DNA of 41,658 nucleotides from Thaumarchaeota archaeon casp-thauma3 (GTDB lineage: Archaea; Thermoproteota; Nitrososphaeria; Nitrososphaerales; Nitrosopumilaceae), in contig LFEY01000001.1 in the NCBI GenBank assembly GCA_001510275.1, forward strand, positions 1-41,658, given 5' to 3'. Positions 1 to 41,658 of this stretch are shown here, piece by piece. Within the stretch, counting starts at the first letter, position 1, and each line of letters starts with the position of its first letter. The translations under genes were made by a program, and so were the position numbers. The notes under the pieces are model-generated. The model saw only the letters and a list, made by a program, of their open reading frames with translations, was not told the origin of the DNA and ran no database searches.

Positions 1-90
1 TTTACTACTTTCTTTTTAGCTGCCCTCTTCCTAGCTGGTTTTCTCTTTACTACTTTCTTTTTAGCTGCCCTCTTCCTAGCTGGTTTTCTT
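1..90. repeat. 45-bp tandem repeat, at least two copies
   Basis: Bases 1-45 and 46-90 are identical except for the last base of the unit (c versus t). That change falls in a third codon position (Lys AAG/AAA) of the minus-strand gene. The unit is in frame and encodes 15 residues. The array touches the left edge, so the true copy number is unknown. Confidence 0.95.
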
Positions 91-212
91 TTAGATGATT
101 TTTTTACAATATTTTTTTTAATAATTTTTAATTCGTTTAATTCACTTTGAATTCTTTTGATCTCTGCCAACATGTTGGTTTTGAATGAATCATTGTTTGT
201 TTCTGTTGACAA
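1..212 (-). CDS. Lys/Ala-rich repeat protein, C-terminus cut by window edge
   Basis: The frame reads leftwards off the window edge without a stop, so only the N-terminal part is present. A short Ser/Asn-rich start and a predicted helix (AEIKRIQSELNELK) are followed by a basic tail built from the 15-residue unit KRKPARKRAAKKKVV, present twice here. Such tails resemble histone H1-like or nucleic-acid-binding extensions, but no folded domain is visible and I do not assign a function. I chose the TTG at 210-212 because a TATA-like AT-rich box (about 235-248) lies roughly 29 bases upstream, which suits a leaderless start; an internal ATG at 171-173 is the alternative. Confidence 0.6.
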   Translation of the reverse strand, partial: MSTETNNDSFKTNMLAEIKRIQSELNELKIIKKNIVKKSSKRKPARKRAAKKKVVKRKPARKRAAKKKVV

Positions 213-337
213 GTCTTGTCATTTCTATTTTTTTGTATAATTTAAAACTTATGGATTGCATTTTGAGTATAAATTAGATTCTAAACATTTGACAAACCAT
301 GACATTTAACATTAAGTTCCAATTCAACAATAAACAA

Positions 338-535
338 TTATTCATTTTTTGATTTGAATCTATCTTTGTAAAACAAACCAAAACTTACCATAAATGCAAT
401 AATCATAACAATTCCTGAAATATATGCATAGTTGAATTCAATTCCAGGATGGACTTCATGATAATTAAAAATAAGATAAGTAATAACGAGAAGAATGCCG
501 CCTGCTATTGTGAGTTTTTGATGGTTTTGCAACAA
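338..535 (-). CDS. Small two-helix membrane protein, unknown function
   Basis: This 65-aa protein has two predicted membrane helices (about residues 9-24 and 36-55) and a basic, charged C-terminus (KDRFKSKNE). It starts with ATG and ends six bases before the stop of... rather, it lies directly downstream of the CPA2 antiporter gene on the same strand with a gap of only six bases, so co-transcription is likely. I do not recognise the family. A small accessory subunit of the antiporter is possible but is only inference from position. Confidence 0.6.
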   Translation of the reverse strand: MLQNHQKLTIAGGILLVITYLIFNYHEVHPGIEFNYAYISGIVMIIAFMVSFGLFYKDRFKSKNE

Positions 536-541
536 TTTAAA

Positions 542-1867
542 TTATTTCTCTATACCTAAAACATCGAATATCTTGGCCACTTTTTTGTTCATTTTACTAC
601 TCTGAACATCCTCTGAATTATCATTATCTGAATTATCTTTTTGAACAGAATTATCTGCTTCTCCTTTTTTCTCCTTACGATATTCAATCTTCAACCAGAT
701 TGGTGTGATAATTGTAGTAACAACTACCATGATTACAATTGTAGAATATACATCACTAGTTAGAACTCCTGATGAAATTCCAACTCCTGCAACAATTAAC
801 CCAACTTCCCCTCTAGAAATCATACCTATTCCTACTCGCATTCCTTGACTCTTGTTTTTTAGTAACATCCACGCAGGTAATCCACAACCAAGGTATTTTG
901 TTACTACTGCAATTACTATTATTATTCCACTTAACATGAGGATTTCAAGATTGATTGCTCTAAAGTCTACTTGAGCGCCAATTATTGCAAAGAATAATGG
1001 CGCAAAAACTAATCCAATCCTACTGGCATAATGTTCAATTTTCTCAAGTACTTTAGATGTAGATAGTGCCATGCCAACTGCAAATGCACCTACAATCGGA
1101 GACAGACCTATGCTGCCAGCTAACGCAGCAGCTCCAAAAAATGAAGCAGTCGCAATACCTTCTATACTTCCTTTAGCTTTCCAAAATCTGGGTGTAACAA
1201 TTTTTGGTATGACTACTACTGATACAATTAACATGACTGCAAAGAATCCTAATACCTTTAGTATTGTGATTGGTACGTCCATAATGTCGAGTTGATCTAT
1301 TCCACCTTCTCCTGTTGCAAGTGATGATACCACAGAAAGAACTGCAATTGCAAGAATATCATCAACTACTGCAGCTCCTATAATTAATCGAGCTTCAGGA
1401 GTTTTGAGTTTTCCAAATTCACTTAACACTTGAACTGAGATTGCAATACTTGTAGCTGTCAGGGCAGTTGCAATCATCATTGATTGCAATGCATCAAAAC
1501 CAAACATTTGGAATACAATTAATCCTGCAAAAAATGGAATTATCACCCCAAATGTTCCGACTGTAAATGATGCCTTTCCACCTCGCAAGAATTCTCTCGG
1601 TGTCATCTCAAGTCCTGCTACAAATAAAATTACAATAGCTCCAATTTCTCCAAGAACTCTAATTTCACTACCAATTGTAAGAAGTGGTTCTCCATTTAAC
1701 ACAAGAAGAGATCCCAGTGCAAATGGGCCAATGATCATTCCAGCTAAAAGCTCTCCTAATACTATTGGAAGCTTTAATCTCAAGAAGAACTCTGCCATAA
1801 GTTTTGCAGCAAAGAGTAAAATCCCTACTCCAATGATTATCTGAATGAAATTTGTTTCTACTACCAT
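542..1867 (-). CDS. CPA2-family cation:proton antiporter (Kef/NapA type)
   Basis: This 441-aa polytopic membrane protein belongs to the monovalent cation:proton antiporter-2 family, which exchanges Na+ or K+ for H+ across the cytoplasmic membrane. An almost continuous run of hydrophobic helices fills residues 5-395. The transport core is recognisable from the stretch ALTATSIAISVQVLSEFGKL followed by AAVVDDILAIAVL; the paired aspartates of VDD are the usual ion-binding residues. The charged C-terminus (from about residue 396) is short and shows no RCK/TrkA-N nucleotide-binding domain, so it is NapA-like rather than full-length KefB/C. It is divergent from a universal stress protein gene 64 bases away, a frequent neighbour. 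The transported ion cannot be decided from sequence. Confidence 0.9.
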   Translation of the reverse strand: MVVETNFIQIIIGVGILLFAAKLMAEFFLRLKLPIVLGELLAGMIIGPFALGSLLVLNGEPLLTIGSEIRVLGEIGAIVILFVAGLEMTPREFLRGGKASFTVGTFGVIIPFFAGLIVFQMFGFDALQSMMIATALTATSIAISVQVLSEFGKLKTPEARLIIGAAVVDDILAIAVLSVVSSLATGEGGIDQLDIMDVPITILKVLGFFAVMLIVSVVVIPKIVTPRFWKAKGSIEGIATASFFGAAALAGSIGLSPIVGAFAVGMALSTSKVLEKIEHYASRIGLVFAPLFFAIIGAQVDFRAINLEILMLSGIIIVIAVVTKYLGCGLPAWMLLKNKSQGMRVGIGMISRGEVGLIVAGVGISSGVLTSDVYSTIVIMVVVTTIITPIWLKIEYRKEKKGEADNSVQKDNSDNDNSEDVQSSKMNKKVAKIFDVLGIEK

Positions 1868-1931
1868 CTATTTTCTTGTGTCTACATATGGAATATAATA
1901 TTATATGCCATAACTATAATCATAGTAAATT

Positions 1932-2393
1932 ATGTACAAAAAAATCCTAGTGCCTCATGCAGGTACTCCTGTAGGTGATAAGGCACTCAAACACGCAGTA
2001 CATATAGCAAAATTTGATTCGTCTGAAATTTTGATTTTACATGTAGTTGAGGCGTTACAAAAACCTCCAACGTTTGCATTATCTGGAACGGAAAGTAAGG
2101 CATTAGCAAGGGAGTTTCAAAAAGCTGCAAAACAATCTGTAATCAATAGCGAAAAAGAAATGGATAAAAAAGTTGAGCATTATAAATTACAAAATATCAA
2201 TATCCGGTACGAAGTTGTAACTGGATATGCTGATGAAGTAATAACAAGGTATGTTAAAAATCATGATTTTGATCTTATTGTTATGGCAAAAAGAAGAAAA
2301 CTATCTGGAATACAGAGGCTTTTGTCCCTTGGTAGTGTTTCAAGAAAAATTATTGAAATTGGGCTATGTCCAGTCTTACTAATTGATGTTTGA
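1932..2393 (+). CDS. Universal stress protein (UspA family)
   Basis: This is a single-domain 153-aa Usp protein, of typical length. It opens with the family beta strand (KKILVPHAGTP), has ILILHVVEAL in the second strand, and near the C-terminus carries the ATP-binding type signature G-x2-R-x3-G-S-[VT]-S (GIQRLLSLGSVS) followed by CPVLLIDV. Members bind ATP or other nucleotides and act as soluble stress or metabolic regulators. The gene shares a 64-bp intergenic region with the divergent CPA2 antiporter, which suggests a link to ion or pH stress, but this is inference. Confidence 0.93.
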   Translation: MYKKILVPHAGTPVGDKALKHAVHIAKFDSSEILILHVVEALQKPPTFALSGTESKALAREFQKAAKQSVINSEKEMDKKVEHYKLQNINIRYEVVTGYADEVITRYVKNHDFDLIVMAKRRKLSGIQRLLSLGSVSRKIIEIGLCPVLLIDV

Positions 2394-2561
2394 TTAAACA
2401 GTTCAAATAACCTTATGAGATCTTAGCTTGGGGTTAAATTTTGGACAAAGAAAAGGGTTTACTCCCAAATTAATCCCAAAAACAATATCTGAATCCAAAT
2501 GAGTTAAACTCACAATCCTTATCCTTTTTCTCTTATTTTACATTCAGAACATTTAGCGAAA

Positions 2562-3584
2562 CTAAGCAATTTTTTTAGAGTTTACAAAAACCCCTTTCTT
2601 GGAAATTACCTTCCCTATCTCTTGACTTGAAATTTTATGTTTTTTGAATATTGATTTAATTTTTGTTACCTGATCTTTTGGTGCAATCACACAGAATCCC
2701 ACTCCCATGTTAAATGTCTTGTACATCTCTTCTGATTTTACTCCTTGTTCTTTTACTAATCCCATGATTGGTGGAATTTTTGGTAATGAGTCTATATCAT
2801 AGCCTATCTTTTTGAGACGCAATAGTTTGGTAAATGCGCCTCCTGTTATGTGAGCAAGACCATTTACTTTACATTTTTGAATAATCTCTAGAACTGGATT
2901 TGTATAGATCTCAGTAGGTTTTAGCAACGCATCTCCTATTCTTCCTACTCCTTTGACTTTGTCTTTGATTGAATATTTTGTTAGAAGTGCTTTTCTTGCA
3001 AGTGAGTATCCATTTGAATGAATGCCAGTACTATTTGCACCAATAATTATATCTCCTGATTTTATTTTATTTCCAAGAACTAGGTCTTTTTTTTCTACTA
3101 ATCCAACTATCATTCCAGCTAAATCAAATGAAAATCCTTTACCTGCAAATAAATCTGGCATAATTGCAGTCTCTCCTCCAACAATAGGTACTGATGCTTT
3201 CTTTGCACCTTTTACTAATCCTTCTACAATTTTTTTAAATAATTTTTCATCATTTTTATTTGCAGCAATATAATCTACAAATGAGATTGGTGTTGCACCA
3301 ATACAGATTATGTCATTAACATTCATTGCAATACAATCAATTCCTATTGTATCGTATTTTTTCATCATATTTGCAATTACTACTTTAGTTCCGACACCAT
3401 CTGTATGTGTGGCTAAAAGTTTCCCACCTGGAATTTCTACAATTCCTGCATAATGCCCGAATCCATGTGCTATCTTTGCTTTTTTCTGAAGTTTGTGAGT
3501 TGATGCAATTAATTTGCCAATTACTGCCTGACTTTGCTTAATTTTAGAAATATCTACGCCTGCTTTTTTGTAGGTTAGAGTCAT
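2562..3584 (-). CDS. purM: Phosphoribosylformylglycinamidine cyclo-ligase (AIR synthetase)
   Basis: PurM closes the imidazole ring in purine biosynthesis, converting FGAM plus ATP to AIR, ADP and phosphate in the cytosol. The 340-aa length is normal. Family marks are the N-terminal YKKAGVDI, the GFGHYAGIVEI segment, LLATHTDGVGTKV (metal/ATP site), DCIAMNVNDIICIGATPISFVDY, IVGGETAIMPD and GANSTGIHSNGYSLARK. The C-terminal half carries GLAHITGGAFTKL. It is the last gene of a minus-strand run after the PAC2-family and winged-helix genes, with a 49-bp gap, so it could have its own promoter. Confidence 0.96.
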   Translation of the reverse strand: MTLTYKKAGVDISKIKQSQAVIGKLIASTHKLQKKAKIAHGFGHYAGIVEIPGGKLLATHTDGVGTKVVIANMMKKYDTIGIDCIAMNVNDIICIGATPISFVDYIAANKNDEKLFKKIVEGLVKGAKKASVPIVGGETAIMPDLFAGKGFSFDLAGMIVGLVEKKDLVLGNKIKSGDIIIGANSTGIHSNGYSLARKALLTKYSIKDKVKGVGRIGDALLKPTEIYTNPVLEIIQKCKVNGLAHITGGAFTKLLRLKKIGYDIDSLPKIPPIMGLVKEQGVKSEEMYKTFNMGVGFCVIAPKDQVTKIKSIFKKHKISSQEIGKVISKKGVFVNSKKIA

Positions 3585-3633
3585 AGTTTGATGCGTATGC
3601 GCTGTGAATAAAAGAATTTGCCTGTTGTTTAGA

Positions 3634-4359
3634 TCACATATACATTCCAGATGTCTCTTCTCTATGTTCTACATATTTTTGAGATAATTCACTGAATTCT
3701 GAGCCGATTCTCTCTTTGCTTTCTTTAAGCCTTGTTGTGTCTATATTCATTTCATAGAATCGATTTAATGCCTCAATTAGAGTTACAGCAGCTGCAGAAT
3801 CTGGTGCTACTTTGTTTGCTTTTGCCAATAGAGTCAAACCCTGAATCTCTCTTACCAGACATTCATTTAATATTCCTCCGGGAATTCCTGTGATGAATCC
3901 TTGAGGAATTATATTGATATCTTTATCTGCCATTGTTCTTACCAAGTCTTCTTCAGCTGCACAATATGCTTTATCATCATGTTCAGTACTTGCAACTCCA
4001 TCTAGAATTACAATCTCTTTGGATCCTTTTTGTTCTGCCCAATCTAAAATTGATGCTACAAGTGAGTAAAGTCCTTCCATTTTCAATGTTATCTCACAAA
4101 TTATTGCACAGATTGTCCCCTCTGGATTTGCATAAAATCTAAATGGATGACGCAATCTACCTCTCATGAAAACTGTTGATGGTGGAAGATATTTTGATCT
4201 CATCAGTGCAATCTCCTCCATTTTTAATTCCTCAATAATGTGATTTATTGCAACAGGACCTACAAGACCTGCTCCCACAAAACCTGCAAAAATTATCGGA
4301 CTCTTTAATTCTACTTTTTTTATCTCAAAGACTTCAGCTTCAGGAAATTCTTTTTGCAC
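3634..4359 (-). CDS. PAC2-family protein (proteasome-assembly-chaperone-2-like)
   Basis: This 241-aa protein matches the archaeal PAC2 / COG2047 type: an N-terminal strand-turn IIFAGFVGAGLVGPVAINHII, then RSKYLPPSTVFMRGRLRHPFRFY, a central EIVILDGVAS segment, and FITGIPGGILNECL. In eukaryotes PAC2 helps build the proteasome alpha ring; the archaeal homologues are thought to be related chaperones, but their substrate is not firmly known. It follows the winged-helix gene by 22 bases, so the two are probably one transcript. The C-terminal 40 residues are charged and probably helical. Confidence 0.85.
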   Translation of the reverse strand: MQKEFPEAEVFEIKKVELKSPIIFAGFVGAGLVGPVAINHIIEELKMEEIALMRSKYLPPSTVFMRGRLRHPFRFYANPEGTICAIICEITLKMEGLYSLVASILDWAEQKGSKEIVILDGVASTEHDDKAYCAAEEDLVRTMADKDINIIPQGFITGIPGGILNECLVREIQGLTLLAKANKVAPDSAAAVTLIEALNRFYEMNIDTTRLKESKERIGSEFSELSQKYVEHREETSGMYM

Positions 4360-4381
4360 GGTTTACGTCAATTTTTTCTGT

Positions 4382-4729
4382 CTAATTACCTTTCTGCATA
4401 AAGAGATTCAACATGATTCGTCCTTTGTCTGTAATTGTATAGATTACATTTGATCCCTTTGGTTCTTTTTTGATAAAGTTGTAATCTACGCACAAGTGTA
4501 AATAATTTAGAAATGACTTTTTCATTCTGATCTTTGACTTTGAATACAAATCTGAAAACGTCATAGGATTACCTCTAAGTTGATACAATAATTTTAACAG
4601 TGATAATGTACTGTAATCTCTTGTCCTTGCCTTTACTGCACCAAGAATCTCTTCGGCTCTTTCTATGATAAAATCCCCGAATTGATCTGCCACTTCTAGT
4701 GGTACATATGTCAGTCTTGCTCGCATCAT
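4382..4729 (-). CDS. Winged-helix DNA-binding regulator
   Basis: In this 115-aa protein residues about 35-112 read as a winged helix-turn-helix: SLLKLLYQL, then TFSDLYSKSKIRMKKSFLNYLHLCVDYNFIKK, and a wing with GSNVIYTITDKGRIML. This resembles small archaeal ArnR/PadR-like one-domain regulators. It heads the probable operon with the PAC2-family gene and purM. The start has two consecutive ATGs (4724-4729); a TATA-like box lies about 26 bases upstream and an inverted repeat lies between it and the start. The regulated genes are unknown; autoregulation is a reasonable guess. Confidence 0.75.
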   Translation of the reverse strand: MMRARLTYVPLEVADQFGDFIIERAEEILGAVKARTRDYSTLSLLKLLYQLRGNPMTFSDLYSKSKIRMKKSFLNYLHLCVDYNFIKKEPKGSNVIYTITDKGRIMLNLFMQKGN

Positions 4730-4758
4730 ACTGTATAGTACGGTACATTACCTTATTA
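4730..4758 (-). promoter_or_regulatory. Possible TATA box and TGTA-N8-TACA operator of the winged-helix gene
   Basis: Directly upstream of the start the sequence holds an inverted repeat TGTA-N8-TACA (read tgtatagtacggtaca on the plus strand) with GTACgGTAC inside it. A TATA-like TAATAAG is centred near 4755, about 26 bases before the ATG. The repeat would lie between the TATA box and a leaderless start, a typical repressor position in archaea. No binding data; the four-base arms are short. Confidence 0.3.
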
Positions 4759-4918
4759 GTCTTTAACTTGAGCATTGTTGATCTCTCTAGCTGGTTTTTT
4801 TACACTTGATTTCATGATTGTTAGTATTTTATGAAATTCTACCTTACGACAGATTGAGTTTTTTTGTGAAATTATAGTTAATCATCTCCTTTAAACAATC
4901 AAAATCTAAAAGTTCTTT

Positions 4919-5854
4919 GTGGAAATTGTAGTAAGTACAGTACTAACTATAGTTGGATTAGTGATGCTATGCTTTGGTGGCAATTGGTTAGTTAGCGGTG
5001 GTGTTGCTATTGCAAAAAAATTCCGAATAAGCAATCTTGTAATCGGAATGACTATTGTAGCATATGGTACTTCAACTCCTGAACTTGCTGCTAGTATTGC
5101 TGCAGCTGGAGAGCACAGTGCAATTATTTTAGGAAATATTGTTGGAAGCAATATTGCAAATGTTGGAATGGTAATTGGTATAGCTGCAATTCTTACTCCT
5201 CTTACAGTAAGAAAATCTGCATTACGAAAAGAAATCCCAATAATGTTAGGGGTCTCATTTTTACTTGTCTTACTTTCATTTGATGGCGAAATTTCTCAAT
5301 ATGATGGAGTACTATTACTTGTTGGATTGGGAATTTTTGGATTTTATACATTTAAAGATGCAATGAAACAAAGAGAAAAAAACAAAGAGAATACTGAACA
5401 AAGTAAAAATAACATATATCTAAAATCTGCAGGATTAATTGGACTGGGAATCATACTTTTGTATATTGGTGCAATTCTTACAGTTGATAATGCTGTAATT
5501 TTAGCAAAAGAATTTGGATTATCAGAAAAAATTATTGGCTTGACAGTAATTGCAATTGGAACATCTCTTCCAGAATTAATAACATCTGTAATTGCAATTA
5601 GGAAAGGTCATGTAGATATTGGTGTTGGAAATATTATTGGAAGTAACATCTATAATATTTTGATGATAATGGGTGTTGGTGCTGCACTTGGAGGTGTAGT
5701 AATTACATCTGATGCTTATGTTGATTATGCAATAATGATCATCTTTAGTCTCTCATTACTAATTGCCCTTAAAACTGGAATTATTAATAGAGCCATGGGG
5801 GTCTGTTTGGCTATTGGCTATGTTGTATATCTGATAGTCACATTTTTCAAGTAA
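4919..5854 (+). CDS. CaCA-family Na+/Ca2+ (cation) antiporter, YrbG-like
   Basis: This 311-aa protein has the two inverted alpha repeats of the calcium/cation antiporter superfamily. Alpha-1 contains VAYGTSTPELAASI and GNIVGSNIANVGMVIG (about residues 40-85); alpha-2 contains IAIGTSLPELITSV and GNIIGSNIYNILMIMG (about 215-260). About ten membrane helices are visible, with a charged loop (MKQREKNKENTEQSKNN) between the halves. It exchanges Na+ or H+ for Ca2+ at the membrane. The GTG start is supported by a TATA-like CTTTAAAC about 26 bases upstream. It is convergent with the tldE/pmbA-like gene (20-bp gap). Confidence 0.93.
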   Translation: MEIVVSTVLTIVGLVMLCFGGNWLVSGGVAIAKKFRISNLVIGMTIVAYGTSTPELAASIAAAGEHSAIILGNIVGSNIANVGMVIGIAAILTPLTVRKSALRKEIPIMLGVSFLLVLLSFDGEISQYDGVLLLVGLGIFGFYTFKDAMKQREKNKENTEQSKNNIYLKSAGLIGLGIILLYIGAILTVDNAVILAKEFGLSEKIIGLTVIAIGTSLPELITSVIAIRKGHVDIGVGNIIGSNIYNILMIMGVGAALGGVVITSDAYVDYAIMIIFSLSLLIALKTGIINRAMGVCLAIGYVVYLIVTFFK

Positions 5855-5874
5855 TTTGTGCCTGAATTTGGCAT

Positions 5875-7233
5875 TTAGATAGAACTTACTGTAATATTTT
5901 CAGCCTTAATTGATGGTGTGATGGATGGAAATGATGCCCATTGGATTACATTTTTTTGATTGTTTCCAATGTCTGAAATATTTTTTAACATGGTTGGAAG
6001 GTTGTGAATTATTCTTACTGATTTTCCAGGTCCCTTTATCTCCCCATTTTCAATAATTCTTATTCCGCTTCTTGCTGTACATGAAAAATCCCCCTGAATT
6101 GGGTTTACTGCATAAGTATACCACAATCTTCCTACTAACAATCCATGTTTTGTATCTTTGATCATATCTTCTTGTGAGATATCTCCTGGATTTATTTTAA
6201 GATTGTGAGGTGCAGAAATTGGAATTGGCTCAGAACTTCTTCCCAAAGATGAATCTAATCTTGCTCCGTTACCTGTTGATTTAGTTCCTTCTTTGTAACT
6301 ATCAAAAAGATTTGAAAAAGTATTTTTGAAAATTCCCTTCTCTATTAAATTATTCCTCTGAGTTTCTACCCCTTCATCATCTGCAAACTTTGTTCCAATG
6401 CCTTCTGGAATATGTGGATCATCAATTAAACCAAGTTGTTCTACACCTATTTCTTTTTCAAAACTATTTGAAAAACAACTTCTCTTTTCTTTAACTGTTT
6501 TAAAATTAAAATTAGCCGCAACAACAAATGCTAATAACTCTCCAACTGAATATGGTTCAAAAATTATAGAATACACATCTGAATTAATTTTTTGTGGATT
6601 TATTGATTCTATACACATAATTTTTGCATCATTTCCTACTTGTTCTGCAGAAAAATTGGATAAAGTTCTACCACTTGCGTGTCCTATTCCTGATACTGGT
6701 AATGTTCCATATTCTGATTCTGCATTAATAATTCCTGAAATGTATGTGCCATTATCATTTAGATTTAATCCATTAGAATTTGCTATCTCAAAATTCTCTG
6801 AAACTATGTTTAATGATCCTGTAATCGTATTTACCTTATCATTATTTGCTGAATTTATCATATTTTGTACGATATCCATTACTTCTGCACCTGAAATCTT
6901 CTCTAGTTTTTCATCAAATGTGCCATCAAGTTGCTTGAGAGCCACACCATATGGCAATCCCCCCCAAAAATCTCTTGCCTTAAGTTTTGATGATGTTTTA
7001 AATGCATTATCAATTGCCTTTTCTATTTCTTGTTGGTCCGTTGTTTGAATTGATGCAATTTTTTTGTCATGAATTAATCTTATGCCATAATTTTTATCAA
7101 AGTTTTCTTTGATTTCCATAATCTCTGAGTCTGTGATTCTTACAGTAGTTGTTTTCTTTTTTACAATAACTATTTCACATTCATTGATTCCTATGTTCTT
7201 TGAATGATTTAATGCCTTATCTAAGGCAGACAA
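5875..7233 (-). CDS. TldE/PmbA-type subunit of the TldD/TldE protease family
   Basis: This 452-aa protein has the TldD/PmbA fold: an N-terminal domain (ECEIVIVKKKTTTVRITDSEI), a middle domain, and a C-terminal part with GARLDSSLGRSSEPIPISAP, HGLLVGRLWYTYAVNPIQGDFSCTARSG and an IRIIENGEI strand. The HExxxH zinc motif of TldD is absent, so this is the TldE (PmbA) partner that in bacteria forms a heterodimer with TldD and trims unfolded or modified peptides. No TldD is in the window. Its TTG start follows the cofH stop codon with no gap, so it is translationally linked to the F420 genes; this association is unexplained. Confidence 0.85.
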   Translation of the reverse strand: MSALDKALNHSKNIGINECEIVIVKKKTTTVRITDSEIMEIKENFDKNYGIRLIHDKKIASIQTTDQQEIEKAIDNAFKTSSKLKARDFWGGLPYGVALKQLDGTFDEKLEKISGAEVMDIVQNMINSANNDKVNTITGSLNIVSENFEIANSNGLNLNDNGTYISGIINAESEYGTLPVSGIGHASGRTLSNFSAEQVGNDAKIMCIESINPQKINSDVYSIIFEPYSVGELLAFVVAANFNFKTVKEKRSCFSNSFEKEIGVEQLGLIDDPHIPEGIGTKFADDEGVETQRNNLIEKGIFKNTFSNLFDSYKEGTKSTGNGARLDSSLGRSSEPIPISAPHNLKINPGDISQEDMIKDTKHGLLVGRLWYTYAVNPIQGDFSCTARSGIRIIENGEIKGPGKSVRIIHNLPTMLKNISDIGNNQKNVIQWASFPSITPSIKAENITVSSI

Positions 7234-8493
7234 TTACTTTCTCCTTGGATTTTTATAATTAAATTTATTAATTTTAATTAATTCTACATACGAACCAAAT
7301 TGAGAAATATCTGTAACTTTATCAAGATCACCTTCAACTTCGTTTCCATCATCAAACTTTCTTAGAATCTTGTAATTAGTATCTCTTTCTGCTGGAATTC
7401 TTCCAATTTCTTTTATCATTCTCCTTATTTCTTTTGGTCTTAATAGCTGACCATGCTCTGAACCTGCAGATGTTGATATGCTTTCATTGATCAGTGTACC
7501 TCCAAAATCATTTGCTCCCCACATAAGTAATAATTGAGACATTTTTTGACCTTCTTTTACCCATGACATTTGAATATTATTAATGGAATTGTTTAACATA
7601 ATTCTTGCAATAGCATGTGTAAGTAAAACATCATTTCCACTTGCACCTTGTCTAATTCCTTCATGTAATTGATGCTTGTACATTGGTGCTTCAGCAGGTA
7701 TGAAATTTAGAGGAACAAATTCTGTAAACCCGCCTGTCTCTTTTTGAATTTTTCTTAGTTTTGCAATATGCATCACTCTATCTTCTAATGTTTCTAGGTG
7801 ACCAAACATCATAGTTGATGTTGTGTTTATTCCCATTTTGTGTGCAGTTTTGATTACGTTCTCCCATTCTTTTACACTAATTCTACCTGGAGAAATTTTG
7901 TCTCTTAGTTTTTGATTAAGAATTTCAGCAGATGTTCCTGGAAGTGTATCTACTCCTGCTTCTTTCATTCTTTTTAGAAATTCTTCAATTGATATCTCTG
8001 ATCTTGTTGCTCCGTATAGAATCTCTTCAGGTGAAAACCCATGAATGTGAATGTCTGGAATCTCTTTTTTGATCTCGCGACATATGTTTTCATACAAATC
8101 CCCTTTCATGTCTGGTGGAAGACCTGCCTGAACACAAACTTCAGTTGCCCCTAATTGATGCGCCTCTTTTGCTCTTCGTACAATTTCTTCAGTTGGTAAA
8201 AAATATCCTTCCTCTTCTCGAAAATCTCTACTAAATGCACAAAAACCACATTGTTTGATGCATACATTTGTGAAATTGATATTTCTGTTAACTACATATG
8301 ATACAATATCTCCTACTCTTCTACGTCTGATTTCATCTGCAACAAGTCCTACTAGATGAAAATCAATCTCACGTGTATTGTATAATGCTAAACTATCTTT
8401 TACAGAAATCTCCTTATCTGATAATGCATTGTTTAGGATTTCTGATACTATTGGATCAGCATTTTTAAAAAGTGAATCTATGTTGTTTGTCAT
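7234..8493 (-). CDS. cofH: FO synthase subunit 2 (CofH), radical SAM
   Basis: CofH is the radical-SAM enzyme that transfers the 4-hydroxybenzyl part of tyrosine to 5-amino-6-ribitylaminouracil, the first half of FO (deazaflavin) synthesis for coenzyme F420. The [4Fe-4S] cluster motif CX3CX2C is CIKQCGFC (residues 78-85), followed by AFSRDFREEEGYFL typical of CofH/MqnC. Also seen are VCVQAGLPPDMKGD and IHIHGFSPEEI, which separate CofH from CofG. I chose the ATG at 8491-8493, which overlaps the cofG stop as ATGA; a TTG two codons upstream is possible. It is coupled to cofG upstream and to the tldE-like gene downstream. Confidence 0.95.
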   Translation of the reverse strand: MTNNIDSLFKNADPIVSEILNNALSDKEISVKDSLALYNTREIDFHLVGLVADEIRRRRVGDIVSYVVNRNINFTNVCIKQCGFCAFSRDFREEEGYFLPTEEIVRRAKEAHQLGATEVCVQAGLPPDMKGDLYENICREIKKEIPDIHIHGFSPEEILYGATRSEISIEEFLKRMKEAGVDTLPGTSAEILNQKLRDKISPGRISVKEWENVIKTAHKMGINTTSTMMFGHLETLEDRVMHIAKLRKIQKETGGFTEFVPLNFIPAEAPMYKHQLHEGIRQGASGNDVLLTHAIARIMLNNSINNIQMSWVKEGQKMSQLLLMWGANDFGGTLINESISTSAGSEHGQLLRPKEIRRMIKEIGRIPAERDTNYKILRKFDDGNEVEGDLDKVTDISQFGSYVELIKINKFNYKNPRRK

Positions 8494-9659
8494 CTCCAAT
8501 ACTCCTCTTTTACTAATCCTTCCTCATTCTCAATAACTGATATCTTTTCTCTTAACTCTTTACTCACAAAAGAAAAGAACTCCGGATATATTGGGAATCT
8601 GCATTTTAATTCAAATCCTGCATTTTTTGAATTTTCATCTACCTTGTCAAGTTCTGGCCAGGCAAATTCTGGATTAACAAAATCTGGAGTAAGTGGTGAT
8701 ATCCCTCCCCAATCATTTATTCCAACTGATAAGAAACTCTGATATGATTTTGGGGATAGATTTGGTGGAATTTGTATGTTCATTTCCGGCATGATGATTC
8801 TTGATAATGCAACAATTGTTTTGAAATAGTTTTCATCAGCTGATGGGGCATTCTTCATTATTGTATCTGGTTTTGGTTGGAAATTTTGCAAAATCACTTC
8901 TTGAATATTTCCATATTTTTGATGTAATTGTTTTATTGCTAAAATTGAATCAATTACCTCTTCTATTGTTTCCCCAATTCCCACAAGAATTCCTGTTGTC
9001 ATTGGAATTCCTAATTTTCCAGAATTTTCTAATACTTCTAATCTTGCTTTTGGTCTTTTACTTGCCGCCAAATAGTGCGGCATTCCTTTTTCTGTTAATC
9101 TCTCACTAACATTTTCAAGCATTATGCCCATTGACACATTTGTTTTCTTTAACTCCTTCATCTCCTCAAAATTTAGATTCCCTGCGTTTGTATGTGGGAA
9201 TAATCCTAACTCTAATGCCAGTTCTGATGAATGAATGAGATATTCAGCAGTTGATTTGAATCCATTTTTTTTAAGCCAATCTCGTGCTTCTGGATATTTT
9301 TGTTCTGGTTGTTCACCTGTAACAAAAAGTGCTTCTACACATCTGTATTTTTTTGCAAGTTGTAATAGTTCTAGTATTTGTTGTTTTGACATCAAAGATA
9401 GTTTTTCTTCTTTAGGTTCTGCTTTGTATGTGCAATAAGAACAAGTATCTTTGCAGAGATTTACTATGTTAAAAAATGCTTTTTTTGAAAATGTAACTGT
9501 CTCGTTCTTGAATTTTTTTCTTAAATTCTGTGCAGCTGAAAAAAGCTCAGTATAATCTTCTATTGCATTTTGATAAATTTCTATAATATCTTGACGAGAA
9601 ATTACTTTGTTTTCTAAAACATTGTTTAAGCTCTCAGAGTTTAACACAAGCTTGTTCAA
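8490..9659 (-). CDS. cofG: FO synthase subunit 1 (CofG), radical SAM
   Basis: CofG completes 7,8-didemethyl-8-hydroxy-5-deazariboflavin (FO) from the CofH product. The cluster motif is CKDTCSYC at residues 69-76, followed by TYKAEP; ALFVTGEQPEQKYPEA and SMGIMLENVSERL are characteristic of CofG. The C-terminal part holds IPPNLSPKSYQSFLSVGINDWGGISPLTPDFVNPE with the typical DWGG segment. Length 389 aa is slightly above the usual 320-370 because of about 50 residues before the core. It starts with TTG and is the first gene of cofG-cofH-tldE. F420 serves redox enzymes in the cytosol. Confidence 0.95.
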   Translation of the reverse strand: MNKLVLNSESLNNVLENKVISRQDIIEIYQNAIEDYTELFSAAQNLRKKFKNETVTFSKKAFFNIVNLCKDTCSYCTYKAEPKEEKLSLMSKQQILELLQLAKKYRCVEALFVTGEQPEQKYPEARDWLKKNGFKSTAEYLIHSSELALELGLFPHTNAGNLNFEEMKELKKTNVSMGIMLENVSERLTEKGMPHYLAASKRPKARLEVLENSGKLGIPMTTGILVGIGETIEEVIDSILAIKQLHQKYGNIQEVILQNFQPKPDTIMKNAPSADENYFKTIVALSRIIMPEMNIQIPPNLSPKSYQSFLSVGINDWGGISPLTPDFVNPEFAWPELDKVDENSKNAGFELKCRFPIYPEFFSFVSKELREKISVIENEEGLVKEEYWR

Positions 9660-9700
9660 CAGAAGAATTCTTGACTAGAAGTATTTATGCTTGTATTGCA

Positions 9701-10843
9701 CTAATTTCCATTTGGTCTTTCTTGGAGAACAATTGTAATGTCTGTTGTTCTATTATCTCTTAGAATTTCTAAAATCATCTCATCTCCCACAGATTTTGCT
9801 CTTTGAAGATGTATCAAAATATCATCAATCTGTCTAACTTCAATTCCATCTACTGATAAAATGATGTCTCCGCCCATTGGATAATTAATTCCATCCATTT
9901 CGATGGTTTTTTCAGATCCAATTATTCCTGCTTTATCAGCTGGGCTATTTTCTATAACTGTCACTACCAAAAATCCTACTGCATCAGTTAAACCCAAAAC
10001 TTTTGCTAGATCTGGGTCGATATCTCGACCTGAGATGCCAATCCATGGATGTTTGTATTCTCCATTTTCAATAAGAGTTGGTATAATTTTGGTAACAGTC
10101 TGTGATGGTATTGCAAATCCTACTCCTGTAAATTCACCTGTTGCTGATTGAATTGCAGTATTTATGCCGACTATCTCTCCTCTCATGTTAAGTAGTGGCC
10201 CTCCTGAATTTCCAGGATTAATAGCAGCATCAGTTTGAATCACATCTGGAATAGAATATCCTGAACCTGATGGAAGTAATCTTCCTAATTGACTTACTAT
10301 TCCTGAAGTCATGGAGCCTGATAATCCAAATGGGTTTCCAATTGCAGCTATTGGTTCTCCTACTTTGAGATTAGATGAATCCCCAAGTGCTAATGGATGC
10401 AATAGTGCCAAGTCTGCACTGACTTTGATTACTGCAAGGTCTGTAAATTCATCTGTTCCAATAATTTCTGCATTATATGATCTACCATCAAGAAATGTAA
10501 CTACAACCTTTTTTGCATCATCAACAACATGAGCATTTGTAATTACGTGTCCTTTTTTATCAAAAACAAAACCTGAACCTAACCCTCCTACTCTATCTGT
10601 TGTTTCACTTCTTTGTACGTTAACTCTTACTACTCCTGACTCAGATTTTTCAAAAATCTCAATTAATGATAAACTCTTTGAATAAAGTGGAGTTATCTCT
10701 CCAACTGTACTTGTGGTGTGACCATTACTTACTACAATTTCGGGTTTTATTGATTCAGGAGGTGAAACAAACAGTACTGTAAACATGACAGCAACCATAA
10801 TTGCTCCAATAACTCCACCTACAAGTACACTTGACTTATCCAT
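9701..10843 (-). CDS. HtrA/DegP-type membrane-anchored serine protease with PDZ domain
   Basis: This 380-aa quality-control protease has one N-terminal membrane helix (residues 6-27) and no lipobox, so the protease domain is predicted outside the membrane. The catalytic triad can be read as His105 (ITNAHVVDD), Asp135 (FTDLAVIKV) and Ser213 (AAINPGNSGGPLLN). A PDZ domain follows (about 265-375) with WIGISGRDI, VTVIENSPADKAGI and GDIILSVDGIEV. Only one PDZ is present, as in DegS. Expected role: degradation or chaperoning of misfolded exported proteins. It is followed on the same strand by no close partner; cofG begins about 40 bases downstream of... the protease stop lies 41 bases from the cofG start and is transcribed towards it. 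Confidence 0.94.
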   Translation of the reverse strand: MDKSSVLVGGVIGAIMVAVMFTVLFVSPPESIKPEIVVSNGHTTSTVGEITPLYSKSLSLIEIFEKSESGVVRVNVQRSETTDRVGGLGSGFVFDKKGHVITNAHVVDDAKKVVVTFLDGRSYNAEIIGTDEFTDLAVIKVSADLALLHPLALGDSSNLKVGEPIAAIGNPFGLSGSMTSGIVSQLGRLLPSGSGYSIPDVIQTDAAINPGNSGGPLLNMRGEIVGINTAIQSATGEFTGVGFAIPSQTVTKIIPTLIENGEYKHPWIGISGRDIDPDLAKVLGLTDAVGFLVVTVIENSPADKAGIIGSEKTIEMDGINYPMGGDIILSVDGIEVRQIDDILIHLQRAKSVGDEMILEILRDNRTTDITIVLQERPNGN

Positions 10844-10881
10844 GAGATTTTTTCTTTTCTATTTTGTATCTAAAAGGCTTA

Positions 10882-12090
10882 CTATACACTAATTGAATTT
10901 TGAGTATGGTCTTTCATTGAATATCTTCTACCTCTCCATGTGATAGAGTGTGTTCTTTTTGCTTGAAGCAGTCCCGTCAAAAATCCTAAAACTACTACTA
11001 GACTTCCTAATGGAGCAAATAATGCATGAATGAATCTTAATTCAAGTCCAACTTTTGTCTCTATTACTGCACCTATGTAAATTAGAATTGAAGCAATAGC
11101 TGATGTAATGCAAAGTATCTTTGCAGATGGTTCTTCTACTGGTAATAAAGCAGATACTACAAATACTGGAAATGGCACAAATAACAAAAATAATACTGCA
11201 AAGAAAATCCCAATTGCAATTTTTCCACTTTGCAGGTATAATGGAATCATTAGTCTTTTTAGAGCATTCCACAAAGTACTTTTGTTTCGAGCCCAAACAG
11301 CATCAATTAGATGTTCTCCTCTAACCATTCTCATTTTGTATCCTGATTCTTTTACTTTTTTTCCAAGCGCCCCATCTTCGATAATTTCCTGTTTTACTCC
11401 TTCATGCATGCCAACTTCTTCGTATGTCTTTTTTTTCAAAATGAAAAAACTTCCAAAAAAATAACCCGTTTTTTTTGCAGGATTATTCACATTTAGTGCT
11501 GAAAATCTAGTATGCAAAAATGTAGAAATCATTGGAAGTGTAATCTTTGTCCAAAAATCAAATGTTATCATTTTTGGAATTACAGATAATGCATCTAAAT
11601 TAAAGGAAAGTAAGTGTGCTACTGCAAGTGATATCACATTTTTAGAATGATTTGTATCTGCATCAGTAAATAACAATAGTTCACCTGTTGCTTTTCTATA
11701 TCCTTCCATACATGCCCAGTTTTTGCCCATCCATCCTTCTGGTTTTGGTCTTGCCGAAACTGGAATTATTTTAGAGTGTTTTTTTGAATATTCTGAAATT
11801 ATTTCTCCTGTTGAGTCTTCTGATGAATCATCAATAACTATAATTTCATAATTTTTGTAATCTTGATCAATTAACGAGTCCAAACATTTACCAATAAAAT
11901 CTTCTTCATTTCTTGCTGGAAGAATTATTGAAACTTTGGGAGTTGATTCTGAGGTATTCTCAAATTTATCAAGATATGGTGTTAATCTAAATGAATCAAT
12001 CATTGATTTGATAAGAAACATCCAAGCTCCACAAACTCCTATTAGAATTACAGTTAGTGAATAGTTAAAAATATCAAAAATTAATTCCAT
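10882..12090 (-). CDS. Membrane-bound family 2 glycosyltransferase
   Basis: This protein has one N-terminal helix, a GT-A catalytic domain and three C-terminal helices. GT2 marks are VSIILPARNEEDFIGKCLDSL, EIIVIDDSSEDST, and the DxD motif in LLFTDADTNH; a second acidic site is in EIIEDGALGKKVKESGY. The arrangement resembles HpnB/CrtQ-like polyprenyl or carotenoid glycosyltransferases, but the acceptor is unknown. I take the ATG at 12088-12090 (402 aa, MELIFDIFNY), which begins four bases after the SRPBCC stop, rather than a longer frame that would overlap that gene. The SRPBCC neighbour suggests a lipid or isoprenoid substrate. Confidence 0.88.
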   Translation of the reverse strand: MELIFDIFNYSLTVILIGVCGAWMFLIKSMIDSFRLTPYLDKFENTSESTPKVSIILPARNEEDFIGKCLDSLIDQDYKNYEIIVIDDSSEDSTGEIISEYSKKHSKIIPVSARPKPEGWMGKNWACMEGYRKATGELLLFTDADTNHSKNVISLAVAHLLSFNLDALSVIPKMITFDFWTKITLPMISTFLHTRFSALNVNNPAKKTGYFFGSFFILKKKTYEEVGMHEGVKQEIIEDGALGKKVKESGYKMRMVRGEHLIDAVWARNKSTLWNALKRLMIPLYLQSGKIAIGIFFAVLFLLFVPFPVFVVSALLPVEEPSAKILCITSAIASILIYIGAVIETKVGLELRFIHALFAPLGSLVVVLGFLTGLLQAKRTHSITWRGRRYSMKDHTQNSISV

Positions 12091-12094
12091 GAAT

Positions 12095-12511
12095 CTATCT
12101 CTCGATTTCTTCTTTGATACTTTGCAATGCTTGCTCAGTACCACTTTTGATGTGTTTTTTAATCATTCCTGTAAACATCCCCATCATTCCTGTTAGTTTT
12201 ATGTCCCATATTGTGTGAAGTATGGTTTTTTCATCTTTAGGAATAAGAGAGATGATTTTTTCACCATTTATGATACCTTTTGTGAATTTGGCTTCAATCT
12301 TTTCTTTAGGTTTAAGTTTTACTTCTTGTAGACATTTTTGATCTCTAAATGCTATTGTAATTTCTCTATTGACTGTGTTTCCATCTTTTGATATGTTTTT
12401 GATTTCTTTTGTCCCTTTCCAAAATTTTGGTTCGTTATCAATGTCTGAAATAACATCCCATACTTTGTCAACTGTAGCATTAATTTCTATTTCAACCTCA
12501 ATTATTGCCAT
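12095..12511 (-). CDS. SRPBCC (START-like) domain protein
   Basis: This 138-aa protein has the START/polyketide-cyclase-like helix-grip fold: an opening strand EVEIEINATVDKVWDVISD, the DIDNEPKFWKGTKEI segment, alternating strands, and a long C-terminal helix (HIKSGTEQALQSIKEEIER). Members form a hydrophobic cavity that binds lipids or aromatic ligands. It is encoded just upstream of the glycosyltransferase, with four bases between, so a shared lipid-related job is plausible. A symmetrical TATA-like box at 12534-12546 lies about 28 bases upstream and would give a leaderless ATG. Confidence 0.85.
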   Translation of the reverse strand: MAIIEVEIEINATVDKVWDVISDIDNEPKFWKGTKEIKNISKDGNTVNREITIAFRDQKCLQEVKLKPKEKIEAKFTKGIINGEKIISLIPKDEKTILHTIWDIKLTGMMGMFTGMIKKHIKSGTEQALQSIKEEIER

Positions 12512-12530
12512 GTTCTACAACCACTCGTTC

Positions 12531-12547
12531 CGCATTAAATATATTAG
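12531..12547 (+). promoter_or_regulatory. TATA-like promoter element, possibly bidirectional
   Basis: The AT run attaaatatatta (12534-12546) is preceded by the GC-containing bases cgc. Its centre is about 28 bases from the first base of the structured element at 12568 on the plus strand and about 29 bases from the ATG of the SRPBCC gene on the minus strand. Both distances match archaeal TATA-to-start spacing, and the box is nearly symmetrical. Confidence 0.5.
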
Positions 12548-12567
12548 ATTCCTCATCTACTCAAATA

Positions 12568-12644
12568 GACTGTGATGGGTAAACCCTAAAATCCGGAACA
12601 TTAACTCCAGTTCCAATGGGCTTTACCACTCTTCCGTCACAGTC
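12568..12644 (+). ncRNA. Candidate structured RNA or leader element (77-nt extended hairpin)
   Basis: The ends pair perfectly over 8 bp (gactgtga at 12568-12575 with tcacagtc at 12637-12644). Inside, 12576-12586 (tgggtaaaccc) pairs with 12618-12628 (gggctttacca) with one bulge on each side, and an apical 5-bp hairpin ggaac/gttcc (12595-12599 with 12610-12614) closes a 10-base loop. A TATA-like box sits about 28 bases upstream. It does not have tRNA arms, a C/D box set or known riboswitch features that I recognise. It ends 19 bases before the next ATG, so it may be a small RNA or a 5' leader controlling that gene. Confidence 0.45.
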
Positions 12645-12663
12645 ATTTAAAATTTAAAAGAAA

Positions 12664-12879
12664 ATGAAACCTTCAAAATATATGCCAAAAATTGAAACTC
12701 TTGATGGTGCAAGTTTTTGGAAAAATGCATACGCTCATCAACGTGGTAAATTATTAACAAAAGTCAGTGTTCCAGAGGATCAAATTATCATACTAGTTGA
12801 CAAAAAATACTTGGAACTCCCTGCTGCTTTAAGATATGAAATTGAAACCAGTGGATTAGACAAAAAAGAGTTACAATAA
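12664..12879 (+). CDS. Small conserved-looking protein, unknown function
   Basis: This 71-aa soluble protein begins MKPSKYMPKIETLDGASFWK and has a well-formed strand KVSVPEDQIIILVDKKYLEL followed by an amphipathic helix and acidic end. No motif is recognised. It lies directly downstream of the structured 77-nt element and 39 bases before the CsaA-like gene on the same strand; the spacing allows one transcript. Codon use and strand organisation look like a real gene. No function is proposed. Confidence 0.65.
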   Translation: MKPSKYMPKIETLDGASFWKNAYAHQRGKLLTKVSVPEDQIIILVDKKYLELPAALRYEIETSGLDKKELQ

Positions 12880-12918
12880 ATCCGAAATTTATTTTAACAG
12901 GAAAACTTATGGATTGTT

Positions 12919-13248
12919 ATGTCAAATGTATCCTATGATGATTTTGCAAAATTAGACATTAGAGTTGCCAAAATCATTAAAACTGAACCAATTGAAGGAA
13001 AATCTAGAATAATCAAAGGAAGAATTGATTTGGGAAATGATGATCAACGTGATGTGATAATTGGGGGTGCACAATATTATAAACCAGAAGATATTGTAGG
13101 AAAAACAGTTATTGTCATTGCGAATTTGGAACCAAAAAAGATGGCGGGAGTTGAATCAAACGCAATGCTGTTGGCAGCTGATGTTGATGATAAACCATTC
13201 TGGTTAACAGTAAACGAAGATGTTCCTTTAGGAAGTCCTATTAAATAA
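12919..13248 (+). CDS. tRNA-binding OB-fold protein (CsaA / MetRS-C-terminal-like)
   Basis: This 109-aa stand-alone tRNA-binding domain has YDDFAKLDIRVAKIIKTEPIEG, then IGGAQYYKPEDIVGKTVIVIANLEPKKMAGVESNAMLLAA, all typical of the EMAP-II/CsaA/MetRS C-terminal family. These proteins bind tRNA in the cytosol; in archaea such stand-alone versions can act with methionyl-tRNA synthetase or as chaperone-like CsaA. The ATG is chosen as the first codon of the domain. It is convergent with TBP (23-bp gap). Confidence 0.9.
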   Translation: MSNVSYDDFAKLDIRVAKIIKTEPIEGKSRIIKGRIDLGNDDQRDVIIGGAQYYKPEDIVGKTVIVIANLEPKKMAGVESNAMLLAADVDDKPFWLTVNEDVPLGSPIK

Positions 13249-13271
13249 TTAATTTAATTTTTGATTTATGA

Positions 13272-13832
13272 TCAATCATACATCATCAGGTCTTTTTCTT
13301 CTAGTAATGCATGCAAGTTGTTAACAGATCTATACACATCTTCTTCTTTTTTAGCTCCCGTACAGACAAGTTTTCCTGAGGAAAATAACAAAATGACTGT
13401 CTTTGGGTCTAGCATTCTATGAATAAGCCCTGGAAATTGTTCTGGTTCGTACATACTTCGTGGTAATGTTCTGGCTGCTTGTTCTAAATGGATTTTTCCA
13501 CCTAGATTAATTGAAGCTACCATATTTTGAATTGTTACTGTGGCATCTTTTTTTACTTTAATTCCCCCTTTTCGAAGTTTTTGAACAACTGTTTTTACTG
13601 CCTTTCTTGCCATATCTTCAGATTTTGAACCAGTACATACCATTTTACCTGATGTGAAAATTAGTGTTGCAGTTTTTGGGACCTTTAATCTAAAAACTAG
13701 ACCTGGAAATTGATCAGGATGATATTCTACACCTGGAAATGTTCTAGTGATTTCATTCAAATCTATCTTTTGGAATACATCTGCTGAGGCCACCACATTT
13801 TCCACACTAACGATAGGCTTTGTTTGTGGCAT
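13272..13832 (-). CDS. tbp: TATA-box-binding protein (TBP)
   Basis: This 186-aa archaeal TBP has the two imperfect direct repeats of the saddle: repeat 1 (about 8-90) with VSVENVVASADVFQKIDL and FTSGKMVCTGSKSE, repeat 2 (about 98-182) with VTIQNMVASINLGGKIHLEQ and FSSGKLVCTGAKKE. The FPGLVFRL and FPGLIHRM loops and the Phe/Leu residues that intercalate DNA are present. It recruits TFB and RNA polymerase to TATA promoters. A TFB gene lies about 14 kb away in the same window. Confidence 0.98.
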   Translation of the reverse strand: MPQTKPIVSVENVVASADVFQKIDLNEITRTFPGVEYHPDQFPGLVFRLKVPKTATLIFTSGKMVCTGSKSEDMARKAVKTVVQKLRKGGIKVKKDATVTIQNMVASINLGGKIHLEQAARTLPRSMYEPEQFPGLIHRMLDPKTVILLFSSGKLVCTGAKKEEDVYRSVNNLHALLEEKDLMMYD

Positions 13833-13978
13833 ATTCGGCTATTTTGTATTTGAACTACAATAAAAGCACTCGCCATTATTTTGCACTTTGCTATGATTTT
13901 TTGTAACTTTTGGCATAAATTTTAGTTTTTGAAGACTAGGACGAATGATTTAATTTAGAACTGACAAGTGCTAGTCTA

Positions 13979-15100
13979 GTGAATTTTACAAATTTTGATT
14001 TTGATCAGCTATTTGCAATGAGTGATGACACAAATCCTGTGATGATGGCAATTTGGATAATTCCGATAATCCTCTTTGTGTTTTATGGACAACGAATTCA
14101 ACTTTACATTACTTCTAGTGAAATCAAAAAAGGAATCAAAAAACTTGATAGTTTTAAAGAAGAATCAAGAAGTGAACTAATTGATTATGTAAAAAACAAT
14201 TTAAAGTACAAAGACAATTTTGTAAAAAAAATTGACCGATTTTTAGATTATTTTACAATTATGCCAGTCGATATGGATCCTAATGGTATAGTTGACAAAG
14301 TAAGACATACTGTAAGATCAAGGGAAGATTATACTAGAGAACATGTGAAATTACTTTCTCCGGAAATTAGTGATTTAGAATTAGCCAAAGTACAGACTTT
14401 GCTTGAAATTGCTTCTACATTACAAATGATTTACAAAATAGTTAATCATATGTATTTGACTGCAAAAAAACAAAACAACTATCCCCTAATTTTACCTCTC
14501 CAAATGCTTCTTCCTTTTATAATGGAGCAAGCAGAGGCAATGAAAGAAGCGATTCCGGCATTTAAAGCAGGACAGCCTGTTGGAGATGGAATTGGTCCAA
14601 TGGTTGTGGGAAAAATGATGTTAGATAGTCAAAAAGAAACTATTGCATTTCAAACCGTTCTTGCAAAAACTGAATTTGAGGATAGAAAGTTATTTCTTTT
14701 AAAAGCAGAAGGCCCCGGTTCTACTGTTGGAAGGCCTGCTGATGCATTAGAAACAATTGTATCTGATACCAAACTTGATGCAATAATTATGATTGATGCT
14801 GCATTAAAAATGGAAGGCGAGGATTCTGCATCCATTTCTCAAGGTTTTGGTGCAGCTATTGGTGGAATTGGAACTGAACGATTTCAAATTGAAGCAATTG
14901 CAACTAACAATAAAATCCCTGTTTTTTCTATTGTAGTAAAACAAACAGTCAAAGAAGCAATAACTTTGATGAGCAAAGAAATTGCTGATCAGGCAGATGA
15001 TGTACGTTTTCAAGTCTATGAAATGATTCAAGAAAACACCAAACAAGGCCAAACTGTTTTGATAATTGGTGTAGGTAATACTGCTGGAGTACCTCAATGA
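13979..15100 (+). CDS. DUF1512 family protein, membrane-anchored
   Basis: This 373-aa archaeal DUF1512 protein has one N-terminal membrane helix (about 20-38, PVMMAIWIIPIILFVFYG), a helical region (50-200), then a Gly-rich domain with PVGDGIGPMVVGKMM, ETIAFQTVLAKTEFEDRKLFLLKAEGPGSTVGRP and IIMIDAALKMEGEDSASISQGFGAAIGGIG, ending in TVLIIGVGNTAGVPQ. The function of the family is not established; the Gly-rich loops suggest a nucleotide- or metal-binding enzyme-like domain in the cytosol. GTG is the chosen start; a downstream ATG at residue 14 is possible. The next small gene overlaps its stop by ATGA. Confidence 0.85.
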   Translation: MNFTNFDFDQLFAMSDDTNPVMMAIWIIPIILFVFYGQRIQLYITSSEIKKGIKKLDSFKEESRSELIDYVKNNLKYKDNFVKKIDRFLDYFTIMPVDMDPNGIVDKVRHTVRSREDYTREHVKLLSPEISDLELAKVQTLLEIASTLQMIYKIVNHMYLTAKKQNNYPLILPLQMLLPFIMEQAEAMKEAIPAFKAGQPVGDGIGPMVVGKMMLDSQKETIAFQTVLAKTEFEDRKLFLLKAEGPGSTVGRPADALETIVSDTKLDAIIMIDAALKMEGEDSASISQGFGAAIGGIGTERFQIEAIATNNKIPVFSIVVKQTVKEAITLMSKEIADQADDVRFQVYEMIQENTKQGQTVLIIGVGNTAGVPQ

Positions 15101-15276
15101 TGTTCTCAAAGAAAAAAATTATTACTGCATATACTATTGAAAAATGCAAAAAATGTGAGATGCTAAGAAAAAGAAAATTTACAGAAGGTGATGTTTTATT
15201 TACTGAGTCCTCAAAATGTACCTCTTGTGATGGAATGACAAGTATTGAAAAAATATTTGGTGAAACTCTAGAATAA
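15097..15276 (+). CDS. 59-aa CxxC zinc-binding protein overlapping DUF1512
   Basis: This short gene starts at an ATG that overlaps the DUF1512 stop (ATGA at 15097-15100), so it is translationally coupled. The 59-aa product has two CxxC pairs, CKKC (residues 17-20) and CTSC (41-44), 20 residues apart, which fits a zinc ribbon or a rubredoxin-like knuckle. The rest is basic at the N-terminus and acidic at the C-terminus. No family is recognised. The coupling suggests a functional link with DUF1512. Confidence 0.75.
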   Translation: MMFSKKKIITAYTIEKCKKCEMLRKRKFTEGDVLFTESSKCTSCDGMTSIEKIFGETLE

Positions 15277-15297
15277 TAATTTTTAAATTTTTTATAG
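15277..15297. terminator. T-rich/A-rich spacer between convergent genes
   Basis: Fifteen bases separate the stop of the 59-aa gene from the stop of MAP2. The spacer and its edges are runs of T and A on both strands (taatttttaaattttttat). Archaeal RNA polymerase ends at T-rich tracts, so this may serve both directions. No hairpin is seen. Confidence 0.35.
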
Positions 15298-16188
15298 AGC
15301 CCTAGTTGTTACAATCACTCCGTTTTCATTTGGAATGAATGTATGCTCTGCTTGGGCTACTCTTTGCTCATTTACTTCAATAAGTATAGGATATGCCTGT
15401 ATTGTTTTCTTCTTTATCAAAATTTCCAGCAATTCTCTTGCTTTCTTTTCTTCCCATTCTTTTGTAATCCATCTTAACGCAAATGGTAACATGTTAAAAT
15501 TATCCCAGATAAAATCAAGTAATCTATCTGCTTCGGGTTCTTTTGTTTTTTTTCTTGAATTTATTGCAAAGATATTTTTTATTTGGCCATTTCTAACAAA
15601 TCCTCCGCCTTGTTCTGTTGTTACAAATGGTTCACATGCATAAGCTGAATTCTCTGAAAGCGAAAATCCACCAATTGACCAAATGTTTGGAATGGATTTT
15701 CCAGCATGTATTGTATATTGCCCTAATGAGTGTCCACTAAGATTTGCAATTGGTTTGAATCCCATTTGTTTTATTGTAGTTTCAATAGTACGTCCAATAT
15801 CACTTACTTTTACTCCTGATTTTATCATGGACATTGCATTACCTAATGCTTCTTCAGCTGCTTGAACCAATCCATCAAATTGTGCATCATAACAAACAGT
15901 TACTGCAGTATCTGCAATGTAGCCATTAATCTGTACACCAAGATCAATTTTTACCAAATCTGTATCTTTGATTGTAATTGGGTCATTTGGTTCTGCAGTA
16001 TAGTGGGCTGCAACTTCGTTAATACTGGTATTTACTGGAAAGGCACATTTTACTCCTCTTTTTTTAATCTCCCCTTCAACTTCTTCACAAATTTCATAAA
16101 CTGTTTTTCCAATCCAGTCTTTCACTCTGACCATTTCCCTTACTTCTGCAGCAATCTTTCCTGCTTTGATGTAATCCTCGATTTGCAC
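15292..16188 (-). CDS. map: Type II methionine aminopeptidase
   Basis: This cytosolic metalloprotease removes the initiator methionine. Metal ligands are readable: Asp pair in VKIDLGVQINGYIADTAVT, His in LSGHSLGQYTIHAG, Glu in YACEPFVTTEQGGG and Glu in AQAEHTFIPN. The inserted helical segment (about 215-270) identifies type II. The frame continues upstream to a TTG at 16245, but I take the GTG at 16186-16188 (298 aa, MQIEDYIKAGKIA) because this gives the usual archaeal length and lies about 25 bases after a TATA-like TTTTAAAG. The tRNA-Pro gene is divergent 72 bases away. Confidence 0.95.
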   Translation of the reverse strand: MQIEDYIKAGKIAAEVREMVRVKDWIGKTVYEICEEVEGEIKKRGVKCAFPVNTSINEVAAHYTAEPNDPITIKDTDLVKIDLGVQINGYIADTAVTVCYDAQFDGLVQAAEEALGNAMSMIKSGVKVSDIGRTIETTIKQMGFKPIANLSGHSLGQYTIHAGKSIPNIWSIGGFSLSENSAYACEPFVTTEQGGGFVRNGQIKNIFAINSRKKTKEPEADRLLDFIWDNFNMLPFALRWITKEWEEKKARELLEILIKKKTIQAYPILIEVNEQRVAQAEHTFIPNENGVIVTTRAL

Positions 16189-16260
16189 ATTTTTGATCCT
16201 TTGAGTGCCTTTAAAATGATTATCTGTGAAGCTTAAATTGGGCAACTTTTAAAATTTACT

Positions 16261-16334
16261 GGGATCGTGGTCTAGCTTGGTATGATTCTGCGTTTGGGAC
16301 GCAGAGGTCGCGAATTCAAATTTCGCCGGTCCCA
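16261..16334 (+). tRNA. tRNA-Pro (anticodon TGG)
   Basis: The 74-nt cloverleaf is complete. Acceptor GGGATCG pairs with CGGTCCC (one T-G), D arm contains agcttggta, anticodon stem CTGCG/CGCAG encloses loop TTTGGGA with anticodon TGG and G37, and the T stem GCGAA/TTCGC encloses TTCAAAT. Discriminator is A; CCA is not encoded. No intron. A TATA-like cttaaatt is centred about 25 bases upstream. Confidence 0.97.
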
Positions 16335-16481
16335 CCTCTAACCCTTATCTTATTATCAAATTATTATACAATATCACTGCCGAGCAATGAAGAAGAGTTA
16401 GAGTAATGACTTTGAAATGAAGTAAACTAATTGGCTCTGAGCTCCGGCACGTTTTTATCAATTCTTCATTATTTGGATTTT

Positions 16482-16721
16482 ATGAAATTTGAGAGGCATG
16501 ACATCCTTTTGATTATGGGTCTTTTGCTTTTTATGATTGGTCTGACTCCATTTACAGGACTTGCTTTTGCTGTAGTTATTGTAACAATCATGTATTTTGG
16601 AATCAAAGTGTATGTGGGAAAGAGAAAACAATCAATTGAAAGAGATGTAGGAGAAGGAATCTGTATGGAGTGTGGCTCTAAAATACTCCATAAGAAATGT
16701 CCAAATTGTGACTATTCCTAG
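16482..16721 (+). CDS. Small membrane protein with C-terminal zinc ribbon
   Basis: This 79-aa protein starting at ATG 16482 (a longer in-frame start upstream looks less likely) has two hydrophobic helices (about 9-23 and 26-43), a basic loop (KVYVGKRKQ) and a C-terminal zinc knuckle CMECGSKILHKKCPNC. The arrangement is a membrane-tethered cytosolic zinc ribbon. Function unknown. A 15-bp inverted repeat begins at the stop codon. Confidence 0.7.
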   Translation: MKFERHDILLIMGLLLFMIGLTPFTGLAFAVVIVTIMYFGIKVYVGKRKQSIERDVGEGICMECGSKILHKKCPNCDYS

Positions 16722-16733
16722 GAATGATTCCTA
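16715..16733 (+). repeat. Overlapping palindromes at the end of the zinc-ribbon gene
   Basis: The sequence attcctaggaat is a perfect 12-bp palindrome that includes the stop TAG. Its right half forms a second palindrome, taggaat-g-attccta (16719-16733). The two are mutually exclusive stems. It could be a transcript-end structure, but the second loop is too tight to form as RNA. Confidence 0.4.
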
Positions 16734-16883
16734 CGGATCCTCTATATGCAAAAAATTACTAATTTTAAGCATGAAACCTAACAAAAAAGTCATACTATTG
16801 AGGTCAACTTTAACAACAAGCTCAACTTTTCCTCAATTTCATTCTAAAATGAGTCTTTTAGGCTATCAAATTAGGAAAAAGCA

Positions 16884-19800
16884 ATGAATCGAAATCTATC
16901 TTTAGTATTTTCTATATTCTTACTTGTAGGAATTATGATTCCTGCATATGCTCAAACAAGTTTTGATAATGTTGTAATTAATGAAGTCGATACTAACCCT
17001 CCTGGAGATGATTCTAAATCTATATCTGAATGGGCTGAACTTTACAATCCTACTGATTCTGATATTGATTTAGGCGGTTGGAAAATTGCATCAACAACGG
17101 TTCTCAAAAAATCAATGACTATTCCTAATGATACAATAATTAAATCAGGTCAATTTTTGACATATTCCTATCAAACTTCATGGTTTACAGATGTTGGTGA
17201 ATCCGTTGAACTTCGAGATAAAAATGGAATTGTTATTGATAAAACTCCTATGATTACTGATATTCAAAATAGCTTTACATCTTGGCAGAGAATTTATGAT
17301 GGCTATAACTTGGATAGTTTTGATGATTGGAAGTTTGTACAATCTACAGCAGGTTCATCAAATGGAAAATTACTAGAAACACAAGAATCAAAAGAAATCA
17401 CTGTAACAATTTCATCAGACAAATCTTCTTATCTATTTGGAGAAGTAGCAATAATTGAAGGAAATGTTTCTGAAGTTGCGACTCCTGTAAAACCAGAATT
17501 TAAACCTGAACCAATTGTAGTAACTATTTCTGGTCCTAACTTTTACAAAACTGTAACTTTGTTTCCTGATTTGAATTTACATTATAAAACTACTCTTAGC
17601 TTACATCAAGTACTTGGGGTTAATGAAGGAAATTATGATGTATCTGTTAGTTATGCTGGTGTTACCACAAACACAAATTTTTCAGTAGGGTATGAATTAA
17701 TTGAAGAAAAAATAAAAGAAGAGGGCTCATTTGGTATTGCTACTGATAAACCTCAATACATTCCAGGACAAACAGTTTCAATTACTGGTTTTGCTACAGA
17801 AATTATCCCTTTTACAGGCATGAAATTTACCGTTACTAATTCTCAAGGTAAAGTAATCTATAATGGAAATCTCTTTCCAACTAACGGTAAATTCGCAACT
17901 AGTGTTTTCATTACCACTGTAAATCCTGATTATGGAACTTATACGATTATTGCTGAATATTTTGACAAGTCTGCTTTAACAACTTTTGAAATAGTAAAGG
18001 ATATCAAAGAATCTGTACCAATTTCACTTTGGACTGATAAGGATGCATATGGTTTAGGTGATGAAGTAAAAATCACTGGTAGAGTAAACCAAGTTTGGGT
18101 TGGTACATTGGATTTGAATATCATAGATACAAAACAATCAGGAATTGTGACTTCCACTACTGATAGTGTATCTGGATTTAAAATAAAAAAATCAATAACA
18201 GTCATGGGAGATGGTTCTTTTAGTTACACTTTCAAACTTCCAAATGATCAAATTCGATTAGGCGATTATAAAATTAGTATTTCAAAGGATCTTGGGTCTA
18301 TAACTAAAATTATTCATGTAGTTACAAACCCTGATGAATTTGTTGTCTCTGATGCAGGATTAACAATTAATTTTGATAAAGAAAGCTATGATCTTGGTGA
18401 TACAATGATAGTTAGTGGATTCATCAAAAACCCACTTAGCAATTCAAGTTATGGAACTGCATCTTCTGTTAAAATTTCTATTTCTCATAAAGATGGTTCT
18501 CCTTTAGAAATTCTTGGTTTACCAAAAGAACTAAAAGGAGAATCAAGAATGGAGAATGGTGTTGTTGTTGCATTAGATTTTACAGCAATTCCTGAAACTT
18601 CTGGAAAATATTCTACAAAAATTGATGTTGCCCACAATATCTTTGCTGAAGGAAACTATGTTGTAAAAGCTAAATATTTAGATAATATTTCAACCAAAAC
18701 TTTTACAATCAACACTCCACTTAATTTGAAAGATGGAGCAATTATTTCCCTTGATAAAGAAGTTTATGGTCTAGGTGAAACTGTTCATCTTACTGCTATA
18801 ATTCCTACAACTGGTTCTCGAAATGCTGATATTTCATTGACAAAGCCAGTTGGTACTGTATTTAACACTGGTGTATCTATTGACAAACAGCGTTTCTCAT
18901 GGTCTTGGGTTATTCCTGCTTCTGAAGTAAATCAAAATATCAAAACTGATGAGGTACGAAATATAATAAAATCAAACTTTGGAATATACAAAATCAGGGT
19001 TGCTACTGATTCTGTGAATAAAGATCTTTTCTTCAAAGTTTCTCCAGATCCAGAACATGATTCTTTATCTTCTACTCCTCTCTTTGTGTCTACTGAAAAA
19101 TCATTGTATAAAGCTGGTGAAAAATTAAAAGTAATTGGAAATGTTATCAAACGTGAACAAGGTGTTGAAGGCCTAGTTTTTCCAGATAGAGTCCATATTC
19201 AAATACTTGATGGAGATTGGCCATACCCAAAAATCTTTGAATCTTCTGTTTATCCAAAACAAGGTGGTGAATTTTTAAGTATATTTGATTTACCTGTTAC
19301 AATATTTACGCAAGGGCCATATACTGTAAAAGCAATCTACAACAGTGTTAGATCTGAAGCAACATTTAGTGTAGTTAGTGATTTTGTTTTTAATTCTAAA
19401 GAACCCTTATCTCTTTTAGTATCTACTGATAAATTAGAATATCATCCTGGTGATGTGGTGATAATTAAGGGGGCACCGAACAAGTTAATTTATCTTGAAA
19501 AATTTGATGTAAGTGTTATTAAAAAAGCAGATAATAAGATCAATTGTGGATCATTTATTTGTGGAGTACATGCTGGTTCTATAACTTCAATTCGTCCAAG
19601 TCCTTCTGGTTCTTTCACTCACCAATTTGTAATTCCTAATTCTGTCTCTGCAGTTGGGTTATACGAAGTAACAGTTGATGCTGATTTTGAAACAAAATCT
19701 GTTCAATTTGCAGTAATTGAAAAATCTTCAACTCCAAAATTGAATACTATAATTGAGAAAGAAAACCGAATCCCTGAAAAAACAATTACTATCCTTACTA

Positions 19801-20177
19801 AGGAAAAAACCACTGATGATGTAACTATTGCACCAAGAGTTCTTTCTGGTTCATTGATTACTCCTTCAAGGGGAGATGAATCAAATGTAAATCTCAAAGT
19901 CTCTACTGCAACTGGTATCTGTATTATTGGCTCTGATGCTGACTGTTTAGTTAAAGAATCTACTAGAAAACAAGGACAAATTTATGATGTTGTTGAAGTT
20001 GATGGAATTAGCCTCAATGTGAGGTATAGCGGTCCAGATGTACGCCTAGAAAAATTCAGCATTCTACCTGAATCCTCTGGTGCCTTTTTGCCTGATACTG
20101 ATTGGAATGTCGAGGTACTCAAAGATGATCAAGTTTCACGATTCTACTACAAAGTTACATACAAAACTCTAGAGTAA
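16884..20177 (+). CDS. Large secreted protein: lamin-tail domain plus seven Ig-like repeats
   Basis: This 1097-aa exported protein has an N-terminal signal peptide (residues 1-23, ending AYA|QTS). Residues about 26-165 match the lamin-tail domain (VVINEVDTNP, EWAELYNPTDSDIDLGGWKI). It then holds about seven beta-sandwich repeats, each opening with a [DE]K-x2-Y-x2-G-[DEQ] signature, at about residues 180, 288, 386, 498, 625, 739 and 850 (for example TDKPQYIPGQTVSITG and TDKDAYGLGDEVKITG). These resemble macroglobulin MG2/Ig-like surface domains. No C-terminal membrane helix or sorting tail is seen, so it is probably released or bound to the S-layer. The function is not known; adhesion or cell-surface structure is a reasonable guess. 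Confidence 0.85.
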   Translation: MNRNLSLVFSIFLLVGIMIPAYAQTSFDNVVINEVDTNPPGDDSKSISEWAELYNPTDSDIDLGGWKIASTTVLKKSMTIPNDTIIKSGQFLTYSYQTSWFTDVGESVELRDKNGIVIDKTPMITDIQNSFTSWQRIYDGYNLDSFDDWKFVQSTAGSSNGKLLETQESKEITVTISSDKSSYLFGEVAIIEGNVSEVATPVKPEFKPEPIVVTISGPNFYKTVTLFPDLNLHYKTTLSLHQVLGVNEGNYDVSVSYAGVTTNTNFSVGYELIEEKIKEEGSFGIATDKPQYIPGQTVSITGFATEIIPFTGMKFTVTNSQGKVIYNGNLFPTNGKFATSVFITTVNPDYGTYTIIAEYFDKSALTTFEIVKDIKESVPISLWTDKDAYGLGDEVKITGRVNQVWVGTLDLNIIDTKQSGIVTSTTDSVSGFKIKKSITVMGDGSFSYTFKLPNDQIRLGDYKISISKDLGSITKIIHVVTNPDEFVVSDAGLTINFDKESYDLGDTMIVSGFIKNPLSNSSYGTASSVKISISHKDGSPLEILGLPKELKGESRMENGVVVALDFTAIPETSGKYSTKIDVAHNIFAEGNYVVKAKYLDNISTKTFTINTPLNLKDGAIISLDKEVYGLGETVHLTAIIPTTGSRNADISLTKPVGTVFNTGVSIDKQRFSWSWVIPASEVNQNIKTDEVRNIIKSNFGIYKIRVATDSVNKDLFFKVSPDPEHDSLSSTPLFVSTEKSLYKAGEKLKVIGNVIKREQGVEGLVFPDRVHIQILDGDWPYPKIFESSVYPKQGGEFLSIFDLPVTIFTQGPYTVKAIYNSVRSEATFSVVSDFVFNSKEPLSLLVSTDKLEYHPGDVVIIKGAPNKLIYLEKFDVSVIKKADNKINCGSFICGVHAGSITSIRPSPSGSFTHQFVIPNSVSAVGLYEVTVDADFETKSVQFAVIEKSSTPKLNTIIEKENRIPEKTITILTKEKTTDDVTIAPRVLSGSLITPSRGDESNVNLKVSTATGICIIGSDADCLVKESTRKQGQIYDVVEVDGISLNVRYSGPDVRLEKFSILPESSGAFLPDTDWNVEVLKDDQVSRFYYKVTYKTLE

Positions 20178-20212
20178 ATTCAAAATACCATTCATTTCAT
20201 AATTAAAATGAA

Positions 20213-20704
20213 GTGAAGCTACAAGTTTTAATGTTTTATCAGGACGATCCAAAAAAATGTACAGCTGCAAAGATGGTGAAATTTGGTCTTGCCCACAATA
20301 TCAAAAAGATTGGCAATAAAGGACTAGTTTTAGATCCTTTTTCTGAAAAGACTTTGTTGCCTAAAGACAAGTCTTTGATTAACTCTATTGTTGGAATTGA
20401 CTGCTCTTGGAATCTAGTGGATCAAGCATTCTCTAAAAAATTTAATGGCATCAAACGAAAGCTCCCTCCACTACTTGCAGGAAATCCTGTAAATTATTCA
20501 AAACTAAACAAACTAACTACTGTTGAAGCATTGGCTGCATCATTATTCATTTTGGGTTTTAAAGAACAAGGTTTGGAATTACTTGATAAATTCAAGTGGG
20601 GACATACTTTCTATGAACTTAATCAAAATCTCTTAGATGAATACTCAAAACTTAAAAATGAAGGCCAAATTGAATCAATTCTAAAAGATTTTAGGTTGTT
20701 ATAG
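20213..20704 (+). CDS. tsr3: 16S rRNA aminocarboxypropyltransferase (Tsr3, DUF367)
   Basis: aTsr3 transfers the 3-amino-3-carboxypropyl group of SAM to a modified uridine in small-subunit rRNA during ribosome maturation. The 163-aa protein has DDPKKCTAAKMVKFGLAHNI at the N-terminus, VLDPFSEKTLLPKD, then GIDCSWNLVDQAF, KRKLPPLLAGNPVNYSKLNKLTTVEALAASLFILGF, all characteristic of DUF367. The GTG start is chosen because it supplies the first beta strand (MKLQVLMFYQ). The 3' end overlaps the convergent SBP gene by 6 bp. Confidence 0.94.
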   Translation: MKLQVLMFYQDDPKKCTAAKMVKFGLAHNIKKIGNKGLVLDPFSEKTLLPKDKSLINSIVGIDCSWNLVDQAFSKKFNGIKRKLPPLLAGNPVNYSKLNKLTTVEALAASLFILGFKEQGLELLDKFKWGHTFYELNQNLLDEYSKLKNEGQIESILKDFRLL

Positions 20705-23155
20705 GCGTCTCTTTTTAAGATAAATCACTATTCCAATAATTATTAGTATTGGTATTATCCAAACTCCGTATTCTGATTTATTTTCCGTAAATTCAATGTT
20801 ATCCGTTAAACTAGTTGGCAATTCTGTTTTATCATTAGTTACAATAAAACTTGATTCGTAAAAATCAGGCTTTAACACTGAATTTGAAATTGCAAATATC
20901 TTGATATTGTTTGCCCCTATTCCTAAATTTTCTGTATTTTCTGAAGGTATGCTAATGGCAATACTGTTTTCATCTATTTTGAGTGTCTCTGATGCTATAA
21001 TCTTCCCTTCACTATTTGTCAAAAAGTATAAGATGGAATCTGAATGATCAGTTTTTACTATTACTTCAAATTCTTCTCCTTTCTGAATGATATTTTTCAT
21101 TTCTATATTTTTTATGATTGGTAATTTCACTTTTTCAAATTCTTCCCATTTCCCAATCTTAAATGGATATGAATCATCATTAAATGCACTAACTGTTATT
21201 GTTCGTGATTCTGGGGAATATGATTTTAAATAAAATGGACCATTACTAATTACTGCATGATTATTATCTTCAATCCATTTTATTGAAGAATCATATCTAT
21301 TTTGAAAATATTCTGAATTTTGATTATTATCTTTTAATGGTGTAGGGATATAGTTGGAATCTTTAAATTCTTGCAAATAATCTTTGATAAGATTTGCATC
21401 TTTTGGAATAATTAATGATAACCAGTTTACATTTTTACTTGTAGCCCCAGATCTTGAAAATGATGATTTTCCATCTATTACTGCTTTCTCCATTGCAGAT
21501 GAAATTTCCCATGGCATTGAACTCCACAGCACTGCCCAATCAGCAATTTCACCTTCATCAAAATGCCAATAATCCACATAAACTTCAATTGTATCCTCAT
21601 CAATTGGGTTTACCCCAATTATTGTTTGAATAACCTGAGAAGCTCTTGGAGTAAATTCTGTGTCAAAAGTCCTATCATTCTCATCAGTTTGAGTTCCCCA
21701 TTCTATTGTGAAGTATAGCGAGTGTAAAATATCATTAATATCCATTTTTTGTCCATTATGCCAATTACTAAATTCAAAATCAAATGTTACCTTACTTGTT
21801 GCGAGTGTCTCTGAGGTGCCATTCTCCCATTTTTGCAATGATGGATTCCAAATTTTTGCCTCTTGAGGAACACTTAGTTTTCCATCTGGCCCTGCAGTTT
21901 CAACTTGCCATTTTGCTCTGACAGGAAAAGTTTCTCCTGTAAATGGATGCTTGAATGTTCCTGGGTCTGAAATAATTTCCCAAATATGTCTACTATAACT
22001 ATCAGTTAATCCCATAACTGGATTCCATGCTCCTTGATAGATTTGTTTTACACCAACTACAAATTCATCACTATTACTTTTAGCATTAATGGGAGTAAAT
22101 CTACTTGGAACTCCCGCACCAAAGTCATTAACTATTCCACTGACATTTTCATTTGCAACATATTGATTAATTCTACTTGCCAAAAAAATTCTAACCGATT
22201 CATTGACTCCTTCCACAACTGCTTCTTGTATCAACTGTGATCTTTTTTCAACTGACTCAAAACCACCCGTGTATATTTTTTGAGTAAGTTCATCTAATCT
22301 GTCATTTTTGTAATTCCAGTATGATGGAATATTAAATCCTGGCATGTTTGAAAACCAAGGGGAATACATCTGTCCTAATCCTACAGAATCATATCTTACA
22401 AATGCAGAACGCCCCCACCCTTCAGTGTATAAACTCCACTTCAAATCAGAAGGATTTGAGCCATACACCACAACAAATGCTTTGTTTAGATCTCCGAAAT
22501 CCTTTTTGATGGTGAAGCCTATTTTTTGTAATTCAACTGCTAAAATCTCCCCTATTGATTTTCTTACTGGATCATCGCTTCTGATAAAAATTGTAATTTC
22601 TATTGGCTTTGAATCAATTTGCCACTTGTCATCAATTTTTTCTGCGCCTCTTTCTTTTAGTACTCTAGAGATAATTTGTTCTGCAAGTGCTGGATTATAT
22701 TTGAAATTAAATGATTCTAGTTGTTCAATAACTGTGAGATATTCTGGATCTGATGGTCCATAGTAGGAAATAATTGAGGAACCATACCCTCCCATCAACT
22801 CATTTACAATTAACTTTCTATCTATCAGATAATTTAGAGCAAATCTGATATCTTTACTTGAAAATGGATTGAACTCTTCAGATTCTGCAGGATTAATTAG
22901 AATGCTATATGATCCTCCTGTCGAATCAAAAACTTGTAATCCTTCTCTTGCTTGACTATCTTCTAATCTGTCTGATGAAATTGTATAATAGTACACATCT
23001 AGATTTCCATTTCGTACTTCTTCTAATGCTGTATTCTCATCTAGATATTGAATGAATTTTACTGAATCAAAAAATGTATTTTTTTCTGCAAAGGATTCAT
23101 TTTGCATTACCATTACCATTGAAAGAGCTAGTATGACAACTAGCAATTTTTCCAT
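20699..23155 (-). CDS. SBP_bac_5 (oligopeptide-binding-like) exported protein with C-terminal anchor
   Basis: This 818-aa protein resembles ABC-transporter family 5 solute-binding proteins. It has a signal peptide (1-23, ending SFA), DIRFALNYLIDRKLIVNELM, a second homologous region with VTFDFEFSNWHNGQKMDINDILHSLYFTIEWG, and GPFYLKSYSPESRTITVSAF. It is about 250 residues longer than usual because of an inserted middle and a beta-rich C-terminal region. The C-terminus is a tripartite tail: SEYG, a hydrophobic stretch of about 16 residues, then KKRRL. That tail could be a simple membrane anchor or a sorting signal for the archaeosortase at 38647. No permease or ATPase genes lie next to it, which is unusual for a transporter subunit. 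Confidence 0.85.
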   Translation of the reverse strand: MEKLLVVILALSMVMVMQNESFAEKNTFFDSVKFIQYLDENTALEEVRNGNLDVYYYTISSDRLEDSQAREGLQVFDSTGGSYSILINPAESEEFNPFSSKDIRFALNYLIDRKLIVNELMGGYGSSIISYYGPSDPEYLTVIEQLESFNFKYNPALAEQIISRVLKERGAEKIDDKWQIDSKPIEITIFIRSDDPVRKSIGEILAVELQKIGFTIKKDFGDLNKAFVVVYGSNPSDLKWSLYTEGWGRSAFVRYDSVGLGQMYSPWFSNMPGFNIPSYWNYKNDRLDELTQKIYTGGFESVEKRSQLIQEAVVEGVNESVRIFLASRINQYVANENVSGIVNDFGAGVPSRFTPINAKSNSDEFVVGVKQIYQGAWNPVMGLTDSYSRHIWEIISDPGTFKHPFTGETFPVRAKWQVETAGPDGKLSVPQEAKIWNPSLQKWENGTSETLATSKVTFDFEFSNWHNGQKMDINDILHSLYFTIEWGTQTDENDRTFDTEFTPRASQVIQTIIGVNPIDEDTIEVYVDYWHFDEGEIADWAVLWSSMPWEISSAMEKAVIDGKSSFSRSGATSKNVNWLSLIIPKDANLIKDYLQEFKDSNYIPTPLKDNNQNSEYFQNRYDSSIKWIEDNNHAVISNGPFYLKSYSPESRTITVSAFNDDSYPFKIGKWEEFEKVKLPIIKNIEMKNIIQKGEEFEVIVKTDHSDSILYFLTNSEGKIIASETLKIDENSIAISIPSENTENLGIGANNIKIFAISNSVLKPDFYESSFIVTNDKTELPTSLTDNIEFTENKSEYGVWIIPILIIIGIVIYLKKRRL

Positions 23156-23254
23156 AATTCTAATTTAAAACGCTTGTAATAAAATCTATGTTATGATACT
23201 CTAAAGTTATTATCTCTTAAAACCTATATCATATAGATAAATCAAAATACACAA

Positions 23255-23890
23255 TTGAAAATTCATCCTAAAATGATTATTGGATTACAAGGAATTATTG
23301 TAGGTGGAATATCGATCAAGGATTTTTCTGCTGTTACAAAACTGAATTTCATTGACTCAGAAATAATTTTAGATGAATTTATAAAAAATAATATTGGAAC
23401 AAAACAAGACGATTCATATTATTTTGAAGATGGTGATAAATTAAAAATTGCTGTTGCATTACTTGAACAAGGTTTTCTTATCGATGAAATTTCAGTTGCA
23501 TTAGATTGGAAAGATTTTGAAGGTTTGACTGCAGAAATTTTAGCATCAAAAGATTTTGCGATAATCAAGAATATGATCTTGACTAAACCTAGAATGGAAA
23601 TTGATGTTATTGGTATTAGATTAGGTATTGCAATTTTAATTGATTGTAAACACTGGAAACGTTACAGTACTTCATCATTGACAACTGCTGTTAAAAAACA
23701 GATTCAAAGAACAAAACACTATGTTGCAAAAACCCCTGGAGCAATTGCTGTGCCTGTAATTGTTACTTTATATCAAGATAAAGTTAATTTTATTGAGAAG
23801 GTGCCAATTGTGCCCATTTTACAATTCTCTTCATTTATTGATGAATTTTATGGAAATATTGATCAGATTAAAACTATAGGAACAAGCTAG
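23255..23890 (+). CDS. PD-(D/E)XK (Mrr-like) nuclease-fold protein
   Basis: The 211-aa protein has an N-terminal helical part (about 1-85) that could be a winged helix, then a restriction-endonuclease-like core: FEGLTAEIL (Glu94), MEIDVIGIRLG (Asp117) and ILIDCKHWKR (Asp130-x-Lys132), the order expected for the E...D...(D/E)xK active site. CKHW is common in the Mrr/archaeal-Holliday-junction-like group. It starts with TTG; an ATG six codons later is possible. No methylase or specificity gene is close, so a stand-alone DNA-processing or defence role is more likely than a classic restriction system. Its 3' end overlaps DUF2070 by 17 bp. Confidence 0.75.
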   Translation: MKIHPKMIIGLQGIIVGGISIKDFSAVTKLNFIDSEIILDEFIKNNIGTKQDDSYYFEDGDKLKIAVALLEQGFLIDEISVALDWKDFEGLTAEILASKDFAIIKNMILTKPRMEIDVIGIRLGIAILIDCKHWKRYSTSSLTTAVKKQIQRTKHYVAKTPGAIAVPVIVTLYQDKVNFIEKVPIVPILQFSSFIDEFYGNIDQIKTIGTS

Positions 23891-25622
23891 TGATAAAAAA
23901 CAAAACACATCCTATCACAAATCCCTTTGTGATTTTTAAGGAATTATCAAGTGCCTTTGAATAATCTTCATAGATACCATGTCCCATAACTTTTACTTTA
24001 GTTTCATTTTCTAAAATTTCAAATTTTGCTGAGGTTGTTTTTGCTTCTGCCTTTTTTGCAATTTCTAATAGCCATTTTGAAAGTTTTTCTGCACTTGTAA
24101 TCAATCCTAACTGATAGTACCCATTTCTGTTTCTGGCTTTAACTGGAGCATAATGTGTATCCGATGTACAAATCTCAAGTAATTGATAATCTCTTTTTGC
24201 AAAGTTCTCTGTGATTTTCTCTCTTACCCCATTTTCCATATTGTTAGCATCTGCCCATCCAAGAAAATATTTTTTATTATTGATTTTAAAACAAATAATT
24301 CCTAATCCTCCCATGCCCAAGTCTTCTGACCATACATCCATATTATCAGAATTTGCATAACCAAATTCAATTGGGAAACTATCTTTTGTAATTAGAGTAT
24401 CAAGACAAGATTTTGCAGCCTTTAACATATCTTCACCATCTTCTTTTGAAATTTCTTCTCCCATAGCATTATGACAATCTACTGTAATTATTCTGGTATA
24501 GTTTCGATTTTTTGCATATTGTTCAATTTCTGTTTTCATATAACTTGGAATATCTTCCATTCCATGTGGAGATAATGACAAAAATAACAATGGATTATTT
24601 CCAAACAGTAATCCTGTAACCCTTGCTCTGTTTATTTGAACTGTTACTGGCTCTGTGCATTTCAGCCCCTCTTCTTTGACTTCACTATTTTCTAAATTTT
24701 TTAGATAATTTTCAACTTCATTTTTTGATGGTAAATTTAGAGCATGATTTGATATACTATGCATAATCATTGCTGATGAGGCTAAATTTTTGTAAATTAG
24801 ATATGGTATGTTGCTTCCCCCTACTGGGTGATATGGGCCAGGATGTATTTCTGGTAACACCATTCGAAATTCTGTTTCACCATTTGATGATGATAATTTT
24901 ATTTGAGAAGTGAATACTTTTGTTTCACTTGAGCGCTGTTCCATAATTTCTTCAGCTTCAGCAAAATCATTTCCTTGAGATGCAAGATATGCTTGAATAG
25001 TTTTATGAGTGCTTTCCATACCTGGTCTTCCTGCTCTATCTGTAAGTACTGACCATACACTTGCAATAATCAAAAAGGATATGCCATATCCTAATGCTAT
25101 AGGGTTACTTAGTGTTGAAAACCACATATCTTGTGGAATTAACACAAAAAACATTGCTAATGGCTGAATAAAACATATGGCCCATGCTTTTTTGAGACCT
25201 GCTCCAAGAGTTGTAGTGTAGATGCCTATTCTAAAACTAGCAAAAAGAAATACTCCAAAAGTTACAAAGAACAATGATGTTTCTTTAGATAATACAAAAC
25301 TTGCTAATAATCCCATTAAAAGTGTGGCTTCAAATAACATATTTCCAAAAAGGGATGAGTGTAATGACTTTGAGTATTCTTTTTTCTTTGTAAATCTAGC
25401 ATCTAGTAGTTGTGTTAATACTAATACCCCAATAACTATTGGAACTTTATACCAAATTTCATCAGCAACTAAATTATTCAAATATCCAAAATATATCGTC
25501 AGTGAAATTACTGCTGCAGTTACTAGTGAACCTACTAATGAAAAATAATGTGATCCTGGATTAACTAGAGTAAGGGAAAACCTGTTATGTATATTTGAAA
25601 CATCATCTGGAGTTTTTTGCAT
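23874..25622 (-). CDS. DUF2070 family membrane protein
   Basis: This 582-aa archaeal DUF2070 protein has about six N-terminal membrane helices (27-215), a soluble domain (about 225-560), and one C-terminal helix (KGFVIGCVLFFITSLFL). The soluble part contains conserved-looking His/Asp-rich segments: LPEIHPGPYHPVGGSNIPYL, LSPHGMEDIPS, ITVDCHNAMGEEISKEDGEDM and ICTSDTHYAPVKARNRNGYYQLG. The family's function is not established; the His/Asp segments suggest a metal-dependent activity. The start is ATG. The Sec61 beta gene lies immediately upstream with a 6-bp gap, so both probably share a transcript. Confidence 0.85.
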   Translation of the reverse strand: MQKTPDDVSNIHNRFSLTLVNPGSHYFSLVGSLVTAAVISLTIYFGYLNNLVADEIWYKVPIVIGVLVLTQLLDARFTKKKEYSKSLHSSLFGNMLFEATLLMGLLASFVLSKETSLFFVTFGVFLFASFRIGIYTTTLGAGLKKAWAICFIQPLAMFFVLIPQDMWFSTLSNPIALGYGISFLIIASVWSVLTDRAGRPGMESTHKTIQAYLASQGNDFAEAEEIMEQRSSETKVFTSQIKLSSSNGETEFRMVLPEIHPGPYHPVGGSNIPYLIYKNLASSAMIMHSISNHALNLPSKNEVENYLKNLENSEVKEEGLKCTEPVTVQINRARVTGLLFGNNPLLFLSLSPHGMEDIPSYMKTEIEQYAKNRNYTRIITVDCHNAMGEEISKEDGEDMLKAAKSCLDTLITKDSFPIEFGYANSDNMDVWSEDLGMGGLGIICFKINNKKYFLGWADANNMENGVREKITENFAKRDYQLLEICTSDTHYAPVKARNRNGYYQLGLITSAEKLSKWLLEIAKKAEAKTTSAKFEILENETKVKVMGHGIYEDYSKALDNSLKITKGFVIGCVLFFITSLFL

Positions 25623-25628
25623 TGTTTT

Positions 25629-25796
25629 TTACGGAGCTAGAAAGATGTCAATTACCCATGAAACTACAATTAAACTGATAGGAATTGATATTACAATTTT
25701 TGGATCTATTTTAAATCCCTTGGTCTCATCTTCAAAGAATCTCATGAGACCGCCACTTGATGCTGGAAGTGGTGCTGATTTCTTTTTACTGCTCAT
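25629..25796 (-). CDS. Preprotein translocase subunit Sec61 beta (SecG of archaea)
   Basis: This 55-aa protein has the small archaeal Sec61 beta layout: a basic N-terminus (MSSKKKSAPLPASSGGLMRFF), a conserved F-E-D-E-T-KG-F-KIDP linker, and one C-terminal membrane helix (PKIVISIPISLIVVSWVIDIF) ending in LAP. It associates with SecY and SecE in the membrane protein-export channel. It lies between the p27-type zinc protein and DUF2070 on the minus strand, with only six bases before DUF2070. Confidence 0.92.
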   Translation of the reverse strand: MSSKKKSAPLPASSGGLMRFFEDETKGFKIDPKIVISIPISLIVVSWVIDIFLAP

Positions 25797-25834
25797 TATA
25801 ATTCGAAAACACGGATTTTAACATAAAAACCTTA

Positions 25835-26164
25835 TTATTTATTCTTCATTTTTTCTATAGTTTCTAATACTGAATTAATCGATTTTAAAATCTCTTGTTG
25901 CTTTTCATGATTGCTTTCATGTTCAAGTTCTTTTGATAAAGATTCCATCTTTTTTTCCAGAATTTCTTCTAAAGATGATTTTGTCTTTTGCTGTGTTTTT
26001 TCTTTTGGAATGTCTTTTTTTTCTGGCTCTCGCCCACAATTAATACACAATGCGTATCCATCCTTCATTACTCTCACCCCTGTACAATATGGGCAATGCT
26101 CACTGAGTAATGTTGCACCTTTTAGCAACATTTCTGCAGCTTTTTTTGTGAGATCTTTTGACAT
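25835..26164 (-). CDS. Zinc-ribbon protein of the Sjogren/scleroderma autoantigen p27 family
   Basis: This 109-aa protein starts with KKAAEMLLKGATLLSEHCPYCTGVRVMKDGYALCINCGRE. The LL-x-GATLL-x-E-x-CP-x-C and CINCG pairs (C24/C27 and C40/C43) are characteristic of the autoantigen p27 (SSSCA1) family. A charged coiled-coil-like tail follows (residues 60-108). The archaeal role is not known. It is divergent from aIF1 and upstream of Sec61 beta on the same strand (38-bp gap). Confidence 0.85.
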   Translation of the reverse strand: MSKDLTKKAAEMLLKGATLLSEHCPYCTGVRVMKDGYALCINCGREPEKKDIPKEKTQQKTKSSLEEILEKKMESLSKELEHESNHEKQQEILKSINSVLETIEKMKNK

Positions 26165-26268
26165 ATGTTTTCATTAATTTTCTATCTAAAAAATCCAATT
26201 ATTTTTAATTTCTAATTGATATCCAAACAAGGCTTAATAGTGCGTATAATTGAATTTATTTCGAACGA

Positions 26269-26577
26269 ATGGCAGTAATTTGTAATATATGTGGTCTTCC
26301 AGAAGATTTGTGTGCTTGTGGTGAACTTGCCAAAGACAGTACAAAAATTATAATTCGATTAGAAACTAGACGATTTAAAAAAAAGGGCACTATGATAGAA
26401 GGATTAGATCCTAAACTAAACAATTTAGAATCTGTTGCCAAAGAACTCAAAAATAAATACGCTTGTGGCGGAACTGCAAAAGAAGGTTATATCTTCTTAC
26501 AAGGTGATCATAGAGATACCATCAAAGATACTTTAATTGGATTAGGATTTACTGAAGATAGTATAGAACTACATTAG
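26269..26577 (+). CDS. Translation initiation factor aIF1 (SUI1)
   Basis: This 102-aa factor binds the small ribosomal subunit near the P site and helps select the start codon. The N-terminus has a zinc knuckle ICNICGLPEDLCACG (C5, C8, C15, C17). The SUI1 fold follows: TKIIIRLETRRFKKKGTMIEGLD, LESVAKELKNKYACGGTAKEGYIFLQGDHRD and the final LIGLGFTEDSIELH. The start is ATG. The CPBP gene begins six bases after its stop. Confidence 0.97.
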   Translation: MAVICNICGLPEDLCACGELAKDSTKIIIRLETRRFKKKGTMIEGLDPKLNNLESVAKELKNKYACGGTAKEGYIFLQGDHRDTIKDTLIGLGFTEDSIELH

Positions 26578-26583
26578 AACAAA

Positions 26584-27573
26584 TTGCAAAATTCAAACAA
26601 AATTTTACAATCTCTTGGAATTCCTTTCACTGCATTGTCATCTGTAATTTTTGGTTTACTTCTTGTTTCATTTCCAATAGGGATTTTTGTTGTTTTTGAA
26701 AGTGAAATTGGGGGTGACATAAATTATGAGTATCCTCTTACTCATTTAGAACTTTTTAATGGAACTGAAATGTATCATGCCCCAATTGATGTCAGTATTG
26801 GTGATGCATTTGTTGCATTGTGGACTTTTTATGTTATAATTTTTGTAATTGCAATCTTAGGTCCAAAACATGCCTTTTTGAAATCACTTTCATCGATTAT
26901 ATCATTTGGAAAATATCCCACTCAGTCAAACTACATGATTGGTGTAATAAAATGGCTTTCCATTTTGATTTTAATTTCGTTATTGATTAATTTTGTTCAA
27001 GAGGAATTTGACATTGCAACTGTTCCTCCTTTTGTTGACAATGATCTAATTCAATTTTTTTATGTCAGTCTTGCCCCATTGGTCGAAGAATTTGGGTTTC
27101 GTCTAATCTTAATTGGAATTCCTTTGTTTGCTATTTATTCTCACAAGTCTTCTGTGAAATACTTTATCAAATGTTTATGGAGTCCAGGTATTTTAGATAT
27201 TCAAGATTCTAAAAAAGCAATCTTTTTGATTATTTTTGTTGGAATTATTTTTGGATTTGCACATGTTGCCTTAGGTGAATCTTGGAGTGAAGGTAAATTT
27301 GCTCAAGCTACAGCAAGTGGAATTATTCTAGGATGGGTATATCTTAGATATGGTTTTGTTGCTTCACTTTTGATACATTGGGCTACAAATTATTTTGTAT
27401 TTTCATATGCAAATTTCATTTCTCAGTTAAATTTTATTTCAATTGAGGATGCATTTTCTCATTCACTGATGTCCTCATTAGAACTATTATTCTTAATCAC
27501 AGGCGCATTATCAATTTCTATATTGATTATTAGTAGATTTTATTCTCAAAAAGTATCTGATTTAGAGATTTAA
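26584..27573 (+). CDS. CPBP-family intramembrane metalloprotease (CAAX-like)
   Basis: This 329-aa membrane protein has about eight helices and the CPBP/Abi active-site motifs: EExxxR (Glu168, Glu169, Arg173 in LVEEFGFR), FxxxH (His227 in FGFAHVALG) and HxxxN (His265, Asn269 in HWATNYF). Members cleave isoprenylated or membrane proteins within the bilayer; the substrate here is unknown. A long extracytoplasmic loop (about 45-75) precedes helix 2. It begins with TTG six bases after the aIF1 stop, and its 3' end overlaps the TFB gene by 12 bp in convergent orientation. Confidence 0.9.
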   Translation: MQNSNKILQSLGIPFTALSSVIFGLLLVSFPIGIFVVFESEIGGDINYEYPLTHLELFNGTEMYHAPIDVSIGDAFVALWTFYVIIFVIAILGPKHAFLKSLSSIISFGKYPTQSNYMIGVIKWLSILILISLLINFVQEEFDIATVPPFVDNDLIQFFYVSLAPLVEEFGFRLILIGIPLFAIYSHKSSVKYFIKCLWSPGILDIQDSKKAIFLIIFVGIIFGFAHVALGESWSEGKFAQATASGIILGWVYLRYGFVASLLIHWATNYFVFSYANFISQLNFISIEDAFSHSLMSSLELLFLITGALSISILIISRFYSQKVSDLEI

Positions 27574-28470
27574 GGCTAGTTTCAAGCCTTTGTATCTATT
27601 TCTAATTGTAACTTCAGTTACTCCTGCTGCTTCAGCTACATCTCGTTGTGTTTTGTTTTCTCCATTTGTTACACATGCAACATAAAGTGCTGCAGCTGCT
27701 AATCCCATTGGATCTTTACCTGCAGAAATTTTAAGTTCTTCTGCAGTCTGTAGAATTTTTGTTGCTTTTCTTTTTGTTTTTTCAGATAATCCTGCTTTAC
27801 TTGCAATTCTTGAAATACAATTAACTGGATTAACTACTGGCATTGTTAAATTTAATTCTCTTAATAATAGGCGATAACATCTAGCAATATCTTTTCGTTT
27901 AATGTTACTTGCTTGTCCAATATCTTTTAATGTTCTAGGAGTTTCTGTATCTCTACATGCTGCATATAATGCTGATGCAATTAATGCTGAAATAGAACGT
28001 CCTCTGACAAGTCCTTTCTCAAGTGCTTTTCTGTAAATGTATGCTGCTTTTTCAATAACTGAATCTCCTACTGCAAGTTTGTCTTTTAGTCTATCTAACT
28101 CACTAAATGCCTGTCGAAAATTTCTATCTACTGGTTCATGAACTTGACTTCTACTATCCCAAGTTCTAAGTCGTTCAATTGTACTTTTCATAGCTGCTGT
28201 AAGTGGTTTTCCAGTTGCATCTCTATTTTGAGGATTGATGACAGTTGCTAATCCCATGTCATGCATAGCAAGTGACGTTGGAACTCCTGCTCTACTTTTG
28301 TTTTCACCCTCATTTGAAAATGATCTCCATTCTGGTCCTGATTCTTCTACTTTGTCAGTAATTACAAATCCACATTTTCCACAAAAATTTTCTCCTGTAT
28401 TGGCATCTGTAACTAGAGAGACTTGTCCACATCTAGGGCATTTGTCTTTTGGATTTACTGTTTTCACCAT
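27562..28470 (-). CDS. tfb: Transcription initiation factor B (TFB)
   Basis: TFB bridges TBP-bound promoters and RNA polymerase. The N-terminal zinc ribbon is CPRC...CGKC (C11, C14, C30, C33), followed by the B-reader/linker region (GPEWRSFSNEGENKSRAG) and two cyclin repeats (about 110-200 and 205-300) ending in a helix-turn-helix DVAEAAGVTEVTIRNRYKGL that contacts the BRE. The ATG at 28468-28470 (302 aa) is preferred over an upstream TTG because a TATA-like CATAAAAGG lies about 23 bases before it. Thaumarchaea often have several TFBs; only one is here. Confidence 0.97.
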   Translation of the reverse strand: MVKTVNPKDKCPRCGQVSLVTDANTGENFCGKCGFVITDKVEESGPEWRSFSNEGENKSRAGVPTSLAMHDMGLATVINPQNRDATGKPLTAAMKSTIERLRTWDSRSQVHEPVDRNFRQAFSELDRLKDKLAVGDSVIEKAAYIYRKALEKGLVRGRSISALIASALYAACRDTETPRTLKDIGQASNIKRKDIARCYRLLLRELNLTMPVVNPVNCISRIASKAGLSEKTKRKATKILQTAEELKISAGKDPMGLAAAALYVACVTNGENKTQRDVAEAAGVTEVTIRNRYKGLKLALNL

Positions 28471-28589
28471 TTTTATATTCACCAAAACCTTTTATGATAA
28501 TATTTAACCATTTCTAATTCATTACTTATAAGTCTGTTGATGATATTATACGTAAAATACTCTTTTTGCTACTTTTTTGCTGAATTAAT

Positions 28590-29228
28590 TTAGTTTGTTC
28601 CTACAATTTTTCTAATTTTTTCTGCAATCTGAGGCTTTTCATTTTGCTCTAGTAGAAATTCCAAATCTTCAGTATTGTCTACATCCCACATGATTCTTTT
28701 TACAAAAACCATTGCAACATTTAGTGTGTGTTCTTTGGCAGTATTCATGTGAATCTTGTAGCTATCCTCATCATAATGAGTCTCCATAAGATCTATAGGC
28801 ATTCTTACAAGTGCATTAGTGCCATCAAATCTCCTTGATGGCACAATTATTGCAAAATTTGGTGGAGCCATGTAGTTTAACATAAAGTCAATATCCTGAG
28901 TTTTGATGTATGGAATATCTTGAGGAAATACAATTGAAGCATCAAAACCGTTCTCTAAAAGATACCTGTCTGCAAGTGCAACTGCACTATTGACACTTTC
29001 TTCTTTTTCATCAATTATGATAACTGCGTTAAATTTTTTTCCGATTTCAATTGCTTTTTCTTCTTTTGTTACTATAATTAATTTTTCAATTTGTGGTGAT
29101 ATTGATATTGTGTGTAAAATTTCCTCCAACATTATTTCACACAAGTCTTCTATTTGATGTGGAGATAAATCTAAACGAGTCTTTGCGTTAGAGAAAGTCT
29201 TTACAGGAATTATTGCAGCTATTTTCAA
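28590..29228 (-). CDS. cofC: 2-phospho-L-lactate (or PEP) guanylyltransferase CofC
   Basis: CofC couples GTP to 2-phospholactate (or phosphoenolpyruvate in some lineages) to give the donor used by CofD in F420 synthesis. The 212-aa protein has the nucleotidyltransferase opening AAIIPVKTFSNAKTRLDLSP, IIVTKEEKAIEIGKKF, VFPQDIPYI, VPSRRFDGTNALVRMP and WDVDNTEDLEFLL. Length is normal. It starts one base after the cofD stop, so the two form one operon. Which phospho-acid is used cannot be told from this reading. Confidence 0.95.
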   Translation of the reverse strand: MKIAAIIPVKTFSNAKTRLDLSPHQIEDLCEIMLEEILHTISISPQIEKLIIVTKEEKAIEIGKKFNAVIIIDEKEESVNSAVALADRYLLENGFDASIVFPQDIPYIKTQDIDFMLNYMAPPNFAIIVPSRRFDGTNALVRMPIDLMETHYDEDSYKIHMNTAKEHTLNVAMVFVKRIMWDVDNTEDLEFLLEQNEKPQIAEKIRKIVGTN

Positions 29229-29229
29229 G

Positions 29230-30150
29230 TTATACGTGAACTTGTTTTAATATGAAATTTGCTAATGCGTCTTCAGCTAATTTATCTTTCATAGTAATTT
29301 TTGTTTCAAACACTTTCATATCCAAACTCTCAATTTTCTTTACGAGTGCTCTATCTTTAGTATCTACTATAATATTAGAACAAACATCAGAATACATCTT
29401 TGCTAATCCATATGCGTTTGATTCTATCCCTGCAGCCTGCATGTATGTTGCTGTAGGTCCACTAATCGCATTATCCCCAATTAATGGACTAACTGCTACT
29501 ACTTTTTTCTTTATCTTTGATAGTTCTTTTCTAATTCCTTTAATCTGAAGCATTGGACCAATTGATGTTAACGGATTCCCTGGAGCTATAATTATCATTT
29601 CTGCATCATGTATTGCATTTACAGCTTCAGGATTTGGACGAGCTTTATCTGCTCCAACATACTGAATTCCTTCAACCTTGTCTTTCCCTCTATGCTTTAC
29701 CCAATATTCTTGTAAATGCAAGTCTCCTTTGTCTGTGGTTATTCTTGTCTCAATACTGTTATCTGTAACTGGTATGATATTTGCAGTTACTGCAAATTTC
29801 TCACACATCCATTTTGTAATGTCGCTTAGATTTTTTCCGTTCTTTAGCATATTTGTTCTAATCAAATGTGTTGCAGCATCTCTGTCTCCTATTCTAAACC
29901 AAGTTTCTTCTCCAAAAACTTCCATTTGACGTAAAAAGTTGAATGTGTCTTTTTTAACTCCCCATCCTCGCTCTTGATCAAGTAAATCTGCTAAACCATA
30001 AACAATAGTATCTATATCTGGACATACATAGAGTCCATACAGCCAATAATTGTCTCCCACATTACTAATTACGTTAACTTTGGATTCTTGAGAAACTAGA
30101 CCTCTGACTAGCTTAACTGAACCTGTCCCACCTGCTAAAACTGTAATCAT
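29230..30150 (-). CDS. cofD: 2-phospho-L-lactate transferase CofD
   Basis: CofD transfers the phospholactyl (or phosphoenolpyruvyl) group onto FO to make F420-0. It starts with ITVLAGGTGSVKLVRGL, then VNVISNVGDNYWLYGLYVCPDIDTIVYGLADLLDQERGWGV, RIGDRDAATHLIRT and IIIAPGNPLTSIGPML, all family signatures. I take the ATG at 30148-30150 (306 aa); an in-frame extension to 30189 adds 13 residues before the glycine-rich loop and is unlikely. It pairs with cofC; cofG/cofH are about 20 kb away. CofE is not in the window. Confidence 0.96.
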   Translation of the reverse strand: MITVLAGGTGSVKLVRGLVSQESKVNVISNVGDNYWLYGLYVCPDIDTIVYGLADLLDQERGWGVKKDTFNFLRQMEVFGEETWFRIGDRDAATHLIRTNMLKNGKNLSDITKWMCEKFAVTANIIPVTDNSIETRITTDKGDLHLQEYWVKHRGKDKVEGIQYVGADKARPNPEAVNAIHDAEMIIIAPGNPLTSIGPMLQIKGIRKELSKIKKKVVAVSPLIGDNAISGPTATYMQAAGIESNAYGLAKMYSDVCSNIIVDTKDRALVKKIESLDMKVFETKITMKDKLAEDALANFILKQVHV

Positions 30151-30252
30151 ACCATTTTCTCCTAAAACTGTAAAGTCTATTTGCAACACTCAATATTACT
30201 TTTTCAGAAAATAGCGATCTATTATTTGGATAAGTTTATTACTTTAATCCCC

Positions 30253-31626
30253 ATGTTTTTTTTCGTGTCTAAGGCTATGATTTTAACAGTTCTGCTTGCA
30301 GGTCTCATTATTATAGGAACAAGTACTCCTGTTTGGGCTGCCCAATTAGATGCTAGAATTAACCCTAATAATGATTCATCTCCATTTAGTGTGAATTATC
30401 AAAAAACTGTCTTTATTGAATATCCAAATGGTGGAAATCTATTTGATGAATTACGTGGAAAAGAATGGACTGTATCTGGCACTGCTGATTCATCAAATCC
30501 TGGAGTTCAAGAACTAATAGGTGCACTAAATCGAGGAATTGCTGACGATGGAAGTCAAGCAAGAATTTCAGACTTGAATGTCTCTTATGATTTTCATCTT
30601 AAAGCAAGAAACATCAATACATCTGTTGATTATAGAGTACTCATAGAAGGAACATTAATTGATTATGTAATTACAAAAGATACTCAAAGAACTTTAATTG
30701 ATTTAGGTTGGAGGGGATTAACTGCTGACGGTGATGTTGTAATTGATGATGTGGAAATTAATATTCCAATAAATTTACTTCGAGATCAGGAACCTGCAGT
30801 TTATACATTCCTTGTTGGAACTAAAGCAGAAGAAGTTCTCAGTAGAAATCTCATTAATGCAGAGTATATTTTAGCGCAACCACTAACAAACTGGCACTTT
30901 TTGTTTGATCCAACAGGAATCAATGTAGATGCTGGAACATTTGGATTAGATAAAAGCATCTCAGGATTTGTCGTTTCTAGCTGGACTATGGGGGAAAGTA
31001 GTCTGAGAGAAGGAAGACAAGTTGAAAGAGTCTTTGAAGCAGAAATAGTATCTGACCAAAAATATGTTATTAGAAGTGTACAATCTTCTGATCAAGCTAA
31101 CCTTGCAATAATTGGTTTTGGTGCATTAGATGTATTAGATGGACTTGAAATTGCAGGTGTAACCCCAACTTCTCCTGCGGGGTATGCAACAACTTCAACT
31201 GGTGGCTTTCCAATCATGATAGTTTATGGTATGGCTGGAATGGCAGCTATTGCAGGAATTGGTTTCTTTATTTTCAGTAGCAGATCCCTCAAAAAGGAAG
31301 CACAAGGTCAACAAGGAATTGATCCTAGTAGACTGGTAGGTTATACAACTAGTTCATCATCTGGTGGCTATCAAACTAATCGAGGTGAGGCGCAATTAAT
31401 AGATGATACTGATTATCAACAAACCAGAAGTGTTTATGAGGAAACTCAACAACATAGACCTCCTCAAACATCTATTCCTACAGCTCAAGAGGCAGCATGT
31501 GGGTGTGCTGCATCTGCTGAAATTGGCTCTGAATGTGATTGTGAAATGCAAGGCTCTTGTCTTTGTGATGGATCATGCAAATGTAATGCCAAAATTTGCA
31601 AAGAACAAGCTCATTCAATGAGTTAA
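30253..31626 (+). CDS. Exported single-pass protein with Cys-rich cytoplasmic tail
   Basis: The 457-aa protein (ATG 30253; a longer frame begins at 30181) has a signal peptide ending PVWAA, a beta-rich outer domain (about 35-325), one membrane helix (GMAGMAAIAGIGFFIF), a basic stop-transfer (SRSLKKE), a low-complexity Ser/Gln-rich linker, and a tail with nine Cys in CGC, CDC, CLC, CKC pairs and a final C. By the positive-inside rule the tail is cytoplasmic. CxC clusters suggest metal or Fe-S binding. I do not recognise the outer domain. The gene is divergent from cofD. Confidence 0.75.
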   Translation: MFFFVSKAMILTVLLAGLIIIGTSTPVWAAQLDARINPNNDSSPFSVNYQKTVFIEYPNGGNLFDELRGKEWTVSGTADSSNPGVQELIGALNRGIADDGSQARISDLNVSYDFHLKARNINTSVDYRVLIEGTLIDYVITKDTQRTLIDLGWRGLTADGDVVIDDVEINIPINLLRDQEPAVYTFLVGTKAEEVLSRNLINAEYILAQPLTNWHFLFDPTGINVDAGTFGLDKSISGFVVSSWTMGESSLREGRQVERVFEAEIVSDQKYVIRSVQSSDQANLAIIGFGALDVLDGLEIAGVTPTSPAGYATTSTGGFPIMIVYGMAGMAAIAGIGFFIFSSRSLKKEAQGQQGIDPSRLVGYTTSSSSGGYQTNRGEAQLIDDTDYQQTRSVYEETQQHRPPQTSIPTAQEAACGCAASAEIGSECDCEMQGSCLCDGSCKCNAKICKEQAHSMS

Positions 31627-31654
31627 AATTTTAAGAAATTTTTCAAAAAAATTT

Positions 31655-31938
31655 ATGTGTGCTGGGAGTAACCCTCCTTCTGTTTTCACGATATTTCGCT
31701 TTGCAGCCTACCTGAACTTAGTACAGGAACTTTGAGTTCTGTTTGGCCTTGCTCCATGTGGGTCGGCTTTTTTCATTCCTTTTATGGAAATCTCAGGTTT
31801 CGCCATCATTGTGCGCCATATTGGATTTTTTTCTGTTCCGTTGCCAATCATCTCTGATTATCCATCTCCAGATCACATTTCCTGTATGGAGGGAGGAGTT
31901 TCCTCTGCCGTAGCAGCGTGTCGTGCTCCAGCTCACAT
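31655..31938 (-). ncRNA. rnpB: RNase P RNA
   Basis: This 284-nt region has no gene. Read on the minus strand, it starts ATGTGAGCTGG and ends CCAGCACACAT, which pair as helix P1 (5 + 5 bp around an A/A mismatch). Near the 5' end is GCAGAGGAAACTCC (31895-31908), the conserved P4/CR-I region; further on are GGAGCAAGGCCAAACAG and, at 31665-31684, AACAGAAGGAGGGTTACTCC, the conserved 3' CR-V. This RNA cleaves tRNA 5' leaders. A methyltransferase gene ends 31 bases upstream. Confidence 0.92.
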
Positions 31939-31969
31939 AGAAATTCTATTCATTGATTGCATTTGAGTT

Positions 31970-32599
31970 TTACTTTTCAGGTTTTGTGCCTGTTATGAAT
32001 AAAGTCCCAAATTCTCTTTTCCATTTCTTTTTATTTTTCAAATCTTTGATGTGTTTTGTTTTCACTTTAAATCCTGTATTTTGAAACAATTTTTTCCATT
32101 CTTTTTTTGAATGAAGATGCATCTGTATTTTCATAATATCTACCCATCTTACAGTTGCCTTGTTATCTGTGTAAAAGTCTGTTCCACAAAAAAATTCTCC
32201 ATTAGGTTTCAACAACTTGTATATTTTTTCAAGTGCTACTTCAATCGAGTCTGCATAGTAAAGTGACTCCATTGAGAAAATAAAATTAAATTTTCCTTTG
32301 TAATCCCAAGATTCAACATCAGTATGAACAAACATTTCTTTGATATTTTCTTTTTTCTTTTTAGCTTGGATAATCATCTTTTTGCTTTTGTCAATTCCTA
32401 CTGATTTTTTACAATTACTTTCTTTTGCAATTTTTCTTACTACCCAACCATTGCCACAGCCAACATCAAGAAATGTAAATGGTTTATCAAATGGTATGAC
32501 CTGTAAAATTTTTGAGACATTATTCCCGTGTTCTTTTTCCATTAATTCTGCTCTGCCATTTTGAGCCCATATATCAAACGTCTTCTTAACTTCATCCAT
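31970..32599 (-). CDS. Class I SAM-dependent methyltransferase
   Basis: This 209-aa methyltransferase shows motif I LDVGCGNGWVVRKIA, motif II VGIDKSKKMI, and the post-motif IFSMESLYYADSIEVALEKIYKLLKPNGEFFCGTDFY. The fold is Rossmann-like with a basic C-terminal tail (KDLKNKKKWKREFG). The substrate is unknown. It begins two bases after the flavoprotein (GGR-family) stop, so it probably belongs to that operon; lipid or quinone methylation is a possible but unproven role. Confidence 0.85.
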   Translation of the reverse strand: MDEVKKTFDIWAQNGRAELMEKEHGNNVSKILQVIPFDKPFTFLDVGCGNGWVVRKIAKESNCKKSVGIDKSKKMIIQAKKKKENIKEMFVHTDVESWDYKGKFNFIFSMESLYYADSIEVALEKIYKLLKPNGEFFCGTDFYTDNKATVRWVDIMKIQMHLHSKKEWKKLFQNTGFKVKTKHIKDLKNKKKWKREFGTLFITGTKPEK

Positions 32600-32601
32600 G
32601 A

Positions 32602-33816
32602 TTATTTTTCCCTTTTTACTAATTTGAAGAGTTGTCTTACTGCAAGTTTTGGGTGATGTGTTGCTAATTTAATCATGTTAGATAGCCCAAAATCTGCTTT
32701 TATGAAATCAAGAAATTCTTCAGCTTTTAATTCTTTGATAATATCTAATTCTTTATCCCATTCTTCATCTGTTAATCCAATCCATCTATCCTGAACTTTT
32801 CCAGCAGAATTAATTTTTGATTCAATCTCTTTTCTCCAATTTTCTTCATATGGATAAAGTGCTGATTCATCTGTCTTTCCAGATTTTATGGCATCTGATG
32901 ACACTTTTCCAGCTACTCTGCCAAATTTTATTGCGTACCTAATTCCTTCTAATACAAGTGGATTTGCTTGTCCAGCTGAATCTCCTACAAGTATCAAATT
33001 GTTAAAGACTGTCTTTCTTGATAACCCATCATTTGGAATTAATCCATAATGAAATTCTATTGGGGTTATTTTTCCTAGTTTTTTAATTGGACCTAGTTTT
33101 GTTTCAACTAATTCTTTGAGTCTTTGTGTTGGATCAACATCTGATTCTGGTTTTCCAACTCCGACTCCAATTCTTACAATGTTGTCTCCTAAAGGGAAAA
33201 TCCATGCATATCCTGCAGGTGAATATTGTTGTCCTACCATTAACCACCATGTTTCAGAATCTACATTCTCTACTTTAGCCTCATATTCTGCTCCTACTCC
33301 GAACCTTTTCCATTGAGTTACAAAACCCATTGCTTTACAGACTGTTGAAGAAAATCCACTTGCGTCAATTACTACTTTGGAATGAAATGTTATTTTTCCT
33401 TCAGGTCCAACCCCACTCACTCCAACAATATCTCCTTTGTCATTTTTGATAACTTCATTAACATTGATTTTAAGAAAAATATCTGCCCCTGCTTTCTTTG
33501 CTTCATGTGCTAACCACCGATATGTTTTTCTAACATCTAATACTACTGCCCTTGGAATAGAATCACTAATAGTAATTTCATTATTTGGTGAACAAAATGA
33601 AAAATTTCTAATTGGGTTAAAACAATCATCTGGAATTCCAAATTCTTTAACACTTTGAATCCATGTTACTCCACTGGTTCTAACTGTCTCTGCAATTGAA
33701 TTTTCTTTTTCAAGCAGTGCTACTTTAATTCCATTTTTTGCAGCCATTAATGCTGCAGATGATCCTGCTGGACCTCCCCCTACAACTACTAAATCATAAT
33801 GATGTTCTTCTGTCAA
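32602..33816 (-). CDS. Geranylgeranyl-reductase-family flavoprotein
   Basis: This 404-aa FAD-dependent oxidoreductase starts with the dinucleotide-binding motif DLVVVGGGPAGSSAALMAA, then a GGR-type RTSGVTW, KVVIDASGFSSTVCK, PLGDNIVRIGVGVG, and the second FAD motif LVGDSAGQANPLVLEGIRYAI. Archaeal members saturate the isoprenoid chains of membrane lipids or menaquinone. The exact substrate is not readable. TTG is the start codon. The methyltransferase follows at a 2-bp gap. Archaeal genomes often carry several homologues. Confidence 0.88.
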   Translation of the reverse strand: MTEEHHYDLVVVGGGPAGSSAALMAAKNGIKVALLEKENSIAETVRTSGVTWIQSVKEFGIPDDCFNPIRNFSFCSPNNEITISDSIPRAVVLDVRKTYRWLAHEAKKAGADIFLKINVNEVIKNDKGDIVGVSGVGPEGKITFHSKVVIDASGFSSTVCKAMGFVTQWKRFGVGAEYEAKVENVDSETWWLMVGQQYSPAGYAWIFPLGDNIVRIGVGVGKPESDVDPTQRLKELVETKLGPIKKLGKITPIEFHYGLIPNDGLSRKTVFNNLILVGDSAGQANPLVLEGIRYAIKFGRVAGKVSSDAIKSGKTDESALYPYEENWRKEIESKINSAGKVQDRWIGLTDEEWDKELDIIKELKAEEFLDFIKADFGLSNMIKLATHHPKLAVRQLFKLVKREK

Positions 33817-33866
33817 TTAACTTGAATCAGTTTGCCTAGAATATAATTTTGAGGTAGTTGTAGGAG

Positions 33867-34094
33867 TTATTTTTTCAAAATAGCATTACCTACTGTGTCA
33901 TTTTCCCTTTCTGAATCAAAAGTTTCCATATGTGCGGGGTCTCTATGCATGTAACTGTGAGTTTTTCCTTCTTCTTTTCTACAGAATTTTGAATGAATTG
34001 TCTCTTCTATCTTTAATGTGGTTTCATTTTCATGAAATAGGCGTTTTCCACAATCAGGACATATGATCTGAGGCACAAATCCATTCCGTATCAA
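33867..34094 (-). CDS. Small zinc-knuckle protein, unknown
   Basis: This 75-aa protein has ICPDCGKRLFHENETTLKIEETIHSKFCRKEEG, with CxxC, then His and Cys that could complete a zinc site. The C-terminal half is hydrophilic and ends in GNAILKK. It starts with TTG. No family recognised. It is divergent from the 41-aa membrane peptide and upstream of the GGR-family gene (50-bp gap). Confidence 0.55.
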   Translation of the reverse strand: MIRNGFVPQIICPDCGKRLFHENETTLKIEETIHSKFCRKEEGKTHSYMHRDPAHMETFDSERENDTVGNAILKK

Positions 34095-34188
34095 ATCTAT
34101 TTAGATGTTTCAGACCCTGTCGTAAAAATTATGTATTCAAAGTATTCATGAACCGAAACTTTAGATGTTTAGTTATTCATAATTTACT

Positions 34189-34314
34189 ATGGATGAATCT
34201 GAAATCACTTCTTTTGTAATGTGGTCCGCAGTTACTGGAATTATTATGATAATTACTGGACTAAGTTATCGTGTATATTCTAGGAAAAAAAATACTGGTG
34301 TTTCTTCATCTTAA
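34189..34314 (+). CDS. 41-aa single-pass membrane peptide
   Basis: This short gene reads MDESEITSFVMW, a hydrophobic helix (SAVTGIIMIITGLSY), then RVYSRKK and a Ser-rich end. The layout is acidic outside, one helix, basic inside. It starts with ATG in AT-rich upstream sequence without a ribosome site. Function unknown; codon use is normal for the window, but so short a frame is not certain to be a gene. Confidence 0.5.
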   Translation: MDESEITSFVMWSAVTGIIMIITGLSYRVYSRKKNTGVSSS

Positions 34315-34322
34315 AAAAATAA

Positions 34323-35084
34323 TTATCCTTCTGAAGCAGTTTTACCGCCATCCACATTTAAAATGGTCCCTGTAACCCAATTTGCCTCATCTGATGCTAA
34401 ATAAAGTGCAGCATTTGCAATATCTTCAGGCTCTCCTATTCTTGCAAGTGGCAGTCTTTCTTCTAGAACTTTTCTTGCTTGAGGGTCATCAAGATATGGT
34501 TTTATCATTCCTGAATTAATAATTCCTGGATTTACACAATTACATCTGATATTTCTTCTTGCATATTCTACTGCGATTGATTTTGTGAACATCGCAATTG
34601 CCGCCTTTGTAGCCGAATATACTGCCAAATGAACTCTTGGAATTGCTCTTTCACTTGAAATAGAACCAATATTTACAATTGACCCGCTTTTAACATCTGA
34701 CATTTTTGAAAGTACTGCCTTTGTTATGTGAAACACTCCTAACAAGTTTACATCAATGAGTTTTTTAATTTCTGAATCTTGCATCTCATGAAAATGTACA
34801 GGATCATTAATTGTTCCTGCATTATTTACTAAAATATCTATTTTACCATATGTGTTCATAATTTGATTTACAGCTTGCAATGTTTGTGACTCATCTGTCA
34901 AATCACATGCTATTGATACAGTTAACTCTTCATTTCCTACTTCTTTTCTGGCTTTTTCTAATCCTTCTAAATTTCTTGCAACTAGAACAACTTTTGCACC
35001 TTCTTCAGAAAATCTCTTTACGATTCCTTTCCCTATGTCACTTGATGCACCTGTAATGATTACAACTTTGTCCTTTAATCGCAT
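34323..35084 (-). CDS. Short-chain dehydrogenase/reductase (FabG-like)
   Basis: This 253-aa classical SDR has the cofactor motif [10 protein letters not shown] (the middle Gly of the usual TGxxxGxG is Asp), D-V-NNAG (ILVNNAG), the active site Ser in VNIGSISS and the YxxxK of VYSATKAA. The C-terminus has the usual [12 protein letters not shown]. It is a cytosolic NAD(P)H-dependent oxidoreductase; the substrate is not known. The beta-hydroxyacid dehydrogenase gene is upstream, separated by 61 bases. Confidence 0.92.
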
Positions 35085-35145
35085 AAAATCATATTATTAT
35101 CGTAACTTATAGAATTTTTGTTTAGATCTGTTCGTAAATTTGATT

Positions 35146-36024
35146 TTATTTAGGTTCATTAATTTTTTTGATATATTCAATAATTCCTGTATAGTCTATT
35201 TCTCCAAATCCCTCTCTGATGGCATTTTCATACACTTCTTCTGCTTTTTTGATCATTGGGAGTTCAATTCCTAAAGATTTTGCAGCCCCTGTCATTGTAC
35301 TAATGTCTTTTTTTAAATTGGCAAGTGTGAATGTTGTATCATATTTGCCCTCAATCATATTGTATGCCTTTTTTTCACTCATTCCTGTTTTGAAATATGT
35401 AGAGTTTAAAATTTCAAGAAAAATTTTCGGATCAACATTTGATTTTTCAACAAGAGTAATTCCTTCTGATAATGCTAGTGCAAGCATGGTTATTTGCAGA
35501 TTCATGGCTAGTTTAACCGAATGAGCTACCCCACTTTCTCCTAGAAAAAACACTTTATTTGCAATCTTTTCAAAGACATCTTTACAATGATCAAAACTTT
35601 CTTTATTCCCTGATGCCATCATGACCAAATCTCCTGATATGGCAACATTTGGTCCTCCCATTACTGGTATGTCTAACTTGTGGATATTATATTCTTGAAA
35701 TTTTTTTGAAATATTTTTGGATTCTGATGGATCAATAGTACTCATATCTGCAACAATTAATTTTTCATGCTTTCCTTCTATGATTCCATCTTTTTCAAAT
35801 GAAATTTCTTTCACTGCATTTGCATCTTTTACAACTATAATTACTAATTCTGAATTTTCAGCAATTTCTTTTGGTGATGTTGCAACTTTAGCACCCTTTT
35901 CTTTTGTTTGTATTGTTTTTTCTTTTGTTCTATTGTATACTGTTACTTCAAAACCTGAATCTAGCAAATGTAATGCAACTGCATTTCCTAACATTCCAAG
36001 TCCAATAATTCCTACTCTTGTCAT
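35146..36024 (-). CDS. Beta-hydroxyacid dehydrogenase family (3-hydroxyisobutyrate dehydrogenase-like)
   Basis: This 292-aa enzyme has the N-terminal Rossmann motif GIIGLGMLGNAVALHLLDSGFEVTVYNRT, whose NRT end points to NADP(H), ADMSTIDPSESK, PVMGGPNVAISGDLVMMASG and the catalytic Lys in AHSVKLAMNLQI. The family reduces small semialdehydes or oxidises beta-hydroxyacids. In ammonia-oxidising archaea a succinic or malonic semialdehyde reductase is needed for carbon fixation, but I cannot say this is one. The unknown 128-aa gene is 27 bases upstream. Confidence 0.88.
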   Translation of the reverse strand: MTRVGIIGLGMLGNAVALHLLDSGFEVTVYNRTKEKTIQTKEKGAKVATSPKEIAENSELVIIVVKDANAVKEISFEKDGIIEGKHEKLIVADMSTIDPSESKNISKKFQEYNIHKLDIPVMGGPNVAISGDLVMMASGNKESFDHCKDVFEKIANKVFFLGESGVAHSVKLAMNLQITMLALALSEGITLVEKSNVDPKIFLEILNSTYFKTGMSEKKAYNMIEGKYDTTFTLANLKKDISTMTGAAKSLGIELPMIKKAEEVYENAIREGFGEIDYTGIIEYIKKINEPK

Positions 36025-36051
36025 TTTTATTTACTCCATAAAATTATGATT

Positions 36052-36438
36052 TTAATGTCGTTCTTCATTTTTAATTTCCCATTGATTGTTTCCAACTCTT
36101 GATACTGCAAATTCTAACTGTCCTATTGTTTTATCTCCTCTTTTGACTTTTGCATAATCAAATTTTTTCATTCTAAACACACTTTCTATTGGTTTGTATC
36201 CTCCTTCAATAACTTTTATCTTGAATCTTTTACTTGCTTTGATAATCAATTTTCTTGCAATTTGAACATCTCCAATCCATGAAAACATTTCAAAATCTCC
36301 AAAATTTTTGGTAGAGACATTATATCCGTACAGTCTTGCTTCAAGTTTTGTACCTTGAGATTTTGATTGTTCATTTAGCCATACAATAACTTCTTCTCCA
36401 TGATCTTTCTCAATTCCAAAGGTTTCTGAAATTCCCAT
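36052..36438 (-). CDS. 128-aa soluble protein, unknown
   Basis: The protein begins MGISETFGIEKDHGEEVIVWLNE and is mixed alpha/beta, with a helix ARKLIIKASKRFKIKVIE and a basic middle (FRMKKFDYAKVKRGDK). No family motif is recognised. It heads a minus-strand run with the beta-hydroxyacid dehydrogenase and SDR. Codon use looks normal. Confidence 0.65.
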   Translation of the reverse strand: MGISETFGIEKDHGEEVIVWLNEQSKSQGTKLEARLYGYNVSTKNFGDFEMFSWIGDVQIARKLIIKASKRFKIKVIEGGYKPIESVFRMKKFDYAKVKRGDKTIGQLEFAVSRVGNNQWEIKNEERH

Positions 36439-36521
36439 CTATCATAATTTACTATATCAAACCATAATAATCATTTTCAAATCAGTGTTAAACTAAAATA
36501 CTGATTTGACTCTGAAATTTC

Positions 36522-36890
36522 ATGCTTACCATTGATTGCAGAGATGTTTTATCAATAAAAAATGAATTACTCGTTTATGTCTCAGACCAAGCAGCAGCTA
36601 TTCCTACTCTAAAACATCATCAATTCACTCTTTCTACTTTAGATGATGATGAAACAATTGATACTAATACAGTTATTACTTCAATCAAAGAATTTTTGGA
36701 TTCAATTGGAGAAGGCCGTAATTTTGCTGTAATATCTAATAATGAAACTATAAGAATAAAATCCATTTCTGGTAAAATTATAGAAAGAGATACTGTACAG
36801 CAATCTGAAATGTTTTCATGTACCCACTGTGGATTTGTAACAAGATATGAAGTTGAACTTAATACTCACATGCGAATACATTATCTTTAA
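36522..36890 (+). CDS. 122-aa protein with C-terminal C2H2 zinc finger
   Basis: The last 26 residues form a single classical C2H2 finger, FSCTHCGFVTRYEVELNTHMRIHYL, spacing C-x2-C-x12-H-x3-H. The first ~95 residues are an alpha/beta domain (LTIDCRDVLSIKNELLVYVS, TNTVITSIKEFLDSIGEGRNFAVISNNET). C2H2 fingers are rare in archaea; a single one usually cannot bind DNA alone, so protein binding is also possible. Function unknown. Confidence 0.75.
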   Translation: MLTIDCRDVLSIKNELLVYVSDQAAAIPTLKHHQFTLSTLDDDETIDTNTVITSIKEFLDSIGEGRNFAVISNNETIRIKSISGKIIERDTVQQSEMFSCTHCGFVTRYEVELNTHMRIHYL

Positions 36891-36996
36891 ATTCATTTAA
36901 AAATTTTATTTTCTTTATTTTTTAATATTTCACACTAATAGCCCAAAAGGCTCTGTTATGATGTTCTGTATTTTTTATATGCTGATTTTTAACAGG

Positions 36997-37008
36997 ATCT
37001 TTATAAGC
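36997..37008 (+). promoter_or_regulatory. TATA box of the small C2H2 gene
   Basis: The element tttataag (36999-37006) is centred about 26 bases upstream of the GTG at 37029, which supports a leaderless transcript starting at that codon. Confidence 0.5.
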
Positions 37009-37028
37009 ACTAATCACAGAAATTGATT

Positions 37029-37226
37029 GTGAAAAAACTATCAAAACATAACATAACAAAGGTTTATTGTGAAAAATGTGATTTGATTTTTGAATCCCGA
37101 GAAAAATTTCAAAAGCATTTTGATAACCATTCATCAAGTGTTACTTGTGAGGTATGTCCAATTGATACTGTAATCTCAAAGTTTGTAAATTTGTTTAAAC
37201 AAAATCCTTCCCGTAATTTGGAATAA
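37029..37226 (+). CDS. 65-aa C2H2 zinc-finger protein
   Basis: This small protein contains YCEKCDLIFESREKFQKHFDNH, a C-x2-C-x12-H-x4-H type finger, followed by a second CxxC (CEVC) and a short hydrophobic helix (VISKFVNLF). I take the GTG at 37029, aligned with a TATA box 26 bases upstream; the frame also allows TTG at 37023. It precedes the DsbA-like gene by 32 bases on the same strand, so it may belong to that transcript. Confidence 0.7.
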   Translation: MKKLSKHNITKVYCEKCDLIFESREKFQKHFDNHSSSVTCEVCPIDTVISKFVNLFKQNPSRNLE

Positions 37227-37258
37227 GTTTTTTTAACTGATTTTTACTGTTTTAGTTT

Positions 37259-37915
37259 ATGAATAAAAAAGGCGTAATTATAGGCGTCATTATCGTAGCA
37301 ATTATTGTTGGAATAATTGCATCATATTCATCAACTTCTCTTGAAACTGTAAATCTTGACATGGGGCGAACACATGGTTCTATTTCTACGGCTATGGGCT
37401 CACCAATTTTAGGTGATCCTTCTGCTCCAATTACTATTGTTGAATTTGGTGATTATCAATGTCATCAATGCAATAACTGGTTTCATAATACAAAACCTGC
37501 AATAACTCGCGATTATATTGAAACTGGAAAAGTAAATCTAGTTTTTGTTGATTTAGCATTTTTAGGTAAAGATTCTCCAAAGGCTGCTCAATCATCTTAT
37601 TGTGCTGAAGATCAAGGAATGTACTGGGAATATCATGATCTTCTTTACAATTCTCAAGAACCAAAAATTGATGGCGGTTGGGCAAATTCTGAAAGACTCA
37701 AAGCTTTTGCATTTAGCTTAGGTCTTGATATGGAATTGTTTGAAAGTTGTCTTGATTCTGAAAAATATTCAAAACGTGTACAGTATAACATACAACAAGC
37801 CAGAGAAAATGGTGTAAGTGGCACCCCTGGGTTCTTTATTGTAAGTTCTAATGGACAACAACAACTTAGTGGAGCACAACCTTTTTCAGTCTTTAAACAA
37901 ATATTGGATCTATAA
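37259..37915 (+). CDS. DsbA/thioredoxin-fold disulfide oxidoreductase, membrane-anchored
   Basis: This 218-aa protein has an N-terminal membrane helix (residues 5-24), then a DsbA-type thioredoxin fold: ITIVEFGDYQCHQCNNWFHNTKPAI with active-site C68-H-Q-C71, a helical insert with Cys pairs (SSYCAEDQGMYWEYHDLL, FESCLD), and the cis-Pro loop VSGTPGFFIV. It catalyses disulfide formation or isomerisation outside the membrane. The 4-TM gene starts four bases after its stop and may reoxidise it. Confidence 0.92.
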   Translation: MNKKGVIIGVIIVAIIVGIIASYSSTSLETVNLDMGRTHGSISTAMGSPILGDPSAPITIVEFGDYQCHQCNNWFHNTKPAITRDYIETGKVNLVFVDLAFLGKDSPKAAQSSYCAEDQGMYWEYHDLLYNSQEPKIDGGWANSERLKAFAFSLGLDMELFESCLDSEKYSKRVQYNIQQARENGVSGTPGFFIVSSNGQQQLSGAQPFSVFKQILDL

Positions 37916-37919
37916 TCTA

Positions 37920-38399
37920 ATGGTACAAACAATCAAACTTGTATATTCTAATTTCAAATATCTAGTCTTATCATTTATAATTTTTACATCCATGATGATT
38001 GGGTTGTTGATATTATCTGAATATATTTTTCTAGAACCTTATATCGTTAGTCATCTTCCATCTGGAAGTGAGTTTGGATTTATCCTTATTGTGGTGATTT
38101 CAGCATTATCTGCATTAGTTATTCCAATGAATATATTTCGAATAAAAATCCTTAAAAGTTCAAAACAAAAAATGGGTGGGGGAATATTTGGTTCAGTTAT
38201 TGGTACTGTAGCTGGTGCATGTAGCTGTGGACCTGTTGGATTTGCAATAATCTCTACCTTTGGTTCTGTGGGGGCTACTGCAACTGCATTTCTTACAAAT
38301 TATGAAACTCCAATTAGAATAATTGCAATTGCAATTCTAGTTGTTACATATTTTACAACTGTAAAATCCCTCAAAGTTGAATGTAAGATTAATCCTTGA
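37920..38399 (+). CDS. Four-helix membrane protein with CSC motif, possible DsbA partner
   Basis: This 159-aa protein starts at ATG 37920. Four hydrophobic segments are visible (about 14-36, 52-74, 89-112 and 128-146). The third holds GTVAGACSCGPVGFAIISTFG, a CxC pair in the membrane region; a further Cys lies near the C-terminus (VECKINP). It is coupled to the DsbA-like gene (4-bp gap). It is not a recognisable DsbB or VKOR, which use CxxC pairs in loops. A redox partner or chaperone for DsbA is the inference from context. Confidence 0.7.
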   Translation: MVQTIKLVYSNFKYLVLSFIIFTSMMIGLLILSEYIFLEPYIVSHLPSGSEFGFILIVVISALSALVIPMNIFRIKILKSSKQKMGGGIFGSVIGTVAGACSCGPVGFAIISTFGSVGATATAFLTNYETPIRIIAIAILVVTYFTTVKSLKVECKINP

Positions 38400-38478
38400 C
38401 CTTAATGCATTAGAAATCACCAATTAGGTAAATTTTTGTAACCTTGGAATGTATCTTTGAGTCATTTGAACTAGTAAT

Positions 38479-38556
38479 GTGACATTCATTTATGTTCCAA
38501 TTAGGCCTAGTAGAAGAGATCCAGAAGCTGATGAAATCGAAGATTCAGAAGATTAG
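38479..38556 (+). CDS. Possible 25-aa acidic peptide
   Basis: A GTG-started frame encodes MTFIYVPIRPSRRDPEADEI and a short acidic end. It lies in a 247-base stretch without other genes between the 4-TM gene and the archaeosortase. The charged, non-random end hints at a coding remnant or microprotein, but the length gives little support. Confidence 0.2.
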   Translation: MTFIYVPIRPSRRDPEADEIEDSED

Positions 38557-38646
38557 CATCTTTTCTAAATTTGTATTATTACCTTAGTGGATTTTCAAAC
38601 CTTGTAAAGTTGAGATATTTATTTGCCATTTTTTAGGTTAAACATA

Positions 38647-39564
38647 ATGCAGAATTGGAATCTTATAATTGGAATTTTGATCATTGCCAGCCCAATTCTT
38701 TTTGCAATGGCTGCATATCCTGATTCTATATCTTTGAGTTGGAATGAAGGACGAGGTGGTTATCTTTTTGGACTAGTCTTTATAGTAGCTGAACTAATTG
38801 GGCTTAAAATTATCATTTCAAAAAAACGATTAGTTGCAGTAATTCCTCTATCGACACTCACCATTTTGTATCTAATTTCATTAGAACATGGATTAAGAGA
38901 TTACATTATTGAATCTGCAGAACAATTTGATGTACAACTAATCTTTTCTTGGACCTGGATGTGGGACTTTATCGTAATGGCGATTTTTATTGTTGTAGGA
39001 TTAAGTATATTTTTTGGAAAACGATGGATTAGAATTGCACCTGCAGGACCTATCTTTCTAACTGGAACTGCAATAATTCTTTCACTTGATGCGTTTTTCC
39101 CATATGACACTCTTGGTCCATTACAGTACATTGTTCCATACTTTGTTCAAGCAAATGTTTGGTTAGTTACCCTATTTGATCTTGGAACTGCAGTAGCTAA
39201 AGACAATGTGATGTTCTTACGTGGTGATCATGGTTCAATGGCTTTACAAGTATTTTGGCCATCTGCAGGTGTTCATAGTATCATTATCTTCTCTTTGGTA
39301 ATTGGGGCATTCATGTTAAAGATGAACATTCCTCGACGTAGAAAAGTTGTGTATTTTGTTTTAGGAATTATTGGTACAATTATTGTTAATTTAATTAGAA
39401 TTTTTTCATTATCATGGTATGCCCTAAAAGTCACTACAGATCCTGAGGCATGGCAGGCATATCACGAAATTGCAGGTGAAATTATGTTCTTACCGTGGCT
39501 ATTTGCATTCATTTTAGTTGTTATAATAATAGAATCTAGGCGTCTCAAGAAACTAGAGAAATAA
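38647..39564 (+). CDS. Archaeosortase/exosortase-family protein with Ser in place of catalytic Cys
   Basis: This 305-aa protein (ATG 38647; an upstream TTG at 38623 is less likely) has about eight membrane helices. The family active-site regions are PSAGVHS at residues 205-211 (where other members read CSG-x-R-S), NLIRIF with Arg251, and HEIAGEIMFLPW with His273. The whole protein contains no cysteine, so Ser206 is the likely nucleophile. Archaeosortases cut or modify proteins with a C-terminal signal, helix and basic tail. Thaumarchaeal members are known to pair with PEFG-type tails. One candidate substrate is in this window (20699-23155). Confidence 0.85.
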   Translation: MQNWNLIIGILIIASPILFAMAAYPDSISLSWNEGRGGYLFGLVFIVAELIGLKIIISKKRLVAVIPLSTLTILYLISLEHGLRDYIIESAEQFDVQLIFSWTWMWDFIVMAIFIVVGLSIFFGKRWIRIAPAGPIFLTGTAIILSLDAFFPYDTLGPLQYIVPYFVQANVWLVTLFDLGTAVAKDNVMFLRGDHGSMALQVFWPSAGVHSIIIFSLVIGAFMLKMNIPRRRKVVYFVLGIIGTIIVNLIRIFSLSWYALKVTTDPEAWQAYHEIAGEIMFLPWLFAFILVVIIIESRRLKKLEK

Positions 39565-39576
39565 TCCAAAACGCTC

Positions 39577-40671
39577 TTAGAAATAATTTGTAATGTCGCT
39601 TTGCCCTTGAACTTCTGAAAGTTCGGTAACTTTAACCCCTAATCTTCTAATTGTAATCGTTTGATTTTCTAGTGCTTCTTTTAGTAATTGGGTAGCGTTT
39701 TTCTGCAGTTCATTGAGATTTAGAGTTGGGTTTCTTAGCATTCTTGATTTTGATTTGTTTGATAAATCTGACTGAACAAAGTGTATTCCAATTGATTTGA
39801 ACATTCGATTATTTTTCTTAACAACATCATGTACTTCTTTGCATAATTCTGTTAGATTTTCAGATAAAAATTGATAATCTTTTGAATCTTTTTTCAAAGT
39901 CATAATTTTACTATATTGTATTCTGGCTTCTCTTTCTTTAACTGGTTCATTGTATATCCCCCTTACTGCATTGTAGATGTAAGTTCCACTCTTTCTACCA
40001 AATTCTTTGTTCAGAGTAAAAACATCTAATTTTTTAATATCTTGAATTGTTTCTAGATTCATTTCTGAAAATCGCTTTTCACTCTTTTTTCCAATTCCTG
40101 GTATTACTCTGATTTTTAATGGTTCTAAAAATGCATCAATCTTATTTGGTTCTACAACTGTAAGGCCATCTGGTTTTTTAAAATCTGATGCTATTTTTGA
40201 AATTAACTTGTTTGGTGAAATTCCTATGGAACAACTAAGTTTTATCTTATCTCTGATTGAATTTTTAATTTGTTGAGCAAGATGACTTGCATTTTTATAA
40301 TTTGCTTCAACTCTTTTTGTTACATCTAAATATGCTTCATCTCTTCCAACATATTCAAAAATATCTGCATTGTTTTTTATTATCTCCATTGCCTTTTCAG
40401 ACATCTCTGTATAGTAATCAAAATCTACAGGTAAGAAAACTGCATCTTTTCTTTCTTCAAGTCTTTTTTTTGCAAAACTTATGGGTATTCCTGATTTAGC
40501 TCCATATTTTCTTGCAGTATAATTTGCTGTGGCAACAGCACCACTGTCTCCCCCTCTATCTGAAAAGACACAAACACATACGGGTTTTGATCTTAATTCA
40601 GGAGATCTGACCTCTTCACATTGAGCATAAAAATAATCAAAATCTATGTGGAAAACTATTCTTGTTTCCAA
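39577..40671 (-). CDS. dinB: Y-family DNA polymerase IV (Dpo4/DinB)
   Basis: This 364-aa lesion-bypass polymerase has HIDFDYFYAQCEE (catalytic Asp10), YTARKYGAKSGIP, and GRDEAYLDV (Asp111, Glu112). The thumb has PGIGKKSEKRF and the little-finger domain follows (about 240-340). The C-terminus QSDITNYF (357-364) fits the PCNA-binding PIP box Q-x2-[ILM]-x2-[FY]-[FY]. It copies past DNA damage when bound to the sliding clamp. It is convergent with the archaeosortase (12-bp gap). Confidence 0.96.
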   Translation of the reverse strand: METRIVFHIDFDYFYAQCEEVRSPELRSKPVCVCVFSDRGGDSGAVATANYTARKYGAKSGIPISFAKKRLEERKDAVFLPVDFDYYTEMSEKAMEIIKNNADIFEYVGRDEAYLDVTKRVEANYKNASHLAQQIKNSIRDKIKLSCSIGISPNKLISKIASDFKKPDGLTVVEPNKIDAFLEPLKIRVIPGIGKKSEKRFSEMNLETIQDIKKLDVFTLNKEFGRKSGTYIYNAVRGIYNEPVKEREARIQYSKIMTLKKDSKDYQFLSENLTELCKEVHDVVKKNNRMFKSIGIHFVQSDLSNKSKSRMLRNPTLNLNELQKNATQLLKEALENQTITIRRLGVKVTELSEVQGQSDITNYF

Positions 40672-40849
40672 TAACTTTCTGAATTCTTTTGATTATTACT
40701 ATATTGTGTATTCATCTAGATATCTATGAGTAACCTTGTGTATTTGATTTGTTAATGTGTTGAACTTACACTTTGAAGTGAATCTTAAATTATTCCCAAA
40801 AATGATTCAAGTCTCTACAGATTGGAATCTAGAATAACTCTTTTGTAAC

Positions 40850-40984
40850 ATGAGTGCGAAAAGAATAATGTTGGAGAATTCCACAGAAAAGAAACAGTTC
40901 TGTAGCTATTGCCCTGAAAACAAATGCCTGTTGGATTGTAAAATTTGTAATCCAAATGACAAACACAAGTGTAATTGTGATTAA
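40850..40984 (+). CDS. 44-aa Cys-rich small protein
   Basis: The frame reads MSAKRIMLENSTEKKQ followed by FCSYCPENKCLLDCKICN and HKCNCD. Seven of the last 27 residues are Cys, spaced CxxC-x4-C-x3-CxxC-x7-CxC. This looks like a metal- or Fe-S-binding miniprotein, metallothionein-like or a zinc knuckle. It has its own ATG and stop and no overlapping gene. It is one of several Cys-rich small proteins in the window. Confidence 0.55.
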   Translation: MSAKRIMLENSTEKKQFCSYCPENKCLLDCKICNPNDKHKCNCD

Positions 40985-41216
40985 CAACTAGTCATCTCAT
41001 ATTATAATAAAATGCAGAAGCAAAGTTAGGAAAGTGTGTCTAATGGCAGAAAATGAAATTTAGATTTTAAAATAATTCATGTCTATCTGCGTCCATTTCT
41101 ATCCCCAATTTGGTGGCTGAATCCCTGTGGAGTTGAACCTGAAATATTAACCTTATAAAAAATACTGACGAATAAAGACCTTCAGCATCTAAATACTAAA
41201 CAACATCACTGGTTTC
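40985..41216. other. Gene-free stretch
   Basis: No frame of convincing length exists in these 232 bases on either strand. It includes ggtggctgaatccctgtgga, which is more GC-rich than the surroundings, with weak self-complementarity (ggt...acc), and an AT-rich part before 41217 that may hold the promoter of the next gene. No RNA gene is recognised. Confidence 0.4.
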
Positions 41217-41465
41217 ATGGATTATCCTGTATCTGTAGATGAAAATGGCCTAAATTTAAAACCCGAGAAAATGGAAAAAGAAAAACTCTACCATTGTATA
41301 TTTAAAAACAAGGCAATTTTGATTTTCAAAGATTCACAAGACGTCTTAAATTGTTATGAAATTGAACAAGAGGATCTAGTAGAGCAAATTACAAAATGTA
41401 CTAATGATGATGAACTTGAAAAATTATTTGAAGACTATCTTCAAGGACAAGACCTTAAAAATTAA
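41217..41465 (+). CDS. 82-aa acidic protein, unknown
   Basis: The protein begins MDYPVSVDENGLNLKPEKM, has a strand-rich middle (LYHCIFKNKAILIFKD) and an acidic helical C-terminus (VEQITKCTNDDELEKLFEDYL). No motif recognised. It starts with ATG and is followed 40 bases later by the Pro/Glu repeat gene on the same strand. Confidence 0.6.
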   Translation: MDYPVSVDENGLNLKPEKMEKEKLYHCIFKNKAILIFKDSQDVLNCYEIEQEDLVEQITKCTNDDELEKLFEDYLQGQDLKN

Positions 41466-41505
41466 TAAAAGCGAGTAAAAACTTCATTATAAAAGGAATT
41501 AAAAA

Positions 41506-41658
41506 TTGAGTGACCCTAAAAAATCAAAAGATGCAGAAGACATTTTATCTGAATTTGATTCTCGAACTAAACCTGAACCAACACCAGAACCTGAACCAAC
41601 ACCAGAACCTGAACCAACACCAGAACCTGAACCAACACCAGAACCTGAACCAACACCA
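41506..41658 (+). CDS. Pro/Glu/Thr repeat protein, cut at window edge
   Basis: The frame begins at a TTG about 10 bases after a GGAAT that could act as a weak ribosome site, reading MSDPKKSKDAEDILSEFDSR followed by repeats of the six-residue unit PEPEPT. The stop is beyond the edge. Such acidic Pro-rich repeats usually make an extended spacer, either linking an N-terminal peptide to a later domain or spanning the cell envelope; with no signal peptide here the cytosolic linker is more likely. What follows is unknown. Confidence 0.65.
   Translation, partial: MSDPKKSKDAEDILSEFDSRTKPEPTPEPEPTPEPEPTPEPEPTPEPEPTP
41569..41658 (+). repeat. 18-bp tandem repeat encoding PEPEPT
   Basis: From about 41569 the unit cctgaaccaacaccagaa repeats every 18 bases, nearly without change, to the right edge. 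It is in frame with the gene that starts at 41506 and codes for the six-residue unit PEPTPE/PEPEPT. The array runs off the end, so its length is unknown. Confidence 0.95.

Follow-up and report, generated by a model that had tools for sequence, protein, structure and literature searches.

A gene in the window, the stretch of 41,658 nucleotides that we analysed, probably encodes an active archaeosortase of serine type for PEFG-CTERM proteins, with a predicted site of Ser206, His273 and Arg251. The gene is a member of a family already named by NCBI, thaumarchaeosortase. What is new here, as judged from the genomes compared, is that the serine is clade-wide, has a single origin and is tied to PEFG-CTERM, the family and the signal having been named earlier by NCBI. 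The curators presumably paired the family model (TIGR04297) with the signal model (TIGR04296) and may have noted the serine.

Identification of the thaumarchaeosortase gene

The source genome is of Nitrosopumilus type and comprises 1.22 Mb in 31 contigs. The open reading frame runs from ATG to stop codon without an internal stop (Table 1). Its translation contains no Cys, reads PSAGVHS with Ser as residue 206, and retains Arg251 and His273, all as the original prediction had described. The protein scored 598 bits with TIGR04297 (NCBIfam; cut-off, 250), over model positions 1-298 of 307, and 50.7 bits with TIGR04178, the exosortase/archaeosortase superfamily signature (cut-off, 23). The score for Pfam Exosortase_EpsH was slightly under the cut-off. 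The next-best-scoring named archaeosortase was archaeosortase C (TIGR03762), of which the protein is not a member (31.8 bits against a cut-off of 100). Archaeosortase C is a Cys enzyme by family definition, and its PEF-CTERM signal is similar to PEFG-CTERM. Compared with the TIGR04297 and TIGR04296 pair, the gene showed the same full-length match, co-occurring signal and archaeal lineage, and no difference. Because the catalytic Cys is missing, we regard the protein as part of a homologous branch of the superfamily and not as a cysteine archaeosortase.

We sampled 398 genomes of the phylum; TIGR04297 matches above the cut-off occurred in 69 of them, every one from the order of the source genome. 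Named relatives at 82-88% identity were mostly Nitrosopumilus, and further named relatives were Nitrosarchaeum and kin. The expectation that thaumarchaeal members diverge at the catalytic position was correct; the divergent branch is TIGR04297, which NCBI had already defined as a family.

Table 1. Positions in the window of the thaumarchaeosortase gene and of its main residues.
Feature	Position	Strand	Evidence
Thaumarchaeosortase gene (TIGR04297), predicted multi-pass membrane protein, 305 aa	38647..39564	+	Profile match; AF2 model, mean pLDDT 93.4, pTM 0.86
Residues 181-201, three short beta strands before the catalytic helix (model)	39187..39249	+	Model secondary structure; same element at 204-224 in the Cys relative L071
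Motif PSAGVHS, residues 205-211, start of helix 205-225	39259..39279	+	Counterpart in most Cys relatives is WPC[AS]G
Ser206 codon (TCT), catalytic-Cys column	39262..39264	+	Ser 93/93 in branch, Cys 43/43 outside
Arg251 codon, counterpart (by motif) of the essential Arg of archaeosortase A	39397..39399	+	Invariant, 136/136; role in ArtA, PMC9263693
His273 codon, likely general base	39463..39465	+	Invariant, 136/136
Glu278 codon, acidic residue 5 after His273	39478..39480	+	Acidic in 93/93 Ser enzymes, 11/43 Cys relatives
Phe203 codon, aromatic residue that probably arrived with Ser	39253..39255	+	Phe/Tyr in 93/93 Ser enzymes, 1/43 Cys relatives

Serine at the catalytic column

Homologues were collected from the 398-genome sample and from intermediate lineages and were then aligned. 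In this alignment, Ser206 stands where the exosortase/archaeosortase superfamily has its catalytic Cys, and no other residue takes that place, in agreement with the prediction of a serine in the catalytic position. The original prediction had also proposed to see whether Ser is invariant among thaumarchaeal homologues. Every sequence of the thaumarchaeosortase branch carried Ser (93/93), down to 28-31% identity to the query protein, and all four TCN codons were used; the 43 relatives outside the branch all carried Cys, mostly in WPCAG or a similar motif. Three of these Cys relatives (L071, L072 and L080) also pass TIGR04178, indicating that their Cys lies within the region covered by the superfamily signature. 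Arg251 and His273 were kept in all 136 aligned sequences, i.e., in the branch as well as in the Cys relatives, and Asn248 was found in all 93 of the branch and in all but one of the 136. Members of the superfamily have a conserved Arg and a third residue that is Arg, His or Asn, places that are held here by Arg251 and His273. In named genomes, Ser was read at the catalytic column of 80/80 loci, a set that overlaps the 93 and is not unbiased because one of the two search patterns contains Ser.

No Cys was present in the aligned region of 57/93 branch proteins, and the remainder had scattered, unconserved Cys residues (7/93 in the commonest column). The absence of Cys as such is not the point; it is Ser at the catalytic column that, in this alignment, goes far beyond chance. 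A replacement Cys nucleophile at another site of the protein was ruled out, as no Cys is conserved in the branch. Similarly, His210, which lies one turn past Ser206, was ruled out as an obligatory base, since 5/93 sequences have Asp or Gln there.

The Cys relatives from elsewhere in the phylum (L071-L111) share about 20-33% identity with the query and keep both Arg and His, and L071 has the same layout of secondary structure. However, they have Cys at the nucleophile column, mostly lack the aromatic residue at 203, and come from genomes with almost no PEFG-CTERM matches. ArtA of Haloferax volcanii also belongs to the superfamily, spans the membrane several times, and has a conserved Arg and partner proteins with a tripartite C-terminal signal; it differs in having Cys173 as nucleophile, Arg253 as third residue and PGF-CTERM as signal, where thaumarchaeosortase has Ser206, His273 and PEFG-CTERM. 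The match of Ser206 and Arg251 to Cys173 and Arg214 of Haloferax ArtA was made by motif and from the literature (PMC9263693).

Origin of the serine and residues that accompany it

A tree of 73 sequences was built with the catalytic column omitted; it came from a quick method and contained some long branches, and on it a single Cys/Ser change suffices (SH-aLRT 91). Ser was encoded only by TCT, TCA, TCC or TCG and Cys only by TGC or TGT, and TGY to TCY is one base change. The spread over four TCN codons with no change of residue points to selection on Ser. On the tree and the codons, Cys was replaced by Ser once, long ago, and was then kept as Ser in every copy examined.

Residues 203 and 278 (Table 1) distinguish Ser enzymes from Cys relatives, as does Asn187, which occurred in 93/93 Ser enzymes versus 6/43 Cys relatives. 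The nearest Cys relatives already have Asn187 and the acid at 278, so that these two are probably older than the switch from Cys to Ser. By the same comparison, the aromatic residue at 203 probably came with the switch. Abdul Halim et al. reportedly found in 2018 that an engineered Cys173Ser ArtA of Haloferax volcanii was inactive. This would mean that Ser alone is insufficient in ArtA, and the surroundings of the nucleophile (203, 187 and 278) may be what lets Ser work.

Genomic context and other archaeosortases

The gene order of enzyme, DinB and a small ORF at 41217 was kept in families f1, f2 and f3, indicating that the thaumarchaeosortase gene was inherited in place.

Several other genes of the window, all on the forward strand, were also inspected. 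The gene at 37851-38399 encodes a small membrane protein without a match in Pfam or NCBIfam and, in much of family f1, is the immediate upstream neighbour of the sortase. A DsbA/thioredoxin-like protein with an N-terminal membrane anchor (37259-37915; Thioredoxin_4, 98.6 bits) is encoded upstream of the sortase in many, not all, f1 relatives. Two short proteins each have a single C2H2-like zinc-finger motif, slightly under the Pfam cut-off in one (36522-36890) and seen by eye only in the other (37023-37226). The product of 30181-31626, a membrane or secreted protein, ends in a very Cys-rich tail (ACGCAASAEIGSECDCEMQGSCLCDGSCKCNAKICKEQ) that perhaps binds metal.

The source genome contained no second TIGR04178 match; thus, a separate Cys-type archaeosortase that does the real work was ruled out. 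In the family of the source, 95/101 genomes had a TIGR04178 match, and 92 of these 95 had exactly one. The second copies in the other three (L150-L152) keep Cys, in PACAG, PACSG and NSCSG. These copies and that of G338 indicate that Cys chemistry is available in the lineage, and Ser thus appears, from the sequences, to belong to the thaumarchaeosortase branch alone.

G338 is a member of the order without TIGR04297. At its locus L149 (G338:C1:750645-753920), a Cys archaeosortase adjoins a repeat protein that looks beta-propeller-like by eye and ends in IPEFPMGLTF (with PEFP), a TM segment and a basic stretch, apparently a pair of PEF-CTERM protein and Cys archaeosortase. Two genomes of family f76 (L147 and L148) combine the Ser enzyme with a second archaeosortase, which is of the Cys type (GPCTGIKG).

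Co-occurrence with the PEFG-CTERM signal

The sorting signal expected for the enzyme is PEFG-CTERM (TIGR04296). In the 398-genome sample, proteins with this signal were present in each of the 69 genomes whose enzyme scored above the cut-off, and the five members of the order that lacked the enzyme had none. Outside the order, a PEFG match was found in only two genomes, although 53 hold enzyme relatives, all of them Cys where read. Among 300 genomes of the order, in lists transcribed by hand, 163 had enzyme and signal, 17 the enzyme only, 8 the signal only and 112 neither (Fisher's test, p ~5e-53, a figure not to be read as a probability because the genomes are related). Common descent is a confounder of this co-occurrence. 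Completeness did not exceed 86% in seven of the eight genomes that had the signal only. The 17 with the enzyme only all lay outside the family of the source, mostly in deep lineages, where the PEFG signal may have diverged.

The source genome encodes five PEFG-CTERM proteins (E < 1e-4), which supply the C-terminal signal of motif, TM segment and basic stretch that goes with the superfamily. Two of them (L113 and L116) are cupredoxin-like, one over and one under the Pfam cut-off, and are likely surface copper proteins anchored by the PEFG-CTERM/thaumarchaeosortase system. PEFG-CTERM proteins were among those raised in Nitrosopumilus cultures under hydrogen peroxide (PMC6593220). In addition, a lake population, Nitrosopumilus limneticus AOA-LC4, has a PEFG-CTERM multicopper oxidase that is co-transcribed with amoABC (PMC9122916), and we found the Ser enzyme in Candidatus Nitrosopumilus limneticus AOA-LC4 as well (L189). 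We infer from the co-occurrence that PEFG-CTERM proteins are the likely substrates of the Ser enzyme.

Predicted structure

The AlphaFold2 model of thaumarchaeosortase (Table 1) was helical, and the model of the Cys relative L071 had the same layout (mean pLDDT 92.7). In the thaumarchaeosortase model, the strands of residues 181-201 lead into helix 205-225 with Ser206 at its start; Arg251 lies within helix 230-261 and His273 close to the start of helix 266-304. Positively charged stretches at 58-61, 125-129, 230-233 and the C-terminus were placed at the opposite helix ends, suggesting that Ser206, Arg251 and His273 are directed towards the outside. The protein modelled in this way is a multi-pass membrane protein whose active site would face outward, the side being assigned from the charged loops alone, and residues 181-201 probably form an extracytoplasmic part beside the active site. 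Neither a sequence search nor a fold search returned a solved structure of a relative, and a search of a viral library gave nothing.

Proposed mechanism and alternative explanations

We propose an enzyme embedded in the cell membrane, active site outward, that would recognise the C-terminal tail of PEFG motif, TM segment and basic stretch on secreted surface proteins. His273 would activate Ser206 for an attack on the chain close to PEFG, which would form an acyl-serine (ester) intermediate, and Arg251 would stabilise this intermediate. The acyl-serine may then be passed to a lipid head group, to another amine or alcohol, or to water, and the protein would be anchored or trimmed, depending on the acceptor of the new C-terminus. 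This ester scheme is patterned on the thioester mechanism that has been put forward for ArtA (PMC7157517). A literature search that included related terms found no paper on thaumarchaeosortase and no activity data. Rhombosortase is also a membrane-embedded serine enzyme that acts on a C-terminal tripartite signal; however, it has a rhomboid fold and a Ser-His dyad and belongs to an unrelated family, so that the analogy is one of function and no homology is claimed.

The protein might instead be a pseudoenzyme that lost its Cys and binds, escorts or inserts PEFG-CTERM proteins uncut, with Ser in a structural role. The reported inactivity of Cys173Ser ArtA would fit such a protein. A dead active site usually drifts, however, and Ser206, Arg251, His273 and Asn248 are invariant down to 28-31% identity, with Ala, Gly or Thr never found at 206. 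In addition, the protein is the sole archaeosortase in 92/95 enzyme-bearing genomes of the family, and these have PEFG-CTERM signals to process. We therefore consider a pseudoenzyme unlikely. An active enzyme with another nucleophile (another conserved Ser or Thr, or an activated water), in which Ser206 is a bystander, seems less likely still. Ser101 does not vary within the branch (92/92), and there is conservation of Ser211 and Thr244 too, which would make each of them a candidate; yet Ser211 and Thr244 are equally conserved in Cys enzymes, whose nucleophile is the Cys, and Ser101 is common to 24/43 Cys relatives. Of these residues, Ser206 alone takes the place of the Cys, and the conserved Arg and His have stayed the same.

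The original prediction had named a decayed copy of a gene whose homologues keep Cys as an outcome that would overturn it. We found no member of the branch that keeps Cys, and Ser was invariant across the order. It is scarcely conceivable that decay, a sequencing error or an assembly artefact turned an ordinary Cys enzyme into the present gene, considering that the same residue is read in 93 sequences of many families and in the 80 loci of named genomes, that the frame is intact, and that the source genome has no Cys-type gene elsewhere. The reading of an active serine-type archaeosortase, with Ser206 as the putative nucleophile, thus remains the one that we prefer.

Significance

Enzyme families seldom exchange a Cys nucleophile for Ser or the reverse, and engineered swaps usually kill activity. 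Thaumarchaeosortase would be a natural swap from Cys to Ser that has been kept since, with close Cys relatives at hand for comparison. The enzyme family trims surface proteins and probably anchors them, and its likely clients include the cupredoxin-like proteins and the multicopper oxidase of AOA-LC4. We lean slightly against, but consider quite possible, a wider account in which an order that includes very abundant marine ammonia oxidisers switched once from a Cys to a Ser transpeptidase; second-site changes (the aromatic residue at 203, Asn187 and the retained acid at 278) would let Ser work where engineered ArtA reportedly fails, and the enzyme would anchor copper proteins of the ammonia-oxidising surface. 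As the sole archaeosortase in most of these genomes, and with copper proteins among its likely clients, thaumarchaeosortase suggests that surface assembly in ammonia-oxidising archaea may depend on the predicted serine chemistry.
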